Below are positions 1 through 64,000 of a stretch of 64,000 nucleotides of DNA, piece by piece. This DNA is from Roseateles puraquae. Lineage in GTDB: Bacteria; Pseudomonadota; Gammaproteobacteria; Burkholderiales; Burkholderiaceae_C. Each line of letters starts with the position of its first letter. Position 1 is the first letter of the stretch. Under the pieces are notes generated by a model, which ran no database searches, was not told the origin of the DNA, and saw only the letters and a list, made by a program, of their open reading frames with translations. A program made the translations under genes and the position numbers. The stretch covers positions 124,001 to 188,000 of the forward strand of contig NZ_NISI01000003.1 of the NCBI RefSeq assembly GCF_002205845.1. The letters are read 5' to 3'.

Positions 1-479
1 ACGCCGATGCCGGCCAGGTGCTTGACGGCCCGTTCGGCTTCCTTCTCGTAGCTGGCGCGCAGGTGGAAGACCCAGGGCTGCACCGGGTCGCGCAGGCTGG
101 CCGCGCCGGTGGCCGGGGCGATCAGCGGCAGCTTGTTCTCCTTGAGGGCCGGCAACATGGCCTCGGTCGGGCCGGTGCCGCGGCTGAGGATCAGGGCCAG
201 CACGCCTTGCGATGCCAGTGCCTTGGCGCCTGCCACGGCCAGCGCAGGTTGGTACTTGTCGTCCTGGGTCACCAGCTCGATGGTCTGGCCCTTGATGCCG
301 CCCTGGGCATTGATGGCGTCGAAATAGAGCTTGGCGCCGTCGGCGCTCTCCTGCACGAGACCGGCCACCGGGCCCGAGAAGCCGGCCACCATGCCAATGC
401 GCAAAGAGCCCTGAGCCCAGGCGCCACTCGAACCGATGCAGGCAGCGAACAATGCCGCCAGGCCAACCCAACGCTTCAC
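1..479 (-). CDS. ABC transporter substrate-binding protein, branched-chain amino acid type (partial)
   Basis: The reading frame starts with GTG at 479-477 behind GGAG and runs off the left edge of the window, so only about 159 N-terminal residues are present. A signal peptide of about 22 residues ends in GAWA. It is followed by RIGMVAGFSGPVA, the usual opening of LivK-like periplasmic binding proteins of ABC amino-acid or amide uptake systems, then by GGIKGQ and the SRGTGPTEA segment. Family knowledge says such proteins capture ligand in the periplasm and hand it to an inner-membrane permease. The ligand cannot be read from this fragment. The gene is divergent from the histidine kinase starting at 672, so a sensor-partner role is possible but unproven. 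Confidence 0.85.
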   Translation of the reverse strand, partial: MKRWVGLAALFAACIGSSGAWAQGSLRIGMVAGFSGPVAGLVQESADGAKLYFDAINAQGGIKGQTIELVTQDDKYQPALAVAGAKALASQGVLALILSRGTGPTEAMLPALKENKLPLIAPATGAASLRDPVQPWVFHLRASYEKEAERAVKHLAGIG

Positions 480-671
480 TGTTTTTCTCCAGACCTAGCG
501 CCCCACGGCGCGTTACAGGCGGCGGATTGTGGGGCCAGCCCCCCGGGCCTCGGGGGGGCTTGATCCCCGGGAAAAACCCGGCCCACCGGGTGTCTGAATG
601 CGCATTTCCACCGCTTTTCACGGCCCTACACTCCGGCGGCGCACCCGCACGATCTGAGCGCTAGGCAAGCC

Positions 672-2296
<1,625 letters not shown>

Positions 2297-2303
<7 letters not shown>

Positions 2304-2494
2304 GACGCGGCAGACGCGGGCGCTGCGACGCTGGCGGCAGAAGCTGCGGGCTCGACGGGCGCCGATGCCGCGGTGTCGTGGCCGCCAGCCACGTCATGCT
2401 TCTCGCCGGTCAGGTCGATGTTGCCGCCGCTCTTGGTGAGGATGAACAGGGCCAGGGCGGCAAAGGCGATGAAACCGACGACCAACTTCCACAT
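2297..2494 (-). CDS. Small single-pass membrane protein, unknown function
   Basis: This 65-residue protein has one hydrophobic helix at about residues 4-20 (LVVGFIAFAALALFILT), a short polar stretch, and an Ala/Ser/Pro-rich tail. A good ribosome site, GGAGATCCCC, precedes ATG at 2494. The tail is compositionally simple and gives no family clue. The gene is convergent with the histidine kinase and overlaps its stop by 7 nt. The codon bias matches the neighbours and the start is well placed, so I accept it as a real gene, but I do not recognise it. Confidence 0.6.
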
Positions 2495-2549
2495 GAGGGG
2501 ATCTCCACAGATTGAAACTGTGGCGGATTGTGGAAGCGAAGGCTGACGC

Positions 2550-4043
2550 TCAACTGAAGGCGAACGCGCCCTGGCCGCCGGGCGTGCTGTAGGTCAGCGC
2601 GTGGGTGCTGGCGGCGAAATCCACCTGCAGCTCGGCCCAGTCGCCGCCCTGCGACCAGCGCAGGTGCAGGGCAGCGTCGCTGCTGTCCAGCAGCGTGAAC
2701 TCACCCTGGAAGGCGGCGTGCTGGTTGCGCAGGCGGATCAGCTCGATCAGCCGCCGCACCACCGGCCGCTCGCAATCGCGGGCGATCTCGTCCTCGGTGT
2801 AGTAGTGGCGGTTGATGTCCCGGCCGACCTGGCTGCGGCCGAGCAGGTCCATGTCGTTGTGGCCGGCGAGCAGGCCAACGTAGTAGACCTGGGGCACACC
2901 CGGCAGGAAAAACTGGATGGCGCGTGCCAGCAAATAGGCCGTCTCGTCACGCCCCATGGCGTCGAAGAAGGTGCAGTTGACCTGGTAGAGGTCGAGATTG
3001 CTCGCGGCCGCGCCGGTGGCCTTGCGGCTCTGGCCCTGGCTGGCGGCGTGGATGCGCTCCACCAGTTCGTCGAGCTCCTGCGGCGGCACGAGGCCTGGGT
3101 GGGCGGCGCGGTCGCTCGCATCGGCACCGATGTCGATGATGCCGATGCCGTCGTGGGTGTCGAGCACCGTCAGCGCGTTCTTCGGCCGGATGGCCACCCA
3201 GCGCTTGAGGGCCGTCGCCGTGCGGAAGTTGAACGCATGCAGCACCAGCGGTGGCAGCGCGAAGTCATACACCCAGTCCACGCGCGCAGCGATCTCGATC
3301 TGGCGCTGGTAGTAGGAGTGGATCTCCACCAGCACCTCGATGCCCAGCGCCCTCGCCTCCTGCGCGAACTCGGCGATGAACTCGAAGGTCTCGGGCATCA
3401 TGAAGCAGCTGTCGCCGGCCTTCTTGATCGCATAGCCGACCGCATCCAGTCGCACCATGCGGATGCCGTTGTCGGCAAAGGTGCGCAGGATGCCGGACAG
3501 GTACGCACGGCCCTGCGGGTGGTGAACGGCGATGTCGATCTGAGCGGCCGTGAAGGTCGTCCACAGAATGCGGCGCTCGCCGTTCTTGAGCGTGGCGTAG
3601 GTCAGCGGCAAGCCGGGTCGCGGGCGGTAGACGGCCAGCAGGTCGCGCTCGCTCGCGCCCTGCGGAAAGACGGCATCCAGCGTCAGGAAGAGACCCGCAT
3701 AGGGCGACGCCTCGCCCTTCTCGGAGTAGTCGAGGAACTGCGGCGACTCGCTGGACATGTGATTGACGATGACGTCGGCCATCACGTCCACCACCTCGGT
3801 CAGCGACTTGATGTCGGCCCAGCCGCCCAGGCGGGGGTCGACCTGGGTGTGGTCGATGGGGTCGAAGCCGGCATCGGCGCCGTCGATCGCGTGGAAGAAC
3901 GGCAGCAGGTGCACGCCGCCGAACACGCCCGCCAGCGGCGCGCCCGGCTCGGACACCAGGCGCTTGAGGCGCGCCAGGTCGGCACCGTCGCGCTGGCCTC
4001 CCAGGCGATCGACGTAGGTGATGAGCTGAACTTGATTCTTCAT
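2550..4043 (-). CDS. Sucrose phosphorylase (GH13 family)
   Basis: This 497-residue enzyme matches the usual length of sucrose phosphorylases, which convert sucrose and phosphate to glucose-1-phosphate and fructose in the cytoplasm. It opens with QVQLITYVDRLGG and has FGGVHLLPFF, both typical of the family. The GH13 catalytic residues can be placed: nucleophile Asp200 in VRLDAVGY, acid/base Glu240 in VLVEIHSYY, and the transition-state Asp298 in LDTHDGIG. I chose ATG at 4043, behind GGAGAAATCGAC, because it overlaps the stop of the upstream transporter gene as ATGA. An in-frame upstream ATG at 4076 lies inside that gene. It is the last gene of the LacI-controlled sucrose operon. Other GH13_18 phosphorylases, for example on glucosylglycerate or sucrose-6-phosphate, are possible, but the neighbours favour sucrose. 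Confidence 0.9.
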   Translation of the reverse strand: MKNQVQLITYVDRLGGQRDGADLARLKRLVSEPGAPLAGVFGGVHLLPFFHAIDGADAGFDPIDHTQVDPRLGGWADIKSLTEVVDVMADVIVNHMSSESPQFLDYSEKGEASPYAGLFLTLDAVFPQGASERDLLAVYRPRPGLPLTYATLKNGERRILWTTFTAAQIDIAVHHPQGRAYLSGILRTFADNGIRMVRLDAVGYAIKKAGDSCFMMPETFEFIAEFAQEARALGIEVLVEIHSYYQRQIEIAARVDWVYDFALPPLVLHAFNFRTATALKRWVAIRPKNALTVLDTHDGIGIIDIGADASDRAAHPGLVPPQELDELVERIHAASQGQSRKATGAAASNLDLYQVNCTFFDAMGRDETAYLLARAIQFFLPGVPQVYYVGLLAGHNDMDLLGRSQVGRDINRHYYTEDEIARDCERPVVRRLIELIRLRNQHAAFQGEFTLLDSSDAALHLRWSQGGDWAELQVDFAASTHALTYSTPGGQGAFAFS

Positions 4044-5344
4044 GTCGATTTCTCCGTGCGCACGCGCAACACGCACACCGCGGCCAAGGCCAGCAGCACG
4101 CCGGCCAAGCGGATGACGTTCTCAGGGCGGCCGCCGAGCAGGCTGTCGTAGAACAACGGCAGGGTCACGGCCTGGATGAGCATCGGGATCACGATGAACA
4201 TGTTGAAGATGCCCATGTAGACCCCGGCACGCTCCGGCGGGATGCTGCCGGCCAGCAGCACATACGGATTGCCCATGATGGAACCCCAGGCCAGGCCGAT
4301 GCCCACCATCGGCAGGAAGAGCAGCCAGCCCTCGCTGCGGATGCCCGGCAGCGCCCACATGCCCACTGCCGCCGCGAGCAGTGCAAACGCATGCACCCAT
4401 TTCGCCCCCAGCCGCTTGGTGAAGGGCACCATCGCAAACGCCGCCACGAAGGCCACCGCGTTGTAGAAGCCGCCGACCTGGCCGTTGAGCAGCGCTGCAT
4501 CCCGAAAGCCCGGGCTGTGCGGGTCGTCGGTGCCGAACACGGTCGCGGCCAGCGTGGGCACGATGTAGATCCAGTAGCACATCATTCCGTACCACTGGAA
4601 GAGCGCCATCCACCACAGCCGCCGCATCGTGGGCGGCATCTCACGCACGGCGCTCCAGATCTCGGCCAGCGCTGGCGTCAGGCCTCGGGGCAAGGCACGC
4701 AGGCGGGCCAGCTCCTGCGCCGGCAACGGCAGCTCGGGCACCTTGCGCACCGACCACCACACCGTGGTGAACGACAGCAGCGCACCGACGATGAAGGCCA
4801 GCGTGGTGACGACCGGGATACCGTTGGCCCCGAGCGCGTCCTTGTTCATGCCGAAGAACACCAGCAGGCTGGGCGTGAGGTAGGCCAGGGTCTGCGCCAA
4901 CCCGGTGAACGAGGCCTGGGTCAGGAAGCCGGACGCATGCTGCTCCTCCCGCAGCCGGTCGCTGACATAGGCGCGGTAGGGCTCCATGGTCACGTTGTTG
5001 GCAGCGTCCAGGATCCACAGCAACCCCGCCGCGAACCACAGCGCCGGGCTGAACGGCATGGCCAGCAGGCCGAGCGAGCACAACAGCGCGCCGATCAGGA
5101 AGTACGGTGTGCGCCGACCCCAGCGGTGGGTCGTGCGGTCGCTCAGCGCACCGACGATGGGCTGCACCAGCAAGCCGGTGATGGGGCCGGCGAGCCACAG
5201 GTAGGGCAGGTCTTTGCCCTCGGCGCCGAGCATCTGGTAGATCGGGCTCATGTTGGCCTGCTGCAGGCCGAAGCTGAACTGGATGCCCAGGAAGCCGACG
5301 TTCATGTTCACGATCTGCGTGAACGAGAGATGGGGCTTGTTCAT
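4040..5344 (-). CDS. MFS sugar:proton symporter, sucrose-transporter type
   Basis: This is a 434-residue integral membrane protein with about 12 hydrophobic segments. The loop 2-3 signature [14 protein letters not shown] matches the SUC/SLC45 and GPH-like sucrose symporters rather than generic sugar MFS proteins. Next comes [18 protein letters not shown], a stretch typical of this group. It probably brings sucrose across the inner membrane with protons. The ATG at 5344 overlaps the stop of the PfkB kinase gene, and its own stop overlaps the start of the sucrose phosphorylase gene, so the three genes are translationally coupled. The substrate assignment rests on the family resemblance plus the flanking phosphorylase and fructokinase. 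Confidence 0.88.
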
Positions 5345-6240
5345 GCGTGAGCCTCTTCCGCGGGCAAGGCATGGAGCGCCTCGCGCCAGGGCGTGAGCCT
5401 GACAGGGTCGAGCGGCAGGGGGCCACGGACGCCGCAGATCATCGCGGCATAGCGGTTGGCAAGCGCGAGCGTGTCAGGCAGCTGGCGCCGCAGGGCCAGG
5501 CCCGCCAGCAGCATGGCCGTGAAGGCATCGCCCGCGCCGACGGTGTCGACCAGGGCCGGTTGCGGTACGCCCACCCCGCTCGACACGAGCTGCCCCTGCT
5601 CGCCATACATCGCATAGCCGGCTTCGCCGCGCGTGATCACGACACACTGCAGGGCGAAGCGGGCCATCAACCCGGCAAGGTCGGCCTCAAACCAGGCCTG
5701 CAGGCGATCGAGTTCGTCCTCGTTGATCTTGACCCAGTCGGCCAGCATCAGCGATTCGGCGGCCAGGGCCGGTGTATCGGTGCCCGGTCGCAGGTTCAGG
5801 TCGAGCAGCCGCAACCCCGGCGCACGCTTGACCGCGGCCCGGATTGCCGCGCGGGACGGCGCATGACGCTGCGCGAGGCTGCCGAAGTAGACGATGCCGG
5901 CCGCCGGGCCAGCCGGTGCTTCGAGATGGTCCCAGGCCGCGTCGGCATGGATCTCGAAGCGATGCCCGCCGCCCGCCGACTCATGCACGCTGACGCGGCC
6001 GGTGGCATGCCGGGCATCGCGCTGGATGCCCGCCACGTCCAAACCGAAGCGCACCGCGCTGTCGAGCACGAGGCGGCCGGCGGCATCGCCTTCACCGATG
6101 CGACTGATGAAGCGCACCGGCGCGCGCAGGGCCGCCAGCGAGCGCGCCACATTGAAGGGCGCGCCGCCCGCGACGTGGCCGTCGTGGAACTCGTCCACGA
6201 GGGCCTCGCCGATCACATGGACGAGGCTGGGCATGGCCAC
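5341..6240 (-). CDS. PfkB-family carbohydrate kinase, probable fructokinase
   Basis: This 299-residue ribokinase/PfkB-family sugar kinase has GGAPFNVARSLAAL near residue 25 (PfkB signature 1) and DTVGAGDAF at 232-240 (signature 2), with catalytic Asp238. In this operon it would phosphorylate the fructose released by sucrose phosphorolysis, giving fructose-6-phosphate. The annotated start is GTG at 6240. An ATG two codons later (6234) is equally plausible because neither has a strong ribosome site. The gene begins 5 nt after the TonB-receptor stop and ends in an ATGA overlap with the transporter gene. The sugar specificity is an inference from context, since other PfkB kinases share these motifs. 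Confidence 0.88.
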   Translation of the reverse strand: MAMPSLVHVIGEALVDEFHDGHVAGGAPFNVARSLAALRAPVRFISRIGEGDAAGRLVLDSAVRFGLDVAGIQRDARHATGRVSVHESAGGGHRFEIHADAAWDHLEAPAGPAAGIVYFGSLAQRHAPSRAAIRAAVKRAPGLRLLDLNLRPGTDTPALAAESLMLADWVKINEDELDRLQAWFEADLAGLMARFALQCVVITRGEAGYAMYGEQGQLVSSGVGVPQPALVDTVGAGDAFTAMLLAGLALRRQLPDTLALANRYAAMICGVRGPLPLDPVRLTPWREALHALPAEEAHA

Positions 6241-6245
6241 GCGCT

Positions 6246-8564
6246 TCAGAAGTTGTAGCGCAGGCTGGCCTTGACGGTGCGGCCCGTGTAGGCGCGCGCG
6301 GCACCCCGGCCATCATTGCTCTCGGTGTAGGCGATCTCGTTGAAGAGGTTGTTCGCGGCCAGCGTGAGCGTGGCCTTGGGCGTGAGGCTGTAGCTGACGA
6401 AGGCATTGACCACCGTGTAGGCCGGCAGCGTGATGGTCAGCGGACCGGTCGGGCCGTCGTCCTGGCTCTTGGTGGTGCCGACGATGCCGACACCAGCGGT
6501 CAGCTCGTCGCTGAAGCTCAGCGTGGGCGTGAGCTGGTAGACGATCTTGGCCTGGCGCTTGGGCGCACGGCCATCGGCCTGCTTGGCATCGGTGTAGGTC
6601 AGGCCGCCGAGCAGGCTCACCAGGCCGAAGCGCGCCGAGCCTTCCAGCTCCAGGCCCTTGCTGCGGTAGCTGTTGGCCTTGGCGACGATGGGCGTGGTGG
6701 TCACGTCCACGTTGACTTCGTCGGTCTTGGCATCGAACAGCGTGGCGAACAGGCTGTAGCCGTTGCCGCGAACCTTGACGCCGATCTCCGTCTGCTTGAC
6801 CTTGTTGACCGGGATGGTCGTGCTCTTGCCGTTGACGAGGTTGGGGTTGTTGAAGAAGGTGATGCGGTCGGCGTTGTAGGCGGCGCCATCCGAATAGCGG
6901 GCGAACACCGACAGGTCCTTGTTCAGCTCGTAGTTGCCGCCCAGGGAGTAGGAGGTCCGGCCGAAGTCGTAGTCGATGACGTTGGGCTTGGTCAGGTCGT
7001 AGGCGACGCCGGCGTTGGACTGGTAGTAGTTGCCGCTGGCCTTGTTGTTGTCGCGGCGCAGGCTGACGTCGCCCGAGAAGGCGCCGGAGTCCAGGTTCAG
7101 CACCAGGTAGGGCGCATTGGTCGTGTACTTGCTGTCCTGGAAGTTGCTGCAGCAGCCACCGAAGCCGGGCGCGCCGTTGGTGACGCCGGGCACGTTGAGC
7201 ACGCGAGCACCGCTTTGATCGGCCGAGAGCGAATACTGGTTGAAGTTCCAGGTCAGGTCGAGCTTCTGCACCGAGGTGTAGAGGCCGGCGACAGCGCTCA
7301 AACGGTTACCGGCGCCAAGGTCGAAGTCACGCGAGAACTTCAGGTCGTTGGCCAGCAGCCCGGCGTCATCGACCTTGGTGTTGAACACGACCGCGGTGAA
7401 CTTGTTGCCGGTGTACACCTTGCCGGCGTCCGCACCCGTGGCGATGGTGGTGCCGGCCGGCGCGGCAGAGACGTCGTCACCCGGGAAGATGCCGATGAAG
7501 CGGCCGCTGTTCTTGCTCCAGCTGAACTTGTTCTGCAGGCGGAAGCCCCCGCCGGCATCCAGGCTCACGTCGGCACCGAAGGCGTCGCTCTTGGCCGACA
7601 GGCCGTCACGGATGTTGCTGAGCGCGCGGCCGTTGGTGTTGGTCAGCGTGTTGTCCAGCGGCCAGCCGGCGTTGTAGAAGGCGGTGCGGCGCGGGTCCAG
7701 GCCCGGGATCTCTTGAATGCTGCCATTCACGTAGCGCACCGGTGTGGGCATGAAGGTGGGCGTGTGGTCGTCCAGGTGCTTGAAGCTGAAGCGGAAGTAG
7801 TCCTTGCCCGAGAGTTCAAACGTGACGTTGCCGCGGATCTGGCCGCCGCTCTCCGCACCATCGGCCCCCTTGCGGCCGCCGTCGCCCACCCGGTAGAAGC
7901 CGCCGATGAAGAAGCGGGTCTTGGGTGCCAGCCGACCGCCGTAGCCGTAGTCGACGCGGGTCTGGTCGAAGTCCAGGCCCTTGGTCAGCTGGATGCTGCC
8001 GCCCTGCTCGATGCCGGTCTTGCTGATGAAGTTGATGATGCCGCCCGGGGCGCCCGTGGCCAGCGTGGACGCCGAGCCGCCGCGCACGACTTCCAGCCGC
8101 TCGAAGGCAGCGTCAGCCCGCATCCAGGTGTCAGGCGTCGCGAAGGCGATGTCGCCGAACTGCAGCACGGGCAGGCCATCTTCCTGGAACTGGATGTAGC
8201 GCGCGCCCCCGGCGGAGACCGGAATGCCGCGCACCGCGACGTTGGCATTGGACTCGCCGCCGCTGGCCTCGGCCCGGATGCCGGGCACGGCGCGGAGCAC
8301 GTCGGTGGCGCTGGCGGCGGTCACCGCCGTGACACCCTCGCTCTCGATGGTCGAGATGGCGACGCTGCTGCGCATCTTGGACTTCGCGGTGGAAGTGCCG
8401 GTCACGACGACGGCATCGAGCTTGAGGCCGTCGGACTTGTCGGCCGGTGCGGCGGCCTCCTGGGCCTGCGCGCCCGCGCTCAGCAGCGCGACGGCGGCTG
8501 CCGCGAGTGCGTGATGGCGAAAGGCGCGCGCGCCGGAATGGATGTGCGAAAGGGAGCGGTCCAT
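6246..8564 (-). CDS. TonB-dependent outer-membrane receptor of the sucrose locus
   Basis: This 772-residue receptor has a signal peptide of about 34 residues ending in GAQAQ. The plug domain follows, with VVVTGTS, VLRAVPGIRAE, NVAVRGIPV and FERLEVVRGG. The long beta-barrel ends in ASLRYNF, with the terminal aromatic residue used for outer-membrane assembly. It should take up sucrose or another oligosaccharide using TonB energy, as known for the sux-type receptors of xanthomonads. It is the first gene after the LacI regulator and the operator/promoter at 8651-8688, and it leads the kinase, transporter and phosphorylase genes. Specificity for sucrose is inferred from the operon only. Confidence 0.9.
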   Translation of the reverse strand: MDRSLSHIHSGARAFRHHALAAAAVALLSAGAQAQEAAAPADKSDGLKLDAVVVTGTSTAKSKMRSSVAISTIESEGVTAVTAASATDVLRAVPGIRAEASGGESNANVAVRGIPVSAGGARYIQFQEDGLPVLQFGDIAFATPDTWMRADAAFERLEVVRGGSASTLATGAPGGIINFISKTGIEQGGSIQLTKGLDFDQTRVDYGYGGRLAPKTRFFIGGFYRVGDGGRKGADGAESGGQIRGNVTFELSGKDYFRFSFKHLDDHTPTFMPTPVRYVNGSIQEIPGLDPRRTAFYNAGWPLDNTLTNTNGRALSNIRDGLSAKSDAFGADVSLDAGGGFRLQNKFSWSKNSGRFIGIFPGDDVSAAPAGTTIATGADAGKVYTGNKFTAVVFNTKVDDAGLLANDLKFSRDFDLGAGNRLSAVAGLYTSVQKLDLTWNFNQYSLSADQSGARVLNVPGVTNGAPGFGGCCSNFQDSKYTTNAPYLVLNLDSGAFSGDVSLRRDNNKASGNYYQSNAGVAYDLTKPNVIDYDFGRTSYSLGGNYELNKDLSVFARYSDGAAYNADRITFFNNPNLVNGKSTTIPVNKVKQTEIGVKVRGNGYSLFATLFDAKTDEVNVDVTTTPIVAKANSYRSKGLELEGSARFGLVSLLGGLTYTDAKQADGRAPKRQAKIVYQLTPTLSFSDELTAGVGIVGTTKSQDDGPTGPLTITLPAYTVVNAFVSYSLTPKATLTLAANNLFNEIAYTESNDGRGAARAYTGRTVKASLRYNF

Positions 8565-8650
8565 GCGTTGTCTCCAGGTTGTCTGTGTTCGGGCCTTCTG
8601 CGAGGCGGTGCGGCTGCTGGACCGCCAGCGCGATCCTTGTCCGTGCCGCC

Positions 8651-8679
8651 ATTCTGCGCAATGCCGGATCGTTTTGCAA
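8651..8679 (-). promoter_or_regulatory. Predicted sigma-70 promoter of the sucrose receptor operon
   Basis: Reading the minus strand, TTGCAA (8679-8674) and CAGAAT (8656-8651) are spaced by exactly 17 bp and each matches four of six consensus bases. The start point would fall about 75-80 bp upstream of the receptor ATG at 8564. The -35 element lies inside the 14-bp palindrome, so a bound repressor would block RNA polymerase. This is a prediction from the sequence only. Confidence 0.5.
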
Positions 8680-8688
8680 TCGATTGCA
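8675..8688. promoter_or_regulatory. LacI-type operator palindrome
   Basis: TGCAATCGATTGCA is a perfect 14-bp palindrome with the central CG typical of LacI/GalR-family operators. It sits between the LacI-family gene and the receptor gene and overlaps the predicted -35 element. It is the most likely binding site of the regulator encoded at 8810-9877, which would then repress the operon in the absence of sugar. Confidence 0.65.
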
Positions 8689-8727
8689 TTTCAGTAGAAG
8701 CCATTAGGCATTGGCGATACAAGGCAC

Positions 8728-8747
8728 TTTTCAAACGCCGTTGAAAA
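8728..8747. promoter_or_regulatory. Second dyad upstream of the sucrose operon
   Basis: The arms TTTTCAA (8728-8734) and TTGAAAA (8741-8747) form a perfect 7-bp inverted repeat around a 6-bp spacer. The centre lies 56 bp from the centre of the main operator. It could be an auxiliary operator or the site of a second regulator. Its sequence differs from the main palindrome, so binding by the same LacI protein is uncertain. Confidence 0.35.
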
Positions 8748-8770
8748 CGATAAACGCGAGCCTGCGTTGC

Positions 8771-8814
8771 CGTGAAGTGACTCGCCGCACCTGGGTGCGG
8801 CGAGCGGCTTCACG
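8771..8814 (-). terminator. Long hairpin at the end of the LacI-family gene
   Basis: An inner perfect stem, CTCGCCGCAC with GTGCGGCGAG around CTGG, is enclosed by an outer 7-bp stem, CGTGAAG with CTTCACG. The outer stem includes the stop codon of the regulator gene. No clear U-run follows on the minus strand, so it may be a weak terminator or an mRNA-stabilising hairpin separating the regulator from the receptor operon. Confidence 0.45.
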
Positions 8815-9877
8815 CGGCAGCGTCCGGCGCGCTTTGGCGCAACTTCAGGTAGACCGGCATGGTGCGTGGCCCGGAACGCTCGCCGCGCAACTGACCGAGC
8901 AACGCCTCCACCAGTTCGGCCCCGGCTTCGGCCACGGGCTGGTGCACGGTGGTCAGCGGCGGGTCACAGTAGGCCGCGAGCGGCATGTCGTCGTAGCCGA
9001 CCAGGGCCACGTCCTCGGGCACGCTGCGGCCGGCAGCCCGTAGGCCCTGGATGGTCAGCAGCGCCAACACATCACTGCAGCAGACCACGGCGTCGAAATC
9101 GCGACGCGCCTGGCAGAACTCCCGCACGATGGCCGTCGCCACGCCCGGCTCGAACGGCGCAGCCAGCTCCAGCGCGGGCTCAGGCTGCAGGCCGGCTTCG
9201 GCCAGCGCCTGCACATAGCCCTGGCGGCGCAGCCAGACCTCGGGCAGGTGGGCGTCACCGATGAACGCGATGCGTCTCTTGCCCAGCGACAGCAGATGGC
9301 GCGCTGCAAGCAGCCCGCCCTGCACGTTGTCGCCACCCACGCTGCAGTAGAGCTGCTGCGGCATCTCGCCCCCCCACACCACCAGCGGCAACTTGCGGGC
9401 GGCCATCTCGTTGAGTTGGTCGTGATGGCGCCACTGGCCGATGAGAATGACACCGATCGCCTTGCCCGAGTCGAACCAGTGTGAGGCCAGGTCCAGGCGC
9501 TCGGCGTCCACACGAGACAGCAGCATGTCGTAGCCGCGGTCGGTCAGCGCGTCAGCGATGGAGCCGACGATGGACAGGAAGAAGGGGTCGGAGATGTGCT
9601 GGCGCGAGGCCGCATCAAAGGGCACGACGACGGCGACCGTCTTGTTCTCCTGCAGCCGCAGGTTGCGGGCACCGAAGTTGATGGAGTAGTTCAGCGACCG
9701 GGCCAGCTCGGCCACGCGCTGCCGCGTCTCGGCATTGACGAGCTCGCTGCCATTGAGGGCGCGCGACACCGTGGACACCGACACGCCCGCCAGGCGCGCG
9801 ATGTCCACCATCTGCAAGCGGCGTTGCTCGCTGGCAGAGCCTGCCGGGGAATCGGAAGAACGTTTCGTTTTGACCAT
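8810..9877 (-). CDS. LacI-family transcriptional regulator of the sucrose locus
   Basis: This 355-residue regulator has an N-terminal helix-turn-helix starting VDIARLAGVSVSTVSRALNG at about residue 24 and hinge sequences typical of LacI/GalR. The periplasmic-binding-protein-like sensor domain contains SDPFFLSIVGSIADAL, VVWGGEMPQ and VALVGYDDMPLAAY. The ATG at 9877 follows GAGGG. It lies immediately upstream of, and in the same direction as, the receptor operon, with a LacI-type palindrome between them. It is therefore the probable local repressor responding to sucrose or one of its products. The ligand is not visible from the sequence. Confidence 0.92.
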   Translation of the reverse strand: MVKTKRSSDSPAGSASEQRRLQMVDIARLAGVSVSTVSRALNGSELVNAETRQRVAELARSLNYSINFGARNLRLQENKTVAVVVPFDAASRQHISDPFFLSIVGSIADALTDRGYDMLLSRVDAERLDLASHWFDSGKAIGVILIGQWRHHDQLNEMAARKLPLVVWGGEMPQQLYCSVGGDNVQGGLLAARHLLSLGKRRIAFIGDAHLPEVWLRRQGYVQALAEAGLQPEPALELAAPFEPGVATAIVREFCQARRDFDAVVCCSDVLALLTIQGLRAAGRSVPEDVALVGYDDMPLAAYCDPPLTTVHQPVAEAGAELVEALLGQLRGERSGPRTMPVYLKLRQSAPDAAA

Positions 9878-9932
9878 CCCTCAAATCGTCGCAGGCCGGG
9901 CAGGCCTCCACAAGCGGGTTACCCGGTGGACG

Positions 9933-9963
9933 AAAACAAGAAGGCCGGCTTGCGCCGGCCTTC
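9933..9963 (-). terminator. Intrinsic terminator after the MHS transporter gene
   Basis: GAAGGCCGGC (9940-9949) and GCCGGCCTTC (9954-9963) form a perfect 10-bp stem with a 4-nt loop. On the minus strand it is followed by TTGTTTT. It lies about 40 nt after the stop of the transporter gene at 10006. Confidence 0.85.
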
Positions 9964-10005
9964 CTTGCAGCTTGCGTGACAGGCAGCAAGCGCCGCCTGC
10001 GGGGG

Positions 10006-11685
10006 TCAGTCCTTGGCGTAGATGTCCACGTCCTTGGTCTCGCGCACGAACAGCATGCCGATGACCAGGCTCATCACCGCGATCACGATCGGGTACCAGA
10101 GGCCGTGATAGATGTTGCCGTTCTGGGCCACCATCGCGAAGGTGATGGAGGGCAGCATGCCGCCGAACCAGCCGTTGCCGATGTGGTACGGCAGGCTCAT
10201 CGAGGTGTAGCGGATGCGGGTCGGGAACATCTCCACCAGCATGGCGGCGATCGGGCCATACACCATGGTCACGTACAGCACCAGGATGAACAGGATACCG
10301 ACGACCATGGGCACGTTGGCCTTGGACATGTCGGCCTTGGCCGGGTAGCCGGCGGCCTTCAGGGCTTCAGCCAGGTCCTTCTTGAAGGCAGCGATGGCCT
10401 TGGTGCTGGCTTCGTCGAACTTGTGCTCGGTCAGCTTGGAGGCCGTCGGGACGGCGATCTCCTTCTCACCCACGCGCAGCACGGTCGGGGCGCCGGCTGC
10501 GGCTTCGACAGTCTCGGACGAAGCAGACGACTGGGCCAGTGCGCGCTTGGCGATGTCGCAGGCGCTGGTGAAGTCGACTTCACGCGCCCAGGGGCTGCCC
10601 TGGAAGGAGCAGCTGGCCGTGTTCGTGCTCAGCGTCACCTTGGAGGTGGCCTGGGCCTTGGCGAGATCGGGGTTGGCCGCCTCGGTCAGGGCCTTGAACA
10701 ACGGGAAGTAGGTCAGCGCCGCGAGCAGCAGGCCGGCCATGATGATGGGCTTGCGGCCGATCTTGTCGGACAGCGTGCCGAACACCACGAAGAACGGCGT
10801 GCCCAGGATCAGCGAGATGGCGATCCAGATGTTGGCCGACGAGGCATCCACCTTCAGCACCGACGTCAGGAAGAACAGCGCGTAGAACTGGCCCGAGTAC
10901 CAGACCACACCCTGACCCGCCACCAGGCCGAACAGGGCAAGCAGCACGATCTTCAGGTTCTTCCACTGGCCGAAGGATTCGGACAGCGGCGCCTTGGAGG
11001 TCTTGCCCTCGGCCTTCATCTTCTGGAAGGCCGGCGACTCGTTCATGGCCAGACGGATCCACACCGAGATGCCCAGCAGCAGGATGGACACGATGAAGGG
11101 CACGCGCCAGCCCCACTCGCCAAACTCCTTTTCACCCAGCGCCGTGCGGGTGCCCAGGATGACCATCAGCGACAGGAACAGGCCGAGCGTGGCCGTCGTC
11201 TGGATCCAGGACGTGTAGGCGCCACGCTTGCCGTGCGGCGCGTGTTCGGCCACGTAGGTGGCGGCACCACCGTACTCACCGCCCAGGGCCAGGCCTTGCA
11301 GCAGGCGCAGGCCGATCAGGATCACCGGCGCTGCCGCACCAATGGTCGCGTAGGTGGGCAGCACGCCGACGATGAAGGTCGACAGGCCCATGATCAGGAT
11401 GGTGACCAGGAAGGTGTACTTGCGGCCGATCATGTCGCCCAGGCGGCCGAACACCAGCGCGCCGAAGGGCCGCACGATGAAGCCGGCGGCGAAGGCCATC
11501 AGGGACGCGATGAACGCAGCCTGAGGGTCCAGGCCCGCGAAGAACTGCTTGGCGATGATCGGCGCCAGCGAGCCATACAGGTAGAAGTCGTACCACTCGA
11601 ACACCGTGCCCAGCGAGGACGCGAAGATGACCTTCTTCTCCTCTTTGGTCATCGGCGCGGCGGCCGTCGAAGTCGCAGTTGCCAT
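10006..11685 (-). CDS. MFS transporter, metabolite:H+ symporter (MHS) type, with a large periplasmic insert
   Basis: This 559-residue major-facilitator protein has GTVFEWYDFYLYGSLAP near the N-terminus, the loop 2-3 motif GRLGDMIGRKYT and GLALGGEYGGAATYVAE, all hallmarks of the MHS (ProP/ShiA/KgtP-like) group. These proteins import organic acids, betaines or related solutes with protons. The second half repeats the motif as GTLSDKIGRKPI. An insert of roughly 130 residues follows the next helix, and from the topology I place it on the periplasmic side. It is Ala/Lys-rich and has two cysteines (TASCSF and SACDIAK). I chose ATG at 11685 because GGAGAC precedes it; an upstream in-frame start at 11745 has no such support. 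The gene is monocistronic, with its own terminator. The substrate is unknown. Confidence 0.88.
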   Translation of the reverse strand: MATATSTAAAPMTKEEKKVIFASSLGTVFEWYDFYLYGSLAPIIAKQFFAGLDPQAAFIASLMAFAAGFIVRPFGALVFGRLGDMIGRKYTFLVTILIMGLSTFIVGVLPTYATIGAAAPVILIGLRLLQGLALGGEYGGAATYVAEHAPHGKRGAYTSWIQTTATLGLFLSLMVILGTRTALGEKEFGEWGWRVPFIVSILLLGISVWIRLAMNESPAFQKMKAEGKTSKAPLSESFGQWKNLKIVLLALFGLVAGQGVVWYSGQFYALFFLTSVLKVDASSANIWIAISLILGTPFFVVFGTLSDKIGRKPIIMAGLLLAALTYFPLFKALTEAANPDLAKAQATSKVTLSTNTASCSFQGSPWAREVDFTSACDIAKRALAQSSASSETVEAAAGAPTVLRVGEKEIAVPTASKLTEHKFDEASTKAIAAFKKDLAEALKAAGYPAKADMSKANVPMVVGILFILVLYVTMVYGPIAAMLVEMFPTRIRYTSMSLPYHIGNGWFGGMLPSITFAMVAQNGNIYHGLWYPIVIAVMSLVIGMLFVRETKDVDIYAKD

Positions 11686-11869
11686 GAAATGTCTCCGGTC
11701 AGTTGTCGGGCCGCCCCAGAGGCTTCCCTTGCCGTGACTATTCACACGACCTCTGACCGTGTTCTGACGCGAGTCTGAATCGAGACTGACAAACTCCGCA
11801 GGAACCCGGAGTCAGCATTTCTCAATGCGAGAGAAACAGGGCCTCACGGGTAAATCCCGAGCCTTGTCT

Positions 11870-12529
11870 TCAGTGCTTGCGGACGACGCCCGGCCGCGGC
11901 TGGCTCGCCGCTTCCCAGGCGCCGCTGCGGAACCACGGGTCGCCCGCCAGCGCCGCGCGCAACATGGGCAGCGCGTCCTGCCCCCAGAACAACCGCCCCT
12001 CGAAGACCACGGTCGGCACGCCGAAGACACCCAAGGCCAGCGCCGCCTCGGTCTCGCGGCGCAGCCGCTGCTTGACGGCGTCGCTCGACGGGTCCTGCTG
12101 CGGCGCGAGCCGCTCGCGCAGCGCGGCCAGGCGAGCCGCATCATTGGCATCGGCCCCGGCGCCGCGCCACACATGATGGAAGAGCTGCTCCACCACCCAG
12201 CGGCCGGGCGTGTCGCCGGGCTGGCCCTCCGGCGCCGCACAGGCCCAGGCCAGGCGCAGCAGCGGCAAGGGGTTGAAGGGATGCTCGGCCGGCGGGTCCA
12301 GCACCACACCCTGGGTGTGGGCCAGCCAGGCGACCTGGCGGAAGGTCCAGCGACGCTTGGCCTCGATCTCGGCCGGCCCCTTCTGCCCCAGCGCCTGCAG
12401 CAGGGCCGCGAACAGAATGGGGCGGTAGGTCACCTCCACACTGTGGCCAGCAAGTGCCTCGGGCAGGGCCTCAAAGCCCAGTGCCGCGTAGGGAGAGATC
12501 GGGTCGAAATAAAACGTCAGCTGCTTCAT
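11870..12529 (-). CDS. 2-hydroxychromene-2-carboxylate isomerase family protein (DsbA-like fold)
   Basis: This 219-residue protein belongs to the kappa-class GST / HCCA isomerase family. It opens with TFYFDPISPYAALG, the thioredoxin-fold start in which Ser12 replaces the redox cysteine, and it has GVFGVPTVVFEGRLFWGQD near the C-terminus, which is the conserved cis-Pro region. Known members isomerise hydroxychromene carboxylates in naphthalene breakdown or act as glutathione-dependent enzymes. No aromatic-degradation genes are nearby, so the physiological substrate is open. Its ATG overlaps the stop of the upstream DUF1289 gene, and the two plus the YbaK-like gene form a compact minus-strand operon. 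Confidence 0.85.
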   Translation of the reverse strand: MKQLTFYFDPISPYAALGFEALPEALAGHSVEVTYRPILFAALLQALGQKGPAEIEAKRRWTFRQVAWLAHTQGVVLDPPAEHPFNPLPLLRLAWACAAPEGQPGDTPGRWVVEQLFHHVWRGAGADANDAARLAALRERLAPQQDPSSDAVKQRLRRETEAALALGVFGVPTVVFEGRLFWGQDALPMLRAALAGDPWFRSGAWEAASQPRPGVVRKH

Positions 12530-12750
12530 CGGGGCCCCTCGCCTGCCCCAGGCAGCGGCCCTAGCCAGCGACCGAGCCGCTGCATCTGCGCCTGGCGCGC
12601 CGGCAATTCAGCCATCACCTGCTGACGCCGTGACGCCGGCACGCTGCCCCAGCCGGCAATCTCATCCAGCCGGCGGGCGCAACCGCGGCACCAGCCGGTG
12701 GCCTCGTCCATCTCGCAGACGTTCACGCAGGGCGAGACGATGGGATTCAT
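12526..12750 (-). CDS. DUF1289 family small cysteine protein
   Basis: This 74-residue protein starts PIVSPCVNVCEMDEATGWCRGC and so has four cysteines (8, 12, 21, 24) in the spacing of the DUF1289 family, which are presumed to bind metal. The remainder is basic and helical. The function of the family is not established. It overlaps both neighbours by 4 nt (YbaK-like gene upstream, HCCA-isomerase-like gene downstream), which implies co-translation. Confidence 0.88.
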   Translation of the reverse strand: MNPIVSPCVNVCEMDEATGWCRGCARRLDEIAGWGSVPASRRQQVMAELPARQAQMQRLGRWLGPLPGAGEGPR

Positions 12751-13265
12751 GCCTGCACCACGTCGATCACGGGCGCGCCGGTCAGCGCCTCCAGCTCGGC
12801 CGGCGTCAACTTGAAGACGCCGTTCGGATGCCCGGCTGCCGCCCAGATGATGTCGAAACGGAACAACTCGCGGTCGACAAACAGCTGCGGCGGCCCGAAT
12901 CCTTCGGCCGGCGCAAATCCGGCCGGCGACACGCCCCCGATCGAGAAGCCGGTGCGCGCCTTCACGTAGTCGGCATCGGCCCGGCCGAGCGGCCCGGTGT
13001 GCGGCTTGAGCTTGGCCTCGTCCACGCGCTTGTCACCCGATGTGATGACCAGCACCGCCGCGTCGTCGGCCTTGCGCCGGAACACGACCGACTTCGCGAT
13101 CTGCCCGAGCGTCACGCCCAGGGCATCGGCCGCCTCCTGGGCGGTGCGGGCGGCCACGTCGAGCCAGAGAGGTTCATGGGGGTGCGCGCGCTGTGCGAGC
13201 GCGGCACGGACGCGCTGGAAGCCTTCGGGGCGGGAGTCGATGTCTGCCATGGGCGCGATTGTCAC
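12747..13265 (-). CDS. YbaK/EbsC-type aminoacyl-tRNA deacylase
   Basis: This 172-residue member of the YbaK / ProX editing-domain family carries AKSVVFRRKADDAAVLVITSGDKRVDE, with the conserved lysine, and GFSIGGVSPAGF, the substrate-pocket loop. Relatives hydrolyse mischarged tRNAs such as Cys- or Ala-tRNA(Pro) in the cytoplasm. The sequence ends PVIDVVQA. An internal ATG at residue 6 (13250) is an alternative start. The gene is the first of three overlapping genes, and the specificity of the deacylation cannot be read from the sequence. Confidence 0.85.
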   Translation of the reverse strand: MTIAPMADIDSRPEGFQRVRAALAQRAHPHEPLWLDVAARTAQEAADALGVTLGQIAKSVVFRRKADDAAVLVITSGDKRVDEAKLKPHTGPLGRADADYVKARTGFSIGGVSPAGFAPAEGFGPPQLFVDRELFRFDIIWAAAGHPNGVFKLTPAELEALTGAPVIDVVQA

Positions 13266-13282
13266 GCGCCCCGGCCTCTCGC

Positions 13283-13696
13283 TCAGTCGCGGTCGCGGCC
13301 CTTGTCCTTGTCACGGCCGTGCCCGTGGCCGCGGCCATTGCCCTTGCCACGATCGGCGTCAGGCCCGCGGGGCGGCTCGGCGGGCTGGGCGTAGCGCGAC
13401 TGGTACCAGTCCTCCCGCACGAAGTACACCGGCACGCCGCAGGCGTCGTAGCGTGCGCAGTGCTTGGCCCAGTTCTTCTGGTGGCCGGGCGGAATGCGCA
13501 TGTACACCGGTGCGACCTGCACCGGGCGCCGCTGCACCCAGACCGGCTCGGCGAGCACGACCGGCGGCGGCGCGTTGCCGATGTCGATGCGGCCGTAGAA
13601 GCCCGGCTGCCCGACCTGGATGGACACGCCCACATCCGTCGCATGGGCGGCGACTGCCAACGGCAGCGCCACACTGAAGAGTCCCGATCGTTTCAT
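13283..13696 (-). CDS. Exported small protein with a basic Gly/His-rich tail, unknown function
   Basis: I place the start at ATG 13696 because AGGAGACAAG precedes it; an upstream ATG at 13738 overlaps the neighbouring gene and has no ribosome site. The 137-residue product has a signal peptide cleaved near AHA, then a segment of about 85 residues including PGFYGRIDIGNAPPPV, two cysteines (KHCARYDAC) and VYFVREDWYQSRY. The C-terminal 30 residues are almost entirely Asp/Lys/Arg/Gly/His. Similar short periplasmic proteins are common in Burkholderiales, but I know of no function. The cytoplasmic cyanophycinase gene stops just upstream (13735), so the two may be co-transcribed. Confidence 0.75.
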   Translation of the reverse strand: MKRSGLFSVALPLAVAAHATDVGVSIQVGQPGFYGRIDIGNAPPPVVLAEPVWVQRRPVQVAPVYMRIPPGHQKNWAKHCARYDACGVPVYFVREDWYQSRYAQPAEPPRGPDADRGKGNGRGHGHGRDKDKGRDRD

Positions 13697-13734
13697 CTTG
13701 TCTCCTGACATCGGGGCCCTGCGCGGGCCCGGGA

Positions 13735-14955
13735 TCACGAGCGTGCCACGGAAGGCACGACGTGCGGTTGCTCGGCCGTCAACGGCGTGAACAAAGGCTC
13801 GGCCACCCGCACCGGAATCACGTCCAGCCGCGCGCCGACCACGGTGTACTCCTCACAGCCGCGGGCGGCACTGTGCCAGCCCGCGAGACCGGGGCCGCGG
13901 TGCAGCCGGAACTCAAAACCGATATCGCCGGCCTCCTCGGCCCGCCCGAGCCGCGCCCGGAAGGCCAGCCCCTTGACCTCTTCGAAGGCCCCCTGCAGCA
14001 GTTGCACCATCGCCGCCAGGAAACAGCCCTCGCCCAGGATGTCCAGAAAGTAGCGCTCTGAGCGCGTCGCAGGCTCGAAGCCCGCGGCGCCAGGCTCGAT
14101 GCGGGGCTCGCGTCGCTTGTGCTCGGCCGGGGTGGTGTGGCCCGTCGCCAGGTCGTGCCGGTCACCGTGGTCGAGATAGCTCAATCGCGCGCCGCGCAGG
14201 TTGAACACGGGCAGGGCTGCGTCATGCACCGCCTCGCGCAGGTCCACCACCACCGCGCCGCTGCCTCCGATCACTTCCAGCAGGCTGCCGCGAATGACCA
14301 CGGCCGCGTTCTCGTCGACCCCCAGGCCGAGCGGGTAGCCGAGCGCACGCATGGCCGGCAGCATGCGGCCGATGCGGCCGCGCTTGAGGAAGTGCTGGTC
14401 CACCAGCAACTGCGGCGACACGAAGCCAAAGCCCCGGTCGTACTCCTGGCCAGCGCGCCACTGGCCGCGCAATACCGCGAGGTTGTCCATCGCGTCGCGA
14501 AACATGACCCGGCTCATGACGGCCGCGCCCGCACTGGTGCCTGCGATCACGCCCCCCGCCTGCGCCACCTTGCGGATGGCGGCGAGCATGGGCGTGTCCC
14601 GCCCGTCGGGCTGCAAGGTGTCGACGAGGTACTCCTGGGCGCCTCCGGAGAAGAACACGCCGCGGGACGCCGCCACGCGAGCGATCAGGGCCGGGTCGTT
14701 CAGCGTGGCCTGCAAGTCCACGCCGGCCAGGTGCGGCGCGATCGGGACCACGTCGGCCTGGGCGCCGCAGCGATTGAGCGAGGCGACGATCTGGGCCGCG
14801 ACGCGTGCGGGTTCGTAGGCCGCTGTCGGGAAAACCGCAATGCGCGACCCCGGCCCGCCGGCTTCGTCGACGATGCGCTGCCAGACGGCCTGGCTGTCGG
14901 CTTTCAGCGCACCGCCGATGACGATGACGGTGCCCGGCTGATCGGGGCTGTGCAA
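13735..14955 (-). CDS. Cyanophycinase, cytoplasmic paralogue (peptidase S51 family)
   Basis: This 406-residue protein of the S51 serine peptidase family hydrolyses cyanophycin (multi-L-arginyl-poly-aspartate) to beta-Asp-Arg dipeptides. The nucleophile motif GTSAGA gives Ser141, LLVDQHFLKRGRIGR gives His188 and LGVDENAA gives Glu215, the residues expected for the cyanophycinase triad. There is no signal peptide. Translation must begin at TTG 14955, because the frame is closed a few codons upstream and the conserved core starts at residue 9. A C-terminal region of about 170 residues is shared with the exported paralogue encoded upstream at 15083-16576. A terminator-like hairpin separates the two genes, so this one may have its own promoter. 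Confidence 0.87.
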   Translation of the reverse strand: MHSPDQPGTVIVIGGALKADSQAVWQRIVDEAGGPGSRIAVFPTAAYEPARVAAQIVASLNRCGAQADVVPIAPHLAGVDLQATLNDPALIARVAASRGVFFSGGAQEYLVDTLQPDGRDTPMLAAIRKVAQAGGVIAGTSAGAAVMSRVMFRDAMDNLAVLRGQWRAGQEYDRGFGFVSPQLLVDQHFLKRGRIGRMLPAMRALGYPLGLGVDENAAVVIRGSLLEVIGGSGAVVVDLREAVHDAALPVFNLRGARLSYLDHGDRHDLATGHTTPAEHKRREPRIEPGAAGFEPATRSERYFLDILGEGCFLAAMVQLLQGAFEEVKGLAFRARLGRAEEAGDIGFEFRLHRGPGLAGWHSAARGCEEYTVVGARLDVIPVRVAEPLFTPLTAEQPHVVPSVARS

Positions 14956-14978
14956 GATGGCGCGAGGGGCAAGTCAAA

Positions 14979-15001
14979 CGGCCTGCCATCTTGGCAGGCC
15001 G
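14979..15001 (-). terminator. Terminator between the two cyanophycinase genes
   Basis: CGGCCTGCCA and TGGCAGGCCG pair perfectly around a 3-nt loop. On the minus strand the hairpin is followed by TTTGACTTG. It lies about 80 nt after the stop of the exported cyanophycinase gene and 24 nt before the TTG start of the next gene. Confidence 0.7.
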
Positions 15002-15082
15002 CGGGAGATTTCAACAGCGGGTCGAGCCCAGGGTCTGCAACGCTTGTGACCAAACGCTGCAAGCGGCCGGCTCGCCGGTGCG

Positions 15083-16576
15083 CTACTGGCCGGTGGGTGC
15101 CGACGCTGGGGGCGCGGCAGCCGTGGCGCCGCCTCCGGCGCCGGGCGGTGCCGCCTTGGCCGGCCCGGCCCAGCCCCCGTACAGCGGCATCGGCAACCGC
15201 ACAGGCGTGATGTCCAGGTAGAGATTGGTCACCGTGAACTGCTCGCCGCCAAACTCTTCGGTGCTCCAACCGAGCGAGTCGGAGCCCTTGTAGAGGCGGA
15301 AGAGGAAGCCCAGCTCAGCCAGCGGGTCATTGGCACGCGGCAGCACGTCGAAGGCCAGGCCCTTGACCTCCTTGCGCACGCTGTCGATGAGGCGGCTCAT
15401 GGCGCCGGAGATCGTCGAGTCGCCCAGCATGTCGAGGTGGAAGACGTCGTCGGTGTAGTAGGGCTTGAAGTTGGGCGACTCGGCGTCATGCAACTCACCG
15501 CGCAGCTTGGGCGCCGAGGGCGTCGTCGAGCGGGCGCGCATGTGATAGCGGTCGCCATGCTCCAGGTAGGACAGCCGCGCGCCCTGCACGTTGAACGCGC
15601 CCAGCGTGGCGTCGGTGCGGGCTTCGGTGAGGTCGACGATCATGCAGCCGCGGTCGCCGATCACCTCGATCTCGTCACCGCGGATGATGGCGGCGGTGTT
15701 CTCGTCGACGCCCAGACCGAGCTTGTAGCCCTTGGCCATCATCAGCGGGATCATGCGGCCGAAGCGCCCGCGTTTGAGGAAGTGCTGGTCGACGAACAGA
15801 TGCGGGCCCACGAAGCCCAGGCCCCGGTCGACTTGCTTGCCATCGGCGAAACGCCCCTTGAGCACGTTGATGACGCTGGGCGCATCGCGGAACATGATGG
15901 TGCTCATGATGGCGGCCCCGGCCGACGTGCCGGCCACGACGCCCCCTTTGCGGTAGACGTCCCAGATGGCCTCCAGCATCGGCGTGCTCTGGCCACCCGG
16001 CTGCAGCACGTCGACGATGCGCTCCTGCACGCCGCCGGTGAAGAAGATGCCCTTGGCCGCCTTGACCTTGGCGATGAGGGCGGGGTCGCGCACGACCTTG
16101 TTCAGGTCGACCCACAGGAACTTGGGCGCCACCGGCAGAGCCTCGGCCACCGCACCGCGGCGCTGCAGCAGATCGACCACCTGCTTGGCGCTGGCTTCGG
16201 GATCTTCACTGGCCGTGCCGAAAACGACGAAGCGTGCGCCCTTGCCGCCCGCCAGTTGCACGATGCGCTGCCAGACCTCCTCGTTGTCTGCCTTGAGTGC
16301 GCCGCCGATCGGCACCGCATAACCGCGAATGGCCGCGGGGTCGGACTCCGGCAGGGGCTGCAAGGCGCCTGAGGGTGCCGACGCGGCGGCAGGTGCCGCC
16401 GGCCGGGCGGGCGTGGCGGCCTTCTGGCCCGTGTTGGCAGGCGGGGTGGCCGCCGCCGGACGCAGCAGTCGCAAGGCCTGCGGCGCGCTCGCCGCCGGTG
16501 CCGTCGTTGCAGGCGCGGCTTGCGCACCCATGACCATCGTCATGGCCACCACGCCGGCCCAGATCCATGCCCTCAT
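15083..16576 (-). CDS. Cyanophycinase, exported paralogue (peptidase S51 family)
   Basis: This 497-residue protein has a clear signal peptide, MRAWIWAGVVAMTMVMGAQA, then a Pro/Ala-rich linker to about residue 80, and then the S51 catalytic domain. GTSAGA gives Ser218, FVDQHFLKRGRFGR gives His265 and GVDENTA gives Glu292, so the triad is complete. Exported cyanophycinases (CphE type) let non-cyanobacteria feed on external cyanophycin. The C-terminus is again low complexity (Gly/Ala/Pro). It is divergent from a large TonB-dependent receptor gene (16744) across a 167-bp intergenic region and lies upstream of its cytoplasmic paralogue. Whether it is periplasmic or secreted further is not decided by the sequence. 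Confidence 0.88.
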   Translation of the reverse strand: MRAWIWAGVVAMTMVMGAQAAPATTAPAASAPQALRLLRPAAATPPANTGQKAATPARPAAPAAASAPSGALQPLPESDPAAIRGYAVPIGGALKADNEEVWQRIVQLAGGKGARFVVFGTASEDPEASAKQVVDLLQRRGAVAEALPVAPKFLWVDLNKVVRDPALIAKVKAAKGIFFTGGVQERIVDVLQPGGQSTPMLEAIWDVYRKGGVVAGTSAGAAIMSTIMFRDAPSVINVLKGRFADGKQVDRGLGFVGPHLFVDQHFLKRGRFGRMIPLMMAKGYKLGLGVDENTAAIIRGDEIEVIGDRGCMIVDLTEARTDATLGAFNVQGARLSYLEHGDRYHMRARSTTPSAPKLRGELHDAESPNFKPYYTDDVFHLDMLGDSTISGAMSRLIDSVRKEVKGLAFDVLPRANDPLAELGFLFRLYKGSDSLGWSTEEFGGEQFTVTNLYLDITPVRLPMPLYGGWAGPAKAAPPGAGGGATAAAPPASAPTGQ

Positions 16577-16743
16577 GCCAACAACCCTCCTTGGTCAGAG
16601 CACACATCATGACAGAGGCCGAATGACGTTTTGCCCCTAATCCTGAGAACGCGGGCGTGGCGCGCGCGAGACGAATCCACGGCTGGACACAGGTCAGCTG
16701 CCGGCACCGTGCCTAGACTGGCGCGCATCAAGGAGAGCTGCCC

Positions 16744-19437
16744 ATGAAGACCCCCTGCCCTTCCCGCCTCGCCACGGCCGCCGCCCTGCTCGCGCTGAGC
16801 TGTGCCACGCAGGCCCAGACCTCACTGGAGCGGGTGGAAGTCACCGGCACCGCCATCAAGCGCATCGATGGCGAGACGGCGTTGCCGGTGCAGGTCATCA
16901 CGCGGGCCGAGATCGACAAGGCCGGCGTCACGACCGCCGCCGAATTGGTCGCTCGCCTGAGCGCGAGCGCCAACAACCTGACCGACGGCGGCAGCGTGGG
17001 CTATGGCGGCTTTCGGTCGCAGATGGGCCTGAACGCGGCCAACCTGCGCGGCCTGGGCGTGTCCTCGACGCTGGTGCTGCTCAACGGTCGGCGCATGGCC
17101 AACTTCGCGTCGCCCGGCGATGCGGCGGGCGTCGACCTCAACAGCATCCCGGCCGCCGCCATCCAGCGCGTGGAGGTGCTGCTGGACGGCGCCTCGTCGC
17201 TGTATGGCTCTGACGCCATCGGCGGCGTCATCAACTTCATCACCCGCAAGGACTTCAGCGGCGTCGACCTCAACGCGATGGCCGGCAACACGACCGAAGG
17301 CCATGGCGCGGACAAGCGCTCGGCGACCGTGTCGGCCGGCCTTGGCGACTTCGGCCGCGACGGCTTCAACATCTTCGGGGTGCTGGACTTCCAGAAGACC
17401 AAGAGCCTGAACGCCTCCAAGCGCCAGTTCATCAAGGACCTGGACATCCCGGGCCGGCTGCCGGACCTGCTGTCCAGCGCCACCTTCCCCGGCAACATCC
17501 GGCTGTCGCGCTCGCAGTTCAACACGCTCGCCGATGAGGGCTACTCCAGCAACGGCAGCACCGTCATCGATTCGCGCACGGTCAACCCCGCCGCGGCCAC
17601 CGGTTGCAACCCACCGGCCAACCTTTACCTGCCGGACGGCATCGGTGGCGCCGACGGCTGCACCTTCGACTACATGCGCGACATCGAGCTGTACCCGAAG
17701 TCCACCAAGAGCAGCGCCTTCACCCGCGGCATCCTGAACCTGGGTGGCGGTCACCAGCTCTTCGCTGAAGCCTCGGTCGCCCGCGCGCGCACCTTCTATA
17801 CCGGCACGCCGAACCGCGTGGATGCCGACATTGATGTGTCCCTCGTGCCGGCCTTCAAGGGCAGTGCCTTGAACAGCCTGCCGGCCGACGATGAAGACCG
17901 CATCATCACCGTGCGCACCCGCCTGGGCGAGGCTGGCCTGCGCACCAGCGAGCTGGTGGCCAACAGCACGCGCTTCGTCATCGGCACGCAGGGCATCGTC
18001 GCCGGCTGGGACTACGAATGGGCGCTGAACCACAGCACCAGCAAAGTCTCAGACCGCGACTACCAGGGCTACCTGAACGAACAGATGATCCGTGACGGCT
18101 TCAGTGCCGGCACCATCAGCCCCTTCAAGACCTCGGACGCCAAGGGCCGGGCCTTGTACGAGGCGGCACAGATCCGTGGCGAGGTGCGCCGTGCGACCGG
18201 CACCATGGACAGCATCGACTTCAAGGCCTCCAAGGCCCTGATGGCCCTGGCCGGCGGCGACCTGGCCGTGGCGGTCGGTGGCGAGTACCGCCGCGAGAAG
18301 CAGGACTACCACCAGTCCGACGCCCTCAAGCAGGACCTCATCCTCGGCGAGACCTCGCAGGGCCCCGACTCCGATTTCGGCAAGTCGCGCAAGGTCGGTG
18401 CCGTCTTCGGTGAACTGGTGGCGCCCCTCACCAAGCAACTGGAACTGGCTGCGGCGCTGCGCTACGAGCGCTACCAGGTCAGCGGGGGGGCGGTCAGCCC
18501 CAAGCTCGGCCTGAAGTACGTGCCCATGCCGGAGCTGCTGCTGCGCGCCTCGGTGGGCAAGGGCTTCCGCGCGCCCAGCCTGTCGGACCTGTACCGGCCG
18601 GTCACCCAGGGCAGCTCGGCCACGCTGGTCGATCCCGTCTGCCTGGCCGCCGACCCCAGCAACACCGTCACCGACTGCTCCGACATCTGGGCCACGCTCA
18701 ACTACAGCAACCCCAACCTGAAGCCCGAGAAGTCGCAGCAGTTCTCCCTCGGCCTGGTGTTCGAGCCCAAGCCGGGCGTGAGCCTGAACCTCGATTACTG
18801 GAACATCGAGAAGCGCAACCTGATCAGCACGCTGGGTGAGGACGTCATCCTGGGCAACCTCGGCAAGTACGGCCAGTACGTGATCCGCGACGAAGACGGG
18901 GTCATCGACCACATCGACCTCAAGAAGGAAAACCGCGGCAAGGAGCGCATCTCAGGCCTGGACCTGGGCGCCAAGCTCGGCGGCCTGAAGACGTCCTGGG
19001 GCGAGTTCGGCCTGCGGCTCAATGGCACGCTGACGCTGAAGTCCGAACGCCAGACGGGCGACGGCGACCCCTTCATCAGCAACCTGGGCGTGTTCATCAA
19101 CGACGGCGTCGTGCAGCGCTGGCGGCACAGCGTGTCGCTGGACTGGGAGAGCGGCCCCTTCTCGGCCACGCTGTCCAACAGTTATCTGCAGGGCTACAAC
19201 GACCAGCACATCATCGGCAAGCCCGACCGCAAGGTGGCCGCCTATTCGCTGTGGAACCTCTCCGGCGGCTGGGACGTGACCAAGGCGCTCACCCTGCGCG
19301 CCGGCGTGCAGAACCTGGCCAACACCGCGCCGCCGTTCTCGCAGCAGGCCTGGTTCTTCATCTCGGGCTACGACCCGAGCTACACCGACTCGCGCGGCCG
19401 CTTCATCTACGCGAGCGCGAAGTACACCTTCCGCTGA
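16744..19437 (+). CDS. Large TonB-dependent receptor next to the cyanophycinases
   Basis: This 897-residue outer-membrane receptor has a good ribosome site, AAGGAGAG, and a signal peptide of about 24 residues (ALSCATQAQ). The plug carries VEVTGTAIKR, ANLRGLGVSSTLVLLNGRRM and IQRVEVLLDGASSLYGSDAIGGVINFI. The barrel ends in YASAKYTFR. The plug type (AIKRIDGE, LVLLNGRRM) is that of the large oligomer or peptide receptors. Because it is divergent from two cyanophycinase genes I infer that it may import cyanophycin fragments or dipeptides, but receptors of this type also take up sugars and siderophores. Confidence 0.9.
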   Translation: MKTPCPSRLATAAALLALSCATQAQTSLERVEVTGTAIKRIDGETALPVQVITRAEIDKAGVTTAAELVARLSASANNLTDGGSVGYGGFRSQMGLNAANLRGLGVSSTLVLLNGRRMANFASPGDAAGVDLNSIPAAAIQRVEVLLDGASSLYGSDAIGGVINFITRKDFSGVDLNAMAGNTTEGHGADKRSATVSAGLGDFGRDGFNIFGVLDFQKTKSLNASKRQFIKDLDIPGRLPDLLSSATFPGNIRLSRSQFNTLADEGYSSNGSTVIDSRTVNPAAATGCNPPANLYLPDGIGGADGCTFDYMRDIELYPKSTKSSAFTRGILNLGGGHQLFAEASVARARTFYTGTPNRVDADIDVSLVPAFKGSALNSLPADDEDRIITVRTRLGEAGLRTSELVANSTRFVIGTQGIVAGWDYEWALNHSTSKVSDRDYQGYLNEQMIRDGFSAGTISPFKTSDAKGRALYEAAQIRGEVRRATGTMDSIDFKASKALMALAGGDLAVAVGGEYRREKQDYHQSDALKQDLILGETSQGPDSDFGKSRKVGAVFGELVAPLTKQLELAAALRYERYQVSGGAVSPKLGLKYVPMPELLLRASVGKGFRAPSLSDLYRPVTQGSSATLVDPVCLAADPSNTVTDCSDIWATLNYSNPNLKPEKSQQFSLGLVFEPKPGVSLNLDYWNIEKRNLISTLGEDVILGNLGKYGQYVIRDEDGVIDHIDLKKENRGKERISGLDLGAKLGGLKTSWGEFGLRLNGTLTLKSERQTGDGDPFISNLGVFINDGVVQRWRHSVSLDWESGPFSATLSNSYLQGYNDQHIIGKPDRKVAAYSLWNLSGGWDVTKALTLRAGVQNLANTAPPFSQQAWFFISGYDPSYTDSRGRFIYASAKYTFR

Positions 19438-19443
19438 AGTCGA

Positions 19444-19863
19444 TCAGCTGACGAGGGCGCGCACCCAGTCCGGCAGGGCCACGGCCCGGTCGGTCTGGGC
19501 GTCGAACCACAGCGTCGTCGCCCCGCCCTCGGCATAGATGGCGCCGGGCTCGTCGGCGCGCTCCAGCGTGATCCAGGTCTCGAAACTGGTGCGGCCGGGG
19601 TCGCTGACGTAATGCCGCGCCAGCACCTCCCCCGGGCACTTGAGCTGCCGGTAGAAGTTGCAGAAGGCGTTCACGATCACCGGCCCCTGCCCCCCCGGGT
19701 TGGGCGGCGCGCCGATGGCGGTGAGCCAGTCCACGCGGGCAATCTCCAGGTAGCGGAAGTAGATCGTGTTGTTGATGTGGCCCATCGCATCCATGTCGCC
19801 CCAGCGCATCGGGATGCGGCACTCGTAGGTGAGCTTCTTCTCGGCCGGGACGGTGTATCTCAT
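19444..19863 (-). CDS. Acyl-CoA thioesterase, 4HBT hotdog family
   Basis: This 139-residue single hotdog-fold thioesterase has the 4-hydroxybenzoyl-CoA thioesterase signature RWGDMDAMGHINNTIYFRYLE, with the presumed catalytic Asp at 23 or 25. It also has NFYRQLKCPGEV, typical of YbgC/FadM-like enzymes. It should hydrolyse acyl-CoA thioesters in the cytoplasm, but the chain length is not predictable. It starts with an ATGA overlap with the yceH-like gene and stops 6 nt from the end of the convergent TonB receptor gene. Confidence 0.88.
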   Translation of the reverse strand: MRYTVPAEKKLTYECRIPMRWGDMDAMGHINNTIYFRYLEIARVDWLTAIGAPPNPGGQGPVIVNAFCNFYRQLKCPGEVLARHYVSDPGRTSFETWITLERADEPGAIYAEGGATTLWFDAQTDRAVALPDWVRALVS

Positions 19864-20483
19864 GGCTGGATGCCCAGTTCTGCAGCGATGCGGTTCACCA
19901 GTTGACGCAACGAGGCCACCTCGGCGCGCAGCAGGGCCACTTCCTCGTCGCGCGGCTGCGCGACTGCCGCCGCCTGCTCAACGGAGGCCACCGGCCCGCA
20001 CAGCAGATGCGCCCAGCGGGCCTCGCGGGCGCCCGGTGCCTTGGGGAGCTTGACGGCCATGGGCTGTTCGCGCGCGGCGAGCTCTTCCAGGAAGCCCTCG
20101 ACCGACGACACATCGGCAAAGCGATGCAGCCGCTCGGTGTTCTGCCGCAACTCGGCCGCGGTCTGCGGCCCGCGCAGCATCAGCTGGGTCAGCAGCGCCA
20201 CGGCCGCCCCCGGCACGCCCATCGCCCGGGCGAAGTTGTGCTCGTAACGCAGCACCCGGCTGCCGCTGACGGTGTTCACCAGCGACAGGGATTTCAGCTC
20301 CTCCACCGTGGCCAGCACCTCGGCTTCGGACACGTCCATCACGGGGTCGCGTGCCGTCTTCTGGTTGCAGCCGGCGGTGAGCGCATTGGCCGACAGCGGA
20401 TAGCTGTCGGGCACGGTGTGTTCCTTCTCGACGAGGACCGCAAGCACGCGGGCCTCCAGGGGGGTCAGGTCTCGACGGGTCAT
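19860..20483 (-). CDS. YceH family protein (DUF480)
   Basis: This 207-residue protein matches the YceH family throughout: LTPLEARVLAVLVEKEHTVPD at the N-terminus, YPLSANALTAGCNQKTARDPV and LMLRGPQTAAELRQNTERLH. The family consists of two winged-helix domains and its function is not well established. The C-terminal 40 residues form a coiled coil (RDEEVALLRAEVASLRQLVNRI). It overlaps the thioesterase gene by 4 nt and follows the SDR gene by 6 nt, so the three are probably one transcript. Confidence 0.88.
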   Translation of the reverse strand: MTRRDLTPLEARVLAVLVEKEHTVPDSYPLSANALTAGCNQKTARDPVMDVSEAEVLATVEELKSLSLVNTVSGSRVLRYEHNFARAMGVPGAAVALLTQLMLRGPQTAAELRQNTERLHRFADVSSVEGFLEELAAREQPMAVKLPKAPGAREARWAHLLCGPVASVEQAAAVAQPRDEEVALLRAEVASLRQLVNRIAAELGIQP

Positions 20484-20489
20484 GCGCGG

Positions 20490-21272
20490 TCAGACCCCAA
20501 AGCCATCGTCCGCCTGGATGACGGCGCCGTTGATGAAGTGGCTTTCGTTCGCGCAGAGCATCAGCAGCGCCGTGTCCAGATCCTTGGGCTGGCCGACCCG
20601 CTTGCGCGGCAGCAGCTCGATGAGTTTCTTGCCCTGCTCGGTGCCCCAGTGGTGGTGGTTGATCTCGGTGTCGATGTAGCCGGGGCAGATGGCGTTCACG
20701 TTGATGCCGTACTTGCCCCACTCCAGCGCCATCGCGCGGGTCATGTGGATGACCGCCGCCTTGCTCATGGCATAGACGCCGATCTGGCTCAGCACCCGCA
20801 GGCCCGCCATCGAGGCCACGTTGACGATGCGCCCGCCGATGAACGTGCCCGGTGCCGCGCCGCGGGCCCGAGCCAGCATGCGCTTGCCCACCTCCTGCGC
20901 CACGAAGAAGGCGCCGCGCGTGTTGGTGTCCATCACGTAGTCGTAGTCGTTCTCGGTGACGTCGGTCAGGCGCTGGGTGGTGGAGACGCCGGAGTTGTTG
21001 ATCAGGATGTCCAGCGTGCCGACCTCGGTCTCGGCATGCGCGACGGCGGCCTTGATGCTGGCCACGTCCGTCACGTCCAGCTGCACAACGTGGGCGTCGC
21101 CACCGCTGCCTTCAATTTCGGCGCGCAGGTCCTTCAGCCGCTCAATGCGACGGCCCGCCAGCACCACGCAGGCGCCCGCCTGTGACAGGGTGCGGGCGAA
21201 CTGCGCGCCCAGGCCGCTGGAAGCGCCGGTAACCAGGGCCACGCGACCCTCGAGGTTGATGGAATAGCTCAT
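20490..21272 (-). CDS. Short-chain dehydrogenase/reductase (SDR)
   Basis: This 260-residue classical SDR has the NAD(P)-binding motif TGASSGLG at 15-22, NNSG at 92-95, catalytic Ser154 in NVASMAG, and Tyr167 and Lys171 in YAMSK. LAGRRIERL after beta-2 suggests NADP preference through the double arginine. I chose ATG 21272, behind GAGGCAGTCCC, rather than the in-frame ATG at 21302, which lacks such a site. It probably oxidises or reduces a hydroxyacyl or alcohol substrate. Its neighbours (thioesterase, ETF-ubiquinone oxidoreductase) suggest acyl-CoA metabolism, which is inference. Confidence 0.88.
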   Translation of the reverse strand: MSYSINLEGRVALVTGASSGLGAQFARTLSQAGACVVLAGRRIERLKDLRAEIEGSGGDAHVVQLDVTDVASIKAAVAHAETEVGTLDILINNSGVSTTQRLTDVTENDYDYVMDTNTRGAFFVAQEVGKRMLARARGAAPGTFIGGRIVNVASMAGLRVLSQIGVYAMSKAAVIHMTRAMALEWGKYGINVNAICPGYIDTEINHHHWGTEQGKKLIELLPRKRVGQPKDLDTALLMLCANESHFINGAVIQADDGFGV

Positions 21273-21405
21273 GGGACTGCCTCGTGTGTGAATTCCGGCC
21301 ATCCTAGCGGGCTAGAGCCCGGGCACTAAAAAAGCACGATCGTTCGATTTGTGCTCCAGCCTCTCTAGAATCGCGCGCAATTTCAATGCTGCTGGAGACG
21401 TGCGC

Positions 21406-23082
21406 ATGACATCCGAAGAAATCCTGGCCCAGTTCGGCCCCCGCGAGTCCATGGAGTACGACGTGGTCATCGTCGGCGGCGGCCCGGCAGGCCTGGCCAC
21501 GGCCATCCGGCTCAAGCAGCTCAAGGCTGATGCCAACATCGTCGTGCTCGAAAAGGGCTCGGAGCCCGGCGCCCACATCCTCTCCGGCGCCGTGATGGAC
21601 CCGCGCGCGCTGACCGAACTGCTGCCCAACTGGCAGGAACTCGGCGCGCCACTGAACCAGCCGGTGACCGGTGACGACGTGCTCTTCCTGAGCGAGACGG
21701 GCAGCACCCGCACGCCCGACTGGCTGGTGCCGCGCAACTTCCACAACCATGGCTGCTACGTGATCAGCCTGTCCGACGTGGTGAAGTGGCTGGCCCAGCA
21801 GGCCGAGGGCCTGGGCATCGAGATCTTCCCGGGCTTCGCTGCCGCCGAGGTGCTCTACGACGAGCAGGGCCGCGTCAAGGGCGTGGCCACCGGCAACATG
21901 GGCCTGGGCAAGGACGGCGAGCCGACCGACCACTTCCAGCTCGGCATGGAGCTGCTCGGCAAGTACACCATCTTTGCCGAGGGCGCCCGTGGCCACCTGG
22001 GCAAGCAACTGCTCGCGAAGTACAAGCTCACCGAAGGCAAGGACACGCAGACCTTTGCCATCGGCATCAAGGAGCTGTGGGAGATCCCGGCGAACAAGGC
22101 CCAGCCCGGCAAGGTGGTGCACACGGCCGGCTGGCCGATGGAGGGCGACACCTTCGGCGGGGGCTTCCTCTACCACCTGGCCGACAACAAGGTGACGCTG
22201 GGCTTCGTCATCGGCCTGGACTATGACAACCCCTACCTCAGCCCCTTCGAGGAGATGCAGCGCTGGAAGACCCATCCGGCCATCCGCGCCCACATCGAAG
22301 GCGGCAAGCGCATCGGCTACGGTGCGCGCGCCATCAACAACGGCACGCCCCAGGCCCTGCCCAAGACCGTGTTCCCGGGCGGCGCACTCATCGGCTGCGA
22401 TGCCGGCTACCTGAATGCCGCCCGCATCAAGGGCAGCCATGCCGCCATCAAGAGCGGCATGCTCTGCGCCGAGGCCCTGGCCCCGGCGCTGGAAGCCGGC
22501 CGCGCACTGGACGAACTGGCCGCCTACCCCGAGGCCTTCGAGAAGAGCTGGCTGAACGAGGAGCTGCAGCAGACGCGCAACTTCAAGCTGTGGTTCAAGA
22601 AGGGCAAGACCACCGGCCAGCTGATGGCCGGCATCGAGCAATGGCTGCTGCCCAAGATCGGCATCGCCAGCCCGCCGTGGACGCTGCACAACCACAAGGC
22701 CGACAACACCGCCCTGCGCCCCGCTGCCGAATGCGCGCCCATTGCCTACCCCAAGCCCGACGGCAAGCTGACCTTCGACCGCCTCTCCTCGGTGTTCATC
22801 TCCAACACCAACCACGAGGAAAACCAGCCGGCGCACCTGACGCTCAAGAGTGACGCGGTGCCGGTGCAGGTCAACCTTGCCAAGTACGCCGGCCCCGAAA
22901 GCCGCTACTGCCCCGCGGGCGTGTATGAGTTCGTGCCCAACGAGGCCGGTGGCGGCGAGCGGCTGCAGATCAACGCGCAGAACTGCGTGCACTGCAAGAC
23001 CTGCGACATCAAGGACCCGACACAGAACATCGTCTGGGTGACGCCCGAAGGCGGTGGCGGCCCGAACTACGCGGGCATGTAA
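21406..23082 (+). CDS. Electron transfer flavoprotein-ubiquinone oxidoreductase
   Basis: This 558-residue ETF-QO passes electrons from ETF, and so from acyl-CoA and amino-acid dehydrogenases, to ubiquinone. The FAD motif is VVIVGGGPAGLATAIRL. The C-terminal ferredoxin-like domain carries the single [4Fe-4S] cluster through RYCPAGVYEF and NCVHCKTCDIKDPTQNI. The sequence ends GGGGPNYAGM, as is usual for the family. I chose ATG 21406 because GGAGACGTGCGC precedes it; an upstream in-frame ATG at 21349 would add 19 residues that the family lacks. The gene is divergent from the SDR-yceH-thioesterase operon across about 130 bp. Confidence 0.95.
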   Translation: MTSEEILAQFGPRESMEYDVVIVGGGPAGLATAIRLKQLKADANIVVLEKGSEPGAHILSGAVMDPRALTELLPNWQELGAPLNQPVTGDDVLFLSETGSTRTPDWLVPRNFHNHGCYVISLSDVVKWLAQQAEGLGIEIFPGFAAAEVLYDEQGRVKGVATGNMGLGKDGEPTDHFQLGMELLGKYTIFAEGARGHLGKQLLAKYKLTEGKDTQTFAIGIKELWEIPANKAQPGKVVHTAGWPMEGDTFGGGFLYHLADNKVTLGFVIGLDYDNPYLSPFEEMQRWKTHPAIRAHIEGGKRIGYGARAINNGTPQALPKTVFPGGALIGCDAGYLNAARIKGSHAAIKSGMLCAEALAPALEAGRALDELAAYPEAFEKSWLNEELQQTRNFKLWFKKGKTTGQLMAGIEQWLLPKIGIASPPWTLHNHKADNTALRPAAECAPIAYPKPDGKLTFDRLSSVFISNTNHEENQPAHLTLKSDAVPVQVNLAKYAGPESRYCPAGVYEFVPNEAGGGERLQINAQNCVHCKTCDIKDPTQNIVWVTPEGGGGPNYAGM

Positions 23083-23167
23083 CGCCATGGCGGTGGGCTG
23101 CTGACAGCCGGCGGCCCCGCCTGCCTAAACTTGCCGTTCGACGGACATCGACACGGCAGGAGCAGGC

Positions 23168-23983
23168 ATGACCCCAGGCAGCATGCGCGTCGGCATCGGC
23201 GGTTGGAACTTCGAGCCGTGGCGGGAGACGTTCTACCCTGCAGGTTGGCCGCAAGCGCGTGAACTCGAATACGCCAGCCGCCGCCTCTCCGCGATCGAGA
23301 TCAACAGCACCTACTACGGCGCCCAAAAGCCCGCGACGTTTGCCAAGTGGCGTCGGGAAACGCCGGAGGGCTTCGTCTTCTCGGTCAAGGGCATCCGCTA
23401 CGCGACGCAACGCCGCGTGCTTGCCGAAGGCGCCGAGTCGATGCGGCGCTTCATCGGCAGCGGCATTGCCGAGTTGGGCGACAAGCTCGGCCCCCTGCTC
23501 TGGCAACTGGCACCGACCCACCGCTTCGACGCCGCCGACCTGACCGCCTTCCTCGAACAACTGCCCGCCCAGGTCGACGGCCTGCCACTGCGGCATGTGC
23601 TGGACGTGAGGCACGCGAGCTTCCAGAGCCCCGACTACCTCGCGCTCGCGCGGCGCATCGGCGTCGGCACGGTCTTCACCGAATCCGACGACTACCCGCC
23701 AATTGCCGAGCCCACCTCGGACCTCGTCTACGCCCGCGTCATGCGCACACGGGAGGACGAGCTGCTGGGATGCGCGCCCGAGGTCTTCCCGGCGCTGGCG
23801 GCCTCGGCCCAGGCCTGGGCCCAGGGCCGTGAGCCGAGCGGGCTGCCACGCATCGAACCGGGCCTGGCCACGCCGGGCTCGCCGCGTGACGTGTTCATCT
23901 TCTTCATCAGCGGCGCCAAGTCGCGGGCACCAGCTGCCGCCATGGCCTTGCGCCGAGCCCTGGGCGACACGCTGCCCCCTTGA
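23168..23983 (+). CDS. DUF72 family protein
   Basis: This 271-residue protein of the DUF72 (YecE-like) family adopts a TIM-barrel fold and its biochemical role is unknown. Recognisable segments are VGIGGWNFEPWRETFYP at the N-terminus, EINSTYYGAQKPATFAKW, KGIRYATQRR and LDVRHASFQ. AGGAG precedes the ATG. It stands alone between the ETF-QO gene and a sigma-54-like promoter region, with no overlap to either side. Confidence 0.87.
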   Translation: MTPGSMRVGIGGWNFEPWRETFYPAGWPQARELEYASRRLSAIEINSTYYGAQKPATFAKWRRETPEGFVFSVKGIRYATQRRVLAEGAESMRRFIGSGIAELGDKLGPLLWQLAPTHRFDAADLTAFLEQLPAQVDGLPLRHVLDVRHASFQSPDYLALARRIGVGTVFTESDDYPPIAEPTSDLVYARVMRTREDELLGCAPEVFPALAASAQAWAQGREPSGLPRIEPGLATPGSPRDVFIFFISGAKSRAPAAAMALRRALGDTLPP

Positions 23984-24190
23984 CGCCTCCGCCCCAAGGT
24001 GGCGGCCAACAGGCACGGCCATCGGGCGCGACGCCCCAGCGCGGGGCGCAGACGCCACCAATCGTGCTGGCCTGCCCAGCGCCTGAGACCGCGGCCTGGA
24101 CGCCGTTGCCGAGCGCAAGTGCCCATCCAGCGGCACGAATGCACGCTTGCGTCCCATCGAAGGCACCGCGCACCAAGTTCGCATCGCGGC

Positions 24191-24206
24191 CGGCATGTAC
24201 CTTGCT
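24191..24206 (+). promoter_or_regulatory. Sigma-54 (-24/-12) promoter candidate
   Basis: CGGCATGTACCTTGCT matches the sigma-54 consensus TGGCACG-N4-TTGCW with only two mismatches. The GG (24192-24193) and GC (24204-24205) are separated by exactly 10 bp. The predicted start point is near 24217, about 45 nt before the ATG of the sensor-CheW gene at 24263. I see no obvious enhancer-binding dyad in the remaining 200 bp back to the DUF72 gene, which otherwise holds nothing I can assign. Confidence 0.6.
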
Positions 24207-24262
24207 GAAACGCCCGGTTTTGGGCGATGGCCCATGGACGTTTGCGCGAGAGTTCCGAACTG

Positions 24263-26857
24263 ATGACGAAGATCTGGCACAAGGGCTTGCCCTTCAGCCC
24301 TGAAGTGGCCCCGTACCTGCGGCGCATGGCGCTGGTGGATGAAAACCGTGAAGCCCTGCTGCGACTGCAGGGCGTATGGGACAGCCTGGCGCTGCTGGGG
24401 CAGATGAGCGGCACCGCCACCGACATCGCCCACACCCGCAGCGCATTCCAGAACCTCACGAGCGCCTTGCTCGACAGCCTGGCCCGCCGCCTGCGCACCC
24501 ATGCGCTGGCCCGCATGCAGGGGCGTGCGCGGGTGGCCATCGACATCCTGGTGCGCAACCTGTTCGAGCGCACGGCCGACGTGGGCTTCCTGGCCTCGGA
24601 CGGCCCGCTGTGCGCCCATGCCGCGTTGGCCGAGGACGACCCGGCCCATGCCGCGAGCCGCGCCGCGCTGCAGTCGCGCTTTGCGGCGTACGCGGCCAAG
24701 TATTCGGTCTATGACGACATCATCGTGCTGTCGCCGCAAGGCCGAGTGCTCGCTCGGCTGGACGGCGGCTGCGACGTCTCGGCGTGCGCTGAATCATGGG
24801 TTCACGAGGCGCTCGCCTCGGATGCGCCCTACGTGGAGCACCACGGCCCCACAGCCTTGCTCGGCGGCCGGCACGGGCTGCTCTACGCCCGCGCGCTGCG
24901 TGGGCCGGAGGGCGTGCTGGGCCTGCTGTGCCTGTCGTTCCGCCTGGCCGACGAGATGGGCGCCATCTTCCGCCAGCTGCTGGGCGAGCAGGAGGCGCAT
25001 GCCGTCATCTGCCTGCTGGATGCCGAGCGCCGGGTGCTGCACAGCTCCGACGCCTGGCAGATCCCGACTGGCGCCACGCTGCAGCCGCGCGGCGAGCGGC
25101 TGCTTTTTGCGGGGCGGGACTACCTGTGCGTGCAGGCCGCCGCCAGCGGCTATGAAGGGTACATGGGCCCACCCGGCTGGACAGCTTGTGTGCTGTCGCC
25201 GCTGGAATGGGTCTTCGAGGACCCCGACGCGGGCGGCGGCAGTGCAAAGGCTGACCACGCGCTGCAACGGTTGGACAGCATCGACACCACGCGCCTGTTT
25301 GACGCCGAGTTGCAGGGCATCCCGGTTGAAGCGCGTCGCATCCAGCGCAACCTGTCGCGCACGCTGTGGAACGGCAAGCTCCACAGCTACAGCCGCACCG
25401 GCGGGGCCGAGGTCACTGCCGGCTTTGCGACGACGCTGCTCAACGAAGTGCAGCGCACCGGCGCGCAACTGCGCCAGGTGTTCGAGGAGGCCATCGCGCG
25501 GCTGCAGGGCGCGGCACTGACCGCCGTGTTCGACGCGGCCGTCTTCCAGGCACGCCTGGCCATCGACATCATGGACCGCAACCTGTACGAGCGCGCCAAC
25601 GACTGCCGCTGGTGGGCGCTCGACGTCCGGCTGCAACGCGCGCTCGCGGCCCAAGGCACACCGGAGGCCGGCGTCGCCGCCGCCCAGGCACAGCAGGTGC
25701 TGCAGCAGATCAACGCGCTCTACACCGTCTACTCGCTGCTGCTGGTGTACGACGTGCACGGCCGCGTGGTGGCGGTGTCGGACCCCGCGCAGGCCCATCA
25801 TGTGGGTCAGACCCTGCAGGGCGCCTGGGCGGGTGCCGCCCTGAGCCTGCATGACCCGGAGCGGCATGTCGTGTCTCGTCACGAGGCCACCGCGCTCTAC
25901 CCGGCGGGTGGCCAGGCGCTCAGCCCGCAGGGCCAGCCGACCTACATCTACGCGGCCTCGGTGCAGCATCAAGGCCAGATCGTCGGCGGCATCGCCATCG
26001 TGTTCGATGGTGAGCCGCAGTTTGCTGCGATGCTCCGGGATGCGCTGCCAGCACCCGAGGGCAGCCACGAGTTGCCGCCGGCCGGCCTCTTCGTCGCCCG
26101 TGACGGCCGCGTCGTGGCCAGCAGCGACGCTCGCTGGGTGCCCGGCGCCCCGGGGCCGCTGGCCGCAGCGCTGCTGGCGCCGTTGGCCGCAGGCGAGACC
26201 ACCCGTTGCGATGTGACGATCGACGGCATGGTTTACGCCGCGGGCGTGGCGATGTCTCAGGGCTACCGGGAATACCGACGTGGCCAGGCGCCGTCGAGCG
26301 AAGACGTGGCGGCCGTGATGTTGTCGCCCCTCGGGCCGCGCCTGCCGGCCTCGCTGGATGACCGGGACGCCAGCTTCACACCGCCGGCGCCGCTGGCCCA
26401 GGGCGAACGACTGGACATCGCCGCCTTCACCGTGGCCGGCGAATGGCTGGGCCTGCCGGCTGGCCTCCTCGTCGAGGCGCTGGAGCAGCCGCGCCTGACC
26501 GCCCTGCCCAATGCGCCGCGCGCGCTGGTCGGCATGCTGCAACACGCCGGACGCATGGTGCCCGTGCTGGATCTCAGCATCGCGCTCTATGGCCAGGCGG
26601 GCGACCCGCGCGAAGCCCCGGTGCTCATCTGCCGCAACGATGCCGGGCACATCCTGGCCCTGCGGGTGGAGGAGCTGGGCCCCGTGTTCAGCATCGCAGC
26701 CAGCCAGGCCCTGCCCGGCCCGGGCAGCCGGGCACGCCTCGTGCGCGGCGGCGAGGCCTCGGGCCACCGCATGCTCACGCTGCTGTGCGCAGCGGATCTC
26801 TGGTCGCACCTGGGCATCGACCTCGCGCCCGACGCAACCGCCCTGCCCGCACCATGA
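24263..26857 (+). CDS. Tandem sensor domains fused to a C-terminal CheW domain, no membrane segment
   Basis: This protein of about 864 residues has two copies of a sensor module. Copy one contains ARVAIDILVRNLFERTADVG, then YSVYDDIIVLSPQGRVLA. Copy two contains ARLAIDIMDRNLYERANDC, then YTVYSLLLVYDVHGRVVA. Both look like cache/PAS-type sensing domains, each flanked by helical stretches. The last 150 residues (DIAAFTVAGEWLGLPAGLLVEAL, GMLQHAGRMVPVLDL, ALRVEELG) form a CheW domain, which normally docks CheA kinase and receptors. I see no signal peptide, transmembrane helix, HAMP or methyl-accepting region, so it should act in the cytoplasm as a ligand-modulated coupling protein. ATG 24263 is favoured over 24227 because it leaves a normal leader after the sigma-54-like promoter. 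No other chemotaxis genes are in the window. Confidence 0.8.
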   Translation: MTKIWHKGLPFSPEVAPYLRRMALVDENREALLRLQGVWDSLALLGQMSGTATDIAHTRSAFQNLTSALLDSLARRLRTHALARMQGRARVAIDILVRNLFERTADVGFLASDGPLCAHAALAEDDPAHAASRAALQSRFAAYAAKYSVYDDIIVLSPQGRVLARLDGGCDVSACAESWVHEALASDAPYVEHHGPTALLGGRHGLLYARALRGPEGVLGLLCLSFRLADEMGAIFRQLLGEQEAHAVICLLDAERRVLHSSDAWQIPTGATLQPRGERLLFAGRDYLCVQAAASGYEGYMGPPGWTACVLSPLEWVFEDPDAGGGSAKADHALQRLDSIDTTRLFDAELQGIPVEARRIQRNLSRTLWNGKLHSYSRTGGAEVTAGFATTLLNEVQRTGAQLRQVFEEAIARLQGAALTAVFDAAVFQARLAIDIMDRNLYERANDCRWWALDVRLQRALAAQGTPEAGVAAAQAQQVLQQINALYTVYSLLLVYDVHGRVVAVSDPAQAHHVGQTLQGAWAGAALSLHDPERHVVSRHEATALYPAGGQALSPQGQPTYIYAASVQHQGQIVGGIAIVFDGEPQFAAMLRDALPAPEGSHELPPAGLFVARDGRVVASSDARWVPGAPGPLAAALLAPLAAGETTRCDVTIDGMVYAAGVAMSQGYREYRRGQAPSSEDVAAVMLSPLGPRLPASLDDRDASFTPPAPLAQGERLDIAAFTVAGEWLGLPAGLLVEALEQPRLTALPNAPRALVGMLQHAGRMVPVLDLSIALYGQAGDPREAPVLICRNDAGHILALRVEELGPVFSIAASQALPGPGSRARLVRGGEASGHRMLTLLCAADLWSHLGIDLAPDATALPAP

Positions 26858-26914
26858 CGACCGCCCTGCCCGCCTAACGCCACCGGGCCGCGGAGGCACT
26901 TCTATGATGGCGCG

Positions 26915-27706
26915 ATGCCCACCGACGACGCCCTCACTGCCGCCGACCTCCCGCCTCCGCTGCTGACACTGCCCTTGCCGGGTGGGGCGGCCGAGGAGTG
27001 CGTGGCGGTGGAGTTGCCCGTGGCGCTGACGGTCAACGGCATCTCCCAGGCCGTCATGCTGGCCACGCCCGCCGACCTGGAGGACTTCGCGCTCGGGTTC
27101 GCCCTCAACGAGGGCTGGATCAGCACGCGCCAGGACTTGCTGGATGTCGAGGTGCTCACCCAGTTGGACGGCATCGAGCTGGCACTGCAGGTGACGGCCG
27201 CACGCGAGCAACAGCTCAAGGCCCGGCGCCGCATGCTGGCCGGCCGCACCGGCTGCGGGCTGTGCGGCCTGGAGAGCCTGTCGCAGGTCTCTGCCGTGTC
27301 GCCCCATCCGGTGCAGGCACCGTCACTGGCACCCGGCGCCCTGGACCGCGCCGTGGCTGCACTTGCCCCAGCCCAGGTCCTGAACGCGCGCTGTGGCGGC
27401 CTGCATGCCGCCGCGTGGTGCGACCGCACCGGCGCCTTGCAACTGGCCCGAGAAGACGTCGGCCGCCACAACGCCCTCGACAAGCTCTGCGGCGCCCTGG
27501 CCCGCCGCAGCGAGCCGGCCGGCGACGGTTTCATCCTGATGTCCAGCCGCGCGAGCTTCGAACTCGTCCACAAGACGGCGATGGCCGGCGTCGGCCTGCT
27601 GGCCTGCATGTCCGCCCCCAGCAGCCTGGCCATCGAGACCGCGCAGAAGCTGGGCTTGCAACTCTGGGCCTTTGTGCGCGAAGGGCGGGCGACGCGCTAC
27701 GCCTGA
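26915..27706 (+). CDS. fdhD: Formate dehydrogenase accessory sulfurtransferase FdhD
   Basis: This 263-residue FdhD has the redox-active motif CGLCG with Cys114 and Cys117, the family signatures ARCGGLHAAAWCD and AREDVGRHNALDKLCG, and ILMSSRASFELVHKTAMAG near the C-terminus. FdhD transfers sulfur from IscS to the molybdenum cofactor of formate dehydrogenase and is needed for its activity. No formate dehydrogenase genes lie in this window, so its client must be elsewhere. It is the last native gene before the tRNA-Ser micro-island. Confidence 0.93.
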   Translation: MPTDDALTAADLPPPLLTLPLPGGAAEECVAVELPVALTVNGISQAVMLATPADLEDFALGFALNEGWISTRQDLLDVEVLTQLDGIELALQVTAAREQQLKARRRMLAGRTGCGLCGLESLSQVSAVSPHPVQAPSLAPGALDRAVAALAPAQVLNARCGGLHAAAWCDRTGALQLAREDVGRHNALDKLCGALARRSEPAGDGFILMSSRASFELVHKTAMAGVGLLACMSAPSSLAIETAQKLGLQLWAFVREGRATRYA

Positions 27707-27741
27707 GGCGGCGGCAAGAACCCGATTGGCGAGCCGGAAAG

Positions 27742-27790
27742 GACAAAGCCCGTCACGAGGACGGGCTTTGGGGTTTTGGCGGAGTCGGAG
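27742..27790. repeat. attL-like direct repeat (49 bp)
   Basis: This copy is identical over 49 bp to 29908-29956. It contains the tRNA terminator stem AAAGCCCGTC / GACGGGCTTT (27745-27769) and the last 14 bp of the tRNA-Ser gene (27777-27790). Identity extends a few more bases on the left with one mismatch at 27741. The rest of the tRNA is absent here, so it is a duplicated attachment site and not a second tRNA gene. Confidence 0.9.
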
Positions 27791-27922
27791 ACTGTCAAGG
27801 CCCGCGCCGTTGCTGGGTTTGCGGGCAGGCGGTCGCTGCTTCAGCAGCATGTCCGCCAGCACATCTTGGCGCCTGCGCTCAGTTGCTGGGATCCCATGAA
27901 AATGGGCGGCAGGGAGGAAGCC

Positions 27923-28498
27923 ATGTACCAACCGGATCAGACGTTTTTCTTGAAGTCGCCGGGCGACCTGCTCGAAATGCTGCGCTGGCAACTGGGCCAG
28001 CTCAAGCAGACGACGGGCCAAACGCCCAGGGCCTCGGCATATTGCATGATTCAATGTGCTCAGACGGCATGGGCGCTTTGTGATTGGGTATGGGCAGCAA
28101 TGGACGATGCGCAGCGGCTGGCTCTTCGGCCGAGTTTGCCCAGCTTGAACGTGAGCGCCTTCAGGGATTGGTTGCGGGAGCGTTCAGCTGCACTCAACTA
28201 TTGCCGTTACCTTACCGATGCGTTCAAGCATAAACGTGTCGAACGCAAGCCCGACCCTCTCATCGAATCCATCGACATCGGATTTGAGTTGGATGGCCAG
28301 CCCTTTCGCTTCTGGGTCATCACAGATTCCTCGAATCAGATTGTGCGCCTTGACCACGCCATCGAAGAGGCTCTGCAGTTTTGGACTTACTTCCTGAACG
28401 TCAGGAGCCTCGACGGTCCATCCAATCGTGCTCGCGGTGTACTTGAGTCGGGACCCGTCACAGGCGAGGTCGCTCCCAAGCGGCATGACGCAAGTTGA
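27923..28498 (+). CDS. Island-encoded protein of unknown function, possibly HEPN-like
   Basis: I chose ATG 27923 because an excellent ribosome site, AGGGAGGAAG, lies just upstream. The 191-residue product is soluble. It begins YQPDQTFFLKSPGDLLEML, has an aromatic-rich helix CMIQCAQTAWALCDWVWAAM, then ALNYCRYLTDAFKHKRVERKP. The helix-N-x-C-R...KH arrangement resembles the conserved core of several HEPN-type helical proteins found beside toxins and phage-defence genes. That is only a pattern impression, since the canonical RxxxxH HEPN motif is not clearly present. The second half (FELDGQPFRFWVITD) looks beta-rich. Base composition is less GC-rich than the chromosome. Confidence 0.6.
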   Translation: MYQPDQTFFLKSPGDLLEMLRWQLGQLKQTTGQTPRASAYCMIQCAQTAWALCDWVWAAMDDAQRLALRPSLPSLNVSAFRDWLRERSAALNYCRYLTDAFKHKRVERKPDPLIESIDIGFELDGQPFRFWVITDSSNQIVRLDHAIEEALQFWTYFLNVRSLDGPSNRARGVLESGPVTGEVAPKRHDAS

Positions 28499-28591
28499 TG
28501 ATTGACCCTGTGCACCCGGTGCGCAGTCGGGCCTAACGTGTAGACCTTGTCAGCACACCGGACAATCACGTCCGGGAGAGGCGGTTGAACA

Positions 28592-29299
28592 ATGAATCCC
28601 AAAGATCAAGACCGATTGCTGATCCTCGCGATCCTCGTAGCTTCAATCGCTGCGTTGGCCTATGGCGGAATCGCGATGGTCGCCTGGCTAGTATCACGCG
28701 GCGTTCAGATCAAAGAATTCGATCCTGCCGCTTGGATACAGGCTGTCGGCTCTATCGCCGCCATCGGTGCGCTGGTTTGGCAGCGCTGGCATGAAGTTGA
28801 GATGGAGCGCAAGAGGGCCAAGGCAGCGGCGATAGATTTACAGAATGGTGCCCGTCGGCTGGTGCAAGCTGCAGCCTTCATTTGCGCCGAGTTTTCTGAA
28901 TCAAGTTGGCCGCCGTCAGGCAAGATCGACGACGCGGGGTGCGGACTTTTTGAGGCTCGACTTCAAGCGCTGGCAAGCACGCTGAAGCGCGTAGATGCGC
29001 ACGCATTGCCTCGGTGGCAGCACACCGAATGCGTAATCGTTGCGATCAGCGCCCTGGAAGCCTTACATCGGGAACTCGGGCGCCAGGTAATGGAGTGGGG
29101 CCCGGGGCCCGCCGGGCTGATGCAGGTCCGGGCGGCTCTGACAGAACCTAACTGGTTGCAGTCGTTTCGAGCCATGTCTCGCGAGTTCCGCACGCAGCTG
29201 TTTGAGCGGACCGTCACGATCTCACAGGGACTTGACCCCCTAATGGATCCCGCCGCGTCGCCTCAATCAGCGCCTCAAGCACACGGCGCTCATCGGTAG
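28592..29299 (+). CDS. Island-encoded membrane protein of unknown function
   Basis: This 235-residue protein has two N-terminal hydrophobic helices, about residues 9-34 (LLILAILVASIAALAYGG...) and 47-63 (WIQAVGSIAAIGALVW). They are followed by a basic helix EVEMERKRAKAAAIDLQNGA and a soluble helical domain of about 150 residues. The two-helix plus charged-helix start is common among small membrane proteins carried on mobile elements, but I cannot name a family. GGGAG lies 13-17 nt before ATG. The last 20 or so codons overlap a minus-strand reading frame that looks decayed, so the natural C-terminus may have been altered at a junction. Confidence 0.55.
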   Translation: MNPKDQDRLLILAILVASIAALAYGGIAMVAWLVSRGVQIKEFDPAAWIQAVGSIAAIGALVWQRWHEVEMERKRAKAAAIDLQNGARRLVQAAAFICAEFSESSWPPSGKIDDAGCGLFEARLQALASTLKRVDAHALPRWQHTECVIVAISALEALHRELGRQVMEWGPGPAGLMQVRAALTEPNWLQSFRAMSREFRTQLFERTVTISQGLDPLMDPAASPQSAPQAHGAHR

Positions 29300-29450
29300 C
29301 TGAGCAGCCGGCCAGCGGCTTGAAGACCTTGCGGGCCACCTCGAACACGGCTTCGCGCTGCTCTAGGCTGAGGCCGCCCATTCTTGCCCTGCAGCCGACC
29401 GCGGTGCCGGTCAGGTCGTACCCGCGGCGCTCAACCAACCACGCGAACAC
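29214..29450 (-). pseudogene. Decayed coding fragment at the island's right side
   Basis: The minus-strand frame ending at 29214 reads AYELAVFAWLVERRGYDLTG, then GLSLEQREAVFEVARKVFKPL and ends VLEALIEATRRDPLGGQ. It looks like a real protein end, but the only in-frame start is a GTG at 29450 inside a helix, with no ribosome site. In-frame codons continue upstream without a start to a stop near 29520. A neighbouring frame upstream also reads protein-like (DETRDRLTEPETPLSDL, then AEHVPAPG), and a single shift at the CCCCGGGG run near 29487-29494 would join the two. I therefore treat it as a broken gene of unknown family. Confidence 0.35.
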
Positions 29451-29907
29451 CGCCAGCTCATAGGCGCACTTTGCCTCTCGATAGTCCCCGGGGCTGGCAC
29501 GTGCTCTGCGCGGAGGTCAGAGAGCGGTGTCTCAGGCTCGGTCAAGCGGTCGCGGGTCTCATCCGTACGCTGCGGTCCTCGCAGGGGAGCAGGAACTTCG
29601 ACTCAGCACCCATGCACGTGCCTCGTTAGCTCATGGGCAACGCGGCGTGCGTAGCAGCGCAGCAGCCTGTCGCGCTCGCTTGCGATCTCCGCCCGGCTCT
29701 TCACGGCGTTCATGCCCCCAAGGGGCTGCTCAGCCGTCGGACGGCGATACGTCGCACGGCCAAAGGCACGAACACCAGCCATCACTGTCATTCGGCGCGA
29801 GGCAACGCCCAATGTGGGGCGCCGAGGCGGGGCGTGGATGCTGCTAGGAACGACGTCCGTTCAGCGGCATACAAGCGGCGGTCACAACGTCTTCGAACGT
29901 CGGAAAA
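29451..29907. other. Island segment without an intact gene
   Basis: Between the decayed fragment and the right-hand repeat I find no reading frame that I can support. The minus strand holds protein-like patches, including one of about 36 codons starting at ATG 29713 (MNAVKSRAEIASERDRLLR) that ends at 29603. The plus-strand frames here are interrupted or run through the tRNA. No integrase motif, IS end or inverted repeat is apparent. Confidence 0.4.
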
Positions 29908-29935
29908 GACAAAGCCCGTCACGAGGACGGGCTTT
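29902..29935 (-). terminator. Terminator of the tRNA-Ser gene
   Basis: On the minus strand a 10-bp stem, AAAGCCCGTC with GACGGGCTTT around a 5-nt loop, is followed by GTCTTTTCC. It lies 8 nt after the CCA end of the tRNA. The same hairpin is duplicated at 27745-27769 as part of the attachment repeat. Confidence 0.8.
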
Positions 29936-29956
29936 GGGGTTTTGGCGGAGTCGGAG
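29908..29956. repeat. attR-like direct repeat (49 bp), in the tRNA 3' end
   Basis: This is the second copy of the 49-bp repeat. It spans the tRNA-Ser terminator and the final 14 bp of the tRNA gene (29943-29956), which here remains complete. Integration at the 3' end therefore kept the tRNA functional. Confidence 0.9.
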
Positions 29957-30035
29957 GGATTCGAACCCTCGATGCAGGTTTTGCCCACATACTCCCTTAG
30001 CAGGGGAGCACCTTCGGCCACTCGGTCACGACTCC
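29943..30035 (-). tRNA. tRNA-Ser(GCU)
   Basis: The minus strand folds as a 93-nt class II tRNA. The acceptor stem GGAGTCG pairs with CGACTCC, and the anticodon stem CTCCC/GGGAG has the loop CTGCTAA, giving anticodon GCU. A long variable arm precedes the T arm GAGGGTTCGAATCCCTC, and the 3' end is an encoded GCCA. It lies 49 bp downstream of lysC on the same strand and is the target of the micro-island. Confidence 0.97.
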
Positions 30036-30084
30036 AGCGAAGCCCTGCATTCTATATCAGGATTTCGGGCCCGCTTTTGAAATC

Positions 30085-31359
30085 TCAGGCGGCGGCCGAT
30101 TCCTGGTCCAGGTCGAAGGCCTTGTGCAGCGCGCGCACGGCCAGCTCCATGTACTTTTCGTCGATCACCACGCTGGTCTTGATCTCGCTGGTGGAGATCA
30201 TCTGGATGTTGATGCCCTCTTCGCTCAGCGCGCGGAACATCTTGCTGGCCACGCCGACGTGCGAGCGCATGCCGATGCCGACGATGGAGACCTTGCAGAT
30301 CTTGGGGTCGCCCGCGACCCTGGCGGCGTTGGTGGCCGGGCCGACGGTGTTCTGCAGCAGCTCCATCGTGCGCGCGTAGTCGTTGCGGTGCACGGTGAAG
30401 GAGAAGTCGGTCTTGCCGTCGTGAGAGACGTTCTGGATGATGACGTCGATGTCGATGTTGGCTTCGGCCACGGGGCCCAGGATCTGGAAGGCAATGCCCG
30501 GCTTGTCCGGCACGCCCAGGAGCGTCACCTTGGCCTCGTCACGGTTGAAGGCGATGCCCGACACGACGGCTTGTTCCATTTTTTCGTCCTCTTCAAAACT
30601 GATCAGGGTGCCGGACTTGGCTTCCTCATTGATGTCGATGTCCCAGGGCGTGAAGCTGGACAGCACACGCAGCGGCACGCGGTACTTGCCGGCGAACTCC
30701 ACCGAGCGGATCTGCAGGATCTTGGAGCCGAGCGACGCCATTTCCAGCATCTCTTCGAAGCTGATGGTGTGCAGGCGGCGCGCCTCGGGGACGATGCGCG
30801 GATCGGTGGTGTAGACGCCGTCGACGTCGGTGTAGATGAGGCACTCGTCGGCCTTCATCGCGGCGGCAATAGCCACGGCCGAGGTGTCGGAGCCACCGCG
30901 GCCGAGCGTGGTGATGTTGTTGTCGCCGTCCACGCCCTGGAAGCCGGCGATGACGACGACCTTGCCGGCGGCGAGGTCGGCGCGCACGCGCTTGTCGTCG
31001 ATGCTCTCGATGCGCGCCTTGGTGTAGGAGGAATCGGTGGCGACCGGCACCTGCCAGCCGGTGTAGCTGACCGACGGAATGCCTTCAGCCTGCAGCGCAA
31101 TCGCCAGCAGGCCAACCGAGACTTGCTCGCCGGTGGCGGCGATCATGTCGAGTTCGCGGTTGACTTCCGGGCTGCTGCTGGCCGGCGAGAGCTCCTTGGC
31201 CAGGCCCAGCAGGCGGTTGGTCTCTCCGCTCATCGCCGAGGGCACGACCACCATCTGGTGGCCGGCGCGCACCCATTTGGCGACGCGCTTGGCCACGTTG
31301 CGGATGCGATCGGTGGACCCCATCGAGGTGCCGCCGTACTTGTGGACGATCAGAGCCAT
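30085..31359 (-). CDS. lysC: Aspartate kinase
   Basis: This 424-residue aspartokinase catalyses ATP-dependent phosphorylation of aspartate, the first step toward lysine, threonine and methionine and, through diaminopimelate, the cell wall. The N-terminal kinase motif KYGGTSMGS starts at residue 7, TTLGRGGSDTSAVAIA follows, and the C-terminal half holds two ACT domains (KVTLLGVPDKPGIA and KVSIVGIGMRSHVGVA) for feedback control by amino acids. The length fits the single-function beta-type enzyme. It is followed by tRNA-Ser and preceded by tilS, the usual Burkholderiales order. Confidence 0.95.
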   Translation of the reverse strand: MALIVHKYGGTSMGSTDRIRNVAKRVAKWVRAGHQMVVVPSAMSGETNRLLGLAKELSPASSSPEVNRELDMIAATGEQVSVGLLAIALQAEGIPSVSYTGWQVPVATDSSYTKARIESIDDKRVRADLAAGKVVVIAGFQGVDGDNNITTLGRGGSDTSAVAIAAAMKADECLIYTDVDGVYTTDPRIVPEARRLHTISFEEMLEMASLGSKILQIRSVEFAGKYRVPLRVLSSFTPWDIDINEEAKSGTLISFEEDEKMEQAVVSGIAFNRDEAKVTLLGVPDKPGIAFQILGPVAEANIDIDVIIQNVSHDGKTDFSFTVHRNDYARTMELLQNTVGPATNAARVAGDPKICKVSIVGIGMRSHVGVASKMFRALSEEGINIQMISTSEIKTSVVIDEKYMELAVRALHKAFDLDQESAAA

Positions 31360-31419
31360 GTGTTTGAGCGAAGGCTGAAGTTGAGCGGCCGGGACGGCCC
31401 TGCTCGCAAACCCCTGATT

Positions 31420-32736
31420 TTATGCGCCACTTGGGCTTTCGCCTTCGCTCTGCGGCAAGGCTGAGTCCTCGACCCAGCGGACAGCCAGGGCCGGCTCATC
31501 TTGCGCGGCGAAGGCACGGGCATCCATGCCGAGCCCGGCAGCGGCGACCAGTCGCCCCTCGGCATCGACGAGCAGCGGGCCATGTCGAAGCCATGGGGCC
31601 AGGCCGGCCTGCTGCGCCGCCTTCTTGAAGCTGCGCGCCGCCGCGTTCGGCGCCCTCTGGAACTGATCACCCTCGGCTCGCTCGCGCTGCGCGAGCGCCG
31701 CCAGGCGCGCGGGCGCGATGCCCTGCGACGCCGGCTCCACCTGCCACGCGCCGTACCAGCCGGGCTGCGGGTAATGGCCGGGCCGGCTGAGGTTCAGGGC
31801 CTTCTGTTCGGCAGACAGGTCTCTCAGTGGCCGCCAGAAAAGGCCATCACGCCACGCGTGCAGTTCACCGCCTGGCGCGGGCCAGTTCAACGTGCCGCCG
31901 GGTCGCCACTCGGACAGCAGCCGCGCGATCAGGCTGGCAGGTGCGGCCGTGTGGCGAGACAGCCAGTGGCGCAGTGCGTTGCTGCGACGGGCGGGCGACA
32001 ACTGCATCAAGCCTGGCAGATCCAGCCGCGCGCCGGCGGCCAAACGAACGAGGTCTTCCGTCGCGATCTCCTCAGCCAGCTCGCCGGCCTCCTGAGCCCA
32101 TCGGGCTGCCTGCGCGAGGCCAGATTCAGCCGCCGGGAAGGCCGGCCACAGCTGCTGACGCAGGCGATTGCGAGCCAGTCGCGCCTCGGCATTGCTCGGG
32201 TCGTCGATCCAGCGCAAGCCGTGCGTCAGCGCATAGGCCTCGATGCTCTCGCGGGGTTTGTCGAGCCAGGGCCGCGCCCAGCAGACGCCATCGCGCCACT
32301 GCGCGCGGGGCATGCCGGCAAGCCCGGCCAGGCCCGCGCCGCGCATGGCCTGGAGCACGAAGGTCTCGGCCTGGTCGCGGCGATGGTGGGCGAGCAGCAG
32401 CAGATCAGCACCAGCGGCCACGGTCATGTCGTGCAAGGCCTGGTGGCGCCCGGCGCGGGCCCAGGCTTCCAGGCTCTCGGCCGGGCCGGGCCGGCCGCTC
32501 AGCCGCGTGCAAATGAAGGATGCGCCCCAGGCCTCGGCAACCGTGCGGCACTGCGCCGCCCAGGCGTCTGCCTGAGGCTGCAAGCCGTGGTGCACATGGA
32601 GGGCGACGACCCGCTGCCCCGTCACCGCCCGGGTGACGGCATGCAGCAGCGCCGTGGAATCGAGCCCGCCGCTGAACGCAACCGCGACAGCGGGGGCGGA
32701 AGAGTCAGCGGTTCTTGGTGTCGCCGAAGCGGCCAT
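31420..32736 (-). CDS. tilS: tRNA(Ile)-lysidine synthase
   Basis: This 438-residue TilS adds lysine to C34 of the AUA-reading tRNA-Ile in an ATP-dependent reaction, which makes it essential for isoleucine decoding. The PP-loop motif SGGLDST is at residues 22-28. [20 protein letters not shown] and WIDDPSN follow in the expected order, and a C-terminal substrate-recognition domain completes the protein. The ATG at 32736 overlaps the end of accA by 32 nt, which supports co-transcription. Confidence 0.93.
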
Positions 32737-33676
32737 AGGCCTGCAGGCGCTCGTAGCGGCGGTCCAGCAGCTCGGGCGTCTTCAGGTCGGACACCTGGCG
32801 CAGCGCGTCGCTCAGCGCGCGCTTGAGGTTGGACGCCATCTGCTTGGCATCGCGGTGGGCACCGCCGACGGGTTCGTTGACGATCTTGTCGATCAGGCCA
32901 AGCGCCTTGAGCCGGTGGGCGGTGATGCCCAGGGCCTCGGCGGCGTCCGACGCGCGCTCGCTGCTCTTCCAGAGGATGGAGGCGCAGCCTTCGGGCGAGA
33001 TGACGGAGTAGGCTGCGAACTGCAGCATCAGCACCTGGTCGGCCACGCCGATGGCCAGCGCGCCGCCCGAGCCACCCTCGCCGATGACGGTGGCGATGAT
33101 GGGCACTTCGAGCTGCGCCATCTCAAGGATGTTGCGGCCGATGGCCTCGCTCTGGCCGCGTTCCTCGGCGCCGATGCCGGGGTAGGCACCCATGGTGTCG
33201 ATGAAGGTGAACACCGGCAGGCCGAACTTCTCGGCCAGCTTCATCAGGCGCAGCGCCTTGCGGTAGCCCTCCGGGCGCGGCATGCCGAAGTTGCGCAGCG
33301 TGCGCTCCTTCGCGTCGGCACCACGCTGGTGGCCGATGACCATGCAGGCCTGGCCATTGAAGCGGGCCAGACCGCCCACAATGGCGGCGTCGTCGGCGAA
33401 GTGGCGGTCACCGTGCAGTTCCTGGAACTCGGTGAAGACTTCGGCGCAGTAGTCCAGCGTCTGCGGTCGCTGCGGGTGGCGGGCGATCTGGTAGACCTGC
33501 CATGGCGCCACGCTGGCGTAGACCTCTTTGGTCAGCTGCAGGCTCTTCTTGGAGAGCCGGTCGATCTCTTCGGAGATGTCGACCGCGGATTCGCTTTGCA
33601 CGTAGCGCAGCTCTTCGATCTTGGTCTCGAGTTCAGCGATCGGCTGCTCGAATTCCAGAAAGTGTTTTTTGCTCAT
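32705..33676 (-). CDS. accA: Acetyl-CoA carboxylase carboxyltransferase, alpha subunit
   Basis: This 323-residue AccA, with AccD, transfers carboxyl from biotin to acetyl-CoA to make malonyl-CoA for fatty acid synthesis. It begins [19 protein letters not shown] and has [42 protein letters not shown] and [13 protein letters not shown], all conserved in the family. I chose ATG 33676, which overlaps the stop of the upstream glycosylase gene by 1 nt; an in-frame ATG 15 codons earlier lies within that gene. Confidence 0.96.
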
Positions 33677-34311
33677 CAGTAGTCCACAGGTAGCGGATCG
33701 AGGCTGCGCCAAATGTACCAAACGGCGACCGAACGGTACGGCGCCCAGGCGTCGCCCACCTCGCGCGCCTCGGCGCGGGAGACGGGCTCGCCGGAGAAAT
33801 AGTTGAGGCTGATGCCCTTGAGCAGGCCAACGTCATCCAGCGGCATCACGTTGGGGCGCATCAGGTGAAAGATCAGGAACATCTCGGCCGTCCACCGACC
33901 GATGCCGCGGATGGCGACGAGCTCCTCGATGATGGCTTCGTCGTCCATCTGTGCCCATTGGCGCACATGCACCTGGCCGGAGGCGAAATGCTCGGCCAGG
34001 TCGCGCAGGTACTCGACCTTGCGCGCCGACAGACCGGCCGCCCGCTGCTCTTCCACGCTCAGGCCCAGCACGGCGGCGGGCTGGAACTTCGGTGTGAGCG
34101 CCACCCATTTGTTCCAGACCGACTGTGCGGCCTTGACCGAAATCTGCTGGCCGACGATGGAGCGCGCCAGGGTCGCGAATGCATCGCCGCGGCTTTGCAG
34201 GCGCGCCTCGCCAAACTGGGGGATGAGCTTCTTCATGACCCGGTCGCGCTTGACCAGGTGCTTGCAGGCCTCGTCCCAGTACGACGGGACGACTTCCGAG
34301 ACGACCGCCAT
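33676..34311 (-). CDS. DNA-3-methyladenine glycosylase, AlkA-like (HhH-GPD)
   Basis: This 211-residue base-excision repair glycosylase of the HhH-GPD superfamily resembles the compact AlkA/MAG1 type without an iron-sulfur cluster. [16 protein letters not shown] is followed by the helix-hairpin-helix [17 protein letters not shown] and the catalytic aspartate at 159 or 160 in MPLDDVGL. It removes alkylated purines from DNA. Its ATG overlaps the cysS stop by 1 nt and its stop overlaps the accA start by 1 nt, so the cysS-alkA-accA-tilS genes are tightly coupled. Confidence 0.9.
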
Positions 34312-35681
34312 CAGCTCTTCACCCAGGTCGTGCCGCCTGCGCCGTCCTTCAGCGTGATGCCCTTGGCCGAGAGTTCGGCGCGGATGGCGTCGGCCCCGGC
34401 GAAGTCCTTGGCCGCCTTGGCGGCAGCACGCGCGGCGATGCGTTCTTCGATCCAGGCCGACTCGTCGCCCGAGCCGCCCTGCAGATACGCGCGCGGCGGC
34501 TGCTGCAGGATGCCGAGCACGCCGGCCAGCGCCTTGAGCAGGCCGGCCTTCTCGGGCGAACGGCTGCGGTTGACCTCGTTGACGAGGTCGAACAGCACCG
34601 CCACGGCGCCCGGCGTGCCGAAGTCTTCGTCCATGGCCGTCTTGAAGGCGGCGGCGCTTGGCTCCGACCAGTCGATCGACACCTCGGCCGGGGGCACCGC
34701 ATCCAGCGCGGTGTACAGCCGCGTCAGCGCCGTGCGGGCGTCTTCCAGGTGCGCGTCGCTGAAGTTGAACGGCCGGCGGTAGTGCGTGCGCAGCATGAAG
34801 AAGCGCAGGGTCTCGCCGTCGAACTTCTGCAGCACGTCGCGGATGGTGAAGAAGTTACCCAGGCTTTTGGACATCTTCTCGCCGTCGACGTTCAGGAAGC
34901 CGTTGTGCAGCCAGTACTTGGCAAATTCATAGCCGGCGCCCTGGCTCTGAGCGATCTCGTTCTCGTGGTGCGGGAACTGCAGGTCGGCACCACCGCCGTG
35001 GATGTCGAAGCTCTCGCCCAGCAGCGCGCAGCTCATGGCCGAGCACTCGATATGCCAGCCGGGGCGGCCTTCACCAAAAGGCGCCGCCCACTTGGCATCC
35101 GCCGGTTCCTCGGCCTTGGCGGCCTTCCAGAGCACAAAGTCCAGCGGGTCGAGCTTGCCGTCGTCCACCGCCACGCGCTCGCCGGCCCGCAGGTCGTCCA
35201 GGCTCTTGCCGCTGAGCTTGCCGTAGCCATCAAACTTGCGCACGGCGTAGTTCACGTCGCCGCCTTCAGCCCGGTAGGCCAGGCCGCGCTGCTCCAGGCG
35301 CTCGATGAGCGACAGCATCTGCGGCACGTATTCGGTCGCGCGGGGCTCGTGGTCGGGGCGCAGCAGGCCGACGGCGGCAAAGTCTTCGTGCATCGCGGCC
35401 GTCATCTCTTCGGTGAGCTGGCGGATGGTGATGCCGCGCTCGACAGCGCGCTTGATGATCTTGTCGTCGATGTCCGTCACGTTGCGGACATAGGTCACCG
35501 CGTAGCCACTGGCGCGCAGCCAGCGGTAGATGACATCGAACGCCATGTTCATGCGCAGATGCCCCATGTGGCACAGATCGTAGACAGTGATGCCGCAGAC
35601 ATACATGCGCACCTGGCCAGGCACGAGCGGCTGAAAGTCTTCGAGAGTGCGACTGAGGGAGTTGTAAACGCGCAGGGACAT
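34311..35681 (-). CDS. cysS: Cysteinyl-tRNA synthetase
   Basis: This 456-residue class I synthetase charges tRNA-Cys. The zinc site and HIGH-equivalent are in [26 protein letters not shown] and [11 protein letters not shown] carry further zinc ligands, and the KMSKS loop is intact ([11 protein letters not shown]). I chose ATG 35681 (MSLRVYNSL), the usual family start; an in-frame ATG at 35819 would add 46 atypical residues. It is the first gene of the cysS-alkA-accA-tilS-lysC run and is divergent from the TPR-ppi genes. Confidence 0.96.
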
Positions 35682-35824
35682 GGGACGCTGAAGAAGGGCT
35701 GGCGCCGGTATCGAGGCGTGGACGCCACCAACAAGAAGCCCCGCACCGGGGGCGGCCAGGCGGGGCTCATAGAATGAAATCAGTATAGCGGCCACCCCTG
35801 ACGCCGCTCCCCGCTCCAACCCTC

Positions 35825-36352
35825 ATGCGCCTGCCCCTCCCCACCCTTGCGCTGCTCGGCGCCCTGCTCGCCACAGCCGCGCTGCCCGCCCGTGCCAACG
35901 ACCTGCCCAGCGCGCAGCGCCTGTGGCTGGCCGGCCAGAAGACCCAGGCCGTCGAGCAGGTCGAGCAGGCGCTTCAGCGCACGCCCGACGATCTGCAACT
36001 GCGCTTTGCGCTGGGCGTGATGCGCATGGAACTCGGCGACCGCGCCAAGGCGCTCGAGATCTTCACCCGGCTCACGCAAGACTTCCCCGACCTGGCCGAC
36101 CCCTACAACAACCTTGCCGTGCTGCATGCCGCTGCCGGCGAGCTCGACCAGGCCAAGGCCGCCCTCGACCAAGCCTTGCGCGTGCAGCCCGACCATGCCC
36201 AGGCGCAGGAGAATCTCGGCGATGTGCTCGTGCGCCTGGCGCTGCGTGCCTACCAGCATGCGCAGAAGGTGTCGATCGCCCCGAGCGACGCCCTGGCCGC
36301 CAAGATCAGCCGCACGCTGGCCCTGACCCGTGAGTTGACCCCGAAACGCTGA
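35825..36352 (+). CDS. Exported TPR-repeat protein
   Basis: This 175-residue protein has a signal peptide (LALLGALLATAALPARA) followed by at least three tetratricopeptide repeats, seen in DDLQLRFALGVMRMELGDRAK, ADPYNNLAVLHAAAGELDQAK and HAQAQENLGDVLVRLA. TPR domains bind other proteins, so it is probably a periplasmic or outer-membrane adaptor. It precedes a periplasmic peptidyl-prolyl isomerase gene by 10 nt, and the pair is common in Burkholderiales, but the partner is unknown. Confidence 0.88.
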   Translation: MRLPLPTLALLGALLATAALPARANDLPSAQRLWLAGQKTQAVEQVEQALQRTPDDLQLRFALGVMRMELGDRAKALEIFTRLTQDFPDLADPYNNLAVLHAAAGELDQAKAALDQALRVQPDHAQAQENLGDVLVRLALRAYQHAQKVSIAPSDALAAKISRTLALTRELTPKR

Positions 36353-36362
36353 CCTCCCTCCC

Positions 36363-36938
36363 ATGAAGAAACCTGCCCTCTTCCTCGCTGCCCTGCTGGC
36401 CGCGGCCGGCGCCTGCGCCCAAGTCGTGAAGCTGCAGACCACCGAAGGCGACATCCGCATCCAGCTCGATGCGCAGAAGGCGCCCAAGACGGTCGCCAAC
36501 TTCGTGCAGTACGTGAAGGCCGGCCACTACAACGGCGTCGTCTTCCACCGCGTCATCGAGAACTTCATGATCCAGACCGGCGGCTACGACGCCAAGCTGG
36601 CCCAGCGCCCGAACCAGGTGCTGCAGCCGCGCCCGACCAAGGCGCCCATCCCGCTGGAGTCGCACAACGGCCTGTCCAACGTGCGCGGCAGCATCGCCAT
36701 GGCCCGCACCGCCGACCCGAACTCGGCCACGGCCCAGTTCTTCATCAACGTCGTCGACAACCCGATGCTCGATGGCCAGCCCGACAATCCCGCCACCGGC
36801 TACGCGGTGTTCGGGCAAGTCATCGAGGGCATGGACGTCGTCGACAAGATCCGCACCGCGCCCGTCTCGCCCTACCAGGTGCACCAGCACCTGCCCGAGA
36901 AGGCCATCCTCATCAACAAGGCAATCATCGAAAAATGA
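36363..36938 (+). CDS. ppiA: Periplasmic peptidyl-prolyl cis-trans isomerase (cyclophilin)
   Basis: This 191-residue cyclophilin has a cleavable signal peptide ([16 protein letters not shown]). The catalytic core shows [27 protein letters not shown] and [17 protein letters not shown]. It should speed proline isomerisation in proteins folding in the periplasm. Its stop overlaps the start of the cytoplasmic paralogue gene by 4 nt, so the two isomerases are co-expressed. Confidence 0.93.
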
Positions 36939-37435
36939 GCAAGATCGAACTGACCACCAACCACGGCCGCATCGTCATCGAGCTGGACCACGAGAAGGCC
37001 CCGCTGTCGGCGGCCAACTTCCTGAGCTATGTGCGCAGCGGTCACTACAACGGCACGATCTTCCACCGCGTGATCAAGGGCTTCATGATCCAGGGCGGCG
37101 GCTTTGACGCCCAGATGAACCAGAAGCCCACCGAGGCACCGATCCAGAACGAGGCCAACAACGGCCTGAAGAACGACAAGTACACCCTGGCCATGGCCCG
37201 CACCAACGCGCCGCACTCGGCCACGGCGCAGTTCTTCATCAACACCGTCACGAACGACTTCCTGAACTTCAAGTCCGAATCGCCCTCGGGCTGGGGCTAC
37301 GCGGTGTTCGGCAAGGTGGTTGAAGGCACGGACATCGTCGACAAGATCGGCACCGTCAAGACCGGCCGCGGCCCGGGCGGCCATGCCGACGTGCCGGTCG
37401 AGGCCGTCGTGATCCAGGAAGCCAAGGAAATTTGA
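36935..37435 (+). CDS. ppiB: Cytoplasmic peptidyl-prolyl cis-trans isomerase (cyclophilin)
   Basis: This 166-residue cyclophilin without a signal peptide is a paralogue of the preceding gene product. It has [29 protein letters not shown] and [18 protein letters not shown], the PpiB-type core. It acts in the cytoplasm. The stop codon overlaps the TTG start of lpxH. Confidence 0.94.
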
Positions 37436-38178
37436 TCCCCGTCCTCGCGGCCCCGGCGCACTGGGTCCACATCGACCTGTTGTCGGACCTGCACCTGGGC
37501 CCCGGGACGCCGGCCACCCTCGCCCGGCTGGCCCGCCACCTGGCCGAAACGCCTGCGCAGGCGGTGCTGCTGCTGGGCGACATCTTCGAGGTCTGGGTGG
37601 GCGACGACGCCCGCCATGAAGGATTCGAAGCCGAAGTTACCCAGGTGCTGCAAGACGCCGGACGGCGGCGCGAGCTCTTCTTCATGGCGGGCAACCGCGA
37701 CTTCCTGCTGGGTGCCGACATGCAGGCGGCCACGGGCTTGAAACCGCTGCGCGACCCGACACGGCTCGACGCCTTCGGCCAGCGCTGGCTGCTCGCGCAT
37801 GGCGACGCCCAGTGCCTGGACGACACCGCCTACCAGGACTTCCGCCGCCAGGTGCGCTCCGACGGCTGGCAGGCCCAGTTTCTGGCGCAGCCACTCACGG
37901 CACGGCAGGCACTCGCGCGCCAGATGCGCGAAGGCAGCCGTGCCGCGCAGGCCAGCCAGCTGATGTCCACCGACCTCGACGCCGATGCCTGCCGCGCCAT
38001 GCTGCGCGAGGCCGGCGCCGCCACGATGATCCATGGCCACACCCACCGCCCGGCCGAGCACGACCTGGGCGAGGGCCTGCGTCGCGTGGTGTTGTCAGAC
38101 TGGGATTTCGACGCTGAACCGCCCCGCGGCGACGTGATCCGCCTGTCGGCCGAGGGGCTGCAGCGGTTGCCGCTGTGA
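37432..38178 (+). CDS. lpxH: UDP-2,3-diacylglucosamine diphosphatase
   Basis: This 248-residue metallophosphoesterase of lipid A synthesis cleaves UDP-2,3-diacylglucosamine to lipid X and UMP at the inner face of the membrane. Metal-binding motifs are in order: LLSDLHLGP (Asp19, His21), [13 protein letters not shown] (Asp50), [10 protein letters not shown] (Asn88), [11 protein letters not shown] and [10 protein letters not shown]. The start is TTG at 37432, behind AAGGAAA and overlapping the ppiB stop; no nearby in-frame ATG or GTG would keep the first motif. The order ppiA-ppiB-lpxH is common in betaproteobacteria. Confidence 0.93.
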
Positions 38179-38957
38179 TCCTCAAGGCCCTGCGCGACTG
38201 GCGCGAGCGCCGCGCCGTCGAGAGACATGCCATCCCCGACGCCCTGTGGCAGCTGACGCTGCTGCGCTACCCCTTTCTTGCCCAGCGAAGCGAGGCCGAC
38301 CTCGCCGAACTTCGCCGGCTGTGCAGCCTCTTCCTGGCGGCCAAGGAGTTCCACGGCGTGGATGGCTTCGAGGTCACCGACGAGGTGGCGGTCGCCGTGG
38401 CGGCACAGGCCTGTCTGCCGGTGCTGCGGCTCGGCCTGGACTGGTACGACGGCTTCGTCGGGATCGTCATGCACGAAGGCGAGGTGGTAGCGCCGCGCCG
38501 CTTCGAGGATGAAGACGGCGTTGTGCACGAGTACGACGAGGAACTCGCCGGCGAAGCCATGGAGGGCGGGCCGCTGATGCTCAGCTGGAACGCGGTGGCG
38601 GCCAGCCACGACCCGGCACAATTCGGGGTGGACGAGGTGTTCAACGTGGTCATCCACGAGTTCGCCCATGTGATGGACATGCGCGACGGCGCGGCCGACG
38701 GCGTGCCACCCCTGCCGGTGGCCGAGCGCGAGCGCTGGATCGAGGTCATCGACACCGAGTGGGCGCGCTTCTGCGACCGTGTCGACGCGGGCGAGCAGAC
38801 GCTGATCGACCCGTATGGCGCCGAGGCGGTCGAGGAGTTCTTCGCCGTGGCGGCCGAGGCCTTCTTCGTGGCGCCGCAAGCCCTGCGCGCCGAGGAGCCG
38901 GCGATGTACGCACTGCTGGCCGGCTTCTTCCAGCAGGACCCGGCGGCAGGCGCCTGA
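38175..38957 (+). CDS. MtfA-family zinc peptidase
   Basis: This 260-residue protein of the MtfA (M90) family has the zinc motif HEFAH at 161-165, with Glu162 as the catalytic residue, and the downstream EEFFAVAAEAFF segment that supplies the third ligand. In E. coli, MtfA is an aminopeptidase linked to control of the glucose PTS through Mlc. In this lineage the target is unknown. The start is GTG 38175, overlapping the lpxH stop. It closes the five-gene TPR-ppiA-ppiB-lpxH-mtfA run. Confidence 0.88.
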   Translation: MILKALRDWRERRAVERHAIPDALWQLTLLRYPFLAQRSEADLAELRRLCSLFLAAKEFHGVDGFEVTDEVAVAVAAQACLPVLRLGLDWYDGFVGIVMHEGEVVAPRRFEDEDGVVHEYDEELAGEAMEGGPLMLSWNAVAASHDPAQFGVDEVFNVVIHEFAHVMDMRDGAADGVPPLPVAERERWIEVIDTEWARFCDRVDAGEQTLIDPYGAEAVEEFFAVAAEAFFVAPQALRAEEPAMYALLAGFFQQDPAAGA

Positions 38958-39011
38958 CTGCGGCGTCACGGCCTGCGTCACGGACCGCATCACGGCCCAC
39001 AGGCGGGCATG

Positions 39012-39032
39012 AAAAAGGGCGCCGAAGCGCCC
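39012..39032 (-). terminator. Intrinsic terminator of clpS-clpA
   Basis: On the minus strand GGGCGC and GCGCCC pair around a UUCG tetraloop and are followed by TTTTT. It lies about 20 nt after the clpA stop. This is a textbook strong terminator. Confidence 0.92.
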
Positions 39033-39053
39033 CTTGCCTTGATCTCGCGAGGG

Positions 39054-41384
39054 TCAGGCTGCAGTCGCCGGCTCGGCCTTGGGCTTGTTGTCCTTCGCGG
39101 CCTTGGGCGGCGTGGGCTGGATGTCCAGCACCGTCTCGCCCTTGTCGTCCACATCCACGCTGAGGCGGCCGCCGTCGACCAGGCGACCGAACAGCAGTTC
39201 GTCGGCCAGCGCGCGGCGGATGGTGTCCTGGATGAGCCGCTGCATCGGCCGGGCACCCATGAGCGGATCGAAGCCCTTCTTGGCCAGCTGCTTGCGCAGC
39301 GCGTCGGAGAAGCTGACCTCGACCTTCTTCTCCTGCAGCTGGCTCTCCAATTGCAGCAGGAACTTGTCGACCACGCGCAAGATGATCTCCTCGTCCAGCG
39401 GGCGGAACGACACGATGGCATCCAGCCGGTTGCGGAACTCAGGCGTGAACAGGCGCTTGATGTCGGCCATCTCGTCACCCTGCTGGCGCTGGGTGGTGAA
39501 GCCGATGGTCGCCTTGTTCATGATCTCGGCGCCCGCGTTCGTCGTCATGATGATGATGACGTTGCGGAAGTCGGCCTTGCGCCCGTTGTTGTCGGTCAGC
39601 GTGCCGTGGTCCATGACCTGCAGCAGCACGTTGAAGACATCCGGGTGGGCCTTCTCGATCTCGTCCAGCAGCAGCACCGCATGCGGCTTCTTGGTGACGG
39701 CCTCGGTGAGCAGGCCGCCCTGGTCAAAGCCGACGTAGCCCGGAGGCGCGCCGATCAGGCGGCTGACCGCGTGGCGCTCCATGTACTCCGACATGTCGAA
39801 GCGGATCAGCTCGATGCCCAGGATGTAGGCGAGCTGCTTGGCGACCTCGGTCTTGCCCACGCCCGTGGGGCCGCTGAACAGGAAGCTGCCGACCGGCTTG
39901 TCGGGCCGGCCCAGGCCCGAGCGGGCCATCTTGATGGCAGCCGCCAGGGCGTCGACGGCCGGGTCCTGGCCGAAGACGACGCTCTTCAGGTCGCGGTCCA
40001 GCGTCTTGAGCTTGCTGCGGTCGTCGCTGTTGACGGAGGCGGGCGGGATGCGCGCGATCTTGGCGACGATGTCCTCCACCTCGGCGCGGGTGATGGTCTT
40101 CTTCTGCTTGCTCTTGGGCAGGATGCGCTGCGCGGCGCCGGCCTCGTCAATGACGTCGATGGCCTTGTCGGGCAGGTGGCGGTCATTGATGTACTTGGCC
40201 GACAGCTCTGCCGCAGCCTGCAGTGCGCCGAGGGCGTACTTGACCGAGTGGTGCTCCTCGAAGCGGCTCTTCAGGCCCTTCAGGATCTCGACCGTCTGCT
40301 CGACCGACGGCTCGGCCACGTCCACCTTCTGGAAGCGCCGGCTCAGGGCCGCGTCTTTCTCGAAGATGCCGCGGTACTCGGTGAAGGTGGTCGCACCGAT
40401 GCACTTCATCGCGCCGGAGCTGAGCGCCGGCTTGAGCAGGTTGCTGGCATCCAGCGTGCCGCCCGAGGCGGCGCCGGCCCCGATGAGGGTGTGGATCTCG
40501 TCGATGAAGAGGATGGCGTGCGGCTGCTCCTTGAGCGCCTTGAGCACGGCCTTCAGGCGCTGCTCGAAGTCGCCGCGGTACTTGGTGCCGGCCAGCAACG
40601 CGCCCATGTCGAGCGAATACACGACGCTGTCGGCCAGCACCTCGGGCACGTCGCCCTCGGTGATGCGCCAGGCCAGGCCTTCGGCGATCGCCGTCTTGCC
40701 CACGCCGGCCTCGCCCACGAGCAGCGGGTTGTTCTTGCGGCGGCGGCACAGCACCTGCACCACGCGCTCGACCTCGGACTCGCGGCCGATCAGCGGATCG
40801 ATCTTGCCGTCCTTGGCCTGCTGGTTGAGGTTCTGCGTGAACTGCTCCAGCGGCGAGGCCTTGGCATTGCCGCCCTCGCCGTCCTCGCGCTCGCCTTCCT
40901 GGTTGCCCTGGGCCTGGCCCTCCGGCGCCTTGGGCGGCTCGGGGTCGGTCTTCTTGATGCCGTGGGCGATGAAGTTGACGACGTCCAGGCGCGTGACGCC
41001 CTGCTGGTGCAGGTAGTACACGGCGTGCGAGTCCTTCTCTCCGAAGATCGCGACCAGCACGTTGGCGCCGGTCACTTCCTTCTTGCCGCTGCCGGTGCTT
41101 TGCACGTGCATGATGGCGCGCTGGATGACGCGCTGGAAGCCCAGCGTCGGCTGGGTGTCCACCTCGTCATTGCCGCCCACCATGGGCGTGTTTTCCTTGA
41201 TGAACTGCGTCAGGCTCTTGCGCAGGTCGTCCAGGTTGGCGGCACAGGCGCGCAGCACTTCGGCCGCGCTGGGGTTGTCCAGCAACGCGAGCAGCAGGTG
41301 CTCGACGGTGATGAATTCGTGCCGCTGCTGACGCGCCTCGACGAACGCCATGTGCAGACTGACTTCAAGCTCTTGCGCAATCAT
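39054..41384 (-). CDS. clpA: ATP-dependent Clp protease ATP-binding subunit
   Basis: This 776-residue AAA+ unfoldase feeds substrates to ClpP. The N-domain begins [20 protein letters not shown]. The first AAA+ module has Walker [14 protein letters not shown] and the second has [13 protein letters not shown], with [12 protein letters not shown] as the second Walker B. I chose ATG 41384, which overlaps the clpS stop by 4 nt; the ATG 6 codons upstream is inside clpS. A short charged C-terminal tail ([15 protein letters not shown]) closes the protein. The clpS-clpA pair ends in a strong terminator. Confidence 0.96.
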
Positions 41385-41761
41385 GCGGCCTCCATAATGC
41401 ACTGCAGGGGATGGCCGGCACGCCGGGAGGCGGCCAGAACCAACTCCACCTTCGTGGCAGCAACGTCCTTGGTGAAGACACCGCAGACGCCACGCCCCTC
41501 GTGGTGGATTTTGAGCATGATCTGCGTCGCCGTATCCAGGTCATGCCGGAAAAATTCCTGCAGAACCATGACTACAAACTCCATCGGCGTGAAATCGTCG
41601 TTCAGCAGCAGGACCTGATAGAGCCGCGGCGGCTCGGTCTTCTGGGTCTGGCGCTCGATGACGACCGCGCCGTCGCCTTCATCACGGCCGGGCTTCAGGG
41701 GAGGCGCGGGCGGAGGTGGTGCCGACTGGTTTCGCGGTGAAAAGACGGGGAACACAGGCAT
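41381..41761 (-). CDS. clpS: ClpA adaptor protein, N-end rule
   Basis: This 126-residue ClpS binds N-degron substrates and delivers them to ClpA. The core is [24 protein letters not shown], then [21 protein letters not shown]. The N-terminal extension of about 35 residues is Pro-rich and longer than in E. coli, as is usual in Burkholderiales. It is divergent from a cold-shock gene, the same arrangement as clpS/cspD in enterobacteria. Confidence 0.95.
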
Positions 41762-41940
41762 GAATCGATTCTATCGACGGGGGGTTTCCCCTGCCGATGG
41801 GGGGCAAGTGGCGCCGCACCCTGAAATTGCAAGCAGCTTCGGGTGAACCCGGCCGGGAAGGTCCCGAATTGACGCCATTTATTGCGCTAACAGAATCCGT
41901 TCCCGCCTCCCCGGGAGGTGCCACAAAGAATGGAGACAAG

Positions 41941-42195
41941 ATGATGGCGCTGGGCAAAGTCAAGTGGTTCAACGATGCCAAGGGCTTTGGATTCATCGAG
42001 CCGGAGGCCGGCGGCGATGATGTCTTCGCCCATTTCTCGGCGATTCAGATGGAAGGCTTTCGCACGCTCAAGCAGGGCAGTCAGGTGCAGTTCGATCTGG
42101 TCCAAGGGCCCAAGGGCCAGCTGGCCCAGAACATCACGCCCCTGGACGCCGCCCGCAACAGCATGGAGCCCCAGCCGCAGCAAATGGCGTCCTGA
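41941..42195 (+). CDS. Cold-shock domain protein (CspA/CspD family)
   Basis: This protein of about 84 residues is a single cold-shock domain: [18 protein letters not shown] contains RNP-1, and [14 protein letters not shown] contains RNP-2. It binds single-stranded RNA or DNA. GGAGACAAG precedes two consecutive ATGs (41941 and 41944), and either could serve. The C-terminal 15 residues ([14 protein letters not shown]) extend beyond the minimal domain. A leader of up to 180 bp from clpS may carry regulatory structure. An intrinsic terminator follows directly. Confidence 0.93.
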
Positions 42196-42210
42196 TCCAC
42201 CCCGCACGAC

Positions 42211-42249
42211 AAGCCCCGTGAGCCCGCCAGCCACGGGGCTTTGTCTTGG
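42211..42249 (+). terminator. Intrinsic terminator of the cold-shock gene
   Basis: AAGCCCCGTG (42211-42220) and CACGGGGCTT (42232-42241) form a perfect 10-bp stem with an 11-nt loop and are followed by TGTCTTGG. It lies 15 nt after the cold-shock stop codon. Confidence 0.8.
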
Positions 42250-42360
42250 GCGGCTGCCGGGCACGTCAGCAAACTGCTGGAGTGGCTTGCTAGAGTTCAA
42301 GGTTCGCGTGACGGTGCCGCACAGAGCGCCGCGCGGATTGCACCCTTACTGGAAGACCTC

Positions 42361-44598
42361 ATGACTGCCGACAAGACCCAGATCGTTTACACCCTGACCG
42401 ACGAAGCCCCACGCCTGGCCACGGCCTCGCTGTTGCCGGTCGTCCAGCGCTTCGCGGCGCAGGCCGGGATCGACGTCGTCACCAGTGACATCTCGGTGGC
42501 CGGCCGCATCCTGGGCCAGTTCCCCGAACTGCTGACCGAAGAGCAGCGCGTGCCGGACAACCTGGCCGCCCTGGGCAAGCTCACGCTCAAGCCGGAAGCC
42601 AACATCATCAAGCTGCCCAACATCAGCGCTTCGGTGGCCCAGCTCAAGGCCGCCATCAAGGAACTGCAGGACAAGGGCTACAAGATCCCGGACTTCCCCG
42701 AGAAGCCGCAGACGGACGAGGAAAAGGACATCCGCGCCCGCTACAACAAGTGCATCGGCTCGGCGGTGAACCCGGTGCTGCGCGAAGGCAACTCCGACCG
42801 TCGCGCGCCCAAGGCCGTCAAGGAATACGCCCGCAAGAACCCGCACCGCATGGACGAGTGGAGCCAGGCCTCGCGCTCGCACGTCTCGCACATGCACGGC
42901 GGCGACTTCTATCACGGCGAAAAGTCCCTGACGCTGGACCGCGCCCGCAGCGTGAAGATGGAGCTGATCACCAAGAGCGGCAAGACCCTCGTGCTCAAGC
43001 CCAAGGTCGACCTGCTGGACCGTGAAGTCATCGACTCCATGTTCATGAGCAAGAAGGCGCTGCTGGCCTTCTACGAGAAGGAGATCGAGGACGCCCGCAA
43101 GACCGGCGTGATGTTCTCGCTGCACGTGAAGGCCACCATGATGAAGGTGTCCCACCCCATCGTGTTCGGCCACTGCGTGAAGATCTTCTACAAGGAAGCC
43201 TTCGAGAAGCACGCCAAGCTCTTTGACGAGCTGGGCGTGAACGTCAACAACGGCATGGTGGACCTCTACACCAAGATCGCCTCCCTGCCCGCCTCCAAGC
43301 AGGAAGAGATCAAGCGTGACCTGCACGCCTGCCACGAGCATCGCCCCGAGCTGGCCATGGTGGACTCCGCCAAGGGCATCACCAACTTCCACTCGCCCAA
43401 CGACATCATCGTGGACGCCTCGATGCCGGCCATGATCCGCAGCGGCGGCAAGATGTACGGCGCCGATGGCCGCCTGAAGGACGTGAAGGCCGTGATGCCC
43501 GAGTCGACCTTCGCCCGCATCTATCAGGAGATGATCAACTTCTGCAAGTGGCACGGCGCCTTCGACCCGCGCACGATGGGCACGGTGCCCAACGTCGGCC
43601 TGATGGCCCAGCAGGCGGAGGAATACGGCTCGCACGACAAGACCTTCGAGATCTCCGAAGACGGCGTGGCCAACATCACCGACCTGGAAACCGGTGAAGT
43701 GCTGCTGAGCCAGAACGTCGAGGCCGGCGACATCTGGCGCATGTGCCAGTGCAAGGACGCCGCCATCCGCGACTGGGTGAAGCTCGCCGTCAACCGCGCC
43801 CGCAACTCCGGCATGCCGGTTGTCTTCTGGCTGGACAGCTACCGCCCACACGAGGCGCAGCTGATCCGCAAGGTGCGCATGTACCTGCACGAGCATGACA
43901 CCACCGGCCTGGACATCCAGATCATGAGCCAGGTGCGCGCCATGCGCTACACGCTGGAGCGCGTGATCCGCGGCCTGGACACGATCAGCGCCACGGGCAA
44001 CATCCTGCGTGACTACCTCACCGACCTGTTCCCCATCATGGAGCTGGGCACCAGCGCCAAGATGCTGTCCATCGTGCCGCTGATGGCCGGTGGCGGCATG
44101 TACGAAACGGGCGCTGGCGGCTCCGCGCCCAAGCATGTGCAGCAGCTGGTGGAAGAAAACCACCTGCGCTGGGACTCGCTGGGCGAATTCCTCGCCCTGG
44201 CCGTGAGCCTGGAAGAAACCGGCATCAAGAACAAGAACGAGAAGGCCAAGGTGCTGGCCAAGGCCCTGGACGCCGCCACCGGCAAATTGCTGGACAACGG
44301 CAAGGGCCCGAGCCCCAAGACAGGTGAACTCGACAACCGCGGCAGCCACTTCTACCTGACCCTGTACTGGGCCCAGGAGCTGGCCGCCCAGACCGAGGAC
44401 GCCGAGCTGGCGGCACGCTTCAAGCCGGTGGCCGAGGCCCTGGCCGCCAACGAAGCCAAGATCGTGGACGAGCTCAAGGCCGTGCAGGGCAAGCCGGCAG
44501 ACATCGGCGGCTACTTCCTGCCGGACGATGCCAAGCTCGAGCAGGTCATGCGCCCGAGCGCCACCTTCAACCAGGTGCTGGCCTCGCTGGCGGCCTGA
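42361..44598 (+). CDS. Isocitrate dehydrogenase (NADP), monomeric type
   Basis: This 745-residue enzyme is the large monomeric NADP-dependent isocitrate dehydrogenase, which oxidises isocitrate to 2-oxoglutarate. Conserved segments include [61 protein letters not shown] and [15 protein letters not shown] chose ATG 42361; earlier in-frame codons belong to the csp terminator region. An unrelated dimeric isocitrate dehydrogenase is encoded at 46031-47287, so this genome carries both types within 5 kb. A strong terminator follows. Confidence 0.95.
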
Positions 44599-44650
44599 AC
44601 GGCTTGAAAGCCGCTCGCCTGCCCGGCACGGGACGGAGGCGGAATGACCC

Positions 44651-44678
44651 AGGGGCGCTGCGGCGCCCCTTTTCTTTG
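44651..44678 (+). terminator. Intrinsic terminator of the monomeric isocitrate dehydrogenase gene
   Basis: AGGGGCGC and GCGCCCCT form an 8-bp stem with a TGCG loop and are followed by TTTTCTTT. It begins about 52 nt after the stop codon and ends 13 nt before the next predicted start. Confidence 0.9.
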
Positions 44679-44691
44679 GCGAGCCCCACAC

Positions 44692-45522
44692 ATGCACCCT
44701 GAGGCCAGCGCCTCTTCCGCCCGCGAGCATCCCTGCCGTGCGCCACGCCTGCCGGCGGGTGTGGCGGCCCATTGCGAAGACGCACGGTGGCATCGCGACC
44801 GGGTCGGTGAGGCCGGCGCCGCGGTGTACCGGGTGGCGCGGCCGGGCCGGGCCGACCTCTATCTGAAACACGGCCGCGGCGCCGTGGCCGAGGCCGTGGT
44901 GGACGAGATGGTGCGGCTGCGCTGGCTGCAAGGACACCTGCCGGTCGCGCGCCTGCTGCATTTCGAGGTGGCTGCAAGCGAGGCCTGGCTACTCACGCAC
45001 GCCCTGCCCGGCCGCACCGCCTACCAGTGGCTGTGCGACGCACCGGCGCACATGCCGCAGATCGTCACCACACTGGCCCGCACCCTGGCACAGCTGCATC
45101 GCGTTCCCGTGCCGAGCTGCCCCTTCCAGGCGCCGCTCGATCAGCGCCTCGCCCACGCGCGGCAACGGCTTGACGCCGGGTTGATCGACCCGGACGACTT
45201 CGATGACGCTCGCCAGGGATGGACGCCCGCACAGGTCTGGCGCGAGTTGCAACGCCTGCGGCCGACCGGGCATGACGCGGTCGTCTGCCATGGCGACTAT
45301 TCGCTGGACAACCTGTTGCTTGACGCCCAAGGCCGCCTCACCGGTCTCATCGACCTCGGCCGCCTGGGCGTGGCCGACCGCTTCCAGGACCTGGCCATCC
45401 TGTGGAACAGCCTCGGCGAGTTCGGCACTGATGCGCAGCGCCACCTCTTCTCCGCCTACGGCCTGGCGCCGCCGGATGCACGGCGACTGGACTTCTACCT
45501 CTGCCTGGACGAGTGCTTCTGA
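44692..45522 (+). CDS. APH(3')-like aminoglycoside O-phosphotransferase family kinase
   Basis: This 276-residue kinase of the aminoglycoside phosphotransferase family is closest in pattern to APH(3') enzymes. The ATP-binding lysine is in LYLKH (Lys59). The catalytic loop is CHGDYSLDNLLLD (Asp202, Asn207), and the metal-binding aspartate is in GLIDLGRLGVADRFQDLAI (Asp221). The end, LDFYLCLDECF, also matches the APH(3') tail. Such enzymes phosphorylate kanamycin-type drugs, but chromosomal relatives may act on other amino-sugars. I start at ATG 44692 because the upstream ATG at 44644 lies before the terminator. The surroundings are ordinary chromosome with no mobile element. Confidence 0.82.
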   Translation: MHPEASASSAREHPCRAPRLPAGVAAHCEDARWHRDRVGEAGAAVYRVARPGRADLYLKHGRGAVAEAVVDEMVRLRWLQGHLPVARLLHFEVAASEAWLLTHALPGRTAYQWLCDAPAHMPQIVTTLARTLAQLHRVPVPSCPFQAPLDQRLAHARQRLDAGLIDPDDFDDARQGWTPAQVWRELQRLRPTGHDAVVCHGDYSLDNLLLDAQGRLTGLIDLGRLGVADRFQDLAILWNSLGEFGTDAQRHLFSAYGLAPPDARRLDFYLCLDECF

Positions 45523-45529
45523 GCCTCGC

Positions 45530-45901
45530 TCAGCCGCCCACGCCGTCAACCACCTCGGCCGCCGCGCGGAAGGCATCCACCGCCGCCGGGAAGCCGCAGT
45601 AGACGCTCGCATGCAGGAAGACCTCCTGCAGCTCCTGCACCGTCACGCCGTTGTTCAGCGCACCGCGCACATGGGTCTTGAGCTCATGCATTCGGCCCAG
45701 GGCCACCAGCATCGACACCGTCACGATGCTGCGCGTGCGCAGGTCCAACCCTGGGCGCTGCCAGGTGTTGGCCCACGCATGCCGCGTGACGAGTTCCTGC
45801 AGCGGCTCGGTGAAGGGCGTGACCTTGGCGAGTGCGGCATCGACATAAGCATCGCCCAGCACCGCGCGACGGGTGGCCAGGCCTTGGGGGTCGAGATCCA
45901 T
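45530..45901 (-). CDS. Carboxymuconolactone decarboxylase family protein
   Basis: This 123-residue protein of the CMD/AhpD-like family resembles 4-carboxymuconolactone decarboxylase (PcaC): RRAVLGDAYVDAALAKVTPFTEPLQELVTRHAW, RTRSIVTVSMLVALGRMHELKTHV and VQELQEVFLHASVYCGFPAAVDA. PcaC acts in protocatechuate breakdown, but no other pca genes are here, so the role is uncertain. I chose ATG 45901, behind GAGGAGCTCTC, over the ATG at 45931. The gene is convergent with the APH-like gene, with 7 bp between their ends. Confidence 0.87.
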   Translation of the reverse strand: MDLDPQGLATRRAVLGDAYVDAALAKVTPFTEPLQELVTRHAWANTWQRPGLDLRTRSIVTVSMLVALGRMHELKTHVRGALNNGVTVQELQEVFLHASVYCGFPAAVDAFRAAAEVVDGVGG

Positions 45902-45956
45902 GAGAGCTCCTCGGTTGATGCGGTTCAGCATACCGAGCGGGCGCTCGTGCGACGTT

Positions 45957-45997
45957 CAAAAGGCAGGAAGCCCATCGCCGTGTCCGACGATGGGCTT
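45957..45997 (-). terminator. Intrinsic terminator of icd
   Basis: On the minus strand AAGCCCATCG and CGATGGGCTT pair over 10 bp with a 10-nt loop, followed by CCTGCCTTTTG. It lies about 33 nt after the stop of the dimeric isocitrate dehydrogenase gene. Confidence 0.75.
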
Positions 45998-46030
45998 GCA
46001 CAATGGCGTTGCGGGCACCGCCCGCCGGCC

Positions 46031-47287
<1,257 letters not shown>

Positions 47288-47356
47288 GACAGCAGCTTTC
47301 GCAGCGAAGCGACAGAAACGAAACCCGCGAAGTTTAGGGCGCGCGCCGGGCGCTGC

Positions 47357-47986
47357 TCAGCACAGGAGCTGTGCCCGCTGCCACACCCCGTGGACGAGGG
47401 CCCAACCGGAGGCCGCCACCAGGCCGAGGCCTGCCAGGCGCAGGGCCGGCGAGGCATCTCCCACGCGACGGGGTAGCCGCGCAATCCACGCCGGCGCGAT
47501 TGCCAAGCCCAGGGTGCCGGTGGTGGCAAACGCCGCCATGGCCAGGCCGCCACTCCAGGGCGAGTTCGACAGCGCCGACAGCAGCAGCGCGCCATGCAGC
47601 AGGCCGCAGGGCATGACCACCCAGGCCAAACCGGTCACGAAGGATCGCCCCGGCTGCGGGCGCCAGCGCACCCGTGTCAGCCACACCGGCACCTGCCCGC
47701 GCAGCAGCAGGCTCAAGCCCAGCACCAGCAGCGCCGCCTGCAACATCGCCCACAGCGGTTGAAGCACGGCGACGCCGGTCGACATCTGCGCCAGCGCCTG
47801 CGCCGACAGGGCCGCCACCACGCCAGCCGCGCTGTAGCTGACCAGTCGCCCCGCCAGCAACCGCATCTGCTGCGGACGCCCGCGGGCCGCCAGCGCACAG
47901 GGCGTGCTGCACATGAGGGCGCAGTGCGGCGCACCGGCCAGCCCCATCAGGGCGGCAGACCCGATCAGCGCAGCATCCAGCGACAT
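47357..47986 (-). CDS. COG2836-type membrane protein (TauE/SafE-like), cbb3/heme-associated
   Basis: This 209-residue integral membrane protein has about six hydrophobic segments. It begins ALIGSAALMGLAGAPHCALMCSTPC, the His/Cys-containing start of COG2836 proteins, which has the look of a metal-handling motif, and it has GLAWVVMPCGLLHGALLLSA in the second half. Members are usually linked to cbb3 oxidase or heme maturation genes and were once labelled urease accessory UreH-like. Here it follows hemN by 10 nt, which agrees with that theme. The transported or bound metal is unknown. Confidence 0.82.
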   Translation of the reverse strand: MSLDAALIGSAALMGLAGAPHCALMCSTPCALAARGRPQQMRLLAGRLVSYSAAGVVAALSAQALAQMSTGVAVLQPLWAMLQAALLVLGLSLLLRGQVPVWLTRVRWRPQPGRSFVTGLAWVVMPCGLLHGALLLSALSNSPWSGGLAMAAFATTGTLGLAIAPAWIARLPRRVGDASPALRLAGLGLVAASGWALVHGVWQRAQLLC

Positions 47987-47996
47987 CGCAACCGCG

Positions 47997-49379
47997 TCAG
48001 ATGATCTTGGAGAAGCGCTCGCGGCTGGCGTCGGCCTGCAGGTAGCGGTCGAAGACCAAGGCCACCGCCCGGACGAAGTACCAGCCCAGCGGCGTGACCT
48101 GGATCGCGCCGGGCTCCATCACCAGCAGCCCTTGGTCCGCCAGTGGCTGAAGCCGCTCGAATTCGGGCGCGAAGTAGGTTGGCACGTCGACGAGATACGA
48201 CGCCGCGATGGATTCGAACTCCACGCGGCCCTGGCACATCAGCGCCATGATGACCGCACGGCGCAGCAGGTCGTCGCGCGTCAGGGCCAGGCCGCGCTGC
48301 ACGGGCAGCTGGCGTTGGCGCAGCGCGTCCTCGTACTCTTCCAGCGTCTTCGCGTTCTGGGCGTAGGTGGCGCCTACGCGGCTGATGGAGGACACGCCCA
48401 GGCCGACCAAGTCGCAGTCGGGCTGCGTGGAATAACCCTGGAAGCCGCGGTGCAGCAGCCCCTGGCGCTTGGCCACGGCCAATGGGTCTTCCGGCAGCGC
48501 GAAGTGGTCCATGCCGATGTAGGTGTACCCCTCGCCCAGCAGCGCACTGATGGCGCCGGACAGCATGGCGAGCTTGTCGCCCGCGGGCGGCAGCAGCTCG
48601 GCCACGATGCGCCGCTGCGGCTTGAAGCGCTGCGGCAGATGGGCATAGGCGTACATCGCGATGCGGTCCGGGCGCAGTTCGGCGACCTGCGCAATGGTCT
48701 GCGCAAAGCTGGCCGGCGTCTGCAGCGGCAGGCCATAGATCAGGTCGACGTTGGTGGACTGGTAGCCCAGCTCGCGCGCATCCCGCATCAGCGCGGCGAC
48801 CTGCTCGAACGGCTGCACCCGGTGTACCGCCTTCTGCACGCCGGGATCGAAGTCCTGCACACCGAAGGACAGCCGGTTGAAGCCCAGCGAGCGCAGATGC
48901 GCCAGCCGCGCGGCGTCCACGGTGCGCGGGTCCACCTCCACCGACAGCTCGGCACCCGGCAGCAGCTTGAAGCGCTGGCGCAGTGCGGCCATCAACGTGG
49001 TGAGTTCGGCGTCCGACAAGAAGGTGGGCGAGCCGCCGCCCAGGTGCAGCTGCGACACCGGCGCCTGGCCCCCGATGGCCTCGGCCACCAGATCCATCTC
49101 GATCGCCAGGGCATCGAGGTAAGGCTGGGCCCGCTCGTGGTGCTTGGTGATGATCTTGTTGCAGGCGCAGTAGTAGCAGAGCTGCTCGCAGAACGGGATG
49201 TGCACGTAGACCGACAGCGGCTGCGCCGTGCCTCGCTGGCGCAGCGCCTGCAGATGCTGGCCTCCCTGGTGAGCCTCGACGAAGCGGTCGGCCGTGGGGT
49301 AGGAGGTGTAGCGCGGCCCCGCGACGTCGTGGCGGCGCAGCAGGTCGGCATCGATGGGGCGGTCGGTGACAGCAGACAT
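47997..49379 (-). CDS. hemN: Oxygen-independent coproporphyrinogen III oxidase
   Basis: This 460-residue radical-SAM enzyme makes protoporphyrinogen without oxygen. The cluster motif IPFCEQLCYYCACNK gives Cys64, Cys68 and Cys71. HLGGGSPTFLSD, GFNRLSFGVQDFD and YTYIGMDHFALPEDPLA are typical of HemN. I chose ATG 49379. No ribosome site precedes it, and it sits exactly 41.5 bp from the centre of an FNR box, which suggests a leaderless, FNR-activated message. Heme supply under low oxygen fits the adjacent fnr and cbb3 genes. Confidence 0.94.
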   Translation of the reverse strand: MSAVTDRPIDADLLRRHDVAGPRYTSYPTADRFVEAHQGGQHLQALRQRGTAQPLSVYVHIPFCEQLCYYCACNKIITKHHERAQPYLDALAIEMDLVAEAIGGQAPVSQLHLGGGSPTFLSDAELTTLMAALRQRFKLLPGAELSVEVDPRTVDAARLAHLRSLGFNRLSFGVQDFDPGVQKAVHRVQPFEQVAALMRDARELGYQSTNVDLIYGLPLQTPASFAQTIAQVAELRPDRIAMYAYAHLPQRFKPQRRIVAELLPPAGDKLAMLSGAISALLGEGYTYIGMDHFALPEDPLAVAKRQGLLHRGFQGYSTQPDCDLVGLGVSSISRVGATYAQNAKTLEEYEDALRQRQLPVQRGLALTRDDLLRRAVIMALMCQGRVEFESIAASYLVDVPTYFAPEFERLQPLADQGLLVMEPGAIQVTPLGWYFVRAVALVFDRYLQADASRERFSKII

Positions 49380-49413
49380 GGCTGCACTGTGACGCCGGCC
49401 CTCGCCCGTGGCG

Positions 49414-49427
49414 TTGATCCAGGTCAA
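49414..49427. promoter_or_regulatory. FNR box shared by hemN and fnr
   Basis: TTGATCCAGGTCAA matches TTGAT-N4-ATCAA at nine of ten positions. Its centre at 49420.5 is 41.5 bp from the hemN ATG on one side and 41.5 bp from position 49462 on the other. Hexamers fit the -12 to -7 slot on both sides: CACAGT (49391-49386, minus strand) for hemN and AACAAT (49450-49455) for fnr. This is the geometry of class II FNR activation in both directions. Confidence 0.8.
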
Positions 49428-49462
49428 GGCCGCAGCGGGACCGGACAAGAACAATCAGCCGC

Positions 49463-50248
49463 ATGCTGACCACCCTCCGCCCCCCCATGAGCGTGCCCAT
49501 CCACCCCGACGTGCCTGCGTCCTCCTGCAGCGGCACGTTGGAGCCGCTGAAGGTCGCCTGCGCCAGTTGCAACCTGCGCGAGCTCTGCCTGCCCGTGGGC
49601 CTGAATGCGGCCGACCTGCAGCGCCTGGACGGGCTGGTCGAAAAACGCCGCAGCGTGCCGCGCGGCGACCACCTGTTCCGCAACGGCGATCGTTTCGAGG
49701 CGCTGTACGCCGTGCGCACGGGCTTCTTCAAGACCTGCGTCGGCAGCGAGGACGGCCGCGACCAGGTGACGGGCTTCCAGATGGCCGGCGAGCTGCTTGG
49801 CCTGGACGGCATCAGCAGCGACCAGCATCACTGCGACGCAGTCGCCCTGGAGGACTCGTCGGTCTGCGTCATCCAGTACCGTGACCTGGAAGAGCTGTCG
49901 CGCGAGTTCACCGTGCTGCAGCACCAGTTCCACAAGATCATGAGCCGCGAGATCGTGCGTGACCACGGCGTGATGCTGCTGCTGGGCAATATGCGCGCCG
50001 AAGAACGCCTGGCGGCTTTCCTGCTGAACCTGACCCAGCGCCTGCAGGCACGCGGCTTCTCGTCCAGCAGCCTGGTGCTGCGCATGACCCGGGAGGAGAT
50101 CGGCAGCTACCTCGGGCTCAAGCTGGAAACCGTGAGCCGCACGTTCTCCAAGTTCCAGGAAGACGGTGTGCTGGATGTGAAGCAGCGGCAGATCACGGTG
50201 CTGGATCCGCAAGCCCTGCAGCGCCTGGTCTCCAACGCCGCGGGCTGA
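49463..50248 (+). CDS. fnr: FNR-family oxygen-sensing transcriptional regulator
   Basis: This protein of up to 261 residues is a CRP/FNR regulator with the full cysteine set for a [4Fe-4S] cluster: Cys33, Cys36 and Cys42 in CASCNLRELC, plus Cys135 in SSVCVIQ, matching Cys20/23/29/122 of E. coli FNR. The sensor domain has GRDQVTGFQMAGELLGLD. The DNA-binding helix is EIGSYLGLKLETVSRTFSKFQ, with the E-x-x-S-R contacts for TTGAT half-sites. Starts at 49463 and 49487 are both possible. It probably controls hemN, itself and the cco genes through the FNR boxes in this window. Confidence 0.93.
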   Translation: MLTTLRPPMSVPIHPDVPASSCSGTLEPLKVACASCNLRELCLPVGLNAADLQRLDGLVEKRRSVPRGDHLFRNGDRFEALYAVRTGFFKTCVGSEDGRDQVTGFQMAGELLGLDGISSDQHHCDAVALEDSSVCVIQYRDLEELSREFTVLQHQFHKIMSREIVRDHGVMLLLGNMRAEERLAAFLLNLTQRLQARGFSSSSLVLRMTREEIGSYLGLKLETVSRTFSKFQEDGVLDVKQRQITVLDPQALQRLVSNAAG

Positions 50249-50329
50249 GCCAACCGGCCGGCGGAGCTGGCCTGGCCCCATGCCGACTTCGCATGCTGCA
50301 CTGCAGCAGCGCGGGCGTAGGATGGGCTC

Positions 50330-51640
50330 ATGCGTCCCCAAGTGCTCATCATCGGCTGCGGCTTCGGCGGCCTGGAAGCGGCGCGGGCTCTGGCCCATGC
50401 CGACGTCGACATCACCGTCGTCGACAAGACCAACCACCACCTCTTCCAGCCCCTGCTTTACCAGGTGGCCACCGCGGGGCTGTCGGCGCCGTCGATCGCC
50501 GCGCCCATCCGGCATCTGTTCCGTCGCCAGCGCAACGTCACGACGCTGCTGGGCGAGGTCGTCGGGCTGGATGCCCAGGCCCGCACCGCGACGCTGAAGG
50601 ATGGCGCCTTGCTGCGCTGGGATCACCTCATCGTCGCTGCCGGCGCCACCCACAGCTACTTCGGCCGCGACGACTGGGCCACCTTCGCGCCAGGGCTGAA
50701 GACGCTGCAGGACGCCTTCGAGATCCGCCGCCGTGTGCTGCTGGCCTATGAGGCGGCCGAGCGGGAGGACGACCCGGCCCGGCGCGCGGCGCTGCTGCAG
50801 TTCGTGGTCGTGGGCGGCGGCCCGACCGGCGTGGAGCTGGCCGGCACGTTTGCCGAGATCGCCCGGCACACCCTGCCCGGCGAGTTCCGCCGCATCGACC
50901 CGCGCCAGGCGCGGGTGCTGCTGGTCGAAGGCAGCCCGCGCGTGCTGCAGGCCATGCCCGAGGCGCTGAGCGAGCGGGCTCGGGAGCAGCTGACCGCCCT
51001 CGGCGTGGAGGTCAAGCTGGGGGCGCGCGTCACCGGCATCGATGCCGAAGGGCTGGACATCACGACAGCCGACGGGCCGCAACGGCTGCACAGCCGCTGC
51101 GTGGTGTGGGCGGCCGGGGTGGCGGCGTCGCCGCTGGGTCGCGTGCTCGCAAGCGCCACCGGCTGCGCGCTGGACCGCGCCGGTCGCGTTGTGGTGGAGC
51201 CCGACCTGAGCCTGAAGGGCTTTGCAGCCATCCAGGTCATCGGCGACCTCGCCTCAGCCCAGAGCCATGTGCCCGGGCGCGAACCGCGCCCCGTGCCCGG
51301 GGTGTCGCCCGGGGCCAAGCAGATGGGGCGCCATGCGGCCGCCAACCTTCGGCGCACGCTGGCTGGTCAGGCCACCCTGCCCTTCCGCTATCGCGACTAC
51401 GGCAACCTGGCCACCATCGGCCGCAACAGCGCGGTGGTCGACCTCGGCACGCCGGCCGGGCCGCTGCGCTTCTCAGGCTACTTCGCGTGGCTGTTCTGGC
51501 TGTTTGCCCACGTGTACTTCCTGATCGGCTTTCGCAACCGTTTCGTGGTGCTGCTGGACTGGGCCTGGGCCTACTGGACGCACGACCGGCATGCCCGGGT
51601 CGTCAGCGAGGCCAACCCGGGGCGCGACGCGCCGGTCTAG
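50330..51640 (+). CDS. ndh: Type II NADH:quinone oxidoreductase (NDH-2)
   Basis: This 436-residue FAD-dependent, non-proton-pumping NADH dehydrogenase has the first dinucleotide motif LIIGCGFGGLEAARAL and VDKTNHHLFQPLLYQVATAGLS, typical of NDH-2. The second motif is VVVGGGPTGVELAGTFAEIA. QVIGDLAS is the FAD-binding end. The amphipathic C-terminal region, SGYFAWLFWLFAHVYFLIGF, anchors it to the inner membrane. It would pass NADH electrons to quinone beside the cbb3 oxidase genes. It is convergent with the small membrane-protein gene at the end of the cco cluster and overlaps it by 38 bp. Confidence 0.92.
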   Translation: MRPQVLIIGCGFGGLEAARALAHADVDITVVDKTNHHLFQPLLYQVATAGLSAPSIAAPIRHLFRRQRNVTTLLGEVVGLDAQARTATLKDGALLRWDHLIVAAGATHSYFGRDDWATFAPGLKTLQDAFEIRRRVLLAYEAAEREDDPARRAALLQFVVVGGGPTGVELAGTFAEIARHTLPGEFRRIDPRQARVLLVEGSPRVLQAMPEALSERAREQLTALGVEVKLGARVTGIDAEGLDITTADGPQRLHSRCVVWAAGVAASPLGRVLASATGCALDRAGRVVVEPDLSLKGFAAIQVIGDLASAQSHVPGREPRPVPGVSPGAKQMGRHAAANLRRTLAGQATLPFRYRDYGNLATIGRNSAVVDLGTPAGPLRFSGYFAWLFWLFAHVYFLIGFRNRFVVLLDWAWAYWTHDRHARVVSEANPGRDAPV

Positions 51641-51896
51641 CGTCTTCCGTTGGCAAGTTGACCAGCAGCAATGCGAGGCTCGACGCCAGCGCGATCACGC
51701 CCCAGAACACGAGAAAGGCCAGCGTGTAGACCGCCTGGGACGACAGCTCCACGGGTGCTGCCCCGAACCAGCGCAGCTCACCCGGGTCCACCACCGCAAA
51801 CACCAGCAGCTCCAGCACACCGGCGCTGAGGAAGGACGACCAGGCCACCGCCATCGCGAAACGCGCGATGCGCGAGGGGCCGGCCGGGCCGGTCAC
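51603..51896 (-). CDS. Small membrane protein at the end of the cco cluster, unknown function
   Basis: This 97-residue protein starts with GTG 51896, which overlaps the stop of the upstream FixH-like gene as GTGA. It has hydrophobic helices around MAVAWSSFLSAGVLELLVFAVV and VYTLAFLVFWGVIALASSLALLLVN, with a charged C-terminal tail. Its position after ccoG and the ccoH-like gene, with translational coupling, suggests a role in cbb3 oxidase assembly, but I know of no defined function. The last 38 bp overlap the convergent ndh gene. Confidence 0.65.
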   Translation of the reverse strand: MTGPAGPSRIARFAMAVAWSSFLSAGVLELLVFAVVDPGELRWFGAAPVELSSQAVYTLAFLVFWGVIALASSLALLLVNLPTEDARPARRAPGWPR

Positions 51897-52156
51897 CGCT
51901 TGACTCCAGCCGTGCCCGTGGCGGCATGGTTGCGCGCAATCAGCGCAGGCACGTCCCCCTCCTTGGCGCGCATGTCGGCAGGCTCGACGTCGTCGGCCGA
52001 GCGGGCTGCGGTGGTGTGCAGGTCCAGCGGCGGGTCGGGGTGCTTCAAGGCCAGCGCCAGCGTGAAGAAGCTGGCCACCACGACGGCTGCAGGGCCGCCC
52101 ACGACCAGCCAGACCATGGGCTCGCGCCAGGCCGGCTTGGATGTAACTGAGGTCAT
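51893..52156 (-). CDS. FixH/CcoH-like cbb3 oxidase assembly protein
   Basis: This 87-residue protein has one transmembrane helix (MVWLVVGGPAAVVVASFFTLALAL) and a short periplasmic tail rich in Asp and Ala. Strong AAGGAGAACCGC precedes ATG 52156, which I prefer over the ATG at 52177 that overlaps the ccoG stop. FixH/CcoH proteins sit after CcoG and are needed for assembly or stability of cbb3 oxidase. The match here is by size, topology and position, and the family signature is weak. Confidence 0.72.
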   Translation of the reverse strand: MTSVTSKPAWREPMVWLVVGGPAAVVVASFFTLALALKHPDPPLDLHTTAARSADDVEPADMRAKEGDVPALIARNHAATGTAGVKR

Positions 52157-52173
52157 GCGGTTCTCCTTGCCGT

Positions 52174-53607
52174 TCATCGCGGCAGCATGAAGGTGGACTT
52201 TTCGACGATCGCCTCCGGGGCGCCGTCGCCGATGCGGCTGATGCGCCACTGGATGGGATGCGCACCGGGTTTGAACTGCTGGGCCGCGCTGGGCGGCAGC
52301 CTCAAGGCCACGGCCACCCAGCGGGCCTCGGCCGGGCCGAGGTCGACCGTGGTCGCCTGGCTCAGCACCAGGCCGGGCAAGCCCTCGGCCTCGATGCGGT
52401 AACGCTGCGGCGACTCGGTCGCGTTCATGACCTGCAGGCGGTAGACGTTCTCCACCCAGCCGTCTTCCACCAGCCGGGCCAGCGAAGCACGATCGCGCAC
52501 CACGTCCACCCGGAAGCCATGCCGTGACGACAGGCTCCACAGCAGCGCCGAGCAGATGACGAGCAGCACCGTCGTGTAGATGATCACGCGCGGCCGCAGC
52601 ACATTGCGCCAGCGCTGGGCACTGGACAGGCCCTGCTCCAGGCCGTTCTCGGTGTCGTAGCGGATGAGGCCGCGGGGCGTGCCCATCTTGTCCATCACGC
52701 CATTGCAGACGTCGATGCAGGCCGCGCAGCCGATGCATTCGTACTGCAGGCCCTTGCGGATGTCGATGCCGGTGGGGCAGACCTGCACGCAGAGTTCGCA
52801 GTCGATGCAGTCGCCCAGAGGCTCGCTGCTGGCGACGCCCTTCTTTCGCTTGGCGTTGTTGCCGCGAGGCTCGCCGCGACCGGGGTCGTAGCTGACGATG
52901 AGCGTGTCACGGTCGAACATGGCGCTCTGGAAGCGCGCATAGGGGCACATGTACTTGCAGACCTGCTCGCGCATGTAGCCGGCATTGCCGTAGGTGGCAA
53001 AGCCGTAGAACAGCACCCAGAACGTCTCCCACGGGCCGGTGCCGAGCGACAGGACCTCGGCACCCAGCGTATGGATGGGTGTGAAGTAGCCAACGAAGGT
53101 GAAGCCTGTCCAAAGCCCGATCGCGACCCACACGAGCTGCTTGCCGGCCTTGCGCCAGAGCTTGTCGAGCGACCAGGGCGCCTTGTCGAGCCGCAGCCGC
53201 GCATTGCGGTCGCCCTCGAACCAGCGCTCCACCTTCATGAAGATCTCGGTGTAGACCGTCTGCGGGCAGGCGTAGCCGCACCACAAGCGCCCGGCCACCG
53301 CGGTGAACAGGAACAGCGCATAGGCCGAGATCATCAGCAGGGCCGTGAGGTACACGAAGTCCTGCGGGTAGAGCACCAGGCCGAAGATGTAGAAGCGCCG
53401 GGCTTCCAGATCGAACAGCACGGCCTGCCGCTGGCCCCAGCTGAGCCAGGGCAGACCGTAGAACACCGCTTGAGTCAACGCGACGATGACCCAGCGCCAG
53501 CGGGCGTAGAAGCCATCCACCGAGCGGGGATGGATCTTGTCTTCCGACTTGTAGAGCCGGATGACGTGGACTGCATCACCCGTGGCGGGTGCGGAAGGGG
53601 CAGGCAT
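52174..53607 (-). CDS. ccoG: Cytochrome c oxidase accessory protein CcoG (FixG/RdxA)
   Basis: This 477-residue membrane ferredoxin belongs to the CcoG/FixG/RdxA family. About five hydrophobic helices include WLSWGQRQAVLFDLEARRFYIFGL and AVAGRLWCGYACPQTVYTEIFM, with the conserved GYACPQT. Two [4Fe-4S] motifs follow in CIDCELCVQVCPTGIDIRKG and CIGCAACIDVC. The C-terminal domain is an Ig-like periplasmic region. It is proposed to reduce copper for the CuB site of cbb3 oxidase. It begins 6 nt after the ccoP stop. Confidence 0.94.
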   Translation of the reverse strand: MPAPSAPATGDAVHVIRLYKSEDKIHPRSVDGFYARWRWVIVALTQAVFYGLPWLSWGQRQAVLFDLEARRFYIFGLVLYPQDFVYLTALLMISAYALFLFTAVAGRLWCGYACPQTVYTEIFMKVERWFEGDRNARLRLDKAPWSLDKLWRKAGKQLVWVAIGLWTGFTFVGYFTPIHTLGAEVLSLGTGPWETFWVLFYGFATYGNAGYMREQVCKYMCPYARFQSAMFDRDTLIVSYDPGRGEPRGNNAKRKKGVASSEPLGDCIDCELCVQVCPTGIDIRKGLQYECIGCAACIDVCNGVMDKMGTPRGLIRYDTENGLEQGLSSAQRWRNVLRPRVIIYTTVLLVICSALLWSLSSRHGFRVDVVRDRASLARLVEDGWVENVYRLQVMNATESPQRYRIEAEGLPGLVLSQATTVDLGPAEARWVAVALRLPPSAAQQFKPGAHPIQWRISRIGDGAPEAIVEKSTFMLPR

Positions 53608-53613
53608 GGGAGA

Positions 53614-54531
53614 TCAGTTCGCGGCTGCGACGCCCTGCGGTTGCGACAGGCCCCAGACGTAGGCGGCCAGCACACGGATCTGCTCCGGCGTGAGGCGCTC
53701 ACCGTGGGCAGGCATGACGTTGTGCTTGCCGTTGTTGACCATGGCCATCACGGCTTCCTCGCCCCAACCGTGCAGCCAGATCTTGTCGCTCAGGTTGGGC
53801 GCACCGATGGCCGGGTTGCCCTTGCCGCCAGGGCCATGGCATGCCGCGCAGACCACGAACTTCTCCTTGCCCAGCTGGGCGTAGAGCGCGTTGTGCGGGC
53901 TGCCCGACAGCGACAGTACGTAGTGCGCCACATTGCGCACGTCCTCGCTGGTGCCCACCGCCGGCGCCATGACCGGCATATTGCCCTCGCGGCCCTTGGT
54001 GATGGTCTCGACGATGGTGTCGTAGCTGCCGCCCCAGAGCCAGTCGTTGTCCGTCAGGTTGGGGAAGCCCTTGGAGCCCTTGGCGTCGGCACCGTGGCAC
54101 TGCGCGCAGTTGTTGGCGAACAGGCGCTCGCCGATGGCGTGGGCCTTGGGGTCCTTGGCGAGCTGCTCAGGCGCCATGTCCTTGAAGGCGGCGTAAACCG
54201 GGGCCATCGCGGCACGGGTTGCGGCCAGTTCCTTGGCGTGCTCGCCCTCGCTCGTCCAGCCCAGCTTGCCCGCCTGGCTGCCCAGACCGGGGTAGAGGGC
54301 CAGGTAGACGCCGGCGAACACGATGGTGATGACGAACAGGCCCATCCACCACGCGGGCAGCGGGTTGTTCAGCTCACGCAGGTCTTCGTCCCAGACGTGG
54401 CCGGTGGTGTTGTCTGCCGCCATGACCTGGCGCCGGCTGGCGATCACCAGCAGGATGCCGCAGGCGATCAGGCCGCCAATCGTGACCGCGGCGATGAAGA
54501 GGGACCAGCCGCTGCTGAAGAAGTCACTCAT
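53614..54531 (-). CDS. ccoP: cbb3-type cytochrome c oxidase subunit III (diheme)
   Basis: This 305-residue CcoP has two transmembrane helices in the N-terminal third (LFIAAVTIGGLIACGILLVIA and WWMGLFVITIVFAGVYLALY) and two cytochrome c domains with CAQCHG and CAACHG. It carries electrons from soluble cytochromes to the catalytic subunit CcoN. Its ATG overlaps the ccoQ stop by 4 nt. Confidence 0.96.
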   Translation of the reverse strand: MSDFFSSGWSLFIAAVTIGGLIACGILLVIASRRQVMAADNTTGHVWDEDLRELNNPLPAWWMGLFVITIVFAGVYLALYPGLGSQAGKLGWTSEGEHAKELAATRAAMAPVYAAFKDMAPEQLAKDPKAHAIGERLFANNCAQCHGADAKGSKGFPNLTDNDWLWGGSYDTIVETITKGREGNMPVMAPAVGTSEDVRNVAHYVLSLSGSPHNALYAQLGKEKFVVCAACHGPGGKGNPAIGAPNLSDKIWLHGWGEEAVMAMVNNGKHNVMPAHGERLTPEQIRVLAAYVWGLSQPQGVAAAN

Positions 54532-54659
54532 TGCTCATCTCCTTCGAAAGGAAGGCGGGCAGCCTCGTCGAAGCGGCCACGCCAGGCCCAGGCGACGATG
54601 CCGAGGAAGACGGCCAGCGACACCAGGGTCACGGCCACACGGAGTTCGTTGATGCCCAT
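54528..54659 (-). CDS. ccoQ: cbb3-type cytochrome oxidase subunit CcoQ
   Basis: This 43-residue protein has one helix, LRVAVTLVSLAVFLGIVAWAW, and an acidic tail RFDEAARLPFEGDEQ. Size, topology and position between ccoO and ccoP identify it as CcoQ, which stabilises the complex. I chose ATG 54659, behind GGAG, and dismissed the longer in-frame start in ccoO. Confidence 0.9.
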   Translation of the reverse strand: MGINELRVAVTLVSLAVFLGIVAWAWRGRFDEAARLPFEGDEQ

Positions 54660-54672
54660 GATTGCGGGCTCC

Positions 54673-55296
54673 TTACTTGTTCGCGGTGCCGAGCACCTGC
54701 AGGTAGGCCACGAGCGCATCGAGCTCGGTCTTGCCCTTCACCTCCTCAGCAGAGGCCTTCACCTCGGCGTCGGTGTAGGGCACGCCCAGGGTGCGCATGG
54801 CCGCCAGGCGGGCCGGCATGCCGGCGGCATCGACCGGCGCGCCGGCCAGCCAGGAATAGGCCGGCATGTTGGACTCGGGCACCAGGTCACGCGGGTTGTT
54901 CAGGTGGATGCGGTGCCAGTCGTCGCTGTACTTGCCCCCCACGCGGGCCAGGTCGGGGCCCGTGCGCTTGCTGCCCCACTGGAAGGGGTGGTCGTACACG
55001 AACTCACCCGCGGTGGAGTACTTGCCATAGCGCAGCGTCTCCGCGGCGAGCGGGCGGATCATCTGCGAGTGGCAGTTGTAGCAGCCCTCGCGCAGGTAGA
55101 TGTCACGCCCGGCGAGCTGCAGCGCGGTGTAGGGCTTGAGGCCCGGCGCGGCCTGCGTGGTGGAGCGCTGGAAGAACAGCGGCACGATCTCGACGATGCC
55201 ACCGACCATCACGGTCAGCAGCACCAGCACGATCATCAGCAGGTTGCTGGTCTCGATGCGCTGGTGGCCGGAGACGGCTTGGGAATGGTTGCTCAT
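54673..55296 (-). CDS. ccoO: cbb3-type cytochrome c oxidase subunit II (monoheme)
   Basis: This 207-residue CcoO has a single N-terminal membrane anchor (LLMIVLVLLTVMVGGIVEIVPLFF) followed by a c-type heme domain with EGCYNCHSQMIRPL and the distal methionine region ESNMPAYSWL. It passes electrons to CcoN. The gene follows ccoN by 10 nt. Confidence 0.96.
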   Translation of the reverse strand: MSNHSQAVSGHQRIETSNLLMIVLVLLTVMVGGIVEIVPLFFQRSTTQAAPGLKPYTALQLAGRDIYLREGCYNCHSQMIRPLAAETLRYGKYSTAGEFVYDHPFQWGSKRTGPDLARVGGKYSDDWHRIHLNNPRDLVPESNMPAYSWLAGAPVDAAGMPARLAAMRTLGVPYTDAEVKASAEEVKGKTELDALVAYLQVLGTANK

Positions 55297-55306
55297 GAAA
55301 TCTCCT

Positions 55307-56755
55307 TCAAGCGTGAGCCAGGGCAGGCGTGGGGATGCGCACCGCCTGTGCGCGGCCGGCCTGCACGGTCTTGATGACGTTCCAGCTCATGACCAGCATG
55401 CCGCCGAGGTACAGCAGGCCGCCGCTCAGGCGGATCACGTAGAACGGCCAGGTGGCCTTCACGCTCTCGACAAAGGTGTAGACCAGGGTGCCGTCGGGGT
55501 TGACCGCACGCCACATCAGGCCTTGCATCACACCGGCGATCCACATCGCGGCGATGTAGAGCACGATGCCCAGGGTCGCGATCCAGAAGTGCAGCTCGAT
55601 GGCGCGCTTGGAGTACATCTCCGTGCGGCCGAACATGCGCGGGATCAGGTGGTAGAGCGAGCCCATCGAGATGAGGCCCACCCAGCCCAGCGCGCCGCTG
55701 TGCACGTGGCCCACCGTCCAGTCGGTGTAGTGCGACAGCGAGTTCACCGTCTTGATCGACATCATCGGGCCCTCGAAGGTGGACATGCCGTAGAACGACA
55801 GGGCCACGATGAGGAACTTCAGGATGGGGTCGTCGCGCAGCTTGTGCCAGGCGCCCGACAGCGTCATCACGCCGTTGATCATGCCGCCCCAGCTCGGCGC
55901 CAGCAGCACCAGGCTGAAGATCATGCCGATGCTCTGCGCCCAGTCCGGCAGGGCCGTGTAGTGCAGGTGGTGCGGGCCCGCCCACATGTAGGTGAAGATC
56001 AGCGCCCAGAAGTGGACGATGGACAGGCGGTAGCTGTAGACGGGGCGTTCGGCCTGCTTGGGGATGTAGTAGTACATCATCCCGAGGAAGCCCGCCGTCA
56101 GGAAGAAGCCGACCGCGTTATGGCCGTACCACCACTGCACCATCGCGTCCTGCACGCCGGCGTAGGCGGAGTAGCTCTTGGTGAGGCTGACCGGGATCTC
56201 GGCGCTGTTGACGATGTGCAGCAGGGCCACCGCAATGATGAAGGCGCCGAAGAACCAGTTGGCCACATAGATGTGCCGGATCTTGCGCGTACCCACCGAG
56301 CCGAAGAACACGACGGCATAAGCCACCCAGACGACCGCGATCAGGATGTCGATCGGCCATTCGAGTTCGGCGTATTCCTTGCCGGTGGTGTAGCCGAGCG
56401 GCAGGGAGATCGCTGCCAACAGGATGACGAGCTGCCAGCCCCAGAAGGTGAACCAGGCCAGCTTCGGCAGGAAGAGCCGCGTCTGGCCTGTGCGCTGGAC
56501 GACGTGATAGGAAGTGGCGAACAGCGTGCAGCCGCCGAACGCAAAGATGACCGCATTGGTGTGCAGCGGTCGCAGGCGGCCATAGCTGAGCCAGGGAATG
56601 CCGAGGTTCAACTCGGGCCAGGCCAGTTGGGCGGCAATGATGACGCCCACCAGCATCCCCACCACACCCCACAGGACCGCTGCCAGCGCGAATGCGCGTA
56701 CCGGTCCGTCCTCGTATGTCGCCCCAGTGGTGGCCAGGGCCTTTTCGTTCGCCAT
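55307..56755 (-). CDS. ccoN: cbb3-type cytochrome c oxidase subunit I
   Basis: This 482-residue heme-copper oxidase catalytic subunit has 12 or more helices and reduces oxygen with high affinity while conserving proton-motive force. Heme and copper ligands lie in [40 protein letters not shown] and [15 protein letters not shown] chose ATG 56755, preceded by AAGGAGTCGCG, instead of the in-frame ATG at 56824, which lies inside ccoS. The FNR box at 56811-56824 predicts a start point near 56776 and so a 21-nt leader. Confidence 0.96.
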
Positions 56756-56782
56756 CGCGACTCCTTCAGTCTGATGCGAACG

Positions 56783-56824
56783 ATTCTTCGCGCGTAGGGC
56801 GCTAGGGGCCTTGATCCTCGTCAA
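56783..56824 (-). promoter_or_regulatory. FNR-dependent promoter of ccoNOQP
   Basis: TTGATCCTCGTCAA (56811-56824) matches the FNR box at nine of ten positions. Its centre at 56817.5 is 41.5 bp from a predicted start at 56776, and AAGAAT (56788-56783) fills the -10 slot with four of six matches. The box lies within the last codons of ccoS. Confidence 0.78.
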
Positions 56825-56951
56825 GCAGGATACGTTCGCCCTCTCGGGAGAGGTCCTCCAGTTGCCCGGAGTTCACAGCCCAGCCGAACACGGCCAGGAT
56901 GAGCAGCACCAGCACGACGGAGAACGGGATGAGGAGATAGAGGATGTCCAT
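56802..56951 (-). CDS. ccoS: cbb3-type cytochrome oxidase assembly protein CcoS
   Basis: This 49-residue protein has one helix, [20 protein letters not shown], followed by [19 protein letters not shown], the short polar tail typical of CcoS. CcoS is needed to insert heme and copper into CcoN. It lies 18 nt after the ccoI stop and 46 bp before ccoN. Its final codons contain the FNR box of the ccoN promoter. No strong ribosome site is visible, so translation may depend on coupling to ccoI. Confidence 0.92.
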
Positions 56952-56969
56952 ATCGAAGTCGGCGTGGGT

Positions 56970-59171
56970 TCAGCGTTGCAGGCGCTGGGCGTTGAGCACC
57001 ACCAGCAGCGAGCTGCTGGCCATGCCGATGCCGGCCGCCAGCGGCGGCAGCCAGCCGGCCAGCGCCAGCGGCACGCAGGCCAGGTTGTAGAGCGCCGCCC
57101 AGGCCAGGTTCTGGCCCAGCACGCGGCGGGTGCGGCGCGCCAAGGCCAGGGCCTGCGGCACGGCCATCAATCGGTTCGACACGAGCAGCGCATCGGCCGC
57201 GCTGCGGGCCAGCATGGCGCCCTGTCCCATCGCGATGCGCACATCGGCTGCCGCCAGCACCGGGGCATCGTTGATGCCGTCGCCCACCATCAACACGCGC
57301 TCCCCCGCGGCCTGCCAGCCGCGCACGGCGGCGAGCTTGGTGTCAGGGCTTGCGCCAGCACGCCAGTCGTCGATGCCGAGTTGCTCAGCCATGCGCGCCA
57401 CCGCCACCGGCTGATCACCGGACAGGAGCCGCACCTGACGGCCCTGGGCGTGCAACGCCGCCACCGCTTCGGCGGCATCAGCGCGCGGCGCCTCTTCGAG
57501 GTCCAGCCACAGCACAGCCCCCTCGCGGCCAAAGGCCAGGCGCGCCCGCGGGTCGGGATCAGCAGACACCCAACCGGGCGAACCCAGGCGCCAGGGGCGC
57601 CCCTGCACATCCGTCGCCTGCACACCGCGGCCGGCCACTTCCTGCACATCGGCCCAGTGGGCGCCATCGCCTCCGTCGGCCAGCGCCTGCGCGTGCGGGT
57701 GCCGTGAGAAGGTGGCCAGGCCGCGAGCCAGCGCCAGCAAGGCGTCGGCATCGCCGCTGGTGCTCCAGTGCGCGCTCAGGCGCAGGCGGTCTTCACTCAG
57801 CGTGCCGGTCTTGTCGAACACCACGGTGTCGACCGTGCACAACCGCTCCAGCGCCGACAGGTCCGCCAGCAGCAGGCCACGGCGGGCCAGGGCGCCGCTG
57901 GCCGTGAGCCAGGCAGCGGGCGCCGCCAGCGTCAATGCGCAGGGGCAGGTCACGATGAGCACGGCAACGGCCACCGCCACCGCGCGGGCCGGGTCGATCC
58001 ACCACCAGGCCCATCCGGCGCCGATCGCCAGCAGCAAGACGGCCGCCGTGAAACCGGCGGCCACGCGATCCAGCAGGCCATGGCCACCCGGGCGCTGGCT
58101 TTGTGCCTGCTGCATCAGCCGCACGATGCCTTGCGCCGTGGTGTCGGCGCCCACGCGCTGGACAGCCACCGTGAAGACCCCGTCCAGGCTCAGGCTGCCG
58201 GCCACCACCGCGGCACCGACGGCCTTGGCCACGGGCGCCGACTCGCCCGTCAGCAACGCCTCGTTGACCCAACCCTGGCCCGCCAGCACCGTGCCATCGG
58301 CCGCGAAGGCCTCGCCGGCCTTCACGCGGATGCGATCGCCCACGGCCAGCCGCTCGGCAGGCACTTGCTCGCTGCGGCCGTCAGGCAGCAGCCGCTCGGC
58401 GGTGGTCGGCAGGGCGCCAGCCACGGCCTCCAGCGCCTCGGCCGCTCGATGACGGGCGCCGAGCTCGAACCAGCGCGCCAGCAGCAGCAGCGCGACGAAC
58501 ATCGTCAGCGAGTCGAAATACACCTCGTGGCCCAGCAGCCCGCGCGGGTCGAACAGCGCACCGGTGCTCGCGACGAAGGTCACGGCAATACCCAAGGCCA
58601 CCGGCACGTCCATGCCCAGCCGGCCCGCACGCAGCTGCCGCCACGCCCCGCTGAAGAAGGGCCCCGCCGAGAACACCATCACCGGCAGCGTGAGCACCCA
58701 GCACCCCCAGCGCAGCAGTTGATCGAGATCGGGCGAGAGCTCGCTGGCGGCGGCCACGTAGGCCGGCGTGGCCAGCATCATGACCTGCATCATCAGGAAG
58801 CCCGCCACGAACACGCGCCACAGCGCCTGGCGCTTCTCGCGGCGGCGCAGTTCACGCGCCGAGGCGGCCACATCGGGTGTGGCCTGGTAGCCCACGGCCT
58901 GCAGCGCCGCCAGCACCTCGGCCAAGGGCAGCCGCGAGGGCTGCCAGCGCAGGGCCAGCCGGGCAGAGGCGGCGTTGACGCTCGCCCCCTCGACACCGGG
59001 CAGGCGCCCGAGCGTGTCTTCGATGATGCCGGAGCAGGCCGCGCAATGCATGCCCGCGACCTGGAACTGCGACACGGCCACGCCACCCGGGCCATCCGGC
59101 CAGGTGGTGAAGGGGGCGAGAAGGCGCGCGTCGGCTTCGGCCGCGTGCAGCCCGAGGGGTGGAGCGCTCAC
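56970..59171 (-). CDS. ccoI: Copper-translocating P-type ATPase for cbb3 assembly
   Basis: This 733-residue P1B-type ATPase of the CcoI/FixI group carries the N-terminal metal-binding motif GMHCAAC at about 40-46. About eight helices are present, with the ion-binding CPC in VLIVTCPCALTLAAP, the phosphorylation motif DKTGT, the actuator TGES and the hinge VGDGINDAPVLAAADV. It exports copper for the CuB centre of cbb3 oxidase. The start is taken as GTG 59171, without a ribosome site. It coincides with the start point predicted from a weak FNR box, so the message may be leaderless. An internal GTG near residue 30 is the alternative. Confidence 0.93.
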   Translation of the reverse strand: MSAPPLGLHAAEADARLLAPFTTWPDGPGGVAVSQFQVAGMHCAACSGIIEDTLGRLPGVEGASVNAASARLALRWQPSRLPLAEVLAALQAVGYQATPDVAASARELRRREKRQALWRVFVAGFLMMQVMMLATPAYVAAASELSPDLDQLLRWGCWVLTLPVMVFSAGPFFSGAWRQLRAGRLGMDVPVALGIAVTFVASTGALFDPRGLLGHEVYFDSLTMFVALLLLARWFELGARHRAAEALEAVAGALPTTAERLLPDGRSEQVPAERLAVGDRIRVKAGEAFAADGTVLAGQGWVNEALLTGESAPVAKAVGAAVVAGSLSLDGVFTVAVQRVGADTTAQGIVRLMQQAQSQRPGGHGLLDRVAAGFTAAVLLLAIGAGWAWWWIDPARAVAVAVAVLIVTCPCALTLAAPAAWLTASGALARRGLLLADLSALERLCTVDTVVFDKTGTLSEDRLRLSAHWSTSGDADALLALARGLATFSRHPHAQALADGGDGAHWADVQEVAGRGVQATDVQGRPWRLGSPGWVSADPDPRARLAFGREGAVLWLDLEEAPRADAAEAVAALHAQGRQVRLLSGDQPVAVARMAEQLGIDDWRAGASPDTKLAAVRGWQAAGERVLMVGDGINDAPVLAAADVRIAMGQGAMLARSAADALLVSNRLMAVPQALALARRTRRVLGQNLAWAALYNLACVPLALAGWLPPLAAGIGMASSSLLVVLNAQRLQR

Positions 59172-59177
59172 GCTGGC

Positions 59178-59219
59178 AATCTAGCGGCGCGGGCCACGGC
59201 GCCCCATGACATGAATCAA
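59178..59219 (-). promoter_or_regulatory. Weak FNR box and -10 element upstream of ccoI
   Basis: On the minus strand TTGATTCATGTCAT (59219-59206) has one perfect TTGAT half-site and a degenerate second half. Its centre at 59212.5 is 41.5 bp from 59171, the first base of the ccoI GTG. TAGATT (59183-59178) occupies the -12 to -7 slot. It is a weaker candidate than the other two boxes. Confidence 0.5.
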
Positions 59220-59301
59220 GGCGCAGGCAATCGGCCTGCGGCAGACGCGGGAACGCATATTGCGTGCTGCCGGTCACCTGCCGCTTTACAGGAGCCTGGT
59301 C

Positions 59302-59754
59302 ATGACGGATCTGTCGATCCCCGTGGGCGCCGCCAACGACGCCTCCACCACCGAGTTCTCTCACGTCAAGCCCGGGGACACGCCCTGGCGCAGCGACGGG
59401 CTGAGGGATTTCTTCCTCTACCGCGATCTCGGCGTGGCCGCTGCCACCCACGGCCGGGTCATCGCGCACCTTGTGAAGGCGAACATGGCCCCTGAAAAGG
59501 GCACGGGATGGCACCGACATGAGGCGGACTTCCAGATCGTCATCATGACCAAGGGCTGGGCCAAGTTCATGTATGGCGACCAGGTCACGCTGGTGGAGGC
59601 GGGCGACTGCGTGCACCAGCGTCCGGGCATCGTGCACTACCTGTTCGACTACTCGCCCGACATGGAGTACCTGGAGATCGTGTCGCCCGCCGACTTCAAG
59701 ACGGTGGACGCGCCAGCCCCCTGCGAGGTGCCGGCGCCCTCGACCTGGGCGTGA
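59302..59754 (+). CDS. Cupin-domain protein
   Basis: This 150-residue single-cupin protein has motif 1 around GTGWHRHEADFQIVIMTKGWAKFMYGD, with two histidines and a glutamate, and motif 2 around AGDCVHQRPGIVHYLFDYSPDMEYLEI. Cupins of this form bind a divalent metal and may be dioxygenases, isomerases or simple binding proteins, so no reaction can be assigned. CAGGAGCC precedes ATG 59302. The gene is divergent from ccoI and shares its upstream region with the weak FNR box, but I see no convincing FNR-spaced promoter on this side. Confidence 0.85.
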   Translation: MTDLSIPVGAANDASTTEFSHVKPGDTPWRSDGLRDFFLYRDLGVAAATHGRVIAHLVKANMAPEKGTGWHRHEADFQIVIMTKGWAKFMYGDQVTLVEAGDCVHQRPGIVHYLFDYSPDMEYLEIVSPADFKTVDAPAPCEVPAPSTWA

Positions 59755-59779
59755 CCCGTTGCCCGGCGCGGCCGGGTAC

Positions 59780-60562
59780 TCAGAAGTCCATGTCCAGCTG
59801 CTCGATCTCGTCGGGTTCCAGGCGAGCCGCGGCGATCCATTCCTGCAGCTCGGGCATGGTCATGATGGTGTCGCAGTAGGCGAGGCAGGCCGGGTTGACC
59901 GGCACGTCGTAGGTCAGGAAGCGCGTGACGACGGGCGCGAACATCGCGTCGGCCGCGCAGCGCTTCTTGCCGAACAGGAACGGGCCGCCGTAGCGGGCGA
60001 GGCACTCGCTCCAGATCTCGACGATGCGCTCGATGTCGGGCTTGGCGCCGGCCCAGATCTTGTGGCGCGGGAAGTGCGCCTTGAGGTTCATGGGCAGCGA
60101 AGCGCGCAGGTTGGCAAAGCCCGAGTTCATCTCGCCGCAGATGGCGCGGGCATGCGCGCGCGCGACCCGGTCGGCGGGCCAGAGCCCGGCCTTTGGAAAG
60201 GTCTCGGCCAGGTATTCGGCAATCGCCAGCGTGTTCCAGACCGTCACGCCCTCATGGCGCAGGCAGGGCACGAGAATGGAGGGCGCGAGCAGCAGCAACT
60301 CCTTGCGGGCGCTCTCGTCATCCGTTGGCAGCATGACCTCCTCGAAGGGCAGCGCGGCAAACCGGGTCAGCAGCCAGCCCCGCAATGACCAGGACGAGTA
60401 GTTCTTGCTGCTCAGCGTGAGCGAGGCAGCCGGCCGCGCCGCGGCGCGCGGTGCCGGGCGGGACTTGGTGACGGTGGCCGGTGTGGGCGATGCAGGCGCT
60501 GCGGCCCTGGCACCCCGCAGGCTCTTGCGGGCGGCGGGTTTGGTCGGCGTGGCAACGGGCAT
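59780..60562 (-). CDS. Glutathione S-transferase family protein with a basic Ala/Pro tail at the N-terminus
   Basis: This 260-residue protein has a GST thioredoxin-like domain from about residue 46 (LTLSSKNYSSWSLRGWLLTRF, with a Ser-rich active-site region), then NTLAIAEYLAETFP and an all-helical C-domain ending near LAYCDTIMTMPELQEW. The first 45 residues are unusual for a GST, being rich in Ala, Pro, Lys and Arg (TPTKPAARKSLRGARAAAPA). ATG 60562 follows GAGGAGACGCTG. It is divergent from the PHA depolymerase gene. Reaction and substrate are unknown. Confidence 0.85.
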   Translation of the reverse strand: MPVATPTKPAARKSLRGARAAAPASPTPATVTKSRPAPRAAARPAASLTLSSKNYSSWSLRGWLLTRFAALPFEEVMLPTDDESARKELLLLAPSILVPCLRHEGVTVWNTLAIAEYLAETFPKAGLWPADRVARAHARAICGEMNSGFANLRASLPMNLKAHFPRHKIWAGAKPDIERIVEIWSECLARYGGPFLFGKKRCAADAMFAPVVTRFLTYDVPVNPACLAYCDTIMTMPELQEWIAAARLEPDEIEQLDMDF

Positions 60563-60670
60563 CAGCGTCTCCTCGGCGGTGGGTGGTGAGCCTCGTCGCA
60601 AGGCCCATGCCATGCCGCGCTGGCGCGCTCCTTGCGTTCAGTGGGCCGTCACCGCCACGCAGGAGATGCC

Positions 60671-61885
60671 ATGTACCCCGCCTACCAGGCCCAAGCCGAT
60701 CTCCTCTGGCCCCTGCGCACCCTGAACCGTCTGACCCTGCCCCTGCTGGACCAGCCCGGCCTGGACGACTTTCCCTGGCTGCCCACCCGCCCTTGGCGCG
60801 CGGCGGGCAAGGTCTTCGACCTCGCCCAGGTCACGCACACCCGGCCACCCTGGCGCATCGGCGAGGTGACCCAGGGCGGCGAGCGTTGGCCCGTCACCGA
60901 GGAAGCCGCGCTGACCACCCCCTTCGCCACCCTCCTGCGGTTTCGCAAGGACGGCGCACCCGCCCAGCCCAAGGTGCTGGTGGTGGCGCCCATGTCCGGG
61001 CACTTCGCCACGCTGCTGCGCGACACCGTGCGCACCCTGCTGCAAGACCACGACGTCTACGTGACCGACTGGCACAACGTGCGCGACGTGCCGCTGGCCG
61101 CCGGCCGCTTCGGGCTGGACGAGTACACCGGCCATCTGATCGACTTCCTCGCCGCCATCGGCCCGCAGGCCCATGTGGTGGCGGTGTGCCAGCCTTGTGT
61201 GAGCGCGCTGGTGGCGGTGTCGGTGATGGCCGAGGACGACCACCCCGCCACGCCGGCGAGCCTCACGCTGATGGCGGGCCCGATCGACTGCCGCGTCAGC
61301 CCCACGGCCGTCAACAAGCTGGCCACGAGCAAGCCGATCGACTGGTTCCGCAAGAACCTCATCAGCCATGTGCCCTGGCAGCACGCAGGTGCGGGCCGGC
61401 GCGTCTACCCGGGCTTTGTGCAACTGTCGGCCTTCATGAGCATGAACAAGGACCGGCATGCAAACGCCTTCAAGGACTACTACAAGCACATCGTCGCCGA
61501 CGAGTTCGACAAGGCTGAGGTGACGCGCACCTTCTACGAGGAGTACCTCGCCGTGGCCGACCTGGCGGCTGATTTCTACCTGGAGACGGTGGAGCGCGTG
61601 TTCCAGACCTTCGACCTGCCGCGCGGCGAAATGACCTACCGGGGCCGCCGCGTGAACCCCGCCGCCATCCGCCGCACCGCGCTGCTGACCATCGAAGGCG
61701 AACGCGATGACATCTGCTCCGTCGGCCAGACCCTGGCTGCGCAGGATCTCGCCAGCAGCCTGAAGCTGTTCATGCGCACCCACTACATCCAGCCCAATGT
61801 GGGCCACTACGGCGTGTTCAGCGGACGGCGGTGGCAGCACCAGGTGTACCCGCTGGTGCGCCACGTCATTCAAGTCTCGCAATGA
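60671..61885 (+). CDS. phaZ: Intracellular polyhydroxyalkanoate depolymerase
   Basis: This 404-residue protein of the intracellular PHB depolymerase family (PhaZa1 type) mobilises stored polyhydroxybutyrate. The alpha/beta-hydrolase elements are VLVVAPMSGHFATLLRDTV, DVYVTDWHNVRDVP, the nucleophile elbow AVCQPCVSAL, in which cysteine replaces serine (Cys173 or Cys176), the acid loop EGERDDICSVGQT and the histidine in QPNVGHYGVFSG. CAGGAGATGCC precedes ATG 60671. It has its own terminator and is divergent from the GST-like gene. Confidence 0.92.
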   Translation: MYPAYQAQADLLWPLRTLNRLTLPLLDQPGLDDFPWLPTRPWRAAGKVFDLAQVTHTRPPWRIGEVTQGGERWPVTEEAALTTPFATLLRFRKDGAPAQPKVLVVAPMSGHFATLLRDTVRTLLQDHDVYVTDWHNVRDVPLAAGRFGLDEYTGHLIDFLAAIGPQAHVVAVCQPCVSALVAVSVMAEDDHPATPASLTLMAGPIDCRVSPTAVNKLATSKPIDWFRKNLISHVPWQHAGAGRRVYPGFVQLSAFMSMNKDRHANAFKDYYKHIVADEFDKAEVTRTFYEEYLAVADLAADFYLETVERVFQTFDLPRGEMTYRGRRVNPAAIRRTALLTIEGERDDICSVGQTLAAQDLASSLKLFMRTHYIQPNVGHYGVFSGRRWQHQVYPLVRHVIQVSQ

Positions 61886-61914
61886 AAGAAGCCGGCTCGA
61901 TGCCGGCTTCTTTC
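61884..61914 (+). terminator. Hairpin terminator of phaZ
   Basis: GAAAGAAGCCGGC (61884-61896) and GCCGGCTTCTTTC (61902-61914) form a perfect 13-bp stem with a TCGAT loop. The hairpin overlaps the stop codon region. The U-rich part is within the stem, so it could work in both directions. Confidence 0.75.
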
Positions 61915-61924
61915 AGGGATTTCG

Positions 61925-62058
61925 GGCCGAGCGCCGGGCCGCCCCAAGCCGGCCCGCGCTGGCGATGTGCAAGCGGCTCGATGCCGCTTGCATCGGCGTC
62001 CCCTTGGGGGACCGACCAGCCTCGCCGCGTTCAGCGGGCGAGACTGGGCGAGGGGCCT
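61925..62058. repeat. REP-like hairpin cluster between phaZ and sodB
   Basis: This intergenic stretch holds several GC-rich dyads. One is GCAAGCGGC / GCCGCTTGC (61969-61991), which again has a TCGAT loop like the phaZ terminator; others are CCCCTTGGGG and CTCGCC / GGCGAG. Its general look resembles the extragenic palindromes common in Burkholderiales genomes. Only one copy is in the window, so repeat status is an inference. Confidence 0.35.
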
Positions 62059-62063
62059 CCTCG

Positions 62064-62645
62064 TCAGGCGAAGTTGGCTTCGGCGAACTGCCAGTTCACG
62101 AGGTTGCTCAGGAAGGTCTCCACGAACTTCGGGCGCAGGTTGCGGTAGTCGATGTAGTAGGCGTGCTCCCACACGTCGACGGTCAGCAGGGCCTTGTCGG
62201 CGGTGGTCAGCGGCGTGCCGGCGGCGCCGGTGTTGACGATGTCGACCGTGCCGTCCGCCTTCTTGACGAGCCAGGTCCAGCCGGAACCGAAGTTGCCGAC
62301 GGCGCTCTTCACGAAGGCTTCCTTGAAGGCGGCGTAGCTGCCCCACTTGGCGTTGATGGCATCAGCCAGCGCACCGCTGGGTTCGCCACCGCCATTGGGC
62401 TTCATGCAGTTCCAGAAGAAGGTGTGGTTCCAGATCTGGGCGGCGTTGTTGTAGATGCCGCCGGAGCTCTTCTTGACGATCTCTTCGAGCGTCAGGGATT
62501 CGAACTCGGTGCCCTTTTGCAGGTTGTTCAGGTTCACCACGTAGGCGTTGTGGTGCTTGCCGTGGTGGAACTCCAGCGTTTCCTTGCTGTAGTGCGGGGC
62601 CAGCGAATCGATGGGGTAAGGCAGCGGGGGCAGCGTGTGTTCCAT
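62064..62645 (-). CDS. sodB: Superoxide dismutase, iron type
   Basis: This 193-residue SodB has metal ligands at the standard places: His27 ([11 protein letters not shown]), His74 ([11 protein letters not shown]), and Asp157 and His161 ([11 protein letters not shown]). NNAAQIWNH and GSGWTWLV are typical of the Fe type. It removes superoxide in the cytoplasm. It lies downstream of xseA on the same strand, separated by 60 bp, as is common in betaproteobacteria. Confidence 0.96.
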
Positions 62646-62705
62646 GGTGTCAACCTCGGTGATGAATGGGGGAAGAGAAACGCGGCGGATTGTAGGGAGA
62701 GCCGA

Positions 62706-64000
62706 TCACCCCTGCGGCAATGGCCGTACCCGCAGGACTTGCATGTCGGCGCTACCGTCCGCCAGCACCGTGCGCACCTCCCGGCCGGGCGCCAACGCCG
62801 TGATCGACGTGATGGCACCGCCCTGCCCGTCGTCCAGCCAGGCATAGCCGCGGGCCAGCACGTGGTGCGGGTCCAGCGCCTGCAATCGGGCCTGCAAGGC
62901 GTCAAGCCGGCTGCGTTGGCGCAGCACGACCTCTCGCTCAGCGCGGTCCAGCCGCTGGGCGAGGTGGGCCAGGCGCTGGGCCTGCAGCTCCACCCGGCGG
63001 CGCGGCGCCGCAGCGGCACGCTGGGCCAGCAGACCGAGCAGGCGCTGCTGGCGCGCGATCAGGTCGCTTGGGCGCGACAGGCGCAGCGCCAGGCGGTCCA
63101 GCCGCTGGGCCAGCGACTGCAGGCGGTGGTCCAGCCGCAGCGCCAGCGCGCGCTCGAGGCTCGCCAGCTGGCTCAGCAGCGCGTCGCGTGCAGGCGCTGC
63201 CAGCTCCGCCGCTGCCGTCGGCGTGGGGGCTCGAAGGTCGGCCGCCAGGTCGCACAGCGTCACATCGGTTTCGTGGCCGACACCGCACACCACCGGCAAC
63301 CCCGACGTGGCCACGGCTCGCACCACGCGCTCGTCATTGAAGGCCCACAGGTCTTCGAGCGAACCGCCTCCGCGCACCAGCAGCAGCACGTCCACCTCCG
63401 CGCGCTCATTGGCTGTTTGCAGCGCACGCACCAGGGCCGGGGGCGCCTCCACGCCCTGCACCGGGCTGGGGTAGACCACCACCTCCACCTGCGGCGCACG
63501 ACGCGCGAGCGCCGTCAGCACGTCATGCAGCGCGGCCCCGGCCGACGAGGTGATGACGCCGATGCGCTGCGGATGCGGCGGCAGCGGCCGCTTGGCTTGC
63601 GCATCGAACAGGCCTTCGGCCGCGAGCCGCGCCCGCAGCTTCAGGAACTGCTCGTACAGCGTGCCGGCACCCGCCCGGCGCATGGCCTCGACGACGAACT
63701 GCAGCTCGCCCCGCGGCTCGTACACCGCCACGCGCCCGCGCACCTCGACCAGCACGCCCTCACCCGGCGAAAAGTCCAGCAGGGCCGCCGCTCGGCGGAA
63801 CATCGCGCAGCGCAGGCTGGCCGCCTGGCCGTCAGCATCCTTCAGGCTGAAATAGCAGTGGCCACTGGCCGCACGGGTGAAACCGGCGATCTCGCCGCCC
63901 ACGACGACCACCGAGAAGCGGTCCGTGAGGGTCTGAGACACCGCGGCCAGCAGCCCGGCCACGCCCCAGATCCGACGTCCCGATGCGGGTTCGCGAGGCT
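62706..64000 (-). CDS. xseA: Exodeoxyribonuclease VII large subunit (partial, runs off the right edge)
   Basis: The minus-strand frame stays open to the window end, so the first residues of XseA are missing. The visible part starts PREPASGRRIWGVAGLL, then VVVVGGEIAGFTRAASGHCYFSLKD, which is the OB-fold DNA-binding domain. The catalytic core contains RIGVITSSAGAALHDVL, VLLLVRGGGSLEDLWAFNDE and PVVCGVGHETDVTLCDLAAD. The following region of about 100 residues is a long Arg/Leu/Gln-rich coiled coil. With XseB it degrades single-stranded DNA. Confidence 0.94.
   Translation of the reverse strand, partial: PREPASGRRIWGVAGLLAAVSQTLTDRFSVVVVGGEIAGFTRAASGHCYFSLKDADGQAASLRCAMFRRAAALLDFSPGEGVLVEVRGRVAVYEPRGELQFVVEAMRRAGAGTLYEQFLKLRARLAAEGLFDAQAKRPLPPHPQRIGVITSSAGAALHDVLTALARRAPQVEVVVYPSPVQGVEAPPALVRALQTANERAEVDVLLLVRGGGSLEDLWAFNDERVVRAVATSGLPVVCGVGHETDVTLCDLAADLRAPTPTAAAELAAPARDALLSQLASLERALALRLDHRLQSLAQRLDRLALRLSRPSDLIARQQRLLGLLAQRAAAAPRRRVELQAQRLAHLAQRLDRAEREVVLRQRSRLDALQARLQALDPHHVLARGYAWLDDGQGGAITSITALAPGREVRTVLADGSADMQVLRVRPLPQG

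Follow-up and report, generated by a model that had tools for sequence, protein, structure and literature searches.

Two genes of the peptidase S51 cyanophycinase family lie next to a gene for a TonB-dependent receptor in Roseateles puraquae, and one of the two enzymes has a signal peptide while the other does not. What two such enzymes do in one cell, and what the receptor contributes, is the question raised by this locus. The window, i.e., the whole stretch of DNA analysed, comprises 64,000 nucleotides of contig NZ_NISI01000003.1. The exported and the non-exported enzyme are called SECR and CYTO, and the features of the locus, in window coordinates, are the following.

13735..14955, minus strand: CYTO, S51 cyanophycinase-family enzyme without signal peptide (406 aa, TTG start, exact open frame)
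14987..15023, minus strand: promoter-like block GACCCGCTG-N17-CTGCCAAGATG upstream of CYTO, with the same spacing upstream of the exported paralogue
15083..16576, minus strand: SECR, exported S51 cyanophycinase-family enzyme (497 aa, ATG start, matching the open frame exactly)
16325..16516, minus strand: Pro/Ala-rich linker of SECR, residues 21-84 (56% A+P over 64 residues)
16517..16576, minus strand: signal peptide of SECR, residues 1-20, read by eye, with predicted cleavage after AQA
16577..16743, no strand: divergent intergenic region between SECR and the receptor gene, with blocks conserved in the rows of ten relatives
16744..19437, plus strand: TonB-dependent receptor (897 aa), with Plug (PF07715) and beta-barrel (PF00593) domains above cut-off

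The locus probably supplies the outer-membrane and envelope components of a system for using cyanophycin, accompanied by a cytoplasmic cyanophycinase, CYTO, a paralogue of the exported enzyme coded on contig C42 of the same genome.

Both enzymes exceed the cut-offs of the cyanophycinase model TIGR02069 (141.6 bits for SECR and 135.9 for CYTO; cut-off 126.6) and of the peptidase S51 model PF03575 (40.1 and 44.1; cut-off 23.9), and they are 51% identical over 382 aa. The catalytic triads, Ser218/His265/Glu292 in SECR and Ser141/His188/Glu215 in CYTO, are conserved in all 58 SECR and all 17 CYTO rows aligned. All nine catalytic and binding positions, numbered, like the binding Gln/Asp/Gln/Arg list, after PMC3235067, are likewise intact in 58/58 and 17/17 rows. 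The two paralogues with complete Ser-His-Glu residues described in the earlier note are thus confirmed, as are the signal peptide and Pro/Ala linker of one enzyme, the TTG start and missing signal peptide of the other, and the large divergent receptor. The N-terminus of SECR, MRAWIWAGVVAMTMVMGAQA-AP, is signal-peptide-like by eye, and relatives start similarly. The linker varies in length among relatives, several Ideonella rows and Niveibacterium having a short one. The best sequence match of SECR among solved structures is 7uqv, which has the same fold and the same motifs and is titled 'pseudo-CphB'; fold and triad therefore do not prove activity.

The TTG start of CYTO is found in all 17 aligned rows, the window included, and by eye no Shine-Dalgarno-like run precedes it. 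The predicted structure (pLDDT 91.4) matches solved cyanophycinase with a Z score of 29.1 over 254-255 residues, and an extra C-terminal region follows after about residue 277. In the VIA-align comparison of the model, the part beyond residue 236 was barely covered and no top row extended past residue 277, which should not be taken as a sign of a new fold. Over 11 pairs each, dN/dS ranges from 0.01 to 0.18 for SECR and from 0.07 to 0.36 for the faster-evolving CYTO. The range for the C42-type enzyme is 0.04-0.32.

CYTO shares 64% identity with the exported C42 enzyme and 51% with its neighbour SECR. The 17 CYTO rows form a single clade, with a support of 100/100 in a 39-row tree and of 98 in a quick tree of 106 rows. 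A tandem duplication of SECR is ruled out by these identities and trees. The trees and the shared upstream DNA support the view that CYTO arose once, as a paralogue of the exported C42 enzyme, and that it lost the signal peptide a single time, in the Pelomonas-type lineage. The distance from ACCCG to CTGnCAAGAT is 26 nt in 11/17 CYTO rows and 8/10 C42-type rows, counts obtained with slightly different search patterns in the two sets; at this spacing, the ACCCG block was not found in the other 6 CYTO and 2 C42-type rows. The promoter-like block overlaps a dyad at 14980-15000. Around CCAAGATGG, 124 of 153 cells of the dyad pair in register, compared with at most 71 of 153 in other registers. Covariation in the dyad was not shown: when the right-hand letters are shuffled among species, the observed pairing is frequently reached at all positions, the outermost being the least frequent case (101 of 2000).

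The receptor gene starts 167 bp from SECR. Of the 58 SECR loci, 50 have a divergent receptor no more than 1 kb from SECR. The loci are mutually related, such that the 50 pairings do not represent 50 independent events; this frequency nonetheless argues against a chance association. In 3 of the 8 exceptions, SECR sits at a contig start. The receptor is 44% identical to that of the second S51 locus. Its best matches among curated models are vitamin B12, heme and siderophore receptors, all far below cut-offs, and its matches to solved structures mostly cover the plug region of BtuB- and FepA-type receptors. Eight plasmid records match it, with an identity of at most 35.3%. Judged from its neighbours, cyanophycin or fragments thereof may be the ligand.

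Conserved neighbours in relatives argue for a role of the locus in cyanophycin breakdown, and there is good support for its part in cyanophycin use. Five relatives (L033, L036, L041, L042 and L045) have the receptor-SECR pair contiguous with genes for a second receptor, a second enzyme, a CphZ homologue, a DcuC carrier, an AraC regulator and AstA, the arginine succinyltransferase. The ETFQO-SDR-YceH flank of the window is kept in all five, and CYTO sits where the second receptor and second enzyme stand. In fetched flanks, a CphZ-like gene is present in 19/40 SECR loci without CYTO (AstA in 11/40) and in 16/22 loci with only a C42-type enzyme (AstA in 14/22); it was found in none of the 18 CYTO-type loci. 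CphZ homologues and arginine succinyltransferases are repeatedly linked to the enzymes in Burkholderiales and Rhodocyclales, and the inner-membrane carriers near the clusters are mostly of the amino-acid or dicarboxylate type.

The remaining parts are coded elsewhere in the genome, and the locus is one part of a system dispersed over at least three places. The earlier note had reported that the window holds neither a cyanophycin synthetase nor an isoaspartyl dipeptidase, and none occurs among the ten genes scanned around the locus. The statement does not extend to the genome, and the scavenging system proposed on this ground fails because cphA1 and CphZ homologues are present. A genome-wide check of the kind recommended in that note revealed cphA1 at 958.8 bits (cut-off 850), which rules out a scavenger genome without synthetase, and a second, shorter synthetase homologue. 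cphA1 is also present in 40/40 relatives checked. The same check for iadA yielded only a partial match below cut-off, which rejects IadA as the dipeptide step; IaaA is rejected as well, the PF01112 match being absent. Two CphZ homologues, both outside the window locus, are present instead, near full length relative to 8EIN (E 1.1e-69 and 1e-73), and might stand in for the absent IaaA and IadA. One of them is 88% identical to the CphZ-like protein linked to the locus L082, the model of which can be superposed on 8EIN, a structure whose title reads cyanophycin dipeptide hydrolase CphZ, at 38% identity and a TM of 0.86-0.88. On contig C12, a CphZ homologue is accompanied by genes for a HisJQMP-like ABC importer, and a DcuC/YfcC-type carrier is coded on C42. 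The exported S51 paralogue of C42 scores 119.6 bits, just under the TIGR02069 cut-off, and a remote fourth S51 protein has Asp-Thr-His.

From these genes, a route may be proposed. The receptor would let cyanophycin or fragments of it cross the outer membrane, and Sec-exported SECR, a member of the cyanophycinase family, would break the polymer down to beta-Asp-Arg, either in the periplasm or outside the cell. The dipeptides could cross the inner membrane via the C12 importer or the C42 carrier, and the CphZ homologues would split them into Asp and Arg, the latter probably entering the succinyltransferase route. The most likely task of CYTO is to free dipeptides from polymer that CphA1 makes within the cell, outside polymer being left to SECR and the receptor. 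An obvious internal cyanophycinase was not found in every cyanophycin maker, since a short CphB-like protein was found in only 2 of 12 relatives that lack CYTO at the locus, all 12 of which have cphA1.

According to the earlier note, SECR cuts the polymer outside, the receptor imports the fragments, and CYTO cuts the imported oligomers a second time. We regard this as rather doubtful, even though a divergent receptor lies within 1 kb of SECR in 15 of the 18 loci with both an exported and a non-exported enzyme. In this family (PMC10206079), the products of an exported enzyme are expected to be dipeptides already, and polymer should also be made within the cytoplasm itself. As, in addition, most carriers are of the amino-acid or dicarboxylate type, including those of the CphZ-bearing clusters examined, another role seems likelier for CYTO than a second internal cut. 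Small peptides might conceivably be imported, because Pelomonas sp. Root1237 has a POT-type peptide transporter gene upstream of a C42-type enzyme gene and an MFS gene follows SECR at L046. The descent of CYTO from the C42-type enzyme rather than from SECR also speaks against a second cut, as do two relatives, L021 and L027, in which both enzymes are kept with no receptor between 4HBT and SECR.

CYTO might otherwise be the weakly translated, drifting leftover of a C42-type cluster that was deleted or relocated, only SECR and the receptor being of consequence. Its position in the place of the second receptor and enzyme, the TTG start without a Shine-Dalgarno-like run, its faster rate and a deviating letter composition in seven rows would fit. 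Such a fate is distinctly unlikely for a gene that forms a single clade and retains the open frame, the TTG and all nine residues in 17/17 rows, with dN/dS well below 1 and like that of the C42 type. It is very improbable that the enzymes have some other beta-aspartyl or aspartyl peptide as substrate and that the receptor serves a different ligand: PepE-type peptidases share the S51 fold, a pseudo-CphB exists and receptor ligands are unreadable from sequence, but all nine CphB positions are kept and the linkage to CphZ and arginine succinyltransferase is repeated in two orders. With a cytoplasmic cyanophycinase beside an envelope system as the preferred reading, we tentatively suggest a broader one, namely that a cyanophycinase of the exported type may, in a single Roseateles/Pelomonas lineage, have become cytoplasmic by a single loss of the signal peptide, kept its own promoter and now be the internal cyanophycinase of a betaproteobacterial maker, the paired receptors possibly being outer-membrane cyanophycin importers.

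If true, CYTO would be an internal cyanophycinase in a group where enzymes of this kind mostly go unrecognised; according to PMC10206079, a recognisable cyanophycinase is rare among betaproteobacterial cphA1 genomes (2.8% of 903). The lineage offers a clean test of how cyanophycin makers reach their own store: one genome holds exported and non-exported enzymes of one family and two CphZ homologues, and there are natural variants without the receptor or without the cytoplasmic copy. The lineage further provides named candidate receptors for the uptake of a bacterial polymer, whereas the 2012 paper (PMC3400609), as far as its excerpts go, had neighbourhood only.

A literature search on cyanophycinase in Roseateles gave no match, and known systems from other bacteria serve for comparison. 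CphE of Pseudomonas alcaligenes and P. anguilliseptica, as described in PMC3235067, has a Sec signal peptide, about 400 residues, Ser-His-Glu and binding Gln/Asp/Arg. SECR and the C42 enzyme resemble it in export and core length, and CYTO differs in having no signal peptide. The same text gives Thr before the catalytic His of CphE, whereas Gln occupies this position in 58/58 SECR and 17/17 CYTO rows, and SECR is consequently termed CphE-like for its size and export rather than filed as CphE. The Gln-Ser and Ser-His spacings, 35 and 53 in that description and 34 and 47 here, also set CphE apart. A search of plasmid records for named CphE returned one distant Cytobacillus match. Intracellular CphB of Synechocystis (3EN0, 7UQW) shares the fold (Z 29.1) and triad with CYTO, which likewise lacks a signal peptide. 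CphB is about 27 kDa according to PMC3235067, a size exceeded by the 406 aa of CYTO with its C-terminal region, and CYTO, unlike CphB, nests among exported enzymes.

A TonB receptor close to a cyanophycinase gene is already published for Citromicrobium sp. JLT1363, with cyanophycin as the proposed substrate; the excerpts of PMC3400609 describe one enzyme rather than an exported and cytoplasmic pair, and outer-membrane cyanophycin importers are there proposed from gene neighbourhood only. The window locus, in line with the CYTO-type flanks devoid of CphZ-like genes, lacks the clustering of the cyanophycin utilization locus of Ben Hania et al., as cited in PMC10206079. Compared with that locus, the splitting enzyme is a CphZ homologue (8EIN/8EIP) rather than IadA or IaaA, cphA1 is present and the parts are dispersed. 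The utilization locus as cited there unites a cyanophycinase, a transporter and a dipeptide-splitting enzyme, as do the clusters of the relatives.

The stretch 13735-19437 is occupied by three genes, which encode a TonB-dependent receptor and two enzymes of the S51 cyanophycinase family, one exported (SECR) and one lacking a signal peptide (CYTO). All signal peptides were called by eye.

13735-14955, minus strand: CYTO, 406 aa, TTG start, no signal peptide
15083-16576, minus strand: SECR, 497 aa, signal-peptide-like start and a Pro/Ala stretch
16744-19437, plus strand: TonB-dependent receptor, 897 aa, divergent from SECR and CYTO

SECR and CYTO share 51% identity across 382 aa, each passes both the curated cyanophycinase model and the S51 model, and solved cyanophycinases are matched by both alike. 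The closest named relatives are Roseateles/Pelomonas, family Sphaerotilaceae. The description of the two enzymes in the earlier note as paralogues with complete Ser-His-Glu residues holds, as nine positions (the triad and the binding residues listed in PMC3235067) are identical in 17/17 CYTO and 58/58 SECR rows. The same is true of the 29 rows of the C42 type, an exported S51 paralogue encoded at a second locus of this genome, save the truncated L035, in which seven of the nine positions are missing, and L095, in which Glu replaces one Asp. The predicted CYTO model (pLDDT 91.4) aligns with Synechocystis cyanophycinase (Z 29.1, rmsd 2.1-2.2, 254-255 residues) on par with a protein titled pseudo-CphB (Z 28.9), which is reportedly inactive. 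Because the latter scores equally, the structural match supports a cyanophycinase fold for CYTO, not activity. Directly 3' of CYTO (13283-13738, minus strand) lies a gene for a small, perhaps exported protein with no Pfam or NCBIfam match at E 0.001; a counterpart occurs in 14 of the 18 CYTO-type loci among the best 80 of 126.

Identity between CYTO and the exported C42 enzyme is 64%. Two trees, a quick one of 106 rows (support 98) and a careful one of 39 chosen rows (100/100), unite the 17 CYTO rows in a single clade and place it among exported enzymes from the same lineage. The upstream DNA is in line with the trees: the block ACCCG...CTGnCAAGAT is found at the same 26-nt distance in 11/17 CYTO and 8/10 C42-type rows. 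In the exported C42-type gene of this genome, a few bases at most separate the block from the ATG; in CYTO, the block is followed by a short variable stretch and then TTG, conserved in 17/17, before which no Shine-Dalgarno-like run was seen by eye. CYTO is under purifying selection, less strong than that on SECR (dN/dS 0.07-0.36 and 0.01-0.18, respectively, 11 pairs each); values for the C42 type are 0.04-0.32 (6 pairs). Upstream of CYTO, at 14980-15000 (minus strand), the promoter-like CAAGAT lies within a dyad, GGCCTGCC-AAGAT-GGCAGGCC, and in several relatives the right arm of an inverted pair, CAAGATG/CATCTTG, coincides with the TTG at which CYTO starts.

The earlier note had suggested scavenging, as the window holds no synthetase or isoaspartyl dipeptidase. 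The genome as a whole does contain the synthetase gene cphA1 (958.8 bits against a cut-off of 850), adjoined by a second, shorter synthetase homologue below the cut-off (697 bits), and scavenging for want of a synthetase is not supported. IadA has no match above the cut-off in the genome, and IaaA is missing. Two further loci contain related genes.

L014:8735-9961, contig C42: third S51 protein, exported by eye, with its own divergent TonB receptor
L096:5722-10889, contig C12: second homologue of the cyanophycin dipeptide hydrolase CphZ, in a HisJQMP-like ABC importer, between the permease genes and the ATPase gene

Beside the C42 enzyme lie genes for a CphZ homologue, a DcuC/YfcC-type carrier, an AraC regulator and two arginine succinyltransferases (AstA). 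A fourth, remote S51 protein (L014:1991-3529, plus strand), with a signal peptide by eye, adjoins this cluster; it scores under the Pfam and TIGR02069 cut-offs and shows the same Asp-Gln-His to Asp-Thr-His change as has been reported for Pseudomonas CphE. In the C12 importer, a candidate uptake system for beta-Asp-Arg, the two permeases match the HisQ and HisM models under the cut-offs, and the binding protein and ATPase were identified by eye.

Among the best 80 of 126 named loci, 18 carry SECR and CYTO, 40 carry SECR without CYTO and 22 carry the C42-type enzyme alone. In these groups of the best 80, the enzyme has a divergent TonB receptor gene no more than 1 kb away in 15/18, 35/40 and 16/22 loci, a CphZ-like gene is present in the fetched flanks in 0/18, 19/40 and 16/22, and AstA in 0/18, 11/40 and 14/22, respectively; contig ends clip some flanks, and 14/18, 27/40 and 16/22 loci span at least 20.9 kb. 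Five loci (L033, L036, L041, L042 and L045) unite both receptor-enzyme pairs and the CphZ-DcuC-AraC-AstA genes in a single cluster, with the ETFQO, SDR and YceH genes of the window on the receptor side in 5/5. In Ideonella (L060), the genes after SECR encode a solute-binding protein, two permeases and CphZ, and in Niveibacterium (L070, Rhodocyclales) the order is SECR-like, CphZ, AraC, AstA, AstA, DcuC. The linked CphZ-like protein of L082 is 88% identical to the homologue of this genome, and its fold matches 8EIN, a structure titled cyanophycin dipeptide hydrolase CphZ (38% identity). Given these linked clusters, the window locus looks like one remnant of an ancestral cyanophycin-use cluster, the rest of which would have moved elsewhere if change ran in this direction.

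Elsewhere, the gene after SECR varies (for example, MFS carrier in L046, trypsin-like protease in L051, opposite-strand DUF3426 protein in L040). Roseateles saccharophilus (L021) and Pelomonas aquatica (L027) keep SECR and CYTO with no receptor between 4HBT and SECR and so provide a natural receptor-free variant of the locus. The receptor adjoining SECR in L049 (8670-9569), matched as three fragments only (41-54% identity), is possibly a decaying gene. Records titled Methylotenera MAG (L016, L086) hold syntenic SECR and C42 enzymes 99% identical to those of this genome and probably represent a mislabelled or contaminated assembly.

With a three-protein profile (E 1e-40), such an enzyme was found in 25/150 same-family genomes, and two matches side by side in 2/150, the genome of the window and one of the same genus. 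All 40 relatives asked have cphA1 above the cut-off. Among 17 CYTO genomes asked, the second type of CphZ homologue occurs in all (43-50% identity, one match partial) and the C42 type in 7 (76-97% identity). In a survey of 20 genomes, in which N-termini were read for part of the matches, 4 genomes, namely 2/8 with CYTO and 2/12 without, also encode a short protein (open frames of 297-320 aa) with a higher score on the cyanophycinase model. In the L022 genome (G006:C11:113811-115738), about 180 bp separate a short CphB-like gene (184 bits) from a further homologue of CphZ (65% identity).

The analysis establishes these genes, their families and linkage, and the kinship of the signal-less CYTO; substrates, localisation, direction of flow and regulation are inferences. 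Most likely, outside polymer would be handled in the envelope by the receptor and SECR, and its products would then pass to amino-acid-type inner-membrane carriers, CphZ and arginine breakdown. Inside polymer made by CphA1 would pass to CYTO and then to CphZ.

A literature search of limited coverage found no paper joining cyanophycinase with Roseateles. PMC10206079 refers to the cyanophycin dipeptide hydrolase family and reports that, of 903 betaproteobacterial genomes with cphA1, only 2.8% have a cyanophycinase that can be recognised. It also covers gene clusters in which cyanophycinase occurs with isoaspartyl dipeptidases and cites a cyanophycin utilization locus; in Citromicrobium, a TonB receptor lies near a cyanophycinase gene, with cyanophycin proposed as substrate (PMC3400609). 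Since both arrangements are already published, the general kind of locus is known, and the relocated enzyme CYTO is what is most new in the finding.
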